Shown: positions 1-64,000 of the stretch, in pieces
Numbering within the stretch: the stretch's first letter is position 1
Layout: every line of letters begins with the position of its first letter
Origin: Prototheca cutis
Lineage: Eukaryota > Chlorophyta > Trebouxiophyceae > Chlorellales > Chlorellaceae
Assembly (NCBI GenBank): GCA_002897115.2
Contig: BCIH01000003.1
Span: 80,828 to 144,827 of the forward strand
Reading direction: 5' to 3'
Length of the DNA: 64,000 nt
Notes under the pieces: model-generated
Seen by the model: the letters and a program-made list of their open reading frames with translations, nothing else
The model's database searches: none
Told to the model about the DNA's origin: nothing
Program-made: the position numbers and the translations under genes

Positions 1-2839
1 GGCACGGACCGACGGCGCAATTTCCCTCACGGGTGGCTCGCCCGGCGGTGCGCCCGTCCGTTTGGTGGACACCTTTACCACCGAGGGCATTGCCGGCGGT
101 AGCAGCTACGCCTTCCTGACCTATGGCCAGTTTGTGCCCACCGACGACTACAGCAACGACTCGCTCCTGGTGAGCAACGTCAACCTCAACGGCATCAACT
201 GCCCCCGCATGTCTCCAGCAGCCGATGCCAGCCTCGTGTGTACTCAGGACGAAGACCAGGACTACAGCGGTGGAGCAGCAGGGACCAGTGCCACTGACGG
301 CTGCAAGGCCATCTACTGTTGCGGGTACGTCCTGTCCTCCAGCAGTCCCCCAGCAGCCTTGGACCCGGCCGACGGGCCCTCGGCATCTCCGGTTCTCTCG
401 GGTAATGGCACGCAAGGCAGCACGCCCCTTGAGCAAGGTGGGTGCGTCAGTGATTCATGGCGAGCGGGGGGCCAGGGGATGACCCTTTTATCTGTTGCCG
501 ATAGGAGTTTTATGCAGCGATTGCTGTGCTTGAGCCACCACCCATCACATATGTGTCAGTCTGGGGTGGTTGACGGCGGACATAGAGTGCAATACAGCAA
601 CTGGGACTCCGTACTCAGACCCGCACTTCTCCTTGAATAACAAACACCTGCAGATGGCAATGTGAGTGCCTACGATGGACCGCCCCAGGGGCCTTCCCCT
701 TCAAAATCTACGCCATCTCCCAGCAGCGGCTCCTCCAGCCCTGCGCCGTCGCCTGACCAGTCGACTTCTGGCGACGGTGGCGGGGGCGTGTCGCTCGGCA
801 TGGTGATTGGCGTGGTGACGGGGGTGGCCGTGGCCGTGGCACTGCTGGTCGTCGGCGGCTGGGTGATTGTAGCCCGCCGCCGGGCCGCGCGCCAGGTGGC
901 GCCGCGTGGGGCGCAGAACCCGGACGCCAAGGACGAGCCGCTGCAGCGTGGCAGTGCATCCAGTGCCGGTACATCCAGCACCCCGGGCACGCCCTCAATC
1001 GTCCCCGGCACGCTGTCCAGCCCGCATGCAGGGTCACTGGGAGCCACACTAACGGTCACCAGCGGGGCGACGCTGACGCTGCCGGCGCTGCAGCCCAGTG
1101 GTGGCTCGGGCGTTGTATCATCGCTAGACCGAGGAAACAGTGGCATCAGCTCTGCAGGGCTCAGCCCAGACAGTGGCCTGCCACGCATGGCATCCAGCGA
1201 CCTGGTCACTCAAGTCGTGCTCCATGATCAACTGGGCGCTGGTGCCTTTGGAGTTGTGTATAGAGGTCCGTGGGTTGGCAGTTGACCAATTATTATTGTT
1301 ATTGTTTATTTATTTATTTATTTATTTTTTTTTGGGGGGGGGGGGGTTTAAGGAGGGGGTCTTTTCTTTTACGCAACAGCCCCCTTCTTGCAATGCTTTC
1401 TCCCAAAAAAAACATGCAGACATGCATGCAACCCTGCATACACACAGACAACAATGTACAAACTCAACGGACACCCTCCTCCCCCTGACGACAATGCAAC
1501 AGCGGAATGGAATGGCCGGCCGGTTGCGGTCAAGGTGCTGCAGATGACGTGCCGTAGTCACAGCAGCCGCGAGCTGGAGAGCTTCAAGANGGAAGTAGAG
1601 GTGCTGTCCACATTGCAGCACCCCCACATCGTGCGGTTCCTGGGTGCTTGCACCGTGCCTCCCAACATCTGTATCATCGAGGAGCTGGCGGAAGGGGGCA
1701 GCCTGCACACCCGTCTGCACGGCAAGCCGGGATCGCGGCGGCGCCAGCCCCTGCCCTACGGCGAGTTGCTGGGCATTGCGGCGGGCATTGCCGATGCCAT
1801 GGTCTATCTGCACCCGAAGGTTGTGCACCGGGACCTCAAGTCCCAGGTAAGGGTTACGTATTCTACATGAGCTTTTTGGCGAGGGTGTCGCTGGTAATCG
1901 CATGCTGGGCATGGGCCTGTGCTCCGCAAGCTTGGTTTCCCAATTCACCCACTCAAACACGCCCAAAACCACTAAACCCCCTGCAGAATGTGCTGCTAGG
2001 AGCGGATGGCCGTGCGCTGGTGTGTGACTTTGGCATTGCCAAGTTCAAAGACCGGACGTTTGTGAGCACCGCCAATGGGCAGGCGGGCACCCCGGCTTAC
2101 ATGGCCCCAGAAATGTTTGACGGCGTGGGAGTCACCGAAAAGGTTGGCTGGCTGGGTGTGATGCGCGAGAAATCACTGCTGTTCAGCATCCTTCCTTCCT
2201 CCCTCATCAAAGCCACCAAACAACCCTCCTCCCCACCACCCATCCATCCAGGTGGACGTCTTTGCCTTTGGAGTGCTGCTGTGGGAGATGCTGACTGGGG
2301 ATGTGCCGTGGTGCCACGTGCCGTCGCCCATGCAAATCATCTATTGCGTGGGTGTGATGGGCCAGCGCCTGCCGCTGCCGGCGGCCTGCCCGGCGGTGCT
2401 GCGGTCCCTGATCGAGGCATGCTGGGCGGAAGAACCCGCGGCGCGGCCGAACTTTGTCACCATCCTGCATGAACTCCGCGGCGAGCAGTCGGGGCTGACG
2501 CAGGGCGCGCTGGCACGGCCGCTGCCACTGCCGGTGGCGGCCGAGTCAAACACGGGCAGCGATGACGAAGAAGGGCCATCCTCTCTGGGGAGCGGCTCCA
2601 GGTCACCACCCGCAATGGCCTCGCTGAGCAGCTCTGCCAGCCTGCACCTTCGCGCCATGCAGCTCAAGCGCGGTGGGCAGCCGTCCACCAGCACCGAGAG
2701 CAGCCCGTTTGCCAGCATGCGCAACGAGCCCTTCACCGCGCACTCCACGGGCTCGGGCCCAGCCAGCGACTGGATGACAAGGGGCAGGGACCGCATCGCC
2801 TCTGCACAGCCCGGCGATGCGGCCTTGCCCGCTGCCTGA
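1..2839 (+). CDS. TKL-type receptor-like protein kinase, 5' partial
   Basis: Exons that keep one frame are 1-437, 654-1265, 1503-1846, 1987-2142 and 2252-2839 (about 711 visible residues; the frame is open to the left edge). The first exon encodes a cysteine-containing, Ser/Gly/Pro-rich ectodomain. It is followed by a single hydrophobic helix (about 780-880) ending in an Arg-rich stop-transfer segment, then a Ser/Pro/Gly linker. The kinase domain has the glycine loop LGAGAFGVVYR, VAVKVL (ATP lysine), HRDLKSQN split across exons 3/4, CDFGIAKF, and the APE motif in YMAPEMF.. form. HRDLKSQN with a Raf/CTR1-like layout indicates the tyrosine-kinase-like family, which phosphorylates Ser/Thr. The Ser-rich tail after 2500 is low complexity. 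The kinase assignment is firm; the ligand and pathway are unknown. Confidence 0.85.
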
Positions 2840-3425
2840 TGGCATGTGGGACTACTCTTTTGACAACCCCTGTTGCAGTCTTGACGATGATTTCAAACAT
2901 GAACAAGCCCCCTTTGGCAGTGGCGGGCACACCTTCGCAGCTCCCTTCTCTGTGCTTCCTGTGAATGATGCTGGCATTTGCAACACCTGCAGGCGGACGT
3001 GTGTGTGTTGGCAGGGCCCTTTGTGCTCATCCTTTGACGATGTCTAACCCGTGGCGTGATGAACAGTGCAGTGCTACGCGTGTGATCACTCTCTCATTTT
3101 GATCATCTGTCCATTCTGCTTTAACTTGGCCGGGCCAATGCTTTTCTGGAAGAGGATACTCGCTCGCAGTGCATCCAGCACTGACCCTCCTGGTGCCACG
3201 TTGCGATGGCCTGCCTTGACACCCTACCTACCAGAAAACATGGACGGATTTCCATCGGGAAATGTAACAGCAATTCACACGGTACCAGGGACCTGCACTT
3301 GATGCCCACATTGCACCACTCGGCTCCACAGCGACGCACAAGAGCCAAACGGAACGCAGGCGCACGGTTCTTGCCACATAGCATCTGCCATCCGACGGTT
3401 GAACCTGGACCATCCGACGTCGCCC
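2840..3425. other. Intergenic, convergent 3' regions
   Basis: This stretch lies between the stop codons of the kinase (+) and the RNA-binding protein (-). It should hold both 3' UTRs. I see no conserved coding segment or structured RNA. Confidence 0.6.
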
Positions 3426-5867
3426 TCATGCGTAGGACCTGCGGCCCGGGCTGCGGCTGCGGTCACGCTGCGGCCCCGAGCCGTATTTGGACTTGAGGCG
3501 GTCGAGTGCGGCCTCCGACTGCTCCGGACCCCCCGCACTGCCACTCCCAGAGGCCCCGCGGCGCCGGCGGCCAAACTCGTCAAATTCCTCTTTGGCTTCG
3601 CGCTCCGCACGCCGCCGGCGGGCCTCCTGTGCTTCAAAGTCGTCCCGCTCCCGGAAACCGCCGGCCGCGCCTTCGCGCCGCATGTCCATCGTCCCGGGCT
3701 TGGCCGTGTGACACTGGTTGCACTCGCGCCGCCGCGCCCAGTTGACATTGCCGCACGAAGGGCACGGCCAGTCGTCGGGGGCAAACAGGCCCGCTGGGCC
3801 CTGAGGGGCCGCCACGACACGTTCACGGGCCGGAGGGGCAGCACCGCCAGCGGGGCCCGCTCCAGCCGCAGCCGCCGCGGGGCCGCCGGCCGGCGGCGCG
3901 CCGTAGCCGCCATCGTAACCGTAACCACCCTGGGGCGGCGGCGGCACGCCGTAGTCCTCAGCGGGCGGCGGCGCACCCTCGCTGTAGCCTGCCTGGTAAT
4001 GTCCGGCAGGGGGGGGGTACTGCGCACCACCCGCACCGCCGTAGCCCTGGGCATCATAGCCACCCTCGCCGCCGCCGTGCGAGGGCTTTGGCGTGTTGCA
4101 CCGGTTGCAGCGGTCACGCCAGCTGAAGCAGTTGTTGCCACAGCTCGGGCAGAGCCAGTCACCTGAGGTTGGATTACGCCAGTCGATTTGATATCAGGTG
4201 TTGTGACTCGGGGGAAAAGGAAATCTATAACTGTCGCGTCCAACAGCACCTAGCCCCCAAACAGGAGCAGTTGGTCAAATGGCCCGCAATCAGGCCATGA
4301 GATCGTACTGTGAGCAAAGCAGACAAAACTATCTTTCACGCCCCATTCAGTCCAATGCCTCTGAAAGCAGCTGCAGTTGCAACACCACCATTTCGCTGCT
4401 CGCAGTTGCAAGACTCACCTGGACGACCGGGCGCGCCGCCTCCCCTGCCACCGGCGCCAGGTCCAGGGGCCGGTCCTCCATAGCCGCCACCGCCGGAAGC
4501 ACCTCCAGCAGGCTTGGGAGCGCTGCACCGGTTGCAACGATCGCGCCAGCCGAAGCAATTGTTGCCGCAGCCTGGGCAGAGCCAGTCGCCCTCCCGAGCA
4601 GGGGCTCCACCCCCACCCACCCCCGGGGGTGGCCCTCCGTAACCGCCGCCGCCGCTGGGAGCACCTCCAGCGGGCTTTGGGGTGCTGCAGCGATTGCAAC
4701 GATCGCGCCAGCCGAAGCAATTGTTGCCGCAGTTCGGGCAGAGCCAATCGCCTTCACGAGCGCCACCGCCACCGCCTGTGCAATTCACACCAAAGAACCG
4801 TGAAACAGCAACACCCGCAAGCGTGGGGACATAACAATCTCCATCACCAAGCACAAAACGCAGCTACTGTGAGCAAACTGTGGAGCTCAGCAAGATCTCG
4901 GGACGCAGCAGGTCTCCATGCATTGGCCTACACAGCATCCATGCAGAAATGAACCTTAACCGCATCGCAACAGTCGGCACCCACCTCCGCCGTAGCCGCC
5001 GCCGCCGCCGCCGCCCCGAGATTGAGGGGGCCCAGAGCCGTAGCCACGGTCACCGTAGCCGCGGTCACGGTCACGGTCGCCGTAGCCTCCGCCACCGCCA
5101 CCGTAGCCGCGGTCACGGTCGCCATAGCCTCCGCCACCGCCGCCGCGGTCACGGTCGCCGTAGCCACGATCGCGGTCGCCGTAACGATCGCTGCCACGAT
5201 CACGGTCGCCGCCACCACCCCGGCCGTACCCTTGGCCACCAGAGCCCCTGTAGTCGCCATATCCTCCGCCGTACGCATCGCCAGCGTTGCTGCCAGGCTT
5301 CTCTGCCATGCTGACGGAGATGGCCTTCCCTGGAGACCGGCGGTGGTTGCAATGGGGGGCAGGGTCTTCGCGGCACATGAACCCCCCCCTGCTCGGCTGC
5401 ACCCCATCACACCGCCGCCAGCACCACCACCACACTATCCACCAGGGCCCGGCGCATCCTTTCCTCAGCCAACTTGCCCATGAACTCTTTGCCGTCAAAC
5501 CAGGAGGGGGCCTGGTTGGCGGCAAACGGATCCTCGTAAGTGATGGTGGCGTCGCCCTTGAGCTCCCCCGTCGCCTTGTCTCTGTACAGCCANATCTGTG
5601 GGGGCAGGCGGGGCGGGCGGTGTGTGCCAGCGCGCCGGCCGTGCACGGAGGATGGTCGGGGATGTGTCGAACTTCAGGACTCCCCCACCATCGTCTCCCT
5701 ATCTCCCCAGTGTCCACCTTGGGTGCTGGGGGTCGCTTCTTCTTGTCCATCTTGATCATGCCGATCTGCCCAAAGTGGGCAGCCAGCTGCTCGACCGTGA
5801 CATCCTTTGGCAAGCCGCTGATGTATATCTGGTCCCGGTCATCGTCGAAGTTTTCAAAGCTCGCCAT
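3426..5867 (-). CDS. FUS/TAF15-like RNA-binding protein: RRM, RGG and four RanBP2 zinc fingers
   Basis: Complement join 3426-4162, 4419-4775, 4985-5329, 5478-5595, 5718-5867 gives 568 aa with all phases consistent. The start is [10 protein letters not shown]. The RRM begins [17 protein letters not shown] and continues in exon 2 with a FUS-like [10 protein letters not shown]...WFDGKEF strand. A Gly/Arg/Asp/Tyr-rich segment (YGDRDRGYG repeats) follows. Three almost identical RanBP2 zinc fingers come next (CPx[14 protein letters not shown]), then a more divergent fourth ([18 protein letters not shown]) and an Arg/Ser-rich tail. This architecture is that of FET/TAF15b proteins, which bind GGU-type RNA and act in transcription and RNA processing in the nucleus. 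Intron 5330-5477 uses a GC donor (GCAAGT). The extra finger copies look like recent internal duplication. Confidence 0.9.
5330..5477 (-). other. GC-AG intron in the FUS-like gene
   Basis: On the minus strand the exon ends ATGG and the next bases are GCAAGT, the consensus for GC donors. The acceptor is CCAG. Only this junction restores [19 protein letters not shown], which matches the end of FET-family RRMs. The nearest GT breaks the frame. Confidence 0.8.
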
Positions 5868-6164
5868 CTTGGTGAATCTGCACAAACAATGTGCGGAATT
5901 AATGTATCCGCACAAGAAGGCGGGGGGCAATGGGCAGCCTGCCCTGAGGGGGCGGGATTGTTGTGATGGAGCGGCAAAGGATATCCGCGTCCCCAAGTAC
6001 CCAAAATTTACCCACCGCGGATAGCCCCACCTGCAGCCGTGAATCCTCTCCCTCCTGCCTATATCAAAACTATTCTTTTTGCCAATGATGACTTTTTCTC
6101 CATCGCAATTCCCGTAAGATCTTGTCTGCAGTGCACCCACGGTCCAGGCAAACCACCGATCCAA

Positions 6165-8687
<2,523 letters not shown>

Positions 8688-8741
8688 TGTTGGCAAGACA
8701 GCTCCCTTAACTGCACGTGTCGGGAGGAGTCCCCCGGCAAA

Positions 8742-9411
8742 TCAGAGCTTGAGCTGACTCAGAAGCGACTGGAGCTCCGCCTGCACCTCGTCACCACGCT
8801 CATCCCTGTGGAAATAAAAGGGTGGCAGATAGAAACCCCCTAAGCAACCCACGGGACATATGCACTGATCGTCGCCATGCACTGGGGCACCCATGCAGCC
8901 ATTGATCTGCACAATGCAATGTATATCAAACAAGTGATCGTCTTGTTTTGTTCAAAAGCAGTGCTGGCCCGGCACCACAGATGGCTTGGGTTGCTCCACA
9001 CCTGCTGCCAGCAGCACCATACCTCTGTTTCCGAGCAAGCCAGCAGTCCAATTCACTCTCCCCCCCACATTCGTTCGCGTACTTTTTCTGGACGAGGATG
9101 TCCTGGATCTTGTGCAGGAGCTTGAGGCGGTGCTGGGCGTACTTGGACTCCTTGGGGAGCAGGGAAAATACACTGATGGCCTCCCTCACCGCCACCAGCT
9201 GCTGCTCCTCACTCAGGTCCTCCGCAGCGGACACCCACTTCTGCTTGAACAGACGAAAGGTCTTCTTTTTCGTTTCTGTCGGTGGCTGCTTTGCCGGAGG
9301 GCGATCTAGAGGGCGGGTGCTGCTGGAGAGCTTGGACTTGCCGGCGGAGCGCCGTCGGGCACGTAGCCGCTCGGCCACTACCAGGGCCTCGCTGACATCG
9401 CCTTCCTCCAT
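8742..9411 (-). CDS. Small conserved-looking protein of unknown function
   Basis: Complement join 8742-8805, 9083-9411 gives 130 aa, with an exact frame across the intron (donor GTACGC, acceptor CACAG). The start is the ATG at 9411. The first third is Arg/Lys/Ser/Pro-rich. The rest is predicted helical and charged (LSEEQQLVAVREAISVF, then YAQHRLKLLHKIQDIL) and ends in QAELQSLLSQLKL. I recognise no family. It lies head-to-head with the UHRF1-like gene across 342 bp and tail-to-head with the monooxygenase across 54 bp. Coding status rests on the clean splice and amphipathic helices. Confidence 0.6.
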
Positions 9412-9753
9412 CCACGCATCACCACCCTGCGGCCGCAGGGTTTTCCACTAATATTTCATGTCTCGGCGGAAGGACGATCGCGACCCGGTCAGATCTGGCG
9501 ACGTGCGCTGTAGGTCTTGCCTGCCGATCGGGCCAGTCGGGGCCAGTCGCTCGGAAGCATCGCTGCATGGGAAATTTTGAATCCCTGGTGAATGCCATCG
9601 GCTACTCTGTTCTTCCAGCGCCCACTTCCGATCGCAGAGGATCTGCACCAAGCCAGCTGTCGACATTTTGACCGCTCTTTTGGCTACTATTTTGTCCTGT
9701 GTTGAGTGGCCGAGGGTCGAGCTCAGTACGGTGCTCGGCAGAACTCTGTCACC
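9412..9753. promoter_or_regulatory. Divergent promoter region
   Basis: A 342-bp interval between two divergent start codons (9411 minus, 9754 plus). It must hold the 5' UTRs and core promoters of both genes. I could not identify a TATA box or other defined element. Confidence 0.45.
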
Positions 9754-11168
9754 ATGGAGCAGTCCGAGCTGATGAAGAAGGTCATGGAGATTCAGAGGGA
9801 TCCCACGCTCTCGGATGCCGAGAAAGCGGTGAAGAGACAGCAGCTGATGGCTGGGAAGTGGGCGCAGCCCGCCGAGGACGCCAAGGAGGACACGGGTGCG
9901 GCGATTTTGAATCGGCCCCTTTGGCGGTGCTGGGGACCTAGGCTTTGGGGGTTTGCGGGGTGGGGGGGGCTTGCAGCAGGCACATGCCGTTCCATGTGAA
10001 TGCCCACTGTTCCTCACGTGGCCCATGCGCAGAGTCGGAGGCTGCCGCCAAGAAGGAGGAAGAGCATGGGCTCAAGGACACCCTCCAGTGCACCATCTGC
10101 CACGAGCTCTGTAACCGCCCGGTCACGGTAAGTGATTGAGAGCTGGATGTGCGTGTGTGTGATTGTTTGTGTGTTTCAAGGTAGTTCAAATTAGCAGTGC
10201 TGCGTTGTGAAAGTTTGCATGGTGTCTTTGGCTTGCCATACCCTGTAGCACAGCGATTGAGCAGAGACTGCTCTCCTCTCAAACATGGGCCCCTCCCCCT
10301 GCAGGCACCTTGCCAGCACAATTTTTGCCTCAAGTGCTTCCAGGACCACGTGAACAAGTCCAAGAAGAAGTGCTGCCCCACGTGCCGCAGCGATGTATGT
10401 GCACATGTTCTCTCTGGGGTTTCCAAATGGTGCTGCATTGGCTCTGTCCTCTGAGCGGTGTGGGGGGGAGGCAGGGCCAGCTCCGGAGTTTCCATTCCGA
10501 TGGTTATCACCTCTATGCAGACTACTCTAATCATTCTCGCTCACCCCATACTTGCCAAACAAACCTCTGCACAGTTTGGAGCTAAATTCTGTGCCAATCC
10601 ACGGATCAACACCGCGCTCACCGTCGCCATCCGCGCCTTTAAGATTGGTGCTCCCACTGCCGTCGGCAAGCCATTTGAGAGGTGCGTGCTTGTCGGGTGG
10701 ACCTGTTGCGATGGAAGAAAGGAGGGCGTGATGACTGCAGTGGTCGCAGTTTCGGCAAGGCAATCCTGTGAAACAGTTTGCTGCAGGCAGCACCTGCCAC
10801 GTTCTGACGGCACCGTTCACGCTTCCCATGCATTCGCCCAATGCGTTCAGGATCAACAACGCCGACCGGCCCGACGAGGCATTCACCACAGAGCGTGCCG
10901 TTCGGGCAGGCCGCGCAAATGCCGCCAGGTCCATGGACATTTTTCTTTCCAGAGGGAATGGTTCTTTTTAGTGTGTTGCGGTATGGATGCTGTCTGGCAT
11001 GCCATGCATGCTCACCCGCTGTCCCTGCAAGCACCAACTCATCCTTTTTCCTGCCACTGTCAGTGGCCGGATCATGGTCAATGTGCCCAACGACCACTTT
11101 GGGCCGATCCCAGCCAAAGCTGACCCTCGGGGCATGGTGGGTTTTCTTAGGGTTGGCAGACAAGGAGA

Positions 11169-11237
<69 letters not shown>

Positions 11238-13862
11238 CTACCAACCAGAGGCCGTCACTGTGCAGGAGACCTGGAACACTTGCCCTGCCGGACAACAGGA
11301 TCCATGCAGCGCATTTTCCTTTGCCGTCAGACGCCACACCAACCCTTTCTCTACAGGGTATCCGGGTGGGCGACTGGTGGAAGGACCGGCTGGACTGCCG
11401 CCAGTGGGGCGCGCACTTCCCGCATGTCGCGGGCATTGCCGGCCAGTCCAACGTCGGCGCGCAGTCTGTCGTGCTCTCTGGCGGGTGTGTGGGTGCAGGA
11501 GGGGGTGTAGGGAGAGGGAAGAGCCTGTTTGACCGATGAAGATAAGGGAGTTTGTGCAGTGTCTGGCTGTGCCATGCCTGGTAGTGCACTCCAGTGCTTG
11601 TTTTTTTCGTTTTCCAGACCTCATCCGCTTCTTCTAAACATGAAAAAATAACCCTGAAACGAATGAGTACGCTGCTGGCCACACCTCTCCAGGTATGAGG
11701 ACGATCGGGACGAGGGCGAGTGGTTCCTGTACACCGGCTCTGGTGGTCGTGACTTGAGCGGGAACAAGCGCACGAACAAGGTTCAGTCGTTTGACCAGAC
11801 GTTCGAAAGCATGAACAAGGCACTGAAGTTGTCCTGTCTCAAGGGTCTTCCCGTCCGCGTGGTGCGATCTTTCAAGGAGAAGCGGTCGGCCTATGCGCCG
11901 AGCGAGGAGACCCCCGTGCGCTACGACGGCGTCTACCGCATCGTGCGGTGCTGGCGCAAGCCGGGGAACCAGGGACCTCTGGTCTGCCGCTACCTCTTTG
12001 TCCGCTGTGACAACGAACCCGCACCCTGGTCCTCCGAAGGTTGTTTGGCCTCCCTTGTTTGGTAGTCTGGGGGATGTTTGGGTCAAAAGAAGCCGTTGCC
12101 CACGTGCATGAAGGCGGAAATGCACACACACAAACTACCAGACATGCACGCAACCCATGGTGGCAATCGCAGATGTGGGTGACAGTCCGGGCGGGGATGA
12201 GCGGCTTCCCCCCGAGGCCCAGGAGGAGATGAAGAGTGCCGACCGGGGTCAAATCTTCTCCATGACCGAAAAGCCGTGGTGGGGCTGGCTGGACGATGAA
12301 AACGTGCGCAGATGCGATGGGTGGGCATTGTGGCGGGAAAGGAAGGGAGGGACGGAGGGTACCTAGGGTGGTTTTTTGTGGCAGGGTGGGTGAGCGTCTC
12401 TTGTCCATAAATTCCTATAGCAGTGGTTGGTCCCAGCACGGTCATTCCCATTTGCTGTTGCTGCCACGTCCATGAATGCATTCTGCCCACCCCACCGACG
12501 GCCACAGAAATGGGGCTGGACACGGGACCCCCCCGCGAGTCAGCACCGGGCTGCCGGCGAGTCCACGGGCCCCAAGGCCGTACGCAAGCGTGTTTCCGAG
12601 CAGGAAAAGGCACTGCGTGAATTTGCCTGTGGCATCTGCAAGAATGTCGTGGTGCAACCCGTCTCCACGCCCTGTGGTGAGTAGGGTCCTTTTCGGTCAA
12701 AACGAGCCCTGAATTTCTTTCCTTCCCACACACCCCCAAAAGAGGAACACACAATTCTCACTCCCATTCTCGCTCTGCTCCCACAAACAAACAACTACAC
12801 ATTCCACAGGGCACAACTTCTGCAAGGCATGCCTGGACAGTCGGTTTGAGGGCATTGCCGACGAGATTGCCGGGGGCGGGCACGCCGCGGGCGTGCGGTC
12901 CATGCGCGTGCGCAAGCAGCTCAAGCCCTGCCCCGTGTGCAAGGCCGACCTCATGGAGTTTTTACGCTCCGCGCAAGTCAACCGTGACATGGCCGAGGTC
13001 GTGGCCAAGCTGGTGGAAAGCGTGGCCAAAGCCAAGGCCGAGGCCAAGGCCCAAGAGAGCAGTGGTGATGGTGATGGTGATGGGGAGGATGAGAATGAGG
13101 CTGCCACTGGCGAGGACGACACCGCAGCTGCTGCTGCTGAAGAGGCAGCCGACACTACAGAAGGTGCGGCAAGACCTGACACTGCCGACGGTGCAACAGC
13201 TGCGATGGCCGCTGATGGCGACGCGTCGTCGTCCGATGTCTCTGCCCGGGGGGCCCGGGAGCCGGCACTGGCCGCACACCAAGTGGAAGCCTTCAGTCCG
13301 GCCTCGCCCCAGCCCGCCCCGGTCGTCAAGCCCGCAAGTGCGTCGAGAGGGCTGGTGCCTTTTTTGGAGGGGTGGGTGTGGGAGCTGGGGATGCTTGCAG
13401 ACTTGTCCCTCGGCTGCTCACCAGTACCAACAAGCCATTGACCGACCGTTGAACCGACAACCACCTGCAGACAAAGCAGTGGATGTGCTGGTTTCTGAGT
13501 TTGAGGAGTTTGACCCCGAACTCATCTCGGCGCTGTTGGAACAAGAGGACGGTGACGAGGGTGAGACTGGTTATTGGACGAGCCTCTTTTCTTCCTTTTA
13601 TTGGTTATTGGCGCGGGGGAGAAGGGGGGCCCAGCTCATGCGCTGTCTATGAAAAAGATGTATCCCTTGTCAAAAGGCCTCATAACAAGCCCACCATCAA
13701 ATCCACGCAGCTGCGGTACGATATGCGCTGCGCAAGATGCGGACCCAGATGGCCGCTGAGGCCAAGAAGCGGCAGAAGCAGGCGCAGCTTGACGGTGCGC
13801 CAGGTGGCAAGCCCACGCAGATCGAGGCGCCACCAGCAGCCAAGCGGGCCAGGGCAGCCTAG
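9754..13862 (+). CDS. VIM: UHRF1/VIM (ORTHRUS)-like protein: RING-SRA-RING
   Basis: Thirteen exons (9754-9895, 10033-10127, 10305-10394, 10575-10681, 10851-10928, 11064-11136, 11357-11484, 11693-12039, 12173-12303, 12508-12676, 12810-13337, 13471-13560, 13711-13862) give 709 aa, phases all consistent. RING 1 (about residues 63-107) starts CTICHELCNRPVT and ends CCPTCRSD. The SRA domain (about 170-355) carries VPNDHFGPIP, GIRVGDWWKDR, QSVVLSGGYEDD, SGNKRTNKVQ (NKR-type loop) and YDGVYRIVRCWRKPG. RING 2 (about 437-495) starts CGICKNVVVQPVSTPCGHNFC. An acidic linker and a basic KRAR tail follow. SRA proteins bind hemimethylated CpG/CHG and guide maintenance methylation; the RINGs are ubiquitin E3 modules. 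There is no PHD, UBL or tandem-Tudor domain, unlike animal UHRF1 and most plant VIMs. Confidence 0.93.
11171..11234 (+). repeat. Poly-G run of about 64 bases in an intron
   Basis: An unbroken G homopolymer lies in the intron 11137-11356 of the UHRF1-like gene. Its true length is probably unreliable in a draft assembly. Such a run can form G-quadruplex structures in the transcript. Confidence 0.9.
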
Positions 13863-14178
13863 GAGGCCGTGTGTGTACGGCGCCCTTGGGCACGAGTTCC
13901 GAGGACAGTCCTCTTTCGGAAAGTGTGCGTTTTGCAGTTTCTCTTTTTTGGTTTCTCGGATACCCTTGGCAGCTACTCTTTATTGTCCCAAACACCCAAT
14001 GTGGGCCAGATTCCCTGTCACACTCCTGCCAAACTCCTGCTCAAGCTGTAACACAGCAGGGCTCTCCAAAGTCAACAAACGGAAAGGGTCATTGCGTAGT
14101 TCTGGTGCAGGCAGGGTGCGTGATCGGTTGCTGTGAACATGCAGAGAATCATGTTGTCGAGCTTACTACACTCCCAAA
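13863..14178. other. Intergenic, convergent 3' regions
   Basis: 3' UTRs of the UHRF1-like (+) and RG-rich (-) genes. Nothing else is recognised. Confidence 0.5.
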
Positions 14179-15011
14179 TCACTCCTTGGGTGCCTCCTCA
14201 GCCGGCTCAGCAGCCTCTGCTGGCTCGCCCGCCGCTGCCTCGGCAGCCACAGGCTTCTTGGCCCAGTAGTCATCCATGTCCGAGTTTAGCTTCTGTATGG
14301 CAGGAAAACGGAGGTGCAACAGCTGCTGAGCGTCCAGATCCAATTCCCATTCCCAACGCCTGGAAACTCCCCGTCCAGTGGACATGGTGAAGCAGCACCC
14401 GCTCGGCGACCCAATCCAATGTGGAGCCCTGCATGTCCACCTCCCACACAAACAAACCTGAGAGGCGGTCTTGGCGTCCTTCATGAAGTAAGAGTCGAGC
14501 TCGGCATCCAGGTCCTCCTTGGACACAGGCTTGCTCTTCTGCTGGGGCTTGGCGGGCCGAGCGCCGCGGCCGCCTGCATGGGACAGGTGTCCAGCTGGTC
14601 AGGACTCATGCCGACATATCTGGAATGCCATGCCGGACAACCACATGTCGACCAGGCCACTCGGACGCCTGCAATCCTCCTGTACGGCACTCACCCTTGC
14701 CACTCCTGTCCTGACCCTTGCCGTCCCTCCTCTGGCCCGCTCCACTGCCGGGCTTCCTGATGCTGCCGCGTGCAGGAATAGATCCGCTGTTCCTCCCCTG
14801 GTTCCGCTGCCCTGCGCCTCCCCTGCCGGCCACAGCCTTGCCGCTCCTGGGGTCAGATGGCAAGCGATGGCACAGTCGTCAACTCGCCATCGCCACGGCA
14901 TGAGTCATCCCCGAGAGGTTTATTTTCGCTGCATTGTACGCCAGACATCCCATGCTCGTACCTGTCTCCGCCGCGGCCTCCCCCACGCCCGCGACGATCA
15001 GCCATTGTCAT
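14179..15011 (-). CDS. RG-rich mRNA-export-adaptor-like protein (CHTOP/FoP or UAP56-binding-motif type)
   Basis: Complement join 14179-14292, 14458-14573, 14695-14846, 14962-15011 gives 143 aa, phases consistent. The start is ATG at 15011 (a second in-frame ATG is at 15005). The N-terminal half is Arg/Gly-rich (DRRGRGGGRGGDR, later GRGARPAK). The C-terminal half has SKEDLDAELDSYFMKDAK followed by LNSDMDDYWAKKP. These are two copies of the short LDxxLDxYF-like helix seen in CHTOP/FoP and in UAP56-binding motifs of ALY/UIF export adaptors. By family knowledge it would couple mRNA to the TREX export helicase in the nucleus. It could instead be another small hnRNP-like protein, since no RRM is present. 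Confidence 0.65.
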
Positions 15012-15387
15012 GTCCGGAGGCTGGGCTGAGGTCTGGTTGATGCAGAAGACTCCGGTGTCTGCCCTCAAATCAGTCCGTCGAGCTAAGAAGCGCAAAGTGA
15101 ATACAATGTATTACCTGGAGCACCTGGTGCGGGACGGCCTGAGGAGCCCTCGCTAGGTGCACGCCATGACAATCGGGCGAACTATTGGATGTGCAGCCAG
15201 CTCCCAAACAAACAGGGGAAAGTGATCCTGTGGGGCTCCGCTCCGGGCAAATGCACACCAGGTCGTCGATATGCACACACCAACAGGTGTCTCATTGGTT
15301 ACAACATAGCTGATCTATCTTGTCGCCCGAATAGCTTGACTTGAGCTGCGATCGGAGTGCTGCTGCGACAAATATGTAAAGGCAGAC
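15012..15387. promoter_or_regulatory. Divergent promoter region
   Basis: A 376-bp interval between divergent start codons at 15011 (minus) and 15388 (plus). No individual motif is identified. Confidence 0.4.
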
Positions 15388-17417
15388 ATGACGGAGTCAG
15401 TAGCCATCCTGTCATGGAATGTGGCCGCGCTGGTAAGTGCAGGGCTGGCTGTCCTGCTCCCCAGACTACATTTGCGTTTCCATATGATGTCATAGACCGA
15501 TGATGATGGCATGGGCAGATGGCACTGCAACCCCAACCAATGCAGGCACCCACACTGAAGAACATCGATCTGAAATACGGATCCATGGCGCAGTTCCTTG
15601 AGACCCAGGGTCTGGACATTCTCTGCTTGCAGGTGCATTGATTGTGGTCTGCTCAGAGTGCAATGAAGGAGCTGTTCCTTCCTCCAGCACTGGACCTGCA
15701 TGCCGGTGGGCGGGTGCCAAGCCTGTCCTTCTTGCCCCCCCACTCCAGGAAACCAAGCTGAGTGAGGCACAGCTGACAAAGGATACCGTGTGCATAGGGG
15801 ACTACCAGGTGTGCATGGGTTGGGCTGCGTACCACGACAACGTCCGACTTTTGTGTATTTGAAAAGGGATTGGACGGATGACAAAGGGTTTCCATGTCGC
15901 CTATCGCCCGGCCAGCTGGCATGGGAAGCAACTACCCTCCATCCCCCACAGTCCTTTTGGGCCGTGTCGCGAGAGAAAAAGGGGTATTCTGGTGTGGTGA
16001 CATACGTCTCCCCCCGATGGGCGCCGGTCGACGCTTGGACCGACTGCCTTGGCTCTGGAGACTCTGACATTGATAGAGAAGGCAAGTTGATGTAGCATTG
16101 ATTGGAAAGAAGAGAGTGTGCGAAAGAATGCTGGACTTGTTTGACTGTTAGGACCACCTCTTGATGATTCCGTGAAGCGTGCTTGCTTCATGTGTTGCAG
16201 TGGCTTGGAGGATGGCGCCGTAGGGTGTGAGAAGGCAGCTCCAGGTTGGGCAACAAACACTGGATTCCGGGTGAACACCTGCCCCACTTCTTCCTACAGG
16301 GCGGTTGGTGATCACAGACCATGTGGCATTTGTGTTGCTGAATGTCTACGTTCCCAATGCTGGAGAGCGTCCAGCCCGGTCCCGGCTGGGCTTCAAGCTT
16401 GACTTTCTCAGAGCGCTCAAACGCAAGGCCGACGAGTTCAGGAGCCGAGGTCGCCAGGTATGTGGGGAAATTTTTTAGGTGGGGGGAGTTCCTTAGATTT
16501 GGAACATTTTCCCTGGTAACCACTGCTCTTCAGAATCATGCTCATCATGCCCATATTCTTCTTTTGACAAAAGATGGCTGCAGCCATGGCCCCCTTGCAT
16601 CATCAAAACAGCCCCCTCCGGACAAGAAAGGGTGAAAACTCCTCCACAAAATCATGGACAGGTACTGATCGTGGGGGACTTTAACGTCGCAGTCGAGCGG
16701 CGGGATGTGCATCCCGCCATGAAATTTGACGAGATGTATGCGGGTGAGGAGCTGGGGGCCATGCGCGCGTTCCTGGCAGGGCGGGAATATGTTGATGTCT
16801 GGCGCCAGCTGCACCCGGCGGCCGGCGAGGTTTTCACCTGCTGGGACGAGCGCACCTCTGCCCGGGCCTTCAACCGAGGTGTCCGCATCGATTACATTTT
16901 GGCGACACCTGGGTTGCTCGCGGCAACCGATGCTCCGGCGATCTGTGACGTCGTCCCCGTCGACGTTCTGCCCCCAAAGTGGAGCGACCACGCTGGACTG
17001 CGGCTGGAGCTGGGTGGACTGCAGCCGCCGGCGCCGGGTCGCTCCCCCTGCCCGGCCTGGCTCACCAGACGGGAGCGGCTGATCGATTCCCGACAGCGCA
17101 GCATCAAAGACATGTTTGGCGGCGCGAGGAAAAAGGCCCGGCTGGAAGGAGGACCCCGGAAGACATCCGACGGCGGCGATGAGCGTAGGCCGCAAGGAGA
17201 CCAGGGTGCGAGTGGTGTTGAGACAGTGGTGCAACGGGAATCTCTGGAACGCAGTGTTGCTGGTTGCAACCAGGCCAGTGGGAGCGACATGGTGACGAAC
17301 AGCGGCGCACCTGATCCCCCCGCAAATGACCAAGACCNCCCCCCGGGTCAAACCGCCGCACCGCCGCCCTCAGCCCCCAAGAGGGGCACCATCTCTTCAT
17401 TCTTTGTTAAAAGGTAG
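15388..17417 (+). CDS. APE2: AP endonuclease 2 (exonuclease III family)
   Basis: Exons 15388-15432, 15546-15632, 15749-15808, 15952-16081, 16300-16457, 16662-17417 give 411 aa. The EEP-fold catalytic set is complete: SWNVAAL (Asn), LCLQETKL (metal Glu, across an exon junction), ITDHVAFVLLNVYVPNA, GDFNVA (Asp/Asn), RIDYIL, and WSDHAGL (Asp/His). The C-terminal extension has QRSIKDMFGG and ends KRGTISSFFVKR, both resembling PCNA-interacting boxes. This is typical of APE2, which cleans 3' ends in base-excision repair and at stalled forks. The zinc finger (Zf-GRF) present at the C-terminus of many APE2 proteins is not seen. Intron 16082-16299 is GC-AG. Confidence 0.92.
16082..16299 (+). other. 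GC-AG intron in APE2
   Basis: The exon ends GAAG and the intron begins GCAAGT. The acceptor is TACAG. The junction restores DREGRLVITDHVAF, the expected APE2 strand, in frame. Confidence 0.8.
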
Positions 17418-17667
17418 CAAAATGACTACCAACCCATATATGTACCAACTCAGAACTCTGAATATTTGGCTGCAACAAGCACTCTCAAACCCGCTGCGTC
17501 ACCAGTTTTCTCTGTGAGCCCAAAGGGGAGGTACAAACGCTCCCTGGCCACTTGTACCACATTGAGACAGCAGCGCCTAGACAGCAGCATCAGCGCAATG
17601 TCGGTCAGTTACAAACGAGATTGGATTTGCCGGGCCCCGCCATGGAGTCAACCACACATCCATGCCA

Positions 17668-20600
17668 TCACAGGTCGAGAGCATCACCCAAGTCACTGGG
17701 CAACTGTGCCAGCAAATCTGACCACTCTTCATCCGTTTGCGGTCGAGCAGCGACTGCAGGGCCGGAGCCTGGACGCAGATGCTCGCCCACGGCCACCGGT
17801 GGCGGCGGCATGGCTGCAGCAGTGGTATAGATGTCACCCAGACCAACAGAAGGGGGCATGCCCACAGAATTACGGACTGGGTCCCGGGCCACGGGCAGCA
17901 GGCCAAGGGGCTCGCTGCCTCCAAACAGGGAATACTCGCCCTGAGAGGTCCGATGGTCAAGCGGCTCGAGACCGAGGCCAAGCGCAGGGGAGCTCACTGT
18001 GCTGGCCCCCGGCTGGACAACGCCAACGGGCCTCCGGGCATCCAGATCCATCAGGGCATCCGAGAAGAACCCGGCCTCCATGCCACCTTCCGGAAGCTGC
18101 GGCAGCACCAGCTCCGAGATGCCGCCGCCTTTCATGGGCTCCAACGGCTCCAATGCCCACAGGGGCATGGGAGACCCCGAACGGCCGGTTGCAGCGGCTG
18201 GGGGTTCCTTGCCCCGATCCTCGCGACTGCCCAGATACTCTTGCACCCTACAATGGTAGCATTGACATAAGATGACATAACATGTATCATCTTTCTGAAA
18301 TGAAGTTCGTATCCACATTGGCAATATGGGGGGTGGATCATCGTGATTGCTCATTGGGGCAGAGCAGGAGCGCTGTGCCAGAAAAGATCACGGAGACCCA
18401 AGCCTTGCCTGGAAACCTCCATGCAGGCACAAGCAGCACCATGCATGTGCGCATGCATGCACAGAAACATAAGCACTCAGGAGTCCTCCAACGACCCCCA
18501 AACACAAAAAAGCTTCCTGCTCGCTCTACTTACCACATCGGCGGCTTGGCACCGCAGGCGCAGACCGGCAACATTGCCATCTCGCCGCAGGTATGGCAGC
18601 GCCAGGTCAGCGCCTCCTCGCCTTCGTCCCATTCGGTGGCCACTGGCCCCGCGGGCGCCGGTGCAGCCGGCTCCAAGAACGTGGCCTCCAGTACTGTTGC
18701 CGCGGTGGCAGAAGCAACAGTCGGCTCCCCCCCCAGCGACACGAGCCTCCCTGGGACGGGAAGGAGCTGCGGTGCTGGTGCCGATTCAGCCGTATGACCG
18801 GCATCGGTCACCGACAGCCATTCTTGCGGGGCACGGATAGGCCCGGGCACAGGGTGCCACGGCTCTTCCTCGCCATCAATCGGCGAGCCATCGAGGAACA
18901 GGGGCGCGCGTTTCAGCGCCTCCCGCGGTCTACGATGGGTCGCCGACTCGGGGGGGTGGTGGGGAGGCTGCGGGCGGACCGGGCCACGGCCCTCGGGGCC
19001 ATGAGTCGGTCTTGATGGGTGGCTGCTCCCTGCGCCCACAGGAACCTGGGGGCGCCCGGGCACTGGAATCTGGCCGGCATGGGGAGTCTGGCCGCCATGA
19101 ATAGTGGGGCCAACACCATGTGGGGCATTCACAGCCGCCCCGGACATCCGACGTGGAGGCGGGGGCGGCGGTGCCACAACCCCGGGCATCACAACCCGCG
19201 AAAGATTGGCCCCAGCGGGTTTGCGCTTGGCTTTGGTGACCCAGTCATCTTCTTCCTTTTCAGCAGGCTTTCCTGCAAATATGGCAGAGGTGGTCGTCGA
19301 CGACTGCTCTTCGTCATCGGCTTGGCGGGCGACGTCCGTGGGACGCCCATGCGTCTCCCGCAGGGAGGCCTCTGTGATTGCGCNCAGCAGCGCCGCCTCC
19401 CGCTCCTGCTCCTCGGCCTCAAGTTCCTTGCGCCGTCTTTCCAGTGCGGCCTCGTACGCCGCCGCCTCGGATGCGGCGGCTTCCTCCTGGGCCTTGCGTG
19501 CCGCCGCAGCGCCCTCCTCCTCCGCGCGCCGTGTGTCCGCCGCCTCCTGCTCCGCCGCTGCCTTTCTTTTGGCCTCCTTCTTCGCCCTTTTCGACTGGGC
19601 AGGTGGGGCAGCATTGCTGGTGCTTGCCGTTGGCACAGATTTTACGGCGGCTGCAGTGCTGGCACCTGCAGCTGCGCTGCTGGATTTGCCAGTCGCCGGC
19701 GCTGCCACGTCGTCGCTGCTGCTGCCATTCTCGCTGTCGGCGGCGGAGTCCGATGCCGCTGTCGCGTCCTTTCCCGCACTGGCACCCGCGGCAGCACTGC
19801 TGGTATTGGTCGCTGGTTGGCTCACAACAGCAGCACCCCCCTTGTCGGACTTGGAGACGGCGGCACCGGCCGCGTCCTTGCTGGCCGCCTTTGCGGCTGC
19901 CCTGCGTGCGGCCTTTCCTCCTCCTGCCGCGCTGCCACCGTTACCGTTACCAGCAGCAGTGAGCTCATCGTCATCTCCCAGGAGCTCCTTGAGCGCCTGC
20001 TCTGCCGCGTCTTCGGCGCTGCGCATGGCGCCGGCGACGCGGTCGCGCATGGCCGGCACCGTCAGACGCGCCAGCAGCGGGGCGTAGTCCACGCAGGCCA
20101 GCGACAGCGCGTTCGCTCGCATGGTTTGCACGTCCATCCACGAGCGGTAAATCTTGCGGTGCAAGGCAAATGACACATGTAACGACTTGCGCACCCGCGG
20201 GCGCAGCTCCCGAGGCCAGAAGGCCAGCCAGCTCGTGCGGGCCGCCGGCCGCAGTGCCTGCGCCACCGTCGACGCCAGCTTCCACCGCAGATGTCGTGGC
20301 CACTGAGCCTCGTGCGGCGCGGGGCCGGTGGAGCTGGCAGACTCGCCCGTGGCCGCTGCTGCGCCATTGCTGCGGCGCCCAGGCCGGCCGGCACTCGTCG
20401 TGGCTTCCTCCCTGTCGCCGTCATCGCCATCATCATCGTCGCTGGTCTGCTGCTCCCATTCACTACTTGATGCCGCCTCGGACGCAGCATCGCTCCGATC
20501 CGGACCATCAGCGCCGTCGCTGCTCTCAGGCATCAAGCCAAAGCGTTGCAAGTCGCGCTGGACCTTCTTGACCACATGGTCAAAGCACACGCGGTTGATC

Positions 20601-23600
20601 GCTTCCCGCGCCCGCGACATGAAAGCGCTCTCGCCGTCATCGTCGTCCTCATCTTCGTCGTTGGAACCCCCGCGCTGCCCGCCGGCGCGTTCGGCTTCCA
20701 GTTTGGCGACCGCGTCGCTGGCCTTGGCCATGAGTTCCGGGTCCAGGCGCGGATTCGCCGCAGCTTCCCGGCCCAGCTCAGCCACGGCCCTCCTGGCCCT
20801 TGTCATGACTTCTGGTTCAGACCGTGGCTGGGCTGTTGTGTCCCTGCGGTTGGCGGTGGGGTTGGCGGGGGCCGATCCCCCGGAGGCGCCCTGGTTGGCG
20901 GCGGTTGGACCCCCCGAGACATTGGAACCGCCACTCAATTCCCCAACTTGTGCCTTGGCTGCGGCGAGCCGCTCGATCAGGTCATTCAGGTCGGCCCGCT
21001 GGTTGACCTTGAACCGCTCGCGTTCCGAGGACTTGAGGCGCCACAGCAGGATGTGCGCGGCGGTCTCCTTGTCCTCATCCGCCGCGCTTGCCAGCCGCGC
21101 CTCCTGCGTCGCGCCGCCCTGCGCCCTGCGCATCTCCTCCCGCATCTTGGCGGCGAGGGTGGCCGAGCGGGACATCGCTCCCCCCTCGCGGCACCGCCGC
21201 AGCTCGTCCACGGCGCCGCCCTCTCGAAACGCACCGGTTGCGTACAGCTCCAGGTGCTCCGTGTACACGTCCAAGGCCGTCTCCACGGCGCGGATCAACG
21301 CCAGGTCCAGCTCCAGCGCTGCGACGCGAACGCGCAGCACGGTCTCGGCCAGCGCGACAAGCCGCGGATCGCTCAGTGCAATCGCCACCCGCGACTCGGA
21401 CAGCCGGTCGAGGAACCGGCGCTGGCGCTCCGTTCGCCCGTCTTTCAGCTCCAAGTCTTCGGTGTCCAGGAACCAGTGCATGGGCACGCCCACAGCAGCA
21501 TGCCACTTTTCCCAGAAATGCTGGGCCTGTGTGCGTGGGATTGATAACAAAGAGGGCACATTGGAGAATGGATCGTCGCCGCTTTTCTGATGGACGGACG
21601 GAAGGACGGCCGGCGGGCGCAGGGAGCAAGCCCCCCCCCCCCNAAAAAGGGAGAAAAACATACATAAAACAGTCAATAAATTAATAAATAACAAAGAATC
21701 CATGACCTCACCAGGGAATCGGCGTGACGGAGGAACTGGGGCGAGGCTGTGGACAGGGGGAGTATGTTGTCCCGCAGCTTGCGCATGGCCTCCTCCATTT
21801 CTTCCAGGTCCCACAGGCCGGTGTCTATCTTGTGCCAAAGCACCGCCAACCCCCCGTACACGGCCTTGAGCTTGTTCAGCAGGTTTGGGTCTGTGCAGCC
21901 GGGGTCGCCCACCCTCCTAAACTCGTCTGACTTTGCCCGCCTCCCCCCTGCCGCCGCCGCAGTGTCCTGGTCGCCATCGCCGAACAGCCACGCCAACACG
22001 GGTTCGGGACCGTTCCCACGTGGGGGTCCAGCAGCTCGCTGCTGGCCCCGGCCTGTGGAAGCGCTGTAGTCGTCCAGCTCCTCCGGGATCAGGCGTGCGG
22101 GGAACAGGGCACCTTCCGCCGCGGCCGGTGGCCCCGGACGCCGGGGCTGGCCCGGGGCCGCGCCACCCCCCGCGCCGCCGCCGCGCGGGGCCTGGGCCCG
22201 CCAGGCCGGGAGGAACGAGTCCAGGGCCGATGCAGCGGGCGTGTTGCGCGCCGCCTGTGCCGCGGCAGTGCCCAGCGAGACTGCCCAGCGGTCGTCGCCN
22301 AAGACCAGGGCCGGCCGGGACACGGAGCGGGCAAGCCACAGCTCATCCCAGTGGTCGAGCGCGTCATCTAGCTGGTCATCGGGTCGCGCGGGGAAACCCT
22401 CGTGCACGTCATATGACTGCATCACTTCCCACGCCTCCTCGTCATCCCCGGGGAGCTCCACGTCGATGCGGCGCGACACGTGCCGGCATCGCGCCTCAGC
22501 GACCGCAGGGTTGGCGGTGGCGTTGCCCGGCTGCGGCCGTTGCGGCGGCTGCTTGCCCGCGAGCTCGTCCTCGCCAGACAGCATCTCTTCGTCGGTATCC
22601 ACGCGCGCTGCCCCCGGCTCGGGGTGTGCCACTGCACGCGAAAGATACAGGCGGGAGACATGGACTGCCAGCGCATCCCGTGCGGCCGCCCACGCCGCCG
22701 CGGCGCCGGTGTCGACGCCGTCCGGCGGCTTTGCCAGGGTCGTCAGACCTGCGAGGCCGTCACTGGGCGCTGGGATCTCCTGCGCGGCAGCAGTCGCAAC
22801 ACGGCTCGCCTCCTCTGCCAGTGGCAGGTCGAGCTTGCCACGGGGTTCACGCTCGCCCGAGAAGGCAGCCATCCAGCAGGCAAGCAGGTCGCAGCGAGCC
22901 TCGACCACAGTCTCCTGCACAATTGAAAACCTCGGGCTGCAGCACCAGTCCCCCGGAGCCGGGAACAGCGCGGCGTATGCCCACAGGCACACCGCCTCTC
23001 GAGGCAGCATGGTCAGTGCCATGGAAAGCAGCTCCAACAGTCGGTCGCCGGACATGGTCCGTGCAGGCACGGACATCGCGCTGATCATGGCACCCAGCCG
23101 GGAGTCTGTGGGGAAGTGGTGCTGCGCATCCACCCTCGACCTGCACGCCGGCGGTCATACGAGTCGTCCCAGTGGTTGAGGGCGCAGGAACGCAGAATCT
23201 GCGTTCGGGGACCACACTCTCTTGCTCCCAACGCACCCATCTCTCCCTCCCTCCCTCCTAGACATACGTTCTGTAGATGTCCAGCATTTTGTAGGCCGCA
23301 GATACCAGGCTGAGTCCGTGGGATCCAATGCGCTGCACGTGGATTTCCTCGGCGAGCTGCAGTAGCACACGCAGCAGGACGAGCGCGAGGGGCGGGCTGC
23401 GGTCCAGGACCCCATCCATCAGTCGCCCCACGCGCGCTTCCTGCATTGGGGAGGGGTGTGGATGTGGGGCTCTGAGCCTGGGGAGGGGGCCTCAAGAGTC
23501 TTTGCACAGGCAGCCACCATTCCTCACCAGAACCAGACGGACCCACGGGGGTTCTCTCCCGCCGCACCCCGCACTCCTGCCTCACCATGTATTTCACCAT

Positions 23601-25588
23601 CACATATGACAGGAATCTGGTGGCAGTGGGGAGGTCATCGTTCGCCTCGCGGTCTGGCCAGGCATCCATCCGGTATATGTAGGATGAGTACCGGCCACCC
23701 TCACATTCTTCCAGGTCGGGTTCGTCCGATGACGCACCATCGTCGCCGTCACTCGACTCCGGCGGCGAGGGAAGCTCAGAGTCGTCGTCAGCACCGGATC
23801 CCTCGCTGCCAGACTCATCGGCATCGCCGCCACCACAGCCATACTCCCCCTCGACGGGCTCATCCGTACCGTCGAAGAAAGTGTCGTGCAGGCAGTCAAG
23901 CGCACTATACATGGTCTCCGTGATCCGCTCCTCTCGCCATTGCCACGACAGCCGGCCGCGCTCGTCCATCAAGCTGCCCGGCGTACGGGCCCTGTCCGGT
24001 TCGACGAAGCCCGGGTACTCCAGTGTCCCTGCGACCAGGGAGAAGCACACAGGGAATGCACCGTTGCAATGGAGTGCATGGTGCGCTCCGTTTACAAGAG
24101 CACCCAGCGCACACGCAGGGACACCCTCCCCTTCCCCGCAACCGACTCCACACCCCCAAACACACCGGCGCCCTGCAGTTCCCTGCTTCCCTCTCAGCCA
24201 AGCACCCCGCGCAACCCTGCACAAACCCACACAGAGAAGCACAGTGTCCTGGTTCAAGGTCAAACGGCCCATCTGCTAACCTTGAGCCGTGACAACCGCC
24301 TCTTTCAGGGCGCACACTTGGCACGCGGTGTCGGGGGATACTCCGCCGATCATACCCAGGGGTTCGCACCTATCCTCCCTGAGCTTGAGTGCAGCCCCAA
24401 TGAACTGCGCATGCGTAGGAAAGGGCGGGTGTTTGGCAGCATGCACTCGTGTTTTCAAAGCCCGGCTCTCTCAGGACACGCGCCCTGGCCACCCGCACCA
24501 CACACCCACTCCCTACTACCCCACTCCGCGCACCGTATTGGCGCAGAGGTTGCACTTCCCGGTCCCAGCCGGCGGCACATCCTCGTGGTTCTGGCTGAGG
24601 TGCAACATAAACTCCGTGGGGTCGAGGAAAGAAAGCGCGCACAGGTCGCAGTGCCAGTATGCAGCCAGCTGACTGCCGTTGAGCCGCAGCAAGGCAAGAC
24701 CTTCCAGCACTGCCTTCATGTGCGTGCCCTCTGCCTTGAGTCGCTCCGCTGCAGCCGGGTTTTAAAGGGGGGAGCAGGTCGCTTGACGACAGGGTGTCAC
24801 AGAGACATGCAAACTCCGGCACGTGGCACGTGGCGGCGCAGCCTCCAAGAGAACCCTGGTCGCGCGGTCACCCCTGCATGGGCAAGCGCATCACCACCTG
24901 CATCGCTCACCCTTGAAGATTTCTGACAGCGGCACTGCCACGCATTCTAGACGGCGGGAGCGCGGCAGGGCGCTGAGGTACTTTTGGACTTCCTCAATTG
25001 TAACGTTTATTGACCCTGGTCGTGTCTTGGTTGCTAGGGTGGCGGAGAACTCGGATGGACTAGGTGTGGGTGGCAGCATGCGGCGGGGGACGTCGGGCTC
25101 ATAAAAGGAGATGCTCGGGTCTAGGATATGGTGTAGGTCGGCTATGGTGACGTTGCTGGGAATGCTGAGCGCAGCATTCCAGGATCCTTTCTGCACGAGA
25201 ACGGGCGCAGCAGGCCAGCCATTGGAGGCCATGCGAGGGTCCCAAGGCCCGCGGACTAGGCTGCAGCGGGAACAGGGCCGAGTGGCACGCCCAGGCGGGC
25301 GCAAGGTTTGGTCGGTCATAGCTGGAGGCCCGCCCTCGTCCCCCAGCCCGCCTCATGGGCCAGTAAACAACACAATGCATAGCAGTTCATGGCGTACCTG
25401 TATCCTGTCACGGATGTATGTGTGTTTCTTGTCCATGAGGCATCGGGGCTTGGGCATGGTGAGCCTGTCGCGAAACTCCCAATACAGGACGTTCGCCCAG
25501 TACATGCCTGGGCGAAAGTCGATTGCATCCTTGGTCGATTTGGAAGCCTTCGACTCGGATGAAGTCTTCGACTTGTTTTTCGGCGCCA
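17668..25588 (-). CDS. Very large zinc-finger protein, DUF627/DUF629 (UCH-related) type
   Basis: Complement join 17668-18247, 18534-21526, 21712-23140, 23268-23440, 23586-24028, 24281-24404, 24534-24748, 24911-25190, 25398-25588 keeps one frame for about 2,142 aa. The first exon begins with TG after an acceptor, so the ATG is probably split by an upstream intron; its first base was not located. A C2H2-like finger (CDLCALSFLDPTEFMLHLSQNH) is followed by CNLC...CQVC. Later parts have the WLFGDGDQ segment, YEAALERRRKELEAEEQE and DYAPLLARLTVPAMRDRV...AEQALKELL. These resemble segments of plant ubiquitin-hydrolase-related DUF627/DUF629 proteins. Long Ala/Glu/Asp low-complexity tracts follow. The usual C-terminal UCH peptidase domain is absent; instead there is CHTCGEM...CACGAKPP. 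The function is unknown and the family link is moderate. Confidence 0.7.
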
Positions 25589-26108
25589 CTGCAGAGCTCG
25601 CATGGTGGGGGCGGGGTCTCGGTCTCGTGGCTCAGGGTGATGGCAGGGACACCCTTCCAAACCACGGCAATCCTGCAGACACCCTGATCAATCCCAACAT
25701 ACTCTATATGGCGTTTTTGGGCTCGACGAAGCGGCAGGCGAATGTCCTGCGGTCTCGACTGCCCGCACACACGCACGGGACTGGGCTGCAAGTTTCAAAG
25801 TGGCCCCGCTCAGGCCACCAACAGGCGCTGACCGCAGTCAGAATGCTGTTAGACCATCCATTCCATCAGCGGTATGGTGTACAGTATGATGCCCAACGTG
25901 GCATGCACATTTGGTCCTCAGCAGTTGTGTCGAGGCAATAACTTTGGGCTGGTCCAATCGCTCACCCGCCCACGGTTTCGCAGTCATGCTCCCATGACGC
26001 CATGCACGGCATGCATCAATCGGGCCCCCACCCACACTGCGCAACCAGGACCCCCGTCCACAACAGTTTAGACGACGGCATTGATTTACCACACTCATTT
26101 TATATGGA
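25589..26108. promoter_or_regulatory. Divergent promoter region, probably with a missing first exon
   Basis: This lies between the first resolved exon of the large protein (-) and the start of trpA (+). It should contain the non-coding or ATG-donating first exon of the former (ending in A before a GT donor) and both promoters. I could not pick the exact exon. Confidence 0.4.
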
Positions 26109-26952
26109 ATGATGAGCACTGCACGGCTTGGGACCCTAGCAACCCGGGCTGTGCCTGCACACACCCCCGTGGCCCCACCCCGGCTGGGCTTGCCGCTGTT
26201 TGCAGCGCCCCCGTCCCAGCGGGCCAGGCGGGCACCGGGGAGGGTCATGTCCGCGGCAATACGCGCCGCACCGGCCGTGCAGGCCGCGGCCCAGTCCGTC
26301 ACAGACACCATGCAGCAGCTCAAGTCCCAAGGACGGTGGGTGGAGCGGTGGTGGGGCTGTGTGCAGCATGGCTGGTGGTGGTGAGCACTCTATCAACTCA
26401 CGGAGTGAGAGGGAGAGAGAGAGGGAGAGAGAGAAACAAACAGACAAGCCCATCCTCTCCGTGCTACACAATTCCCAGTGTGGCATTCATCCCATTCCTG
26501 GTGGCGGGTGATCCCAACCTGGGCACCACTGCCGAGGCCATCCGGCGGCTGGACCGGCTGGGTGCTTCGGTGATCGAGCTGGGCGTGCCCTACTGCGACC
26601 CCCTGGCCGATGGGCCCGTGATCCAGTCGGCCGCGACACGCTCGCTGGAAGCCGGCACGAAGCTGGATGATGTGCTGGAAATCGTGCGGCAGGTGGCGCC
26701 CACCATTGCCGCGCCCATTGTGCTCTTTGTCTACTTCAACCCCATCCTCACACGTGGCGTCGACGCCTTTTGTGCCAAGATCGCCGCGGCCGGGGTCAAA
26801 GGTAAGGGGGGGTTGTTTGGCTTCTTGGGTGCATGCAGGAGGATGTGCGTGTGCGTGTACCCCCCCGTCCTATTGCGACTTCCAACCCCTTGATCACACA
26901 TGTATAACGCTCGACCCCCCTGCCACCCCTTAACCCCCCTTCCCCCTCCCGC

Positions 26953-27048
<96 letters not shown>

Positions 27049-27482
27049 ATGACTCATCACCAACAGACATTCCGCTGGAGGAGGCCGGGGGAGTGTCTGA
27101 GGCCGCGGCCGCACACGGCGTGGAGCTGGTCTTGCTGACGACACCCACGACTCCCGCTGATCGGGCGGCGGCCATTGCGGAGCGGACAAGGGGTTTCCTG
27201 TACCTTGTGTCGGTGACGGGGGTCACCGGGGTCAAGGACCGCATGGAGGACCGGGTGGGCCGGCTGCTGGCTGACCTGAAAACCCATACCAACAAGCCCG
27301 TGGCCGTGGGCTTTGGCGTCTCACGGCCTGATCAGGCCCGCCAGATCGCGGGCTGGGGCGCCGAGGGCGTCATCGTCGGCAGCGCCCTCGTCCGGGCCCT
27401 GGGCGAGGCCCCGACCCCAGAGCAGGGCCTGGACAACATGACCACGCTCGCACAGAGCCTCGTCGCCGCGATGCGTGAGTGA
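26109..27482 (+). CDS. TRPA: Tryptophan synthase alpha subunit, plastid-targeted
   Basis: Exons 26109-26335, 26479-26801, 27067-27482 give 321 aa. The first ~60 residues are Ala/Arg/Pro-rich with few acids, as in chloroplast transit peptides. The TIM-barrel core is clear: [17 protein letters not shown], the catalytic-Glu strand [61 protein letters not shown], and [13 protein letters not shown]. The enzyme cleaves indole-3-glycerol phosphate to indole for the beta subunit. Oddity: the strand normally written G-[LV]-x-V-P just before DIPLEE is missing between exons 2 and 3. The gap coincides with a long CA repeat, so a micro-exon or an assembly loss is likely. Confidence 0.93.
26953..27041 (+). 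repeat. (CA)n microsatellite in a trpA intron
   Basis: About 88 bp of uninterrupted CA dinucleotides, 26 bp upstream of the exon 3 acceptor. It is probably length-variable and a likely assembly weak spot. Confidence 0.95.
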
Positions 27483-27739
27483 GTGACGACCGACTGACTC
27501 AGGGGAGCTGGCATGTGCTTGGCGACACGGGTGACTGGCTGGAGGCGATCAAGGCAGCGGTGGCCGCGGTGGTTCCAAAGACACGAGAATGCAGAGACCT
27601 TGACAGTCAAACTCGCTTTGCCCTTGCCTTTGCCGTCGTTTTTACCATTCAAGAAGGAACAAAAACCTCAATCTTGCTGCAGCAACAGCACGGCACATGC
27701 AATCAGCATTCCCATGACCCGGGGTCAAAACCAATCACG

Positions 27740-28870
27740 CTAGCGGCCCCCGCCACCGACATGGGCCCGCAGACCAACAGTCCGGCTGTAGACAAAGAGC
27801 ATGGTCCCCAGGCAGCACAGCAGCGCAAACACAATCAGCACGTTGCGTGGGTCTGCCCAGCGCCGCCGCCGGCGGCGGCTGCGCTTGCGGCCCACGTCCA
27901 CGTTGCTCATCGTGCCGCTCGGTGTCCGACCCGTGTTCAAGTCCCTGTTGTTTGGGGAAGAAATTGGGAATGCTTTTTTTTTGGGGGGGGGGGCTTGCCA
28001 GAAACAAAACCTACATCATGAAACCCGCTGCAACACCCAATCTTCAGCGACACACACAAATACCCCGCCACCCCCACCACTGCCGCAACATACTTGGTGG
28101 TCACGGGCAGTCGAGATGTGGATGGGGCAAACAACGAGGGAAAGAGCGGCTGGAGCGATCGCTGCAGCACGGATTGCCGCTTCTGGTACTTGTCTTCGTC
28201 GGGCTCGGCCCTGGCGCCACTGTCCACTGCCAGGGCCACGCCAGCATCTGCCCCGTTGATTGGCCGCGGGCCTCCGAGGGCCGACGACATGCGGTGCAAG
28301 GCCGAAGAGCCCTGCTGCTGCATCGAAGCCAGCTGCGCCGGTGCCTGGCGGGTTGGAAGAGTGCAGGGATGGGTGATTGAGGAATGAGTTAAGGGCCAAA
28401 GCTTCCCTTGGACAGGGCTGCCGTGCATCGCTGGGCACACCTCCCCCCGTTCCCACCCACGGGCACAAACCCCTGCGCCTTGTCTGGCGCGCACCTCGGT
28501 GATCAGCAGGTCATCGATGTCCTGCAGCTGGTCCAGGCTGGAGATGGTCTCGCCCGTGCTGGCCAGCTGCACGGCATCCACCCCTGTCAGCTTGAGTTTC
28601 TGGGACACTTGTGCAAGGAAGGCATCCCAGGTCATGCCCTCCGCCAGGGGGATGGCCACTCGCCGACGCTGGGGAGGGGCATCCTTCAGCTTTACAAACA
28701 CCAGCCGCGGCGCGTCCTGTGGATGAGGTCAGAATGGGGCCGGGGGGGTCCATGCCAGACCAGCCAGGGTGCAGCAAGCGGACAGATAAGCCGGCCAACC
28801 ATGCCCGCTCGCCCAGGCTGCGCACCAGATCTCCAGCCGTTACGCCAATCCCGCGCGAGTATCCAGACAT
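27740..28870 (-). CDS. Tail-anchored protein with a ubiquitin/PB1-like N-terminal region, unknown function
   Basis: Complement join 27740-27944, 28094-28344, 28495-28716, 28826-28870 gives 240 aa, phases consistent. It starts MSGYSRGIGV. Residues about 16-90 (RLVFVKLKDAPP..., ending LDQLQDIDDLLITE) look like a PB1/doublecortin-type ubiquitin-fold strand pattern with a final acidic patch. The middle is polar. Near the end a very basic block ([16 protein letters not shown]) precedes one hydrophobic helix (VLIVFALLCCLGTMLFVY) and a short tail, so it should be a tail-anchored membrane protein with its N-terminus in the cytosol. The domain call is by eye. It is head-to-head with the CAL gene. Confidence 0.65.
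27973..27993. repeat. T9-G12 homopolymer junction in an intron
   Basis: A run of T directly followed by a run of G inside the intron 27945-28093. The same T(n)G(n) pattern recurs at 1323-1346 and 38024-38049. Confidence 0.85.
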
Positions 28871-29454
28871 TGTATGATCCCGGGCCGGATGTCACCGCAT
28901 CGATGGACTCCCGGTCCTATAATGGGATGCAGCTGACTCCTGCAGCCCAAGTGATCGAGGCAGGCCAGAGCTCTCGGACTCAGGGTCGATCCTCGTATTC
29001 TCAAACATTAAAACCACAGAGTTTATGTTACTACAGCAGAGCGGGATTGATCATGAGCCTAGCTGCTCGTCCCGGATCTCGCTGCGTGTACTTCCGTCCC
29101 GGTGGGGGATTGCACAGACGCTGAGACATTGCTGACCCATTCACCATCCCAGGCTGCNCCCCTCTCCTCNCCCTCTCAACACCGCCCCGAAAATAGCTTT
29201 ATTCCTGGCAATGGCCCAGGGAATGGATGCAACCAGCTCCAAAAAAATGCATCAAGACAGGCACACCCAATGAGTCCCCCTACCCAAAACGAAGTCCCCC
29301 AGGAAAGTGGGAAACTCAGCGAATCCTCCGCCACAGCGAGGCCTGCCTGCCATGCGTAAACCCGGCACCCTTCGACACACGGGGTCAGCCAGTGGACCTG
29401 CGCTCGAAAAGTCCCGTATTTCGCATTTTGGTTATCTCTTGTGACTGGCCCAGG
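28871..29454. promoter_or_regulatory. Divergent promoter region
   Basis: 584 bp between the divergent starts at 28870 (minus) and 29455 (plus), with two Ns. No other gene or motif is recognised. Confidence 0.4.
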
Positions 29455-30843
29455 ATGGCGCTGCGTCGGGCGAGTGCCACCCTGCTGGCTCGATGCNTAG
29501 CTCAGCAGCAGACCACCGCCGGGACGGTGGCCACCCAGCGGGTGTTCACGACGTCCACCGCGGCCCAGACCTCTGTCCACATTGAGGAAGAGGTGTACAA
29601 CAGGTTAGAGGGGGTGTGCACGTGGGAATGGGTGGGAATTGCAGCGGAATTCCTGCTCTGATGGACCGTGCCCCGAACCCACGCGCGTGGGCCTGTCCGT
29701 GTCCATGCCCGGCCTCTCCGCACTCCTTCCAGGCAACGCCAAATGATCCCTCTGGGCAACCGCGTCCCATCCATGGCTCCGGACGCATGGGTGGCGCCCA
29801 GCGCTGTGGTCGTGGGCGATGTGGACCTCTACGATGGGGTGAGTGGTGCCATTGTTGGTAGAGTGCCGTCCGGTGGGCAACCTGTTTGTGCCCAACGGGT
29901 GGGTCTGGACATCGCACACCCTCCATCAAGGAGTGCCAGGGGCTTGCGTTTCTAGAGACCGACTGCTTGCTGCTTGGACTGTGGGGTGGCATTGAAGCCT
30001 GCCCTCACCAGTCTCCCAGCAACATCACAACACAGGTGTCCATCTGGCACAACGTGGTGCTGCGGGGCGACTTGAACGCCATCCGCATCGGCGCATTCTC
30101 CACTGTCCTGGACGGCACCGTCATTCACGCCGCCAGGTGCGGGGGGCCCTTTGGGTTTTTGGGGGGAGGGGGCCCGGGGGGGTCCCGATCTATCAGGGCT
30201 GAGCTGTTGTCTGTGTCCAGCTGTTGTGCATATTTTGGTCCTTCATCTAGACAAGATACACCACTGTCCTGGGCGGTATCTTTGCCAGTGATACATAAAA
30301 CACTCAACCGACCAACGAATGTATTCGAGCCGGTGGCCCACTGACCCCCGTTGCCGATGCAGCTCTTCCCCGACGGGCTTGCCCGCAGCGACACGGGTGG
30401 GCCAGCACGTGACGGTGGGCCAGGGCTGCCTGCTGCGCAGCGCCACCATTGGCGACGAGGCCGTGCTGGGTGACCGCAGTGTGTTGATGGAGGGCAGTCT
30501 GGTGGAGAAGCAGGCAGTGCTGGCCCCCGGGACTGTGCTCCCCCCGGGCCGCCGCGTTCCCGCGGCCGAGCTCTGGGCGGGCAACCCCGCGCGATTCGTG
30601 CGCAAGTTGACCAAGGATGAGTTGCATGATCTCAAGGCCGTCGCCGCGCACGTCGAGCCCAGCGTCGCCGCGCACGTCGCCGAGTTCACACCCGAGTCCT
30701 TTGCGTACAACGAGGCTGAGGCCCTCCGTGCCGCGCTCAAGCCGGGCACTGCGCTCAAGGAGGCAGGCGACCTGGGATCCGGCGAGCCCCAGCCCCTCGC
30801 GCCGGCCCACGTGCCTCGCAAGTCCGATCTGCCCTATGAGTAG
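29455..30843 (+). CDS. CAL: Gamma-carbonic-anhydrase-like subunit of mitochondrial complex I (CAL type)
   Basis: Exons 29455-29603, 29733-29838, 30036-30136, 30363-30843 give 278 aa. The N-terminus (MALRRASATLLAR) is a typical mitochondrial presequence. The left-handed beta-helix is evident: VSIWHNVVLRGDLNAIRIG, TVLDGTVIHAA, VTVGQGCLLRSATIGDEAV, LVEKQAVLAPGTVLPPGRR and AELWAGNPARFVRKLT. The segment SSPTGLPAATRVGQHVTVG is diagnostic of plant CAL1/CAL2 rather than the catalytic CA1-3. Of the three zinc-binding histidines of active gamma-CAs only the one in VIHAA is kept; the other two positions are Gln and Arg. CAL proteins sit in the matrix-exposed CA domain needed for complex I assembly in plants and algae. 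Confidence 0.92.
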
Positions 30844-31251
30844 TGCAGACGTGGAGGTTTGGTGGGGCGGAATTCGCAAACGGTGCTGTTTGAATGAGGG
30901 CAGGCGGGTGGATCGCCACGACGGTACCGGCAACCCGCAGCGCGTCATTCGCCCTCACATGACACCGCATTTCTCTCTGTTTTGGTGTAGAATCTCTGTA
31001 AGAGAACGATGGGAATGAATGGGGGTGGCATGACTGTGCTGCACAGAGATTCATTGCAGGGAGTGTAGCTGGGCTGCGATACAGTATCTTTGTTTTTTTG
31101 GATCCAGATTTCTTCCTCTCACAGGAAGGATGGGCGGGCTACGGGCCATGTTCCACTGGCACAGGAACTCTTTTCATCGGAACAAAGCGCAACGTCAATG
31201 GACCGCATCCAACCGGCAAACAACTATGAACACAATGCACTAGCAACTTCA
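30844..31251. other. Intergenic, convergent 3' regions
   Basis: 408 bp between the stops of CAL (+) and cysteine synthase (-). It is presumed 3' UTR; nothing else is seen. Confidence 0.5.
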
Positions 31252-33885
31252 TCACAGCTTGTGCGGGTCGAGCTCNTCAATGCCGTCGACGAGGCCGTCG
31301 TGGCGGTTCCAGCTGGCGGGTAGCCGCGCCTGCTCGGCAGCGTCCTGAGCCCACAGCGCGCTGAACAGCACGGTGGACAGGTATCGCTCCCCAAACGATG
31401 GCAGGATGGTCACCACCTGCTTGCCACTGTTCTCAGGCCGCTGCGCCACCCTGGCGGATTGTAGCAGAGGGGTGGTTTCTTTAGCAACAAGGAATTTCGA
31501 ACAAACAAATTCCGAGGCTTGAAAAACATCGTCAGTTGGCGCCCACAGGATCATGTCCCCCCTTCAGAAGAGGAGCCCGCTGACGCTTGCGCCATGCACA
31601 TCAACGACATTCAATCCTCATCAACCCCACTGCCATTCACAAGCACCACCACCAACGATATCAATCCTACAACGCACTTGCACGCGGCATAGACGGCAGC
31701 GCCCGAGGAGATGCCGCAGAGGATGCCCTCCTCCAGAGCCAGCCGTCGTGCGGTGGCGACGGCATCAGCAGATGTGACAGGGATGACCTCATCCAGCAGC
31801 CGGCGATCGAGCACGCCGGGGACAAATCCAGCGCCCAGGCCCTCAATCTGTCGCATTGGTGTGGTTGGGAAAACATGTGTGTGTGTCGGGTGGAGCTCCA
31901 TCATCCAACTGCCTCCCGTGCCTCAACAGCTCTGCTTGCAGGTCGCCGACCGGCAACGGCGCAGGCTAGAGCTAGGGCTAAGGCTTGTGGATTCGACACG
32001 GCAGAGTGCCGTGTCAGCAACCCCTAGCACCAATGGAAGCAACAGCAGCTACCATCCAATCCCACGAACGGACCTGGTGGTAACCCGGGCGCTTGTGATT
32101 GAGAACGGCCGACTCAGCTGGTTCCACGCCGATAATCTCTAGCTCGGGGTTGCGCTCCTTCAGGTACCTCCCCGTGCCTGTTTGAGTGGGGTTTTGGGTG
32201 TGAGGCGGTGGAGGAGGGCACGGGCAAGCAACGGCATGGCACCGACCAGGGTTCGCACGGGACCCAGTCAACTGGAAAGGACAACAGCCGGTTCATTCAC
32301 AATCCACACGAGTACCGTCCCACCCGTGCACACCTGTGATGGTCCCGCCGGTGCCCACACCAGCGACGAGGATGTCCACCTTGCCTTGGGTGTCCCTCCA
32401 AATCTCAGGCCCCGTATTGGTGTAATGCGCCTGTGTGCCCATGAAAGCTGGGATGTGCTATCTCCATTGTCCCTGGAATCCACGACCCGTCAGCCTCACA
32501 GAAGCCACGGCACACCCTCCCCCCCATGGTGATTGCACCTCCGGATTTGCAGGGTTGTCAAACTGTTGCAGCATAAAGGCATGCGGTATCGTCGCCACAA
32601 GCTCCTCCGCCTGGGCGATGGCCGGCTGCATGCCCTGCACCATTCCGGGCCGTGTGGGAAGGACGAGAAGCTGGGCAGTGTATTTTCAGCCTCTTGCCCA
32701 AACAGATTGGTCTGGTCATCCGCATGCAGCGCCTCACAATCTGTGCAGGCACGGCTTTGCGCCAGAAGTTTCCAGCCCCAGATCGACAGAGTGACATGAT
32801 CGACCAGTCTCAACACAATCCCTCCCCCTTCCGAAAAGAAAAAAAAAAGAAAAAAACTTCTCAACCCAACGCTCACCAGCCGGCCATCGGTGAGCACGAG
32901 CTCGGCGCCCAGCGCCCGCAAAAGCACTCGGCGCTCGATGCTCTGCGAGTTTGGGAGCGTGAGGATGAGACGGTAGCCGCGAGCCGCCGCCACCAGCGCC
33001 AGTCCAACGCCAGTATTCCCCGACGTCGGCTCCACCTGCACGCGTGGGGCTCGCAGTCATTCGCCACATTCGATGACCCCGGTCAATGTCTGATACATTC
33101 GACACCATAAACCGCATGCTCAGCTTTGTAAACCCACTGTCCTGCCCCCGTTGCATTTGTACAGGCGCGCGTGCACGCGCGCACACACAAAAGCTAGAAC
33201 TCACCCATCCCTGCCCCCCCCCAAAACCCACCCCACTCCCCCTCCCAAAGCCAGCACTCACCAGGACAGTTTTGCCGGGGGTGATGAGGCCCGCCTCTTC
33301 CGCCCGCTTGACCATGTTCACAGCAATCCGGTCCTTGACACTGCAAGCAGCCAAATGTGCGCAGTGGACACCTGTCCAGAGATGCCTTAGGAAAATGCAC
33401 ATCCCCAACAAGCTGCAGGCCACCGGAGAACGACCCTCACATCAGACATCGCCCGGAGCCTGCCATGGACATCCATACCTCTTGCAGGGCTGCATGTACT
33501 CCAGCTTGCAGAGGACTTTGGCAAAGCAAGGCACGGGCAGTTTTTGCAGTTTGACCTGTCAAGGTTGTGGAGTGCAGTGTCTGTGGATAAATAGCACTTT
33601 GCAGCCACCGCTGCGATGGCAGATCGACACTCCTCACCATCCGACCCAGCAAACTCTCCGACTTGCCAGTGGCGTGTTCCCTACCACCGAAGTGGCGTCG
33701 GGGAAGATTCTCTCCTGACTGGCGGATGTCTTGTCTTGAACATGGACGGCCTGAGCGGATGCCATGGCGAAGCAGCGGCTGCAAGCCCTGCCCGGGCGCT
33801 TGGCCAGGCCCTCCTGGGGTTTTGGCCGCGCAGTGCCGAAGCACCCCCGCAAAACGGGGGCGTCAGAGCACACAGTGTATGTCAT
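31252..33885 (-). CDS. OASTL: Cysteine synthase (O-acetylserine (thiol)lyase)
   Basis: Complement join 31252-31450, 31678-31847, 32074-32177, 32334-32430, 32539-32634, 32877-33035, 33262-33340, 33479-33555, 33667-33885 gives 399 aa with all phases matching. Motifs are [32 protein letters not shown] (PLP lysine), [67 protein letters not shown] and [23 protein letters not shown]-dependent; makes cysteine from O-acetylserine and sulfide. Three in-frame ATGs exist (33912, 33903, 33885) before MASAQAVHV at 33765. The Arg/Cys-rich leader suggests organelle targeting, but the start is uncertain. Intron 33556-33666 is GC-AG. The frame at 31275 has one N. Confidence 0.93.
33556..33666 (-). other. GC-AG intron in cysteine synthase
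   Basis: The exon ends ACGCCACTG and is followed by GCAAGT; the acceptor is GACAG. The join gives VVGNTPLVKLQKLP, the invariant OASTL start, in phase 0. Confidence 0.8.
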
Positions 33886-34333
33886 ATTCCTCGATTGGTT
33901 CATTCTACACATTCAGCGGGACATGGACGTCTGGAGAGGGGCCGGGTATGGGCTGCAACAAACCGTGCTCGTTCGCTGCTGCCGAGAGAGTCCCCGCCAG
34001 GGCTTTTTCCCTCGCAAGCTGTCAGGACTCGGGTTTGTAGCGCCTGTAGAGCCAAATGGAGACCTACAGTGCCAGTTGCGATACAAAAATAGAGTGACGA
34101 ATGCATGATGGGGCATCGGTCGTCCCCGTCACCGTCCAGGTTGTCTGGGAGTGACGTCCCTCCTCCATGCTGTGCCCGCGAGGGGAATCCCTCTCCCAGA
34201 NCATGCTGGCCCACCCGCAACCCCCCTTGATTCCGAGAGCAAGCAAGCCGCAGTGCCCATCGGCAACGACGTCAAAACTCCGGGCCCCCCACCAGAAACG
34301 CATTTCAGTGTTCATCTGCGAAACTGGAATAGA
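33886..34333. promoter_or_regulatory. Divergent promoter region
   Basis: Interval between the cysteine synthase start (-) and the pyruvate kinase start (+). If the upstream ATGs of cysteine synthase are used, the left edge moves to 33912. No motif is assigned. Confidence 0.4.
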
Positions 34334-36736
34334 ATGGCGTCAGCGTGTGGATCCTTGCGGGCGTTCAGCTCCGCGCCTGGCGCGAAGAGCCGGCAGACCA
34401 CCAAGCCATGCAGGCCCGTGTGCCGCGCGGCGCCTTCGAATGGCTCCCTTGCCGGCGCAAAGTACGTTCCGGGAGTTGAAATGGTATTTGCGGCATGTGA
34501 TGGGCAATGCCAGTGCTTGGAGTGAGACGTTCGGGAAGGCTGCTTGCTTCTGGGTGGTGGCTGCCCACGGACCGACTGTGCCCAGCTCCATCACCTGGCG
34601 ACACTATCAGCTAGAGCCGCTTGTCGGCTTCTCTGCACCCCTGGACCGGCTGTCCAGGTCTTCATGTACATCATGTACATTCCTTTCTCAACCAATGCCA
34701 GGTCTGAGAGCCGGTCCCGGGCCGCTTCCACGGTGGCGTCTGCGGTGGCCGAGTACGCCAAGAGCATGTCGCTTGGCAAGGGCCTTGCCCCACACCTTGC
34801 CAACAACCGGATGCAGGAGCCCGGACTGTCCAACGACTTGCCTGGGCGCAAGACCAAGACGGTGTGCACCATCGGGCCCACCTCCAGCGACCGGGAGGCG
34901 TTCTTCCGCCTCGCCGACGCCGGGATGAACGTGGTGCGGCTCAACATGTCCCACGGCGACCACGCCTCGCACCAGCAAGTTATCGACCTGGTGCGCGAGT
35001 ACAACGCGCTGGGGCGGTCGAATCTGGCCATCATGCTGGACACCAAAGGGCCCGAGGTGCGGTCGGGCGACCTGACGCAGCCGCTCCACCTGGCCCAGGG
35101 CGACCAGGTCACCTTTACGATCACCGCCGGAGCCGATGGCTCTGGCAACCGCATCGGTGTCAACTACGACGGTTTCATCGACGATGTCGAAGTCAACGAC
35201 ATGCTGCTGGTGGACGGAGGGATCATGTCCATGCTGGTCAAGAGCAAGACCGACACCGAGGTGGTGTGTGAAGTGGTGGACGGCGGCGCCATGAAGTCGC
35301 GCCGCCATCTCAACATCCGGGGAAAGTCCGCCAATCTCCCCGCCATCACGGACCGCGACTGGGCTGACATCAAATTTGGCCTCGAGCAGGGCGTCGACTA
35401 CTATGCCCTGTCGTTTGTCCGGACGGCCGACATCGTCTATGAGCTCAAGGACTGGCTCGCCAAGCAAGGTGTGTGGGTTGGAGGCATTGATCGGCAGTGA
35501 CCCCTTGATAAACAAGCAAACAGACAGATATGCACAAAGCAATGTCCCCCCCCACCAACTCCCCTCCCACCCCACGCTCAATAGGGGCCACTGGAACGTC
35601 ATCGATTGGCGTGCTGGCCAAGATTGAATCTGCGGATTCGGTGGCGAATCTGGATTCGATTCTGGATGCGGTGGACGGCGCCATGGTCGCTCGTGGCGAC
35701 CTGGGCGCTGAACTCCCCGTGGAGGAGGTGCCTTACTGGCAGAACAAGATTGTGCGGGGATGCCGGCGCCGCGGCAAGCCCGTTATTGTGGCGACAAACA
35801 TGCTGGAGAGCATGATCAAGTACCCGACGCCCACCCGTGCCGAGGTCAGCGACATTGCCATCGCGGTGCGGGAGGGCGCCGATGCGGTGATGCTCTCTGG
35901 AGAGACCGCGCACGGCTCCTTCCCCTTCAAGGCCCTGGACGTGATGACCAGCGTCGCGGCGCGCACCGAACGTGCCATGCTGTCTTACCCCGGCGCGAGG
36001 CGGTTTGGGAGCGAGGACAGCGAGGCCATCGACTGGATCGCCCCCCCCACAGGCCCGCCCACCACGCTGTCCGACGCGGGCATCAGCGAGATGTTTGCCT
36101 ACCATGCCGTGACCATGGCCAACACGCTGCGCACCAGCCTGGTCGTCTTCTCACGCAAGGGCAACATGCCGGCCCTGCTCAGCCACTACCGCCCAAACTA
36201 TCCGATCTACTGCTTTACAGAGAACGAAAACGTCCAGCGCCGCATGGCCCTGCTCCACGGAGTCACTACCATCTACATGCACTTTTCCGAGCGCGCCGCC
36301 GTCACGTTTGAAAGGTAAGACAGTATTTTTTGAAAATGTTGCTGCTGTCGTTTGTTTTGGGCAGTTTACTTCTAGTTTTGGGGTTTACCTCCCGACCCCT
36401 CTTCACCCGACCCCTCGGCCTCCCTCCAACGACGCTTCACCAACTCCCTCGACCGACTCCCTCGACCACCTCACTCAACCGACGTCTGCACCCGCGACAC
36501 CAAACACTCGCAGGGCAATCGAGGAGCTGAAGCGGCGTGGATTTGTCAAGGGCNGGCAGCTGGTTGCCATCGTGCAAAGCGGGCGCCAGCCCATCTGGCG
36601 CTCGTCCTCCACGCACAGCATCGCCGTGCGCCAGGTGCCCCGCGACCCCGAACCCGACGAGGAGCCGGTCACAGCAGCCAAGGGAGATCTGCTGCTGTTG
36701 CAGGAGGCTGCCACCACCACCGTGATGCCAAACTGA
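34334..36736 (+). CDS. PYK: Pyruvate kinase, probably plastidic
   Basis: Exons 34334-34461, 34702-35468, 35585-36314, 36514-36736 give 615 aa. The first exon (MASACGSLRAFSSAPGAK...) is Ser/Ala/Arg-rich and reads as a transit peptide. The core shows KTKTVCTIGPTSSDRE, GMNVVRLNMSHGDH, AIMLDTKGPEVR, NLPAITDRDWADI, the signature VLAKIESADSVANLDSIL with MVARGDLGAELPVEEVP, NMLESMIKYPTPTRAEVSD and ADAVMLSGETAHG. The C-terminal effector-domain end is present after an intron. It transfers phosphate from PEP to ADP; the plastid form feeds pyruvate into fatty-acid and amino-acid synthesis. Length is near that of plant plastid isoforms. One N (36553) leaves a residue unknown. Confidence 0.94.
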
Positions 36737-37303
36737 GCACCTCGGCATGTCGATACTTGGCCTTTTTGCGGAATCGGTTGGACGTGGAGGGACGCCTCTC
36801 CCGGCATGTTGTCCCGTCATGACAGGCAGGGCAAGCATATGCAACGCAACTGATTAGTCCCACGGCAAGAACAACCCAAGAAGACGGTCATGCCACTTGC
36901 AAAGGACCTGCACAACGCACGCACGCCGCCTCGCCCCGAATGAATGAACAGTCAGTACCCTTGCATGTTTTGAAATTGGCTGCCATGCAAGGGTGCTTCC
37001 TTCCCCTGCTCTGTCCTTGCGCCCCTCGTCAGTCCGCTGGCTGCTGTCCCGCTCGCTGGGGAGGAGACGCTTGCGTGTTTTACACACTCTCTCTGCGTGT
37101 CTGCCCTGTTGACATCTGTGCCTCAGAGAATTGAAGCAAAGCAAGGGATTGTATGGGTGCGGCGACTGGAAAGAAGGAACCAAAAAAAAGGGAGCAGTCG
37201 AGGTCTTCCATGATACCGGCTGGCTGGACGGGGTCGAACAAACCGTCTGAGCAGCTTTCCCTGTGCCTGTCAGGTTACCCATGAACAGCAATGAACCCGG
37301 TCC
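36737..37303. other. Intergenic, convergent 3' regions
   Basis: 567 bp between the pyruvate kinase stop (+) and the CLPR4 stop (-). It is presumed to be 3' UTR on both sides; I see no further gene. Confidence 0.5.
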
Positions 37304-38883
37304 TCATTGCGCCGGGGGCGGTGCCGGGAGCTTGCCCGAATAATCCCGGTCGAGGTCGGCAGCCCGGGTGGCCCGCAAAATATCCGTGAAAATGCTGTCC
37401 TCCGGCTCCATCACCTGATGAATGTTCAATGATTGTTTGCCTTTTGGGTGAAGCTGTGCGTCAAGGGGGGCTGTTCATCAAGGCTGCCGACGCATGGTGC
37501 CTTGTGGTGGTGGCGGGCACACGACATGTCTCACCCCAGTGACATAACCCTAAGAAGACTCCACATGATAAAAACAAGGAAAAGCTCCTAACCCTAACCC
37601 TAAAAATGAAACAAACAGAAAAAAAACCCTAAAACATACCTTGTCGACGAGGTTGTAGTCGACAGCCTCATACGGCGAAAAGTACTTTGGTCGTCGGATG
37701 TCATGGGCTATCGTTTCCTGGCTGTGCCCCGTGTGCTTGGCCAGCACGCTGATCACATCGTCCGCCGTCCTGCGCAGCTCATTGCGATAAATGTCAATGT
37801 CCGTGGCCTGCATCTGCGTCAGGCGCTGGACAGGCTGGTGGAGCATGATGCTGGCCGATGGCAGCGCCGCCCGGAGGCCCGGCTCCCCTGCCGCCAGGAG
37901 CATGGCCGCCTCGCCGTAGGCTGTGCCAACCACAATCGTCCCCACGGGCGGCTTGATGTAGCACATGGTGTCGTAAATGGCAAATGCCTCGCTCTCATTC
38001 CCAAGCTTGCCCGGCCCTATCTGCTTTTTTTTTGGGGGGGGGGGGGGGGATGGGTAAGCTGGATTGATGTCTGACATGTCCATGTGTGGGGGAAAAAGAC
38101 CACCCAAAAAAGGGCAACAAACCCCTGAATTTCCAAATACACAAGCCCTCTTGCAGAGCCATACCGGGACGCCCGTCGAGTTTATGTACATGAAGATGGG
38201 CTTTGTCATTGATTCGCGCTGCAGGTACAGAAACTCTGCCAGCATCAGTTCCGTCACTTGCGGCATCAGCGTCATGCCCTAGTAGACAGTGGTCGGGGTG
38301 AGGATTTGTTTGCTGAGAGGCGAAGAGCTTCCAACCAGCCATCTTCGGTCGCCGGCGTTGCGCACCGCAAGGGCTCCTCCTGTCCCCCACCATGCAGACA
38401 AGACTCGTCCCACCAACAAGACGCCCACTGAAAAAAGAAAACAATAACAGCTGCACATCACAAGCCAAGTACCATCGAATATCCACGTCGTACCAGGTAC
38501 ACAATGCGTTGTTTAAACAGAAACGAGGGGAGGTCGGGTGGTGTGCGCCTGGTGGCATCCTGGGCCAGCATGGGGATCACCTGTCGCCCGTGCACACATG
38601 GGGACGAAGCTTTACAATGCGTCGAGGGCTGAATGATGCGGCTAAAGACTTGCATGGACGGCAGGGCGGCTAGCCAACCCACAAGGAGGCCCATCCCCTC
38701 ATCCAGGGCTCCTGCCCTCCTGACCGGACAACGCCCCGCATGCATGTCCNGGCGCCGCACTGCACGCACCCTTGTCCGTATCTGTCGACTGGAAGCCCGT
38801 TGGAAAGGCCGCACGACATTCCGCCCGGTTGGCCGCGGCACCAAGGAGTGACTCGCCAGGGTGCCGGAGCACCCAGCGGACAT
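37304..38883 (-). CDS. CLPR4: ClpR4-like non-catalytic subunit of the plastid Clp protease
   Basis: Complement join 37304-37414, 37640-38020, 38165-38278, 38494-38580, 38770-38883 gives 268 aa; every intron is phase 0. The start is MSAGCSGTLASHS with an Arg/Ser-rich transit-like leader. PPDLPSFLFKQRIVYL, VTELMLAEFLYLQRES, PIFMYINSTG, ESEAFAIYDTMCYIKPP and RPKYFSPYEAVDYNLVDK match plant ClpR4 specifically. In the active-site strand VVGTAYGEAAMLLAAG the position of the catalytic Ser is Gly, so it is a ClpR (structural) subunit. The His (MLHQP) and the Asp region are kept. It forms part of the ClpPR tetradecamer that degrades stromal proteins. Intron 37415-37639 carries telomere-like repeats. 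Confidence 0.9.
37587..37635 (-). repeat. Telomere-like repeats inside a CLPR4 intron
   Basis: On the plus strand CCTAACCCTAACCCTAAA, then a further CCCTAAA near 37627, with CCCTAA also at 37546. Read on the minus strand this is TTAGGG/TTTAGGG, the plant/algal telomere unit. It is interstitial, within the intron just after the splice donor. Confidence 0.75.
38024..38049. repeat. T9-G16 homopolymer junction next to a 3' splice site
   Basis: Read in the CLPR4 transcript this is a C run followed by an A run that ends in AGCAG, the acceptor of exon 4. It is unusual because the normal polypyrimidine tract is replaced by poly-C plus poly-A. Confidence 0.8.
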
Positions 38884-38999
38884 GCTACCAATCTACAGGT
38901 TGCTGCTCTGGGCCAGCCGCTCGGCACTCTTGCTGAGAGTTTTTCTTATGTATAATTCATTGAAAGCCAAACTTTACCGCACGTGGTTGAACCAGGCAT

Positions 39000-39190
39000 C
39001 CGCTTTTTCGATGCGACCCGTTTCGCGGGGGGTGTCTCGGATGGGAGTGCTGATCGGATCTCTTCCTTTGGTACGGATTGGTTGTATGGGGGTGGGGTGC
39101 GATTCCGCACCCCACAACGGCGCCCGCCCTCCACCGGGGAGAGGAGGCGCCCCACGAGGTTGCCGAGCAACGAAGTAACTGGGCATTGCC
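39000..39190 (-). ncRNA. Hairpin-rich segment downstream of a Fanzor/TnpB relic (possible guide-RNA scaffold)
   Basis: On the minus strand, directly after the relic's stop, are several short inverted repeats. These include TGGGGTGCG/CGCACCCCA with a 4-base loop (39093-39114), GTTGC/GCAAC, and GGCGCC/GCGCC-type arms around 39122-39155. In TnpB and Fanzor loci the omegaRNA scaffold overlaps or follows the 3' end of the nuclease gene. No transcript or element end is visible, so this is inference from position and structure only. Confidence 0.25.
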
Positions 39191-39445
39191 TCACAGCATG
39201 CGTTCAATGGTACTGTTCCGTGGCGCAGGGCCTGCGGCGAATCTTGGTGACCAAATCATACCAGGTGGAGCGCCTGGGAGCCGGACGTGCAAGGGGGGGA
39301 GCTTGGGTTTGCGATCAAAAGGCGGCGGCCTTTTGCCGGTCAGGACCAGTCTCTCGCCCAGGTGGCGGATGTTGCGCACGGCGTTGATGTCGCGGTTCCA
39401 CACCACGCCACACCTCTGGCATTTGAGGATAGCGTACTTGTTCCG
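39191..39445 (-). pseudogene. C-terminal relic of a Fanzor/TnpB-type RNA-guided nuclease
   Basis: Reading minus from about 39445, one open frame gives KYAILKCQRCGVVWNRDINA, then VRNIRHLGERLV, and a basic tail ending at 39191. CxxC followed by WNRDxNAxxNI is the zinc-ribbon half plus RuvC-III (catalytic Asp) motif of TnpB/Fanzor nucleases, found at the same place near the C-terminus. Upstream the frame is broken by stops and the first CxxC of the ribbon is not recognisable, so it is a fragment. No start or RuvC-I/II was found within 39.4-41 kb. Confidence 0.75.
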
Positions 39446-41035
39446 GGCGGTGCTGCTGTTTGGATTGTGTGCAGTGCTGCAGGAGGGCCCACTGTCAATC
39501 GCTGAGCATCACGTCCACCGGCCTCGCCCCTGCCTGGAGCACCTGCTGCGTTTGATGCCGGCGTAGCACCTGGGTGGGTGTCTTCTCTTCCGACCCCCGC
39601 CGCATGGTGAAGGCATGCCTCTTGCGCATGGTCGGCCGCCTCAATGCCACTCCCGGCGTGCGCATCCCAGGGCAGCCGCCGGTGCAGCCCTCCCTTCGAG
39701 GTCGTGCTCATGCGGCAGCAGTGCGTCGTGGGGGGTGGCCCGCTGCCGCCTGGAGAGCTGTCCCCGGCCCTGTGACAGCTGGCGCATCGACCAGGCAGAT
39801 GCAGTGGCTGCATTATCCATCCCCGTGGTCCGGCTTCAACGCAGGATGAGGAGAAGGCATTTTTGACTATGGACATCAACCAGCACCAGCCACCACAGCT
39901 CCTCAGCCCGACGATGATGCCCAGCACATGGACAACTGGCACGATCCAAGTCAGCCGGCGGACTGCAGCCGGCAGGGTCGGCCCAATCCCCGCTATGCTG
40001 CGCAGGGTTCACCATGAGACATCCAAGGTGCCAGATCCCAACAGGCTGCTGTGGACAGCCAGCTGGTCTTGCTGACCCTGAGTGGGGAACCCTAAAGTGG
40101 GGACGATGCTGGACCTTCAACCCCTGTCCCTCGCCACCCCCTGGGAGACTTTGTCATCAACTGCATTGTGCAGCGTTTTATGCTAAAGCACCCAGGCACA
40201 CTGATGGATTGCCTTCTTCGATTCACTCAAGGAGTGCTGAGCACCCGCTCCCCGGAATCCGTGGACAAGTGAGCAGCAGAGCTGGAAGAAGAGAGCTCTG
40301 GGCTGAGATACCTCCCAACTCAGGCTCTGGATCCAAGAAGCAGAAGATCGGGTGGCAGACAGAACCGTAGCTGCCAGAAGTACAAGCGGAGGACCACAGC
40401 GAGGCCAGATGCAGCTGCAGAGGCCCAGAAAACGGTGGCCACGACATTGCCTGTTGCTGAACTTGATTCTGATCCGTAGATAGATTGACCTGTCTTTGTC
40501 CGCACAGTACTTCCCTTGATTTGACAAAACAATGGGCAATTTAATGATGGTGTGGAGGTGTAAGGCGAGATTTTCTTTTGGAATCAGCCCAAACAGCACC
40601 TGCTCTGGGGCCCAAACAGATGTATGAACCCTAAGGCGCTTGCTGGCGGCGCGTTTGAAGAATGCCAAGGGCCGCCGAACGAGAAACCGACATAATCGCA
40701 ACTCCCATTTGCATCCTCAATCATTTCATTATTTTGATTTCTGGAGTTAACAGGCGCTTCAAGGGCCTGTACACGCGCGGCTTGGTGGCCCCGTCCCCCG
40801 CAGCTGCGCAGCCCCCGAACGTCGAAGGCCGATTGCCCACGAGCACGCTCCGTACTGGCCCCGTCCTGTTGTCAAACCGTGCTTTGGGTGCGGAATAAAC
40901 ATCCTCGTGCAGTCATGCAAGGGGATGTTCGCACGGGTGCTGCACGAGAGGGCCTGGAAGGGATTGTCGAATATCGTGCTATTCACGTTACATGCATGCC
41001 CCGTTCACAGGACGGCCACGAGACGAGCAATGTAG
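39446..41035. other. Gene-poor region, probably decayed mobile DNA
   Basis: About 1.6 kb between the nuclease relic and the end of DEG9, with only short frames on either strand and no family I recognise. It may hold eroded upstream parts of the nuclease gene. Confidence 0.4.
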
Positions 41036-44000
41036 TCATTTTCTTCTCGTCGATGCATGAAGGTCACTGCCATTGAGGTGTGGGGAGCACTCTGGTCCTG
41101 TGCCGAGCCTTGTCTTGAGATCCTCGCTCATTGCGGCGGGAATGGCATGAGCCGCAAGCACCTTGCTCGTGCATTGGGCCACCAGGCTGGCATCCAACAC
41201 AATCACATCCTGCAGGGTTTGAATGTGAGTGGAGGAGAGTGCTTTGTGTTTTGCTTCCTGGAGTAGGCGCAGACCCCCGTTCATGCCATACCCAGCAGGT
41301 TCCTGTTCCCATCCATTGCCGCTGCCCCCAAGAAGCCGGCATCCCACGTCCAAGCCTCCTCAAAGCCAACTGGCATGCCTTGCTCTGCAGCGTAAACTCC
41401 AGGGTCTGCGCCGTGCTTTCCTGGACGAGCCTCGCCAGGTGCGCCAAACTCTGGATCTCAGTGCCGGCAAAATGAGTCACCTGGGAGGGAGGGAGGGAGG
41501 GAGGGAATTGTCATGGGACGCAAGAGATCGGTCACTGGATGCCGGGGGCTGGTCCTACACCCCTGCATCAATGATTAAAAAGCCAACTTGGATGTTGAAC
41601 TGCTGCCTCCCAAGCTAGCCAAAGCAGCGGGAGAATCGGGGACGATCTCATTCCACAGCACCAAGACCAAGGTAGTTGTCTTGCCTGGGCATTGGCATAG
41701 TCCTCGTATCCGACGGTGGCTTCCGAGGTGAGCACTTGGTTCAGAACAACGACCTGCTGCCCTGCCAGCCGCTTCTTGTTATGCAGAAGGTGATCCACCA
41801 GCTTCACGGGAGCTTCCCGCACGAAATCACGCCCAAATTCCGACTCCAAATATGGTTCTGCTTGTTTGTTGTTTTTGTGTGTGTATGGGGGGGATGGGGG
41901 GGGGGGGGGGCGCCGGGCTACCAGGATGGGCGGCAGTCGCGAAGGGCAGTGCTGGACGGGCTCTCATCGCCACCTTATACACGGCCATCTCGACGGATTG
42001 CAAGTCAACATTGCACTCCCACCGTAACATGCACCCACCCATTCACACGCTCACCAGTGAGTACTGTGAACACGAGGCCAGCGACAACGAGGTAGCTCGG
42101 TGACCTGTGATCCAGCCGTCGGGGTACCAGATGATCTGGCGCCCTCAGCCTGGAGCCAGTTTTTTGGGGTGTGTGGGGGTGTGTGGGAGGGTGGCAATGG
42201 GACAGATCAGGTATGATACACCCAGATGTCCACACCTGGGTGTCTGATGCCCGTGGTTTCCAGCGTGATGTGCTGCTTTCCGAGAACAGACATGGCACAC
42301 TGCACGGCCTGACAGTCAATCCCACCCGGCTGGTGCCCCACCCAACAACCACCGGCGACCCCGCTCACTCGACAGCAAGTTCAAGTTCCTGGCCGTCTCG
42401 GAGCACCGACAACCCCGCCGAGTCTCCGGAGAACTTGAGCGAGGTAAGGAAACCTGCGTTGATAACATCAGGAGGTGTCAGAAGCAGCAGACGGCATCAA
42501 CTTTCGTTCGCACCACGCGGTACTACAGAGCGCACAGTCACGACCACGCAGCCAAGCACCCAAACGACTCGCTTGCTCCACGCACTAAAGGCAATGCGCT
42601 CATTCACACGGAACGCAATAGTGCCATCGGCAGCGATTTGAGTGTCCTCGAAACGCACGAGAACATCGTCTGGCTTCAGAACGCCGGCAGCACCACTTCG
42701 GGGCATCACTTCCCTGATCAGGACGCCCTTCTGATCAGACCTCATGCCATAGGACCGTCTGAACGTGTGTGTGTGTGTGTGTGTGTGNGNGGGGGGGGGG
42801 GGGGGGGGGGGGGGGGGGGTAACAGCAGCACAAGTTCAGCATTCGACTCTAGGACTCAGACCTCTCAGACACACAATTGATTGCAAGGGCTCACATGACC
42901 GTGACTGCCAGCCTCAGTGACCCCCAGTCATGCCATTGAAAACAAACTCTGGATCACCACATCGCCCGCACACCCACCGCAGCGTCGCTGACTCCATCTT
43001 CTGCCACTGGATGCCCAGGGCGGGAAACCCAGTGAAGCCCCCGTTTTGAACATAATCGAGCAGAAAATGCCGGATGACGGGTGTGGGAATGACATACCTG
43101 CATTGCAAATGTGGGCCATTGTTGTCATTGTCAGCCTCCCCGCACAAGTGCAGGCAACGCACGTGGCGGCACTCTCCCTTCAGCTGCCCCGACACCTGCC
43201 CTGGCAGCATTGCACTGCATCGCAATCTCTCCGTTCCACTGCAAAACATGACGCACCATGCACTTCTGGTCCTTGACAACATATACATGCCCAGTTCCCA
43301 AACAATTTTCAGCTGTAACTGACCCGATGTTTTCGGCGTCGGTGCCGGCATAGGACTGAAAAGCAACGCCGACACACTGTCCTGACTCATTGAACACCGG
43401 CCCGCCTGAGTTTCCAGAGTTGATAGCAGCATCAATTTGCACAGACAGAAGTTCCGTGCTGCCATGGCTGTAGCTCGTGACCTCAATCCGCGACACCACC
43501 CCGGACGTGACTGAAATCTGCACGCGTTTGGTGAAGAGATGTGACATGCATTGGGTGAGGGGTTGACAAGGATGCATGCTCTTTCCTCCTAGGAAGGAAG
43601 GGGGTATTGGCAAACAATCCTCTGACTGTATGTATGTATATATGTGTATATATATCCCCCCCCCCCCCAAACACACACACACACACCGTGTCTCCACCAA
43701 CGGGATAGCCAATGACAAATACTGAGTCCTGGAGCTGCGGCAGCGGCCCAAAGGACACGGGGACGACGCCCCTCCAAAACTCCTCATCCTCCACTGTGAG
43801 AAGGGCCATGTCACACTCGGCACCAACAGCCAGGACTTGGGCTATAAATTTACTGTCATCGTCGCGGCGTTTCACCTTGACCTGTGCATTGGGAGAATAG
43901 CTTGGGTCATGCCTAGTCTGGGCCCGGATTGCTCATCGCCCTTGGCATGCCCCCCCCTTCCCCCCGGCTACTGAGTTCAATGCCGGCTTGCCTGGGCGTG

Positions 44001-44714
44001 GTGTTCGACGGAATGGGCGTTGGTGAGGAGGAAGCGGCGGGGCCCAGCGCCAGTCTCCAGCGAGATGACAAATGCTGAGCTGGACGACGCGTACTGCCGT
44101 CGCCGCTGCCAGGGGAGACTGAAGTCAGGCTCCGAATGCACGCAAAACACCTTGCACACAGCATCCATCACATTGATGGTCTGTTGCAAGGGAGGGTGGG
44201 GGTGCATCTGTTGGTTGTGCATGCGTACCTTCCCGCTAGTGGCCTTCTTGACAATTCTTGGAGGCATATTCCGTTCACCTGCATCCTGACCGGAAAACCA
44301 CACCCAGCATCGCAACGCCACCGGACGGACAGCCAGGGTTCACCCACCCACCTCGGCGGCCTCTGCCGGCAGCGTCGGCAGGCGTCCGGGAGGGGAGAGC
44401 TGTTGTGGGTCCAACAGTCCCTGGCGATGGCTGAGGCTGGCATCATGGTGTGCATGGTACCCCTTGCTCACACTTGCTGCACATGGATTGAACTGGCATG
44501 AGGTCTTGCAGAACCATTGATGCAGCCTGTCCACACGGTCTGTTTGGGAGCACCCACCCACCCATCCACCCACTGTTGACTGGGGCCATCACAAACCTGC
44601 CAAAACCCCATGCCCCGCATGTGTGCCTACCGTAGGCCGTCGCCTGCTGCTTGGGAGATGGGCTAGGTCTGGTCTCGGGCTTCCGTTCGGGTCCATACTG
44701 GCGCCCACGGCCAT
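41036..44714 (-). CDS. DEG9: DEG9-type serine protease with PDZ domains
   Basis: Complement join 41036-41209, 41379-41480, 41685-41857, 42055-42149, 42369-42453, 42586-42758, 42978-43097, 43324-43517, 43687-43881, 43992-44180, 44229-44285, 44352-44420, 44631-44714 gives 569 aa, all phases consistent. The trypsin-like triad is visible: [13 protein letters not shown] (His), [11 protein letters not shown] (Asp), [13 protein letters not shown] (Ser). The first PDZ has [14 protein letters not shown] and [14 protein letters not shown]. The second part has [33 protein letters not shown] and the ending VIVLDAS...[11 protein letters not shown], which are specific to DEG9. DEG9 is an ATP-independent nuclear/nucleolar protease in plants. 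The first three exons are by phase and plausibility only. Three introns use GC donors, and one intron is just 48 bp. Confidence 0.93.
41210..41378 (-). other. GC-AG intron (DEG9, last intron)
   Basis: The donor is AAG then GCATGC; the acceptor is CTGCAG. The join gives [13 protein letters not shown] in phase 0. No GT donor nearby keeps the frame. Confidence 0.6.
41481..41684 (-). other. GC-AG intron (DEG9)
   Basis: The exon ends GCCCAG followed by GCAAGA; the acceptor is TCCCAG. The join gives [17 protein letters not shown] in phase 0, as in plant DEG9. Confidence 0.8.
42788..42819 (+). repeat. TG repeat followed by poly-G in a DEG9 intron
   Basis: GTGTGT... leading into about 30 G with ambiguous bases at the junction. 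It is a sequencing-difficult tract in intron 42759-42977. Confidence 0.85.
43882..43991 (-). other. GC-AG intron (DEG9, after the catalytic His)
   Basis: The exon ends CGCCCAG followed by GCAAGC; the acceptor is TGCACAG. The join gives [18 protein letters not shown], matching the family, in phase 0. Confidence 0.8.
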
Positions 44715-45202
44715 CGGTACCGCGGTTGCAGGCAACTGTCTGCAGGCATACCCGGCCACTGGAATGGAGTGGTCTCCTGGGCCCGACACCGCACCCTGCG
44801 CCGGATGAGCGCAGGCGCGCTCTTTCAAAGGCCATCGCCGATTTCCAGATCTATTCAGCAAAAATCTCCATGGTTGTCATGAATCTGCTCAGTCATGCAT
44901 GCCCCTGCTACTCGCAGGCCTGTTTTCTGGCTTGGGGCCGTGCGCTTAAAGAGCCGATAGCCGCTGGAAGATCTGGTCCCTCCTTTCCTAAAGCACCATG
45001 TACAATACTCAGCAATGCGCATGCCCCCATTGCAATGCGAATTTGGCTCCTTCATGTGCCCATGTCCTCAGTGGTGGGCGAACGAGCAAGTCTGCAGATG
45101 GATAAGCCGTGCGATCACGAATCAACAGGTCCGACAAACAAATAAATCCGTTCTGCAATTCCCAGTCCTGGCAAATGATGTCGATGATTTTGGGTCCTTT
45201 TT
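44715..45202. promoter_or_regulatory. Divergent promoter region
   Basis: 488 bp between the proposed starts of DEG9 (-) and TatD (+). No specific motif is identified. Confidence 0.4.
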
Positions 45203-46702
45203 ATGGAAAGCAATAATATAGTGGGTCAGAATCCCTCAGGACCCAGGCTGTTCGACAGCCACTGCCATCTCGAGGTGTGAGTTTGGATGCTGGAGCAGTC
45301 GCGCAAAGGAGGGGTGCTGGCATGACGTGCGCCATTCAGAATGCAGGCCGGCCACCTCATGCCTCTTGGCACGGATGCCCTTGCAGGACGGCAGATTCTC
45401 GGATGAAGACGTGGACACAGTCATAGAAGCTGCCAGGAAGCTGGGCGTGCAGCGGCTCGCCATCAAGTCCTCTAGCGTCGGCGACTGGGACAGGGTGGCT
45501 GCCCTCACGGCCCGGCATCCAGCGACCTTAAGCCCAAGCTATGGCGTGCATCCCTGGGCTGTGGCCGACCAGGCCAGCGACTGGGCAGAGCTCCTGGAGC
45601 GCCGGCTCCAGCGGGAGCCCAAGGCGGGGGTTGGCGAGGTGAGCTGTGCTGGTGTGGGTGCATGTGTGTGGGAGGGGGGAATTGTGCACAACACAACAGG
45701 ACTGGAGCATGGGCAGACCAGATGGGCTCCTTCACCACACCTGCAGAATGGCCAAATGGCAGAAAGGGATACCAAGCTGCGCATGTGGTGATTTCCGTTG
45801 AGTGAAAATGCAGCCCCCGATTCCCACCAGAACCCTCTCACCGTTGACCACAGTGCGGCCTCGACAAAACTCGACGGGCACTGGAAGCAGTCTCCTTGGA
45901 CCGCCAGGTGGCTGCATTCAGAACACAGCTCCGGCTTGCACAGAAACTCGGCCGCCCCGTTTCGGTGCGATGGTTTCTTGGGAAGCATGCATGCATGCGG
46001 AGGACCAAGAGGCAGCAGGTCTTCTTGGGAAGGGGGTTGCCAGCGTGAAAAACGGCAGCCAGTCTGCAGAGCTCAGCCCTTATAGTTCACACCATGCTTG
46101 GGCAGATCCACTGTGTCCGGGCACACGGCCGGTTATTAGACATCCTGAAGGAGGAGCAGCCCACCGTGCCCCTCATCATGCATGCTTGGTCCGGCTCGGC
46201 TGAGATGGTGGCGGCTCTAGGCGCCGCCTTTCCCCGCACCGCTCTCTTCTCGCTGTCGGGTCACATCCTTGCACAGGCACCTGCCAAAGCAGCAGCCACG
46301 GTGAGGCCGATTTCATACGGCTGGATGAGGCGCGGTCGTGAGGCATCATGCCGGTATCCAAACGATACCCGCCCTTCCCACTCTTCAAAGTGAAAACCTG
46401 TTCCCTTGCTCTCTCTGCTGTGCATTTGACAGATGCGGGCGGTGCCGCTGCGGTGCCTTCTGCTGGAGACGGATGCACCGGACGGGCAGCTGCGACTCAC
46501 AGACTCCTGGCGACAGAGCAGGGTGATGGAGACCGCCCAACTGCTGGACGATGCACTCCTTCGCCGGCTGGAGCCCAGGAACAGCCCAGAGGTGCTGCCG
46601 CAGCTGCTCCGCATCGTGGCTGCTGCCAGAGGCCAGTCATCGGCAGACGTTGCAGAGGCCACCTGGCAAAATGCCTGCTCTGCATTTGGGGTGGTTTCCT
46701 AG
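45203..46702 (+). CDS. TATD: TatD-family metal-dependent DNase
   Basis: Exons 45203-45274, 45387-45638, 45854-45964, 46106-46300, 46433-46702 give 299 aa; all introns are phase 0. All metal ligands of the TatD amidohydrolase fold are present: LFDSHCHLE (HxH), the Glu in VGECGLD across an intron, VSIHCVRAHGRLLDIL (His), LIMHAWSGS (His) and LLLETDAPDG (Asp). SYGVHPWAV and LFSLSGHIL are further family segments. TatD enzymes are 3'-5' exonucleases linked to DNA repair and apoptotic DNA degradation. Length is typical. The first exon is short but supplies the HxH motif, which supports it. Confidence 0.92.
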
Positions 46703-48240
46703 TCATACATGAATGGCATCTGTCAACCACCAGCCACGGCAGCCAACTCCTACCACCACCCAAATCATAGGATCTAATGGTTACACTCGTTGACAGGAAT
46801 GGAAAGGGTTGTTTTCTGCCCTCGGACCGTGCAGGAAATGAAAATCGAGATGCGTGCTTGTTCTGAGAATGTCGGGTGAGAGGGCCAGCGTTCGAAGAGA
46901 ACGACCCCTTTGCCCTACTGGGTGTGCCGGCGGCAGGACACTCCCTCCTCCATGGGCCAGCACGACGCTTCTCAGCGCTTTGTTCATGCCCACAGATGGA
47001 AGAGGATGACAAGAGCTCCAGACCGCGGCAAGGGGGGGGAGGACCAGTTGAGATATTGGGATGGAGTTGGAAGACCTGTTGTGTGTGCGGAGAGACCGAA
47101 AACAAAGACAGCAAATGGGGAGGAGCGGGACGCACACCACGACGCAAACCGCCAATGAGTGTGCACGGTCGTGGCGAGGTGGTGGGGTTGCGGCGCTGGA
47201 CCTTGGGGCACTGGACCCTGGGCCAGGACGGCAGAGGTCATCCGTTGGCCTTGCACCGGCCAGGAACCAAGCCGTCCCTCCCCAATGAAATCGGAATGAC
47301 AGGCCAACCATGCAGACGGGCTCTGGCTCGTGCAGGTTGCCATGCGGCACATATGCATGCATGCATCCTCGAATGGAAAGGCGACTGCCGCCCACCCAGC
47401 GCAGAGCACCGGGGCGCAGGCAACCCCAGGCGCCACACGCCACCATCCGACGACGGTGAACCCGCTGCCGCACAGCCTGGTGCACGTGTCACGGCATTCC
47501 AGCCGGTGCATGGAGTGGACAGCAGGCAACCAAGGGCACACAAACACGAAACGGAATATCGCAAGCAATCCAACATGGAAAGTGTACAAGAGGACGGCAC
47601 GGGGCTGGACACTGCTGCTGCCATTGGTGCCCTGGAGTGGTCGTCAAGGATATCCCATGAATAGGGCAGAGTGGGGCTGTGGCATGCACACATGGGCTCC
47701 ACAATCACCCCGCCACCGTGCTTCTCAGCGCCGGCGATGGACAGCCCTACAACTTGGCAGTGGCCAGACAGACAGACGGAAAGGCTTTCGCCCATGTCGT
47801 CGCCGCCGCCGCCCCAGCATTAAAAAGAAAAGACACAAGATGGAGACACAGTGGGACGGGCCGAGGTCCCCGGAGCCAGCCGGCAATCCAATATAGGTTC
47901 CAGGAGCACAGGAAACCGCGGGCAGCTCGGGTCTCTTCTCAGCAGCTTCTTGGGTTGTTGAACGGACAAAGTTGTGTGATGTTTGGAGAAGGGTCCCGGA
48001 GCGGGCCCGGGTTGTTGGAACTGGTGTCGCTGCCGGAGCACAGATGCTCACCCATGGCAGTGACCCACATTGGAAGGGAGGAAAGGCAGAAGTGGGGGGA
48101 CAGACAGGTGGCACGCCAAACGTGCCTCTCTCCCGAGTCAAAAAGAGAGACGGACCGCCCTTTGCGCAATCCATCCATCGACCCCCCTGCACTCACCCTC
48201 CACCGTCGCCCTACTAGCCAAGCTCCGATCCTCCACCACA
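46703..48240. other. 1.5-kb intergenic region between convergent genes
   Basis: Between the TatD (+) and cyclin (-) stops. Several long open frames overlap here, but their composition looks like GC-rich shadow frames and none shows a motif or clean exon structure. It may hold long 3' UTRs, a non-coding RNA or a gene I cannot recognise. Confidence 0.4.
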
Positions 48241-49943
48241 TCAGAGGAGGGACGGGTTGGTGGGCAGGCGCGCGACGGCACCATACTTCTCTGCCGAAAA
48301 CTTCTTGTAGACGGCAGTCAGCGAAGCGGTGCACGCTGCAGACTGCAGCGATGCCATCGCACGGGCGCAGGCCAGCACCTCAGCCTCGGAGAGCTTGCCT
48401 GTGCGGAGCAGGCCCGCGGGCAGCGCCTCGCCCCGGCCCAGCGTCATCTTGGCAGCGTGCAGCGCAGCGGCTGCCACGACCGACCCAGGGTACTGCAGCA
48501 TTGCGTACGCCGGCAGGGCCAGCTCCATCAGGTACGTCGCCAGCTGCGCCAGGGTCGTGTCGGCAGCACTGCCATCCAGCTTGAGGTACCGCGCCAGGAA
48601 CTGGTGGGTGGTGGGCACCGTCAGGTTGAAACGCAGCGTGTTGAGCATGATCTTCTCCATCTGCAGAATCTGCTCGCGCGAGTACGCGCGGTCTGAGATG
48701 TAGACAAAGTCGCGGACTTCGGGAGCCCAGATCTCCTCGTACTTGGAGGCAATGAGCATGGCCGTCACGCCCACAAGCTGCAGGTGCTTGCGCGTCACCT
48801 GCTTGCGCTCCAGGAAACGGTCAATCAGGTTGACCGTCAGGTACAGCGTCTCGGGCATGAGCTTGAACTTGAGGTGCACGTCCACCAGCCAGTCCACAAG
48901 GATGGCACGCATGCGCTCGTTCACGTCACTCTGCCGGCTCATGTAGTCTGCTGCAGGCAGGAAATCGGGCTCCACAGCCTGGTAGTAGGCGAAAATGTCC
49001 TTGGCGTACTCGGGCACTGCCAGCGGGTCGGCGGCCGACGCGGCATCTACGTCCTTGTCCATGGGGCGCGCCGCGGCGCTGCTGCTGCGGTCCGCAAGCA
49101 GCTGGCTCATGCTGCGACCGGGCACGGCACGACCCTCGGCGGCGGGAGCCGCGGGCTCGGTGGCGGCAGGCACAGTGCCCTCGCGGGGGCGCAGGTTGTT
49201 GCGCGGCTTGATGCCCCAGCTGTCAGTGGGGCCGGCCTGTAAAGACAGCAGGGCATGGGGGAGAGGGTAATCAGTTCACGAGATGCCGAGAGTGGGAAAT
49301 AGTGTGCATGCCAGCTGTTGTGCTTGCGCAGCAAGAACTCCCTGCATGAATTTGGTCCACCCTGGGCACACCCAAGGGAAAATCCAAAAACAATCTCAGC
49401 CCATGAACGTACCATGGCAACATTGCCATCTTCGCTGGGAGCCACAGCGGCGAGCTGGGCAGCGGCCCGACGGGTGAGGACGCCTGGGCGAGCCTGCGGA
49501 GGGTGAGGGCCATCGGGGTGAGTATGACCCGGGCAACGAGGCTACCGACGGAATTCGCAACGCACCGGTAAATGCTGCGCATGTTGTGCGACGAGTTTAG
49601 GCGCCCAACATGCACGCCTGAGGGCCCGGCATGGGCTGCAGCACCCGGACCAACGGACGCTCACCTGCCCCGCGACTGCCGGCTTGGCATCCCCAGGGGC
49701 GGCATCCTTGCCCACATTCACTTTCTGGTGGAAGCCTCCCACCAGATTGCCAATGTCTCCGAGCGCCCTGCGTATGGTTTCGCCAGGTGGCCTCGCTCGC
49801 CCGCTCGAGGCAGACCGTTTGGATGGATGCTGGGGTCGCCCACGCAATCGCCCTCCCGATGAAGACCAAACTGCAGATCTTCATCATGCCTTACCTCCTG
49901 GCAACATAAACGGCCGCTGCGGAGTTCTTGGCGGCCTGACCAT
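48241..49943 (-). CDS. CYCB: B-type cyclin
   Basis: Complement join 48241-49236, 49413-49493, 49665-49870, 49895-49943 gives 443 aa. A perfect destruction box, RRALGDIGN, lies in the N-terminal region, so it should be degraded by APC/C at anaphase. The cyclin box contains SDVNERMRAILVDWLVDVH (MRAILVDWL is diagnostic), YLTVNLIDRFLERKQV, LQLVGVTAMLIASKYEEIWAPEV and DRAYSREQILQMEK; the C-terminal cyclin fold follows to NPSLL. It activates CDK1/CDKA or CDKB at G2/M. The extreme 5' end is uncertain: joining the first ATG exon (MVRPPRTPQRPF) needs an apparent 24-bp intron, so the real first exon may lie further upstream. Confidence 0.9.
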
Positions 49944-50663
49944 GGGCCTTGGCCTCAAGGACGTTTGGCCCGTTCTCGGCGTCCACGGCCCTCGCGTGCT
50001 GCATGTTGCCACCTGTTCAGGCCGTCCCCGACAAATAAAAGGTCTTAGGTTTCTATTGCAAAGGGTGAGCTGCCAGATCCGCGTCGCAGGGATGCTCGGT
50101 TTTAGTATCGACAGCCCTGTGCGTTTCGTGTTGGAGCAGGGGTCAAGCTGGACCGGGCCCCCGCAGATTTGGAAAGCATGGAACCGCAGCAGGGCGTCAT
50201 GAGACGCGGTTCACTGCAGCAACTGTGCACGATCTGGCGATCCACGGCCGGCAACACCAATGTTTCACGTTGTAAAGCGTGGATGAGTCCAGATCAGTGC
50301 CGATGTGCGTCGATCGTTGGGGATCTCTGCAGCCACCTGGCTTGGGTGCTGGATCCAACCTCTGGGGACAGGGTGGGTTACACCACACATCTCTGCCAAA
50401 CGAAGGGAGCAATGCTTACAGCAGACCAGCAGTGCAGCGGATATGAATGCCCCAAACAGTCTACAATCGCTCCTTGCACGCCTACAGCACCAGCCCTTCC
50501 TCTTGCCAAACTGCTCTCTGCCTTGTCAAGATCTGCTGAAGTGACAGATGACCGGACAGGCAGCCGCTCTTCTCCTATTCGGCTACTCTGTTGCTTTCTG
50601 GTCACACTCTGGCAGCAAAGATACAGCTTCTTCAACAAGCAAAGCAAAATATACGCTGCAGCA
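49944..50663. other. Intergenic: cyclin promoter and GlnRS 3' region
   Basis: 720 bp between the cyclin start and the glutaminyl-tRNA synthetase stop, both minus-strand genes. It should contain the cyclin promoter (and perhaps its true first exon) and the GlnRS 3' UTR. No coding signal. Confidence 0.4.
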
Positions 50664-53600
50664 TCAAGCTCCCTTGGGGAATGAGTCCTTGAGTGTGCAC
50701 GTTCGGTTGAGCACCAGCTTGCCGTCGGCGCTGTCTGGATCGACGGCAAAGTAGCCGAGCCGCTCCAGTTGGAACCTGGAGTGGCAAGGATGGCGTTGTA
50801 TTGTGTCCGATGTTGGTGCATGGATATCGCGAGAGGTGCCGCCAGGTGCCACTCCAGACCAGGGTTCCCGCTGGTTGGGGGAGACGCCATGCCCTAAACA
50901 ATCCAAAAAGCATCGTGGCATGCAGCCCCCCCCCCACAGCTCACCTGTCGCCCAGCTTGGCGGCTGCGAGAGCCGGCGTGGCAAACGCGCCCTGCACCAC
51001 CTCGAGGGAGCTGGGGTTGAGCTCCGCCAGCCAGTCGTCGCTGCTGGCCGGCGACTGGGACGTGAACAGAACATCGTACAGCCGGGCCTCAAACGTGGGC
51101 GGCTCCACGCCGGGCTTGGGCTGTGCCACCCAGTTCAGCACGCCCTGTGGGACATCGGTCGGTTGGCCACGTATGTGGAGGGGTGAGCGAATGGGTTGTG
51201 TGTCAGAGTGAGATACTCCCCCGCAAAAACACACGCGCACACACAACAGGCTCTCACCTTCGGCGGCTTGCGGCCGGCGGCCCTGAAGTCGCGATCGCAC
51301 GTGGCCTCCAGGCCCACCACCTTGCCCTCCACATCTTTGAGCACGTTTGTGCACGTGATGGGGTAGGCATACCTGGGAAAGGGTGGAGGAGTTGGGAACG
51401 CTGCTGTTGGGTGAAAAGTCTTAGAACAGAGCTCCCGGTCAGCATCACCTCGGCCCACGACATCCCAAGGCACGTGCACGTCGAGTCAATGGCACAATCA
51501 CCACCGCAGTCTTTCTCTCCCCCCCCCTTGGGGGTCCCCCCAAAACATACCGTAGCATGACCGTCTTGCCCGGGGCCAGGCCATAAAAGTCCTTGGAGTC
51601 CTGCTCCCTAAAGTCGGTGGCTTCGATGTACACGACCCGCGAGAAGGGCACGGCGTACGTCTCACCCCCACGTCCAGGGAAGTCCTGCATTGCATTTGTT
51701 AAGGGTGGGAGATGAGTGTGTGGTGGGGGCAGTCGCCGGGTCCTAGCCACCCCGCCCGCATGTACGCAGAAGAAAAGTTTACAAAAGTCACCTGGGCTTC
51801 AAGCTGCTCCACGGCGTCGGCGGCCACGTTTGTGAGCTCGATGCGCAGCGGGCGAAGGACGGCCAGGCGCCGGCGCGAGGTGGCGTCCAGGTCTGCGCGG
51901 ACATGATAATCCAGCTTATGTTGCCAGACCTCGCCCTCGGACCGCGTGACACCCAGCTCGCGGCAAAAGTTGTTGATGGCGACGGGGGTAACGCCCCGCC
52001 GACGCAGGCCTGACAGGGTCAAGAGCCGCGGGTCGTCCCAACCCCGGACGTAGCCGTCGGTCACCAGCCGGTTGAGCTTGCGCTTGCTCAGCACATTGTT
52101 GGTCACATTGAGCCGCGAATACTCCCACACCACGGGCTTGTACAGATCCAACACCTGGATGCCAGTGGCGTGTTTTGGGGGACGGGCGGGTTGCTGTTCT
52201 GAGGGCTCCTGCCGATGTGCATACGCCTGTTCAGACTGCCTCCTGCTCCGTGCTATACCCCCCAACACACACACACACGCGCGCGCGCACACGCACCTCT
52301 AGGAGCCAGAAGAAGGAGGCACGGCGCGACTCAAACTCCAGCGTGCACATTGAATGAGTCACATTTTCGAGTGCGTCAACGATGCAGTGGGTGAAGTCGT
52401 ACGAGGGGTATACGCACCACTTGTCCCCGGCATGCGGGTGCTCCGTGAATTTGATCCGGTACGCGATCAAGTCAAACATGTTGTAATTCTCGTTCTTGTG
52501 GTCCTGCCGCATCCTGTGAGCAGTAGTAGGATTGATGGGAATTAACTGCGTGCGTGCGCGTGCGCGTGTGCGTGTGTGTGTGTGTGCGCGTGCGCGTGTG
52601 CGTGTGTGTGCGCGCACGCGCGTTCGCATTTTGGGAACTGGAGATGGGGTTTCACACTAAACAAGCGCTGGCACACACAAACACAGAAAACAAGCACCCT
52701 CCCACCCCGACCACCGATGACAACGCTGCACGCCAAAGCACCCAAGTATCCATTTCTCACCGCAGCGTGGCTTTGCCCTCGTCGATCAGACCGCGGCGCA
52801 TGTCTTCAAACAGCTGCAGCGACTCCTCCTTGGGCCGATCACGCCATGGGCTGGGCTCCCGCTTCTCACGCGATCTTCAGTAGAGTGGTGGTTTGGGGGG
52901 TCCGATGTGGTGGAGGCCAAGGTGTCGCAGGGTTGATAGGAAAGCAAACCCTCTCCATCGGCCCCCGGCTCACTCTTTGATCTGCTCGCCAGTCTGGTGG
53001 CAAACGTACGCATGACCCGACTCGATGAGCTTGACAGCCAGGGCATAGAGCTCGTCAAAGTAGTCCGAGGAGTAGGTCACCTTCCACGGCTTCCACCCCA
53101 TCCACGCGATAATCTCCTGGATGTGGTCAATGTACTCCTGCTTCTCCGCCTCTGGGTTGGTGTCGTCGTAGCGCAGGTAGCAGTCGCCGCCATACTGCGC
53201 GGCCATTCCAAAATCCACGAACATTGCCTTGGCGTGCCCGATGTGCAGGTAGCCGTTGGGCTCGGGAGGGAACCGGGTCAGTACACGGCCGCTGGTTGCC
53301 GCCAGGTGCGCCCCGAGTTTCTCCGCGGAATTGGCAATGTGCATTTTCTCGCCATTGGAAAAGTGTACCGTCGTGTGCACCTTGTTGTTCTCCTCGGGCT
53401 TGGCCAGGAAGGCATAGGGATCGGCGGTGCGCCACGCCTCCTCCGCCTCCTCCGCTGCCACCTTGGCCTTGGCATCCGGCACGTCGGCCTTGGGCTTCTT
53501 GTCCTTGACCTTCTTCTTCTTGTCGGGCTTGATGTTGTCGGCCTCGGTGCGGGGCCCCAGCAGCGCCTCCACCTGTGCCTCCAGCTCCTTCTTGGCTGCC

Positions 53601-54587
53601 GCCAAGTCCACCCACTTGAGCCCGGCCCGAACCTCAGCCAGCAGCATGTTGGTGTTGGCGTGGTACCGCTCCTCACGCAGCCGCGTCTCGTGCTTGCTGA
53701 TGACTTCAGACACCGCAGACGCAATCTGCTCGGCCGTCACGACTACGCCCACGCCGGCCGCCTCGTCGAGCTTGGCGCCGTCCAGCGGCTCGCTCCCCGT
53801 GCTCGCCAGAAACTCCAGCGCCGCATCCAGCTGCGCATTGCTCTGCGTGCGGATGGATCGGTTGGTGGGTCTTAGGGATGGCGTGGGTGTGGGTATCGGG
53901 AAGAAGGAAGGGAGGGGGTGTGGTGGAAAGGCCAGGGGCCTGCTCCGTTTCCATATGCCGTGGGCATACCGGGGAATGGATGCAAAACCTGAGGCAGCAA
54001 AATAATACAAACAACCGATCATCTAACATCGAAATAATCCAGGTCCCACCTTGATTTTCTCGTCGACAACGTAGCGGAGCAGCATATCTCGGTGCACCAG
54101 CGCATTCCCAGGGTACTGCAGGAGAAAGGCGTTGGTGTGCACTGACTCATCAGTGTGCATGATCATCCCCAGCTTCGTGCATGCACTTGGCCGATGCACT
54201 CCGAGCCTGCCTCTGCATGGGCCCCTTCCGATCCCCAGACCAGTTCACAGACCTTGCTCGCGACAGTGTACAGCAGGGCTCCTTGCTGCTTGGGGCATCC
54301 TGCCTCCACCCCTGCGTCCTTGATGATCTGGACCAGCGACTGGCGGAGCTTGGCGTTCTTCACGGCCCCCCTGCGCATCGGGCATGTCGGAGCATGGGGA
54401 CATCATGGCCAAGTCAGAGCTGTGCTGGCGGTCACCCCGCACGCCCACTCACGCGCCCAGGCCGCAGGGACAGAATTGGGAAACGCTGCGTTTCACCGCT
54501 CATTACTCACGCAAGTGTCCCCGGCGCGAGCTGGATGGCCTCAAACAGCCTGGTCGCCTCGGCCTCCTGCTCCTCCCGCGACGACAT
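50664..54587 (-). CDS. GlnRS: Glutaminyl-tRNA synthetase, cytosolic eukaryotic type
   Basis: Complement join 50664-50775, 50945-51144, 51258-51372, 51551-51684, 51792-52154, 52297-52513, 52761-52874, 52974-53842, 54050-54115, 54253-54370, 54511-54587 gives 794 aa, phases all consistent. The N-terminal YqeY-like appended domain has [16 protein letters not shown] and [22 protein letters not shown] Lys-rich linker precedes the catalytic core: [20 protein letters not shown] (HIGH), [40 protein letters not shown] (KMSKS equivalent) and [17 protein letters not shown]. The anticodon-binding domains follow to [11 protein letters not shown]. It charges tRNA-Gln for cytosolic translation. Confidence 0.96.
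52551..52622. repeat. Alternating purine-pyrimidine (TG/CG) tract in a GlnRS intron
   Basis: About 70 bp of GTGCGC/GTGTGT alternation within intron 52514-52760. A second ACACGCGC tract lies at 52266-52292 in the next intron. Such sequences favour Z-DNA. Confidence 0.85.
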
Positions 54588-54928
54588 CGCTCCCACCACT
54601 GCCCCGAGGGTTTCAGAGCAGTGCTCCAAAAGGCCCAGATCCTGGGCAACACCGCACACAGAAATATGTTTTCTACCATGGTTGTCCATATGGCCCCAAG
54701 TTGTTGCGTCCCATCCTGCATCCGAGCTCCCGCGCCTCCTTCGTGAAGCTCCCGTCGGTGCCAAAATCGCTGCGGAATCCGCGTCGCTATAAGTTGGGGG
54801 CCGATAACGCGACCCTTTTCAAAACAGGGATTGCCCATGAGAACACTGTCATTTGCACAAATTGATACAACATTGACATTTTCCAGGCAGAAGAGAAGGA
54901 ACCTTTTGCTGTGCAGTGGGGAAAAGAC
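54588..54928. promoter_or_regulatory. Divergent promoter region
   Basis: 341 bp between the GlnRS start (-) and the TECR start (+). No motif is identified. Confidence 0.4.
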
Positions 54929-56999
54929 ATGAAACTCCTGATCACATCCCGAGGTGGCCGGCCCGTGCTGCCGGGGGACGGGTCCATCACCGTCGATGAC
55001 AAGGTGAGGGTGGGGTTCATGGTCTTACAACCTCTGTTCCGGGTCTGAATGGCTGATGCATGACATGCGAAGACGGTCTTCAAGGCCAGACACCCCCGGA
55101 TCACCACCGCGACCCGCCGCAGGACACCGTGCTGGACCTGAAGAAGCTCATTGCCGCCTCCAAACGCAAGCTCTACCCCGCCCGACAGAGGCTGACCACA
55201 CAGAGCGCCAAGGATGGCAAGCCTGTTGTCCTAAAGGACACCATGGTGCTGGGAGAATGTGGGCTTGCCGAGGGCGACACCCTTCTGCTCAAGGACCTGG
55301 GGCCGCAGGTGGGTGGGGGTGGCCAGCGGACAGAATGCTGGGCATGCTGGCACTGGGTTGTAGTAGTGTACGATGGCACATGAGGTTTCGAATCGTGGTC
55401 AACTGTGGTGGTGCCATTGAATGAGCGGCAATCGCAACACCTTGGAATGCGACCAATGGGACGGTCACCACATCCACACACCCCACGCAGATTGACTACT
55501 CGACCGTGTTCTTCTGGGAATACTTTGGTCCGCTGGTCATCTACCCGCTCTTCTACCACTTCCCCCAACTGTTTTACCCCAGCCATCAGTACGTGTCGTG
55601 GGGGCCTGGTTTGTGGGAGGACCCTGAGTGAGCAACAATGCAGTCTGATTGCCCAGGAAAGGGGACTTGCCTTCCCGAAAATGCCTCAGACGATGTCACT
55701 CAAGCAAAGGAGCATATGCCAACCATACACATCACATGCAGGATACCAGAGGGGCATGCATTTGCACAGAAGGCGGCGCTGGCGTTTTGGACTGTCCACT
55801 ACATCAAGCGCATCTTTGAAACATTCTTCGTGCACCAGTGCGTGATGCGATTGGGCGGGCTGGGTGTGAAGGTGATCGGGGACCGGACGTTGAGACGATG
55901 ATCCCAGAGGGAGGGAGGAAGGTGCTCCTTTGTTTAACGACAGTCTCTCGGACTGGCCCCGCAAGAAAAATGAGAACAAATACAAGCATTCACAAGACCA
56001 GAGCGGACACCCGGCCCTGGCACTCCCTGTCCCTGCACTTGTGCCAGGTTCAACCATGCGACCATGCCGGTGCGGAACCTGTTCAAGAACTGCAGCTACT
56101 ACTGGACCTTTGGCGTCTTTGTGGCATACTTTGTCAACCACCCGCTCTACACGCCACCGGCCCAGATCCAGACAGCGGTGGCCTTTGTCGCGGCGTTCGG
56201 GTTCATGGCCTCCAACTTTGTGTACGTGTGGATGGAGTGGACTGTGATGCCCTGCTTGTTTGTGGGTGGGTGGGGCGCGGCGGGGCTGGGGTGCCACGCA
56301 TGGCGGCCCATGCCGCTCCACCCATCCAGGAGATTGCCCTGCGGTCCGCCACTCGGTGACCCGTGGCCGTGCGTGCAATGCACGGACCGCACGCGTAAAA
56401 TTGACGGAGAAAACAGAGTAATCAACTCTCCCGTTTTCCTAATATCCCCACTGCAGCTGCCACAAGATCCTGGCAGGCCTACGGCCTGCGGGAGCGACAA
56501 CCGGTTACTCCATCCCCCGCGGCTTCCTGTTCAACTACATTACTTGCGCCAACTACTTTGCCGAGATCTGGAGCTGGGTGCGTGGAGTCGGGGTTCCATG
56601 CTGCTGTGTTCCCTTGAATCTCTAACCACGGTGGCCCTCTGCAACATCACTCCCTGATGCCAACCCACCACATCGCCCACAGATCTGCTTCTCCATCGGC
56701 ACACAGTGTGTCGCCGGCCTCTTCTTCGTGCTGGCCGGATCAGTGCAGATGTCCATCTGGGCAGCGGGCAAGCACCGCCGCCTGAAAAAGGTACATCCAT
56801 TTGGGTTTGAAAAGAAAGGGAAGGGGAATGAACCCAGGGGGTGTTCCCTGCAGGAGCGTGAGCCATGACTCACCACCTGCTACCAGGCATGCCCAGTCAT
56901 GGTGATCCACCACTCTCTCACACCTTGCAGCTCTTTGATGGCAAGGACGGCAGGGAGAAGTACCCCAGGCGTTACGTCATGTTCCCTCCCTTCTTCTGA
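54929..56999 (+). CDS. TECR: Very-long-chain trans-2-enoyl-CoA reductase (TECR/TSC13/CER10)
   Basis: Exons 54929-55003, 55123-55308, 55491-55588, 55742-55837, 56048-56221, 56457-56577, 56683-56790, 56931-56999 give 308 aa, the same length as many TECRs. The N-terminal ubiquitin-like domain (MKLLITSRGGRPVL ... LDLKKLIAASKRKLYP) is followed by the membrane part: FFWEYFGPLVIYPLFY, AFWTVHYIKRIFETFFVHQ, FNHATMPVRNLFKNC, CHKILAGLRPAG, YSIPRGFLFNYITCANYFAEIWSW, and the ending YPRRYVMFPPFF. It is the last, NADPH-dependent step of each very-long-chain fatty-acid elongation cycle in the ER. The conserved Tyr of the steroid-reductase-like core is present. Confidence 0.95.
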
Positions 57000-57291
57000 G
57001 ACCCGCAAGGTTACAGGACCAGGACCCACTGACACCCGCAGGGATCCCCCCCTGCTCCAGGACGTTTTTGGATGGCAACGTGGTCGGCAAAGGTGCCTGA
57101 TTTTTCCCACGCACGCCTGCCGCGTCGTATGCTGCTCGTTGCAATCCGGGACGAGGATTGTAATTTTTACTCGGTTGTTGCAAAGCGCAAGGAAAGGGCC
57201 AAGCAAGAAGAGCCTCGCCTGCAAGCATAGCGACGTGTCGTGCTCGAATGGCCTTGGGCTGAGGTGGGAGTGATCACGCCGATCCACGGCA

Positions 57292-58455
57292 ATGGGCGGC
57301 ATTTTCTCTCGGATCGGTTCGGATCCGTACTATGCCAGTTACGAGAAGAGCCTGTCCCGAGCCCAGACCGACATCGAGCGGCTCAAGGTCCGGGCTGTAG
57401 GGGTCTTTATGGGGGGGGGGGAGGTGGTGGCCTGGGACTCGTCCCGCTGTGATCCATGACGGCTGCCGCCTTGAATACCTGCGCCGCAGGGTTTCAAGGT
57501 TGCATGTATGATGCCGGTCATGTCAGGACTTGCAAGCCTGGCACGAGAAATGGCGGTTGAAGCAACCCCCCCCCGATGGGCCATCGCACACAGCCCTGTT
57601 CCTCAAGAAATGGTCCCTCTCCCCAAAACAAACACCGCAGGTCCGCCTGGCTTCCCGGCGTGCCTTTGCGGCGCACGTGAGGTCTCGGTTCCTGGGCACC
57701 TGTGCGGCTGTTTATGTCGTCGTACTAGCGTACGCGGCGCTGGTGACTCGGGCCCCCGCGGGGACGTACACACACAAGCAGCACGCTCAGCGTGTGGCAC
57801 CGGCGCTGCTGGGCCCTCCCGCGGCCTGGCTGCTGTACTGGCTGCTGAACCGTGGGTTTCGCCTGCTGGACGCCCTGACCGAACGCCGGCTCAAGGGCAT
57901 GGAGTCCAAGCTGCTCACCATGATCACAGAGCTCAAGGTTCATGAGAAGAGATGGGGGGGATTTGCGTTGTGGTTTGGAATGCGTCTTTGCTTTCCCCCC
58001 CTTCCTTATCACTTGAGAGGGACTCAAAGCAGTGCAGTGGGGTCAATGCGCCGGATGCAGCGCGTGGCAGTGTGCACATGGAGTCCTCCCTCTGCACAGA
58101 CAACTGGTCGGCTGCCCAAGCTCACGGACGGCCAACCCACTTGATAAGCACCCAACCACTGCAGGAGTCGACGCGGTACGAAAAGACGCTGGAACTTCTC
58201 AGGCGATACGACCCGAAATACAGGCCGCCCACACCCGTCGTACCGCCCATGCGACCTGACGCGGGGCCCGGAGGGCGGGGCCAGCTGTTCAACGGCGCGC
58301 CAGGTGCCGGTGGCCAGCCCACCCAGATCAAGACCAAGACTGGAGCCGGGGTCAACGTCATGCCCGCCCTGACAAAGCTGTTTGGCCAAGCCGCAGACCG
58401 CCTGATAGGTCGGCGACGTGGTGGCCAGGGGGGCAGGCAGCCTCACGACGCATGA
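57292..58455 (+). CDS. LNP: Lunapark-like ER membrane protein
   Basis: Exons 57292-57387, 57527-57937, 58165-58455 give 265 aa. The N-terminus MGGIFSRIG fits the myristoylation site of Lunapark. A coiled-coil-like segment (SYEKSLSRAQTDIERLK, continued DLQAWHEKW) comes next, then two hydrophobic segments (FLGTCAAVYVVVLAYAAL and ALLGPPAAWLLYWLLN). A second helical part, ALTERRLKGMESKLLTMITE, runs into ESTRYEKTLELLRRYDP, closely matching the LKxSTxYxxTxxLLxKYDP stretch after the membrane hairpin. Lunapark stabilises three-way junctions of the ER network. The C-terminal C4 zinc ribbon is missing: the protein ends in a basic Gly-rich tail. Exon 2 might contain an unrecognised intron. Confidence 0.7.
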
Positions 58456-58547
58456 AGGGGACGAACTAACATGGACTGCATGGTTTCGTGCATGGGAGGC
58501 AGCAAATCAGCTCCTTTTAATCAACAGCTTGGCCAACATCCAAGCAC

Positions 58548-59012
58548 ATGGCACCCAGTCCTCCTCCCTTTCAACCCAACACTGCAGCGGACGACCCCAT
58601 GGCGCTGCGCCTGCTCCAGGAGGCACAGAAAGAAAGCACGGAGCTGAGGACAGCACTGGTTGCAGCTGAGACAGAGGCGCTGCGACTTCAAGCGGAGAAC
58701 CGGCACCTCCGGGCACAGCTGGGTCTGGAGGAACCGGCGGAGATGGGTGCGCGGGGGGTTGACAGCACAAAGCGAGCCCCAGATGCTGCTCAGGATGCCA
58801 CGGTGCCACCACCTGCAGCTGCTGATGGCTGCGACAAGAAAGGCGAGAGCGGCTTGGAAACCGCGGCGGATCTCGCAGACAGCCCAAAGAAGCAGCAGGG
58901 ATCGAAAGCAGTGGCAGCAGCTGAGACGGCTGATGCAGCGACGTCTGCCCCAGCACCCGAGTCCCAAGACTCCGAGCCTGCAACCAGCACGCGGCGGAAA
59001 CGGTTGGTGTAG
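58548..59012 (+). CDS. Hypothetical small coiled-coil protein
   Basis: A single-exon frame of 154 aa, starting 93 bp after the Lunapark-like stop. Residues about 18-62 form a leucine/glutamate-rich coiled coil (MALRLLQEAQKESTELRTAL.., LRLQAENRHLRAQLGL). The rest is Ala/Ser/Asp-rich with a basic RRKRLV end. No family is recognised. It could be an independent gene, or a downstream exon of the Lunapark-like gene in an alternative transcript. Confidence 0.4.
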   Translation: MAPSPPPFQPNTAADDPMALRLLQEAQKESTELRTALVAAETEALRLQAENRHLRAQLGLEEPAEMGARGVDSTKRAPDAAQDATVPPPAAADGCDKKGESGLETAADLADSPKKQQGSKAVAAAETADAATSAPAPESQDSEPATSTRRKRLV

Positions 59013-59664
59013 GCTGCTCCGAGCAAGCAAGCGCTGTTTCTTATTGATTGCATGGATGCCGCGTTTGATGGAGGCTGCTCACTCCCAGTGCCCATCCTGA
59101 AACGCCTTGCCAATCCCCACTGTAACTTGGGCTTTGCTGTTTTAAAGAAAGCAATCATCCAGCACCTCGCTATGAATCCATCAAGGACAGTTGTTTGTGT
59201 TCTGATGCAAGCGAGCTTTCTGATGCTGGAGGAAAGGGGATGTGGAGGCATGTTGAGTTGTCTGGCTCGGGACACTTGTTCAATTGAGCAAAACGGAATC
59301 AACCCTAACTACATTCACGGCAGAAATGATGGAACATTCCCGAGAATCGTCGACTCCCACCTGCACAGCAAGGGCATGTTTTTCAGACAAGATGCCTGTT
59401 GGACCGCATTCCCTGGGCGCATCGCTCAGAGAATGGGTTGGGTTCCTTCCTTGCAGCAGGGCAGGTCGTGCAAGGAGGTTTTAGAAGGTCCTGGACATTG
59501 AGCCTGGCACGACACTTGTTGCAACTCGGTGGTCCATCATTGAGGCAGTCCACCGTCCTATTGCCCTGTGGGGGGTGACAATTCACAGCCATCAGTGATG
59601 CCCAGCAACCCCCGGGGTGATGTGACGCTGTTGCTGGCTGAGCTGGCTGCATTATTTTTGCCCT
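59013..59664. other. Intergenic with one copy of a dispersed repeat
   Basis: Contains the repeat copy at about 59322-59510 described separately. The remainder shows no gene. Confidence 0.5.
59322..59510 (-). repeat. Dispersed repeat, copy A, with a degenerate Cys-motif frame
   Basis: Diverged but clearly homologous to 62342-62530 (for example CGACTCCCACCTGCACAGCA is identical in both). On the minus strand a frame (stop at 59383, open to 59652) reads CNKCRARLN...KPPCTTCPAARKE, then a GMRSNRH segment. The C-x2-C ... C-x2-C arrangement is like small zinc-binding modules found in many repeat-borne ORFs. The frame closes soon afterwards, so this copy is probably a fragment of a mobile or multicopy gene. 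Confidence 0.65.
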
Positions 59665-62106
59665 TCATGGTACAAGAAATGGGTGTTGTAAGAGGGCCCC
59701 GGCCGTGACGCCACCTCGCAACAGCTCCCCCAGTAAGTGCCAGCCCGCCTGGCCGTTCTCATCGAGGAACGACACGACACCCTTCCAGTGGGCGTCATGG
59801 TGCCAGTGCCTCCTGAGCAGATCCACATCGCTGTGGACCAGATGCTTTATCATGCAGCGCAGCGCTGGTTCGCGGGACCCGGCCTCGGCCTCGGGCGATC
59901 CAAGCCCGGCCATCACCGTCTCCAGAAACACCAATGCCGCCGCTGCAAGGTCTGAGGCGGCACCATGCCAGAACAGCTCGCTCACAATATGTTCTGGATG
60001 TCCAGCCACTGTGGCAATGGCTCTGCACTCCAGCGAAGCCGCCCATGCAGCCAGGGGGGTTGTTGTGATGGCTGCAGTAGTACCTGTACCGGGTCGCTGT
60101 CGAGCATCCCCACCAGGGGGTAGGGGCCCAGCACATCCCGCTCCATGCCTCCCGTCCCGAGGGCACAGGATGTGCCGGGCACAGCTCAGCCCGTCCAACT
60201 TGACAATCAGATCCCCGGCTCGCCCATCGTCAAAGGTAGAAAGCAGGACCGAGCTCATGCCCAGTGACCCATGCACGACGCCCCGGCCGTGGCAGTACTC
60301 CAGTGCCCTCAAAATGCCCCGCATGATTGCCCTGATTGGTTGTTGCAGTTGTTGGGGGGCAGGGATGGAACGGGAGTCAGTGAGGGCTGAGGCCTTCGTC
60401 AAGGGGAACCCAGGCGTAGCAGCCCGGCGGTTGCAGTACGACATGATGCTAAATCAAGCAACAGGGTCCCACATATTTTCAACACCTGCCCAGGCATCAT
60501 TCAAAAGCAGCAAACAAACACACAATGTCCCAACAACCGCAGCACCTGAGCATGTCTTTCTTCTGCTCAAGGGCCAGACAGGACGAGAATCGCAGCGCTC
60601 CCAGCAGCCCCTTGTCTGGCTGACCCAGCGCGGCATAGCTCGCCAAGGAAGCCAGACCCTCCCACTTGCATACTACCCTGTGCAGAGGTGTGAGTGCATG
60701 CAGGTCAGCTCTTGACACCCGACATGAAGGAGCGACGATGGATCATGGGGGGTTCGGTGCATGGTGGGGTTTTCAACATCCTACCCACCCACCAGGCACG
60801 GCTTTTCTTCCCCCACATTCCAGGACCAGTCTCACCCACCATGCCAAAATTCCAAAGCCAAACCCTAAAACAGAAACACACGGACCAGATGGCATGCTCG
60901 GGGTGTGCCTTGACTGCGTTGGGCACGAGCTGTACTGCCCTCTGGCTGTGCCGGCCCAGAAAATAGCCCAGCAGAGGGACGACAGGGGGCTCAGGCGAGC
61001 GTGGGGCTGTGGCGGCATCCCATTTGTCCTTGGCATGGGGCATGCCAGTCAGCTCGTGCAGCACCTCCAGCTCATTGCAGGCCACCACCTGAGCACCTGG
61101 CAGGTATCTGCTTGAGAGCTGGAGAAATTTGGGTCAATCTGCATGCACTGTGCCGTGGTGCGGGAGAAAACCCACGGGCATGCCGATTGTCGTCCAGTGC
61201 GCAATGTTACAAGTCCGGCACTGCAGACAGAAATCCTCGATCATCCGCAGGCACGCACTCTGACAATGCCAGTGCAATTCCGCTTGAAACTCACTCACTC
61301 TCTAAGTAATACAAGAGCGTGGTGCTCAGCCGGCAGGCCCGGGCGGTAGGTGGCAAAGTAGTTGATGGCCGCAGGGCTCCATCCAAGGGGATGGGAGGGT
61401 AGGCGGCGTGCTCCGTGCTGCTCCTCACCGTCATCGTCATCCTCAAATGCCTGCCGCTTGCACATTCATGAGAGTGCCACTCTGAAATGCTGGATACATC
61501 AAGCAAACCTACGACTCCCTCAATTCGTTGGTCAGGAACGTACCACCATTGGTTCCGAGGGCTTGAGGGACAGGAGCACACAGTGGTGGGTGCGACAACC
61601 GCAGCACAATCCCATGCACAACCAAAAGGCACCTGGAGACCTCTCCACTCAAACCCCACATTACAAACCTGTTGTTTCAGGCAGATTTGGCCCAGTTCTT
61701 CACCAATGTCAAAGTCAGATGGGTGAAGGCCGCCAGGACCAAGAGCGGCCCTCAGGCGCTCCTGGGTGACGTGCCCACTCTCGTCGGGAAGGCTCGACAC
61801 CGTGGTTGGGTTTTCGAGATATCGCCATTGTTTTACCTCGAACCTCTTGTTTCCATGGGTTCCGGTGTCATGATGAGAGTGGGGATGTGCGGCAATGAAG
61901 GATGCTATCCCATCGAGGGAGGAAGACGTGGCCCGAGCGACGACAAGGTGTCGTGCTGCGCCCCTCGGGTTTTGTCGATGCCCTGCGTATGCCGCTGCAT
62001 GGTTCCGGGAGTGGCATCTTGGATCCAAAATCCTTGTCGAATGTTCGTGCGACAAGGAGTCCATGGCCCAGTCAACCTTCGATGCCGCATGCGCATGATG
62101 GCCCAT
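59665..62106 (-). CDS. Divergent protein kinase-like protein (pseudokinase)
   Basis: Supported exons, minus: 59665-60331, 60546-60677, about 60900-61107, 61299-61450 and 61669 upward, with a possible ATG at 62106. The junctions LLRE-YLPGAQVV (61299/61107) and DMLR-AIMRGIL (60546/60331) are phase-perfect; the exon between 60.68 and 60.95 kb is unresolved. The C-lobe has LRALEYCHGRGVVHGSLGMS where active kinases have HRDL..N, and VKLDGLSCA where DFG is expected. Both catalytic Asp residues are gone, so it is probably inactive. VVCKWEGLASL resembles the hinge of plastid STN-type kinases. The N-terminus is Ala/His/Arg-rich; plastid targeting is possible. Family placement is tentative. Confidence 0.55.
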
Positions 62107-62341
62107 TGTTATGGAGCCTTTCCGAGCATCACACCCCCGGCGACGGGTCCCGATCAAGAATGCCGCATACTGAACGCAGATTATGAGATCACAGTTGGCT
62201 CGAATGGTGCGATGTAGTAGAATGCCTGTGAACAGTATGCCCGTTCGGAAAAGTTTCCGGGCATGGAGCCCCATCGGGACAAGATTTTTCTCGGAACCGC
62301 ACAGATGGGGGTCTTCCGAGGGTGCGGTACGATTCTACAGT

Positions 62342-62530
62342 GACGGCAGAAAATGATGAAACCTTGTCGAGATTCATCGACTCCCACCTGCACAGCAAGG
62401 GCATGTCTCTCGAAATGCCTGTTGGACCGCATTCCCTGGCCGCGTCGCTCAGAAAATGGGTTTCGTTCCTTCTTGGCAGGACAGGTCGTGCAAGGAGAAA
62501 GGTCCCGGGAATTGACCCCCTGGCAAGAGC
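62342..62530 (-). repeat. Dispersed repeat, copy B
   Basis: Homologous to 59322-59510. Its minus-strand reading keeps SPCTTCPAKKERNPFSER and GMRSNRHFERHALAVQV, so protein-level similarity is conserved on that strand. It lies immediately upstream of the duplicated Fanzor start. Confidence 0.65.
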
Positions 62531-62639
62531 ACTGGGGGTCTCCCGAGGCGGTCGGCCAGTGGGAGCCCGGTACAATATACGGGGATTCCCCGCTAGCCTA
62601 TCTATTTCATGCACCCATTACAATAACGGGTGCAAAGCG

Positions 62640-62757
62640 AATGGCCCGCAACTTTTGGGGTAGCGAGCGGGAGGCGCCCAGGGGCGCCATGACGACCGTC
62701 AGGGCGTCAGTGCGTGCGACCTGGCAGCGCAGGTTCCACGGTCTTCTGGACGAATAG
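62640..62757 (+). pseudogene. Duplicated, truncated start of the Fanzor-like gene
   Basis: ATGGCCCGCAACTTTTGGGG begins a frame (MARNFWGSEREAPRGAMTTV.., ending FHGLLDE then TAG) that parallels the start of the downstream gene (MDRDFWGRGREALKGVFTAA.., FHRPLEQ). About 118 bp are shared at moderate identity, about 290 bp apart. A stop ends it after 39 codons, so it is a broken partial copy. Confidence 0.7.
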
Positions 62758-62930
62758 GAGAGCCAGGTCGACATCAGCTCGTGAGTTCCCGTTCTGGAAG
62801 GCGGTGCTGTCCCGTGCGCGCGTTGGCATTCTGGCGCCCCCCGAACCGAAGGTGCCGAAGGTGGGAGACTTTACGCCGCCCTGCCCAATCCGTCCGCCCA
62901 TTTGTTACAACAGGCAGGATTGCGAGGTCG

Positions 62931-64000
62931 ATGGACCGCGACTTTTGGGGCCGCGGGCGGGAGGCGCTCAAGGGCGTCTTTACGGCCGCCAAGGTGTCGG
63001 TGCTGGCGACCTGGAAGCGCATGTTCCATCGGCCTCTGGAGCAGTATGTCCAAAAGATGCATCCCGTGAAGCAGCATGCCTCGTTCTTCGCTGCACTCGT
63101 GTTGCTGGAGGAGGACGAGGCGGGCAGTGCGGACTTTGCAACGCGGTTCGTCTGTCCCAGGTTCTTTGCCGAGGCCTTCCTTTGCATGGTCAGCTACCCT
63201 AGGAGGAAAACACGCAACGACGAAACGACGTACTTCCGTGCCCGTTTCCAGAGGTCCTGGCCCACGTTCCAGCAGGCGACTGCGTACGAGCGGCGGCAGT
63301 TCTACCACGCACCGAACCAGGTGACTGATTCAGTTGTGGTTGCATGTGTTGCTGGCATCGCGGGCTGAATGCAGGATTGTCTAGTGTCTGTGATGGGTTG
63401 AGATGCAATGGCCCAGACCACGTGGTGGACGAGCTGGGTGCTCCTTGACGTGCAGGATGCCAAGTACTGGGGAGAAGCCCAGTGCGCGGCGGTGGAGGCC
63501 AACGTTCGCAAGCACTTTGGCGAGCACGTGCGGGGCACCATGAACCTGATCCTCAACGTCAAGGACCGCCGGAAGGAGCTGGATGCGCGGGCGCGCAGGG
63601 AGGGCTGGGATCGCNAGAGGCGCAACGAGACGTGCGANCNGGAGGTCAACNGCCCCGCGAGGCGCATCAAGGAGGCGCTCGGGCGCCTGGAGGCGGCCNT
63701 GGAGGGAATGGACGCCGCGCAGCAGGCAAAGTACGACCGGCTGCTGCAGCTTCTGCGCAACGCCTATCCCCCGGGGTACCAGTTCAAGAAAGGCACGCTC
63801 TACTACGACTCCAAGGCCAATCCGAGGGAGCACGTTCGCGCGATGATCGCGATGTCCCGCTTCCGCGTCGAGGAGGGAATGCGCACGTTCCGGGCCATCC
63901 CTATGCACACGTCGCATGTGCCTGGGGCGGTGCAGATGGACAACTTGATCGTTTCAAAGCAGTTCCTGAAGGACAGCAAGCTTGGCTCATTCGCGGCCAA
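62931..64000 (+). CDS. Fanzor (eukaryotic TnpB-like RNA-guided nuclease), N-terminal part, runs off the window
   Basis: Exons 62931-63320 and 63456 to the edge (about 311 visible residues). The ATG at 62931 was chosen because its first residues match the duplicated copy upstream; an open frame continues back to 62781. The donor is GTGACT and the acceptor TGCAG, phase 0. The second exon has a long helical arm (VKDRRKELDARAR, IKEALGRLEAA), then LYYDSKANPREHVRAMIAMS and FRAIPMHTSHVPGAVQMDN. This YDxKxNPxxxLxxMxxM ... PLRTxxVPxxxxID pattern is the conserved block just before the RuvC domain in Fanzor and giant-virus TnpB-like proteins. The RuvC motifs themselves lie beyond 64000. Five Ns at 63615-63699 obscure a few residues. 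Confidence 0.75.

Follow-up and report, generated by a model that had tools for sequence, protein, structure and literature searches.

Which protein is encoded by the split gene that runs into the right edge of this stretch of Prototheca cutis DNA, and to which genetic unit does this gene belong? The window, i.e. the whole stretch of 64,000 nucleotides analyzed here (G000:C3:80828-144827), was examined together with the 19.89-Mb assembly of 23 contigs in which the genome searches were carried out. Very probably, the right edge of the window lies within a copy of a DNA transposon with terminal inverted repeats (TIRs) whose one recognized gene encodes the RNA-guided nuclease Fanzor1; the mechanism ascribed to it below is borrowed from work on Fanzor and TnpB. 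The front of the gene, its intron, the family assignment, the catalytic residues as read from two sister copies, the element ends, the copy numbers, and the miniature derivatives come from the present analysis.

A gene split by an intron at the window edge

Exon 1 (62931..63320, plus strand) encodes 130 amino acids and is open from the ATG at 62931. It is followed on the same strand by a spliceosomal GT-AG intron of 135 nt (63321..63455) and by exon 2 (63456..64000), of which the first 181 codons, covering the region ahead of RuvC, are visible before the sequence turns into N. Exon 2 contains no stop codon across 63456-63998; six of its 181 residues read as X, each from a single N. A run of 5,126 N, either an assembly gap or a stretch not displayed, starts right behind the last base of the window; because these approximately 5.1 kb adjoin the window end, the RuvC part of this copy is unreadable. 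Past the N stretch, at L009:6855-7700, lies a GTPase-like exon that resembles EHD or dynamin proteins by eye.

The initial annotation had placed an intron at 63321-63455, and this was borne out by its conserved donor and by protein alignment across the joint. The donor CAG/GTGACT is identical in 24 of 24 aligned rows including the window, and the acceptor is visible for seven rows. The spliced protein of 311 amino acids matched P0006, an environmental protein of 649 amino acids, with an E-value of 1.5e-47 among 25 homologues. This match forms a single stretch (residues 35-298) that spans the exon joint, a gap of one residue lying next to it; P0006 was taken as one uninterrupted frame, which is presumed.

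A Fanzor-type protein had also been proposed for the right edge. Visible exon 2 matched the Fanzor1 protein of Parasitella with an E-value of 5.2e-10, the sole significant match among 177,635 PDB sequences, and 53 places in the genome matched it, a count that includes the locus itself and, in several cases, separate fragments of a single copy. These two results rule out chance as the source of the Fanzor likeness. Pfam returned no match in either visible exon at E-values up to 1, and an Rfam search of the window returned nothing at gathering scores.

Sister copies identify the protein as Fanzor1

Two sister copies could be read beyond the pre-RuvC region. Exon 2 of copy L025, which runs to its end, matched Fanzor1 of Parasitella parasitica (PpFz1) with an E-value of 1.5e-55 and that of Spizellomyces punctatus (SpuFz1) with 3.6e-28; exon 1 of L025 carries frameshifts. 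Copy L056, an element of 3,429 bp, has both exons open up to the stop, with scattered N. The Fanzor1 motif is described as D-X(125,275)-[TS][TS]-X-X-[C4 zinc finger]-X(5,50)-RD in PMC3627910. L056 matches the Fanzor motif with D409, E575, CPAC at 582-585, CTNEKC at 620-625, and RD at 637-638; in the Fanzor1 order, D409 is followed by TS at 578-579 and by C582, C585, C620, and C625, with RD 637-638 last. The catalytic D, E, and D are retained in both sister copies readable that far.

A structural model predicted for exon 2 of L056 reached a mean pLDDT of 67.3 and a pTM of 0.53, with residues 228-384 below 50. A fold search with this model yielded eight PDB chains at E ≤ 0.001: the seven best are Fanzors of three species, led by PpFz1 (E = 3.2e-24), and the eighth is a Cas12f. 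Searched as single proteins, the sequences gave only sub-threshold Pfam matches to Cas12f1-like_TNB. The assignment of the protein at the window edge to Fanzor1, as first suggested, is thus supported by sequence, by the motifs that the sister copies show for the catalytic site and the zinc ribbon, and by the predicted fold of one of them. PpFz1 (PDB 9cf0-9cf3) is the best PDB match in both sequence and fold and has the RuvC, zinc-ribbon, and LWNRD blocks in common with the algal protein. Unlike this fungal protein, the algal one has the glycine-rich, low-confidence residues 228-384 ahead of RuvC-I, and its gene is split by an intron, a comparison made on the algal side only.

Comparison of the L056 fold with giant-virus proteins gave a best E-value of 1.5e-20, the matching proteins being mostly listed as uncharacterised or as transposase; these matches of a predicted fold are taken to indicate the family only. 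A viral origin was considered and rejected: in one scan of viral contigs with L056, three stretches fitted the pattern and none was confirmed by tblastn.

Related proteins

Among the 25 homologues, the two closest are environmental proteins with 73% and 48% identity. An organism name was available for 11, all of them fungi (Pilaira, Rhizopus, Mucor, Coemansia, and Blakeslea). In this single, word-limited search, the nearest named kin appear to be zygomycete fungi, and algal kin may have been missed because of the word limit. A homologue search with P0002 as query returned one fragment only. In a tree of 19 rows, for which a midpoint root was used for drawing only, the two copies from the window genome and two environmental proteins formed a group with support of 100/99. 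These four, the fungi, and one further environmental protein formed a group of 11 rows with support of 100/100, the two Coemansia rows being long and unsure.

Host exons are found on the minus strand of the window at 6165-8687 and 52970-54022 and belong to an FAD-binding monooxygenase and a glutaminyl-tRNA synthetase. The best named match of the monooxygenase exon is from Auxenochlorella (61% identity), followed by Parachlorella and Micractinium.

The gene resides in a transposon with inverted ends

Position 62931 is the start of the gene, and the transposon begins earlier, at the TA dinucleotide 62336..62337 (plus strand), a presumed target-site duplication that marks the 5' boundary common to the copies in hand. 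Adjacent to it lies the 5' TIR (62338..62363, plus strand, extent approximate). The 5' end of the family reads CC(A/G)TGCAGGGCAAAAATG; the window copy carries the CAGTGACGGCAGAAAATG variant, and its own 3' end is not visible. In sister copies the 3' end reads GCATTATTTTTGCCCTGCATGG followed by TA, which repeats the commoner 5' end in inverted orientation with 24 of 26 bp matching. Allowing up to one mismatch, 192 + 182 = 374 element ends were found genome-wide, compared with 0 + 0 for a reversed-pattern control. The TA was present at all 45 of 45 5' ends and at 83 of 88 3' ends, with patterns for end finding that themselves contain TA. No empty site was seen.

The element is approximately 3.4 kb long, and Fanzor1 is its one recognized gene. 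At least 77 places in the genome match full exon 2 (66 of 315 candidates scored), several of them being pieces of one copy. With its intron, inverted ends, and multiple copies, the gene is both eukaryotic and transposon-borne. The initial view that this copy is adapted to a nuclear genome is fair, but the gene is a passenger of a repetitive transposon rather than a lone gene.

Miniature derivatives accompany the full elements. One of them, 363 nt long including both TA, lies within the window (59310..59672, plus strand) and consists of approximately 205 nt of the 5' end fused to approximately 145 nt of the 3' end; it adjoins a minus-strand open frame that is kinase-like by eye. Together with 14 facing-end pairs from the first 100 places listed, it makes up a set of miniature elements that range from 117 to 702 bp. 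TA flanks both sides in 15 of these 15, again with search patterns containing TA. L061 and L069 are nearly palindromic elements of 117-120 bp with a 3'-type end on both sides, and L066 likewise has a 3'-type end on both sides, in a weaker form. Furthermore, the 5' ends of L031/L048 and of L038 stand head-to-head with one TA in common, as if an element had inserted at another's end.

Some copies are decayed. Eight of the 77 exon 2 places stop at codon 199-201 and 11 start at codon 597-604, which suggests a recurrent internal deletion. L028 shows both sides of this deletion, L019 and L022 read through a similar joint by eye, L022 and L028 are devoid of exon 1, and several Fanzor copies contain frameshifts or stops. 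These observations would fit a window copy that is itself an internally deleted or decayed derivative without RuvC and dependent on the enzymes of other copies. We regard this as unlikely, yet as a case to be reckoned with: both visible exons of the window copy are open, and the N stretch has room for the rest of the gene, although gap lengths may be estimates. The visible part ends before the deletion joint and is therefore uninformative on the deletion.

A transposase was searched for by profile. With DDE_3, neither the element nor any partner sharing its ends yielded a Mariner-type transposase, and the controls were detected in three of 14 cases; with DDE_1 and Transposase_1, no partner matched, but none of the controls was detected.

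Comparison with known Fanzor elements

Elements that encode Fanzor1 alone and have both TIRs and TA duplications have been known since 2013 (PMC3627910), and the following three elements are described in the same source. SPu-1 of S. punctatus, the element of SpuFz1, resembles the algal transposon as a Fanzor1-only TIR element with putative TA sites and a target-adjacent motif (TAM) ending in TA (PMC3627910, PMC10432273). Unlike the algal element, it is described with a single open reading frame, 33-bp TIRs, and 17 full-length copies (PMC3627910); the algal element has an intron, TIRs matching over 24/26 bp in typical ends, and many miniature derivatives. The Mariner-like PUl-4 of Pythium ultimum likewise contains Fanzor1 only, TIRs, and TA duplications, but its TIRs match those of confirmed Mariner elements (PMC3627910), whereas no such algal partner was found in searches whose DDE_1 and Transposase_1 controls were silent. 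CMe-1A of Cyanidioschyzon merolae also occurs in an algal genome, with approximately 150 copies of a Fanzor1 element and a shorter relative; in contrast to the element described here, it is listed as unclassified and without TIRs (PMC3627910).

In the related host Auxenochlorella UTEX 250-A, the most abundant repeat encodes a Fanzor, and this element is left uncharacterised in PMC12633428 and PMC12636532. Auxenochlorella is absent among the 11 named homologues, and its Fanzor repeat is likened to ours by description only. Literature searches combining Fanzor with Prototheca returned only this Auxenochlorella work, and those combining Fanzor with MITE or inverted repeats returned no paper naming Fanzor. 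With the present element, Fanzor1 gains a lineage from a trebouxiophyte alga, whose small genome carries many relatives of the element. Since full and miniature copies are found together in one small genome, the TAM, the use of guides, and the contribution of Fanzor to transposon maintenance become testable in a single organism.

Selection on the exons

Amino acid changes in both exons are fewer than the non-coding parts predict. Relative to the expectation from the non-coding parts of the element, the ratio of nonsynonymous to synonymous changes was 0.42 for exon 2 (17 copies) and 0.68 for exon 1 (23 copies). These counts cover the copies in hand only and are not independent, because the copies share ancestry. 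Changes creating stop codons were depleted in exon 1 (0.17 of expectation, scaled) and not depleted in exon 2, where they amounted to 1.17 of expectation after scaling (13 counted, four distinct). Simple dN/dS values were 0.31 for exon 2 and 0.48 for exon 1; the intron read as a frame gave 0.40 and the mini-ORF frame described below 0.41. Because non-coding frames reach such values, the composition-aware count was preferred over raw dN/dS.

Constraint on amino acids would also be expected if the Fanzor gene served as a host gene or had lost its use as a nuclease (regulation of the transposon by DNA binding would be one example), and RNA-guided cleavage is a prediction only. Such a role is nevertheless highly improbable given 53 and at least 77 matching places, 374 element ends, and the retention of all three catalytic residues (D, E, and D) by the two sister copies legible to that point.

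Upstream of the gene, a 38-codon open frame (62641..62757, plus strand) duplicates the start of exon 1. Its first 110 nt are 79% identical to this start at a spacing of 290 nt, and the stretch accounts for 44 of the 100 places among the exon 1 matches listed. This mini-ORF is free of stops in 23 of 23 copies and showed no sign of constraint at the protein level, its ratio being 1.01 relative to a neutral set of which the mini-ORF itself was part.

Target sites, a possible guide RNA, and a proposed mechanism

In 24 of 43 left ends, TG precedes the TA, compared with 10.9% of the 2,062 TA sites of the window (p = 8e-13). SpuFz1 has a measured TAM of CATA according to PMC10432273. From the TG preference and the analogy to SpuFz1, a TAM of 5'-TGTA may tentatively be predicted, with weak support. 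Right flanks start with CA in 22 of 79 cases (p = 3e-5), a partial mirror of the TG at the left. Where both ends of an element were available (18 elements), TG is found at the left in 7/18 and CA at the right in 5/18; because of these similar counts and the mirrored CA, a symmetric preference of a transposase is possible. The TG may thus reflect target choice by the missing transposase instead of a TAM, an explanation to which we give a slightly less than even chance. It accounts for the weaker CA mirror and for the 18 two-ended elements without clear asymmetry; it agrees less well with the asymmetry between left TG and right CA across the full set of ends used (Fisher p = 0.003), and the TAMs of the Fanzors treated in PMC10432273 sit 5' of the target.

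Reported omega RNAs of Fanzor1 are 75 to 150 nt long (PMC11423790). The 316-nt 3' non-coding part of copy L057 is strongly structured, folding with a z-score of -5.1, and 305 nt of the 5' part of the window copy with -2.6. The last 72-73 nt, presumed to hold the omega RNA core, folded no better than shuffled sequences in three of three copies (z from 0.52 to 0.66). An 8-bp candidate 3' stem showed no covariation over 74 distinct sequences, being 94.4% paired compared with a shuffled mean of 94.4%. The presumed core thus gave no signal, and that the element's 3' end specifies an omega RNA is a plausible inference.

According to work on Fanzor and TnpB, the element's 3' end would give rise to an omega RNA extending into flanking DNA, which would serve as the source of the guide. 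The Fanzor-RNA complex would then recognize the empty site, in which the left flank, with its terminal TGTA, would provide the TAM and the right flank the target. Cleavage of this site by the complex, followed by repair off the copy that bears the element, would restore or spread the transposon; movement itself would be provided in trans by a transposase, which was not found.

Each of the 374 dispersed ends and miniature elements adjoins a different flank. Because each end has its own flank, those ends and miniatures that carry a 3' end might form a dispersed bank of guide RNAs acting in trans, which would load one Fanzor made from a few intact copies; we consider this rather improbable. If miniatures do make working guides, they would constitute a guide bank in a eukaryote, of which we know no report from a limited literature search around Fanzor.

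Further Fanzor-like families in the genome

A whole-genome search with PF07282 yielded 97 places, six of which overlap full-exon-2 places by eye. The best eight of the 97 (L001-L008) have a common protein end, with DEFRTSQ, CSAC, CxxCG, and VWNRDVNAARNI at 8/8 loci. They are nearly unrelated to the window family, with one match of 31 residues, and gave no PDB match at an E-value of 0.01. These loci may represent another family of Fanzor- or TnpB-like proteins, highly divergent from the first and maybe more numerous. Additionally, a sister Fanzor1 family with open frames of 680-770 amino acids was observed at G000:C4:1446661-1448568, C4:1450459-1452405, and C2:1189522-1191282; it is 50-54% identical to the first family.
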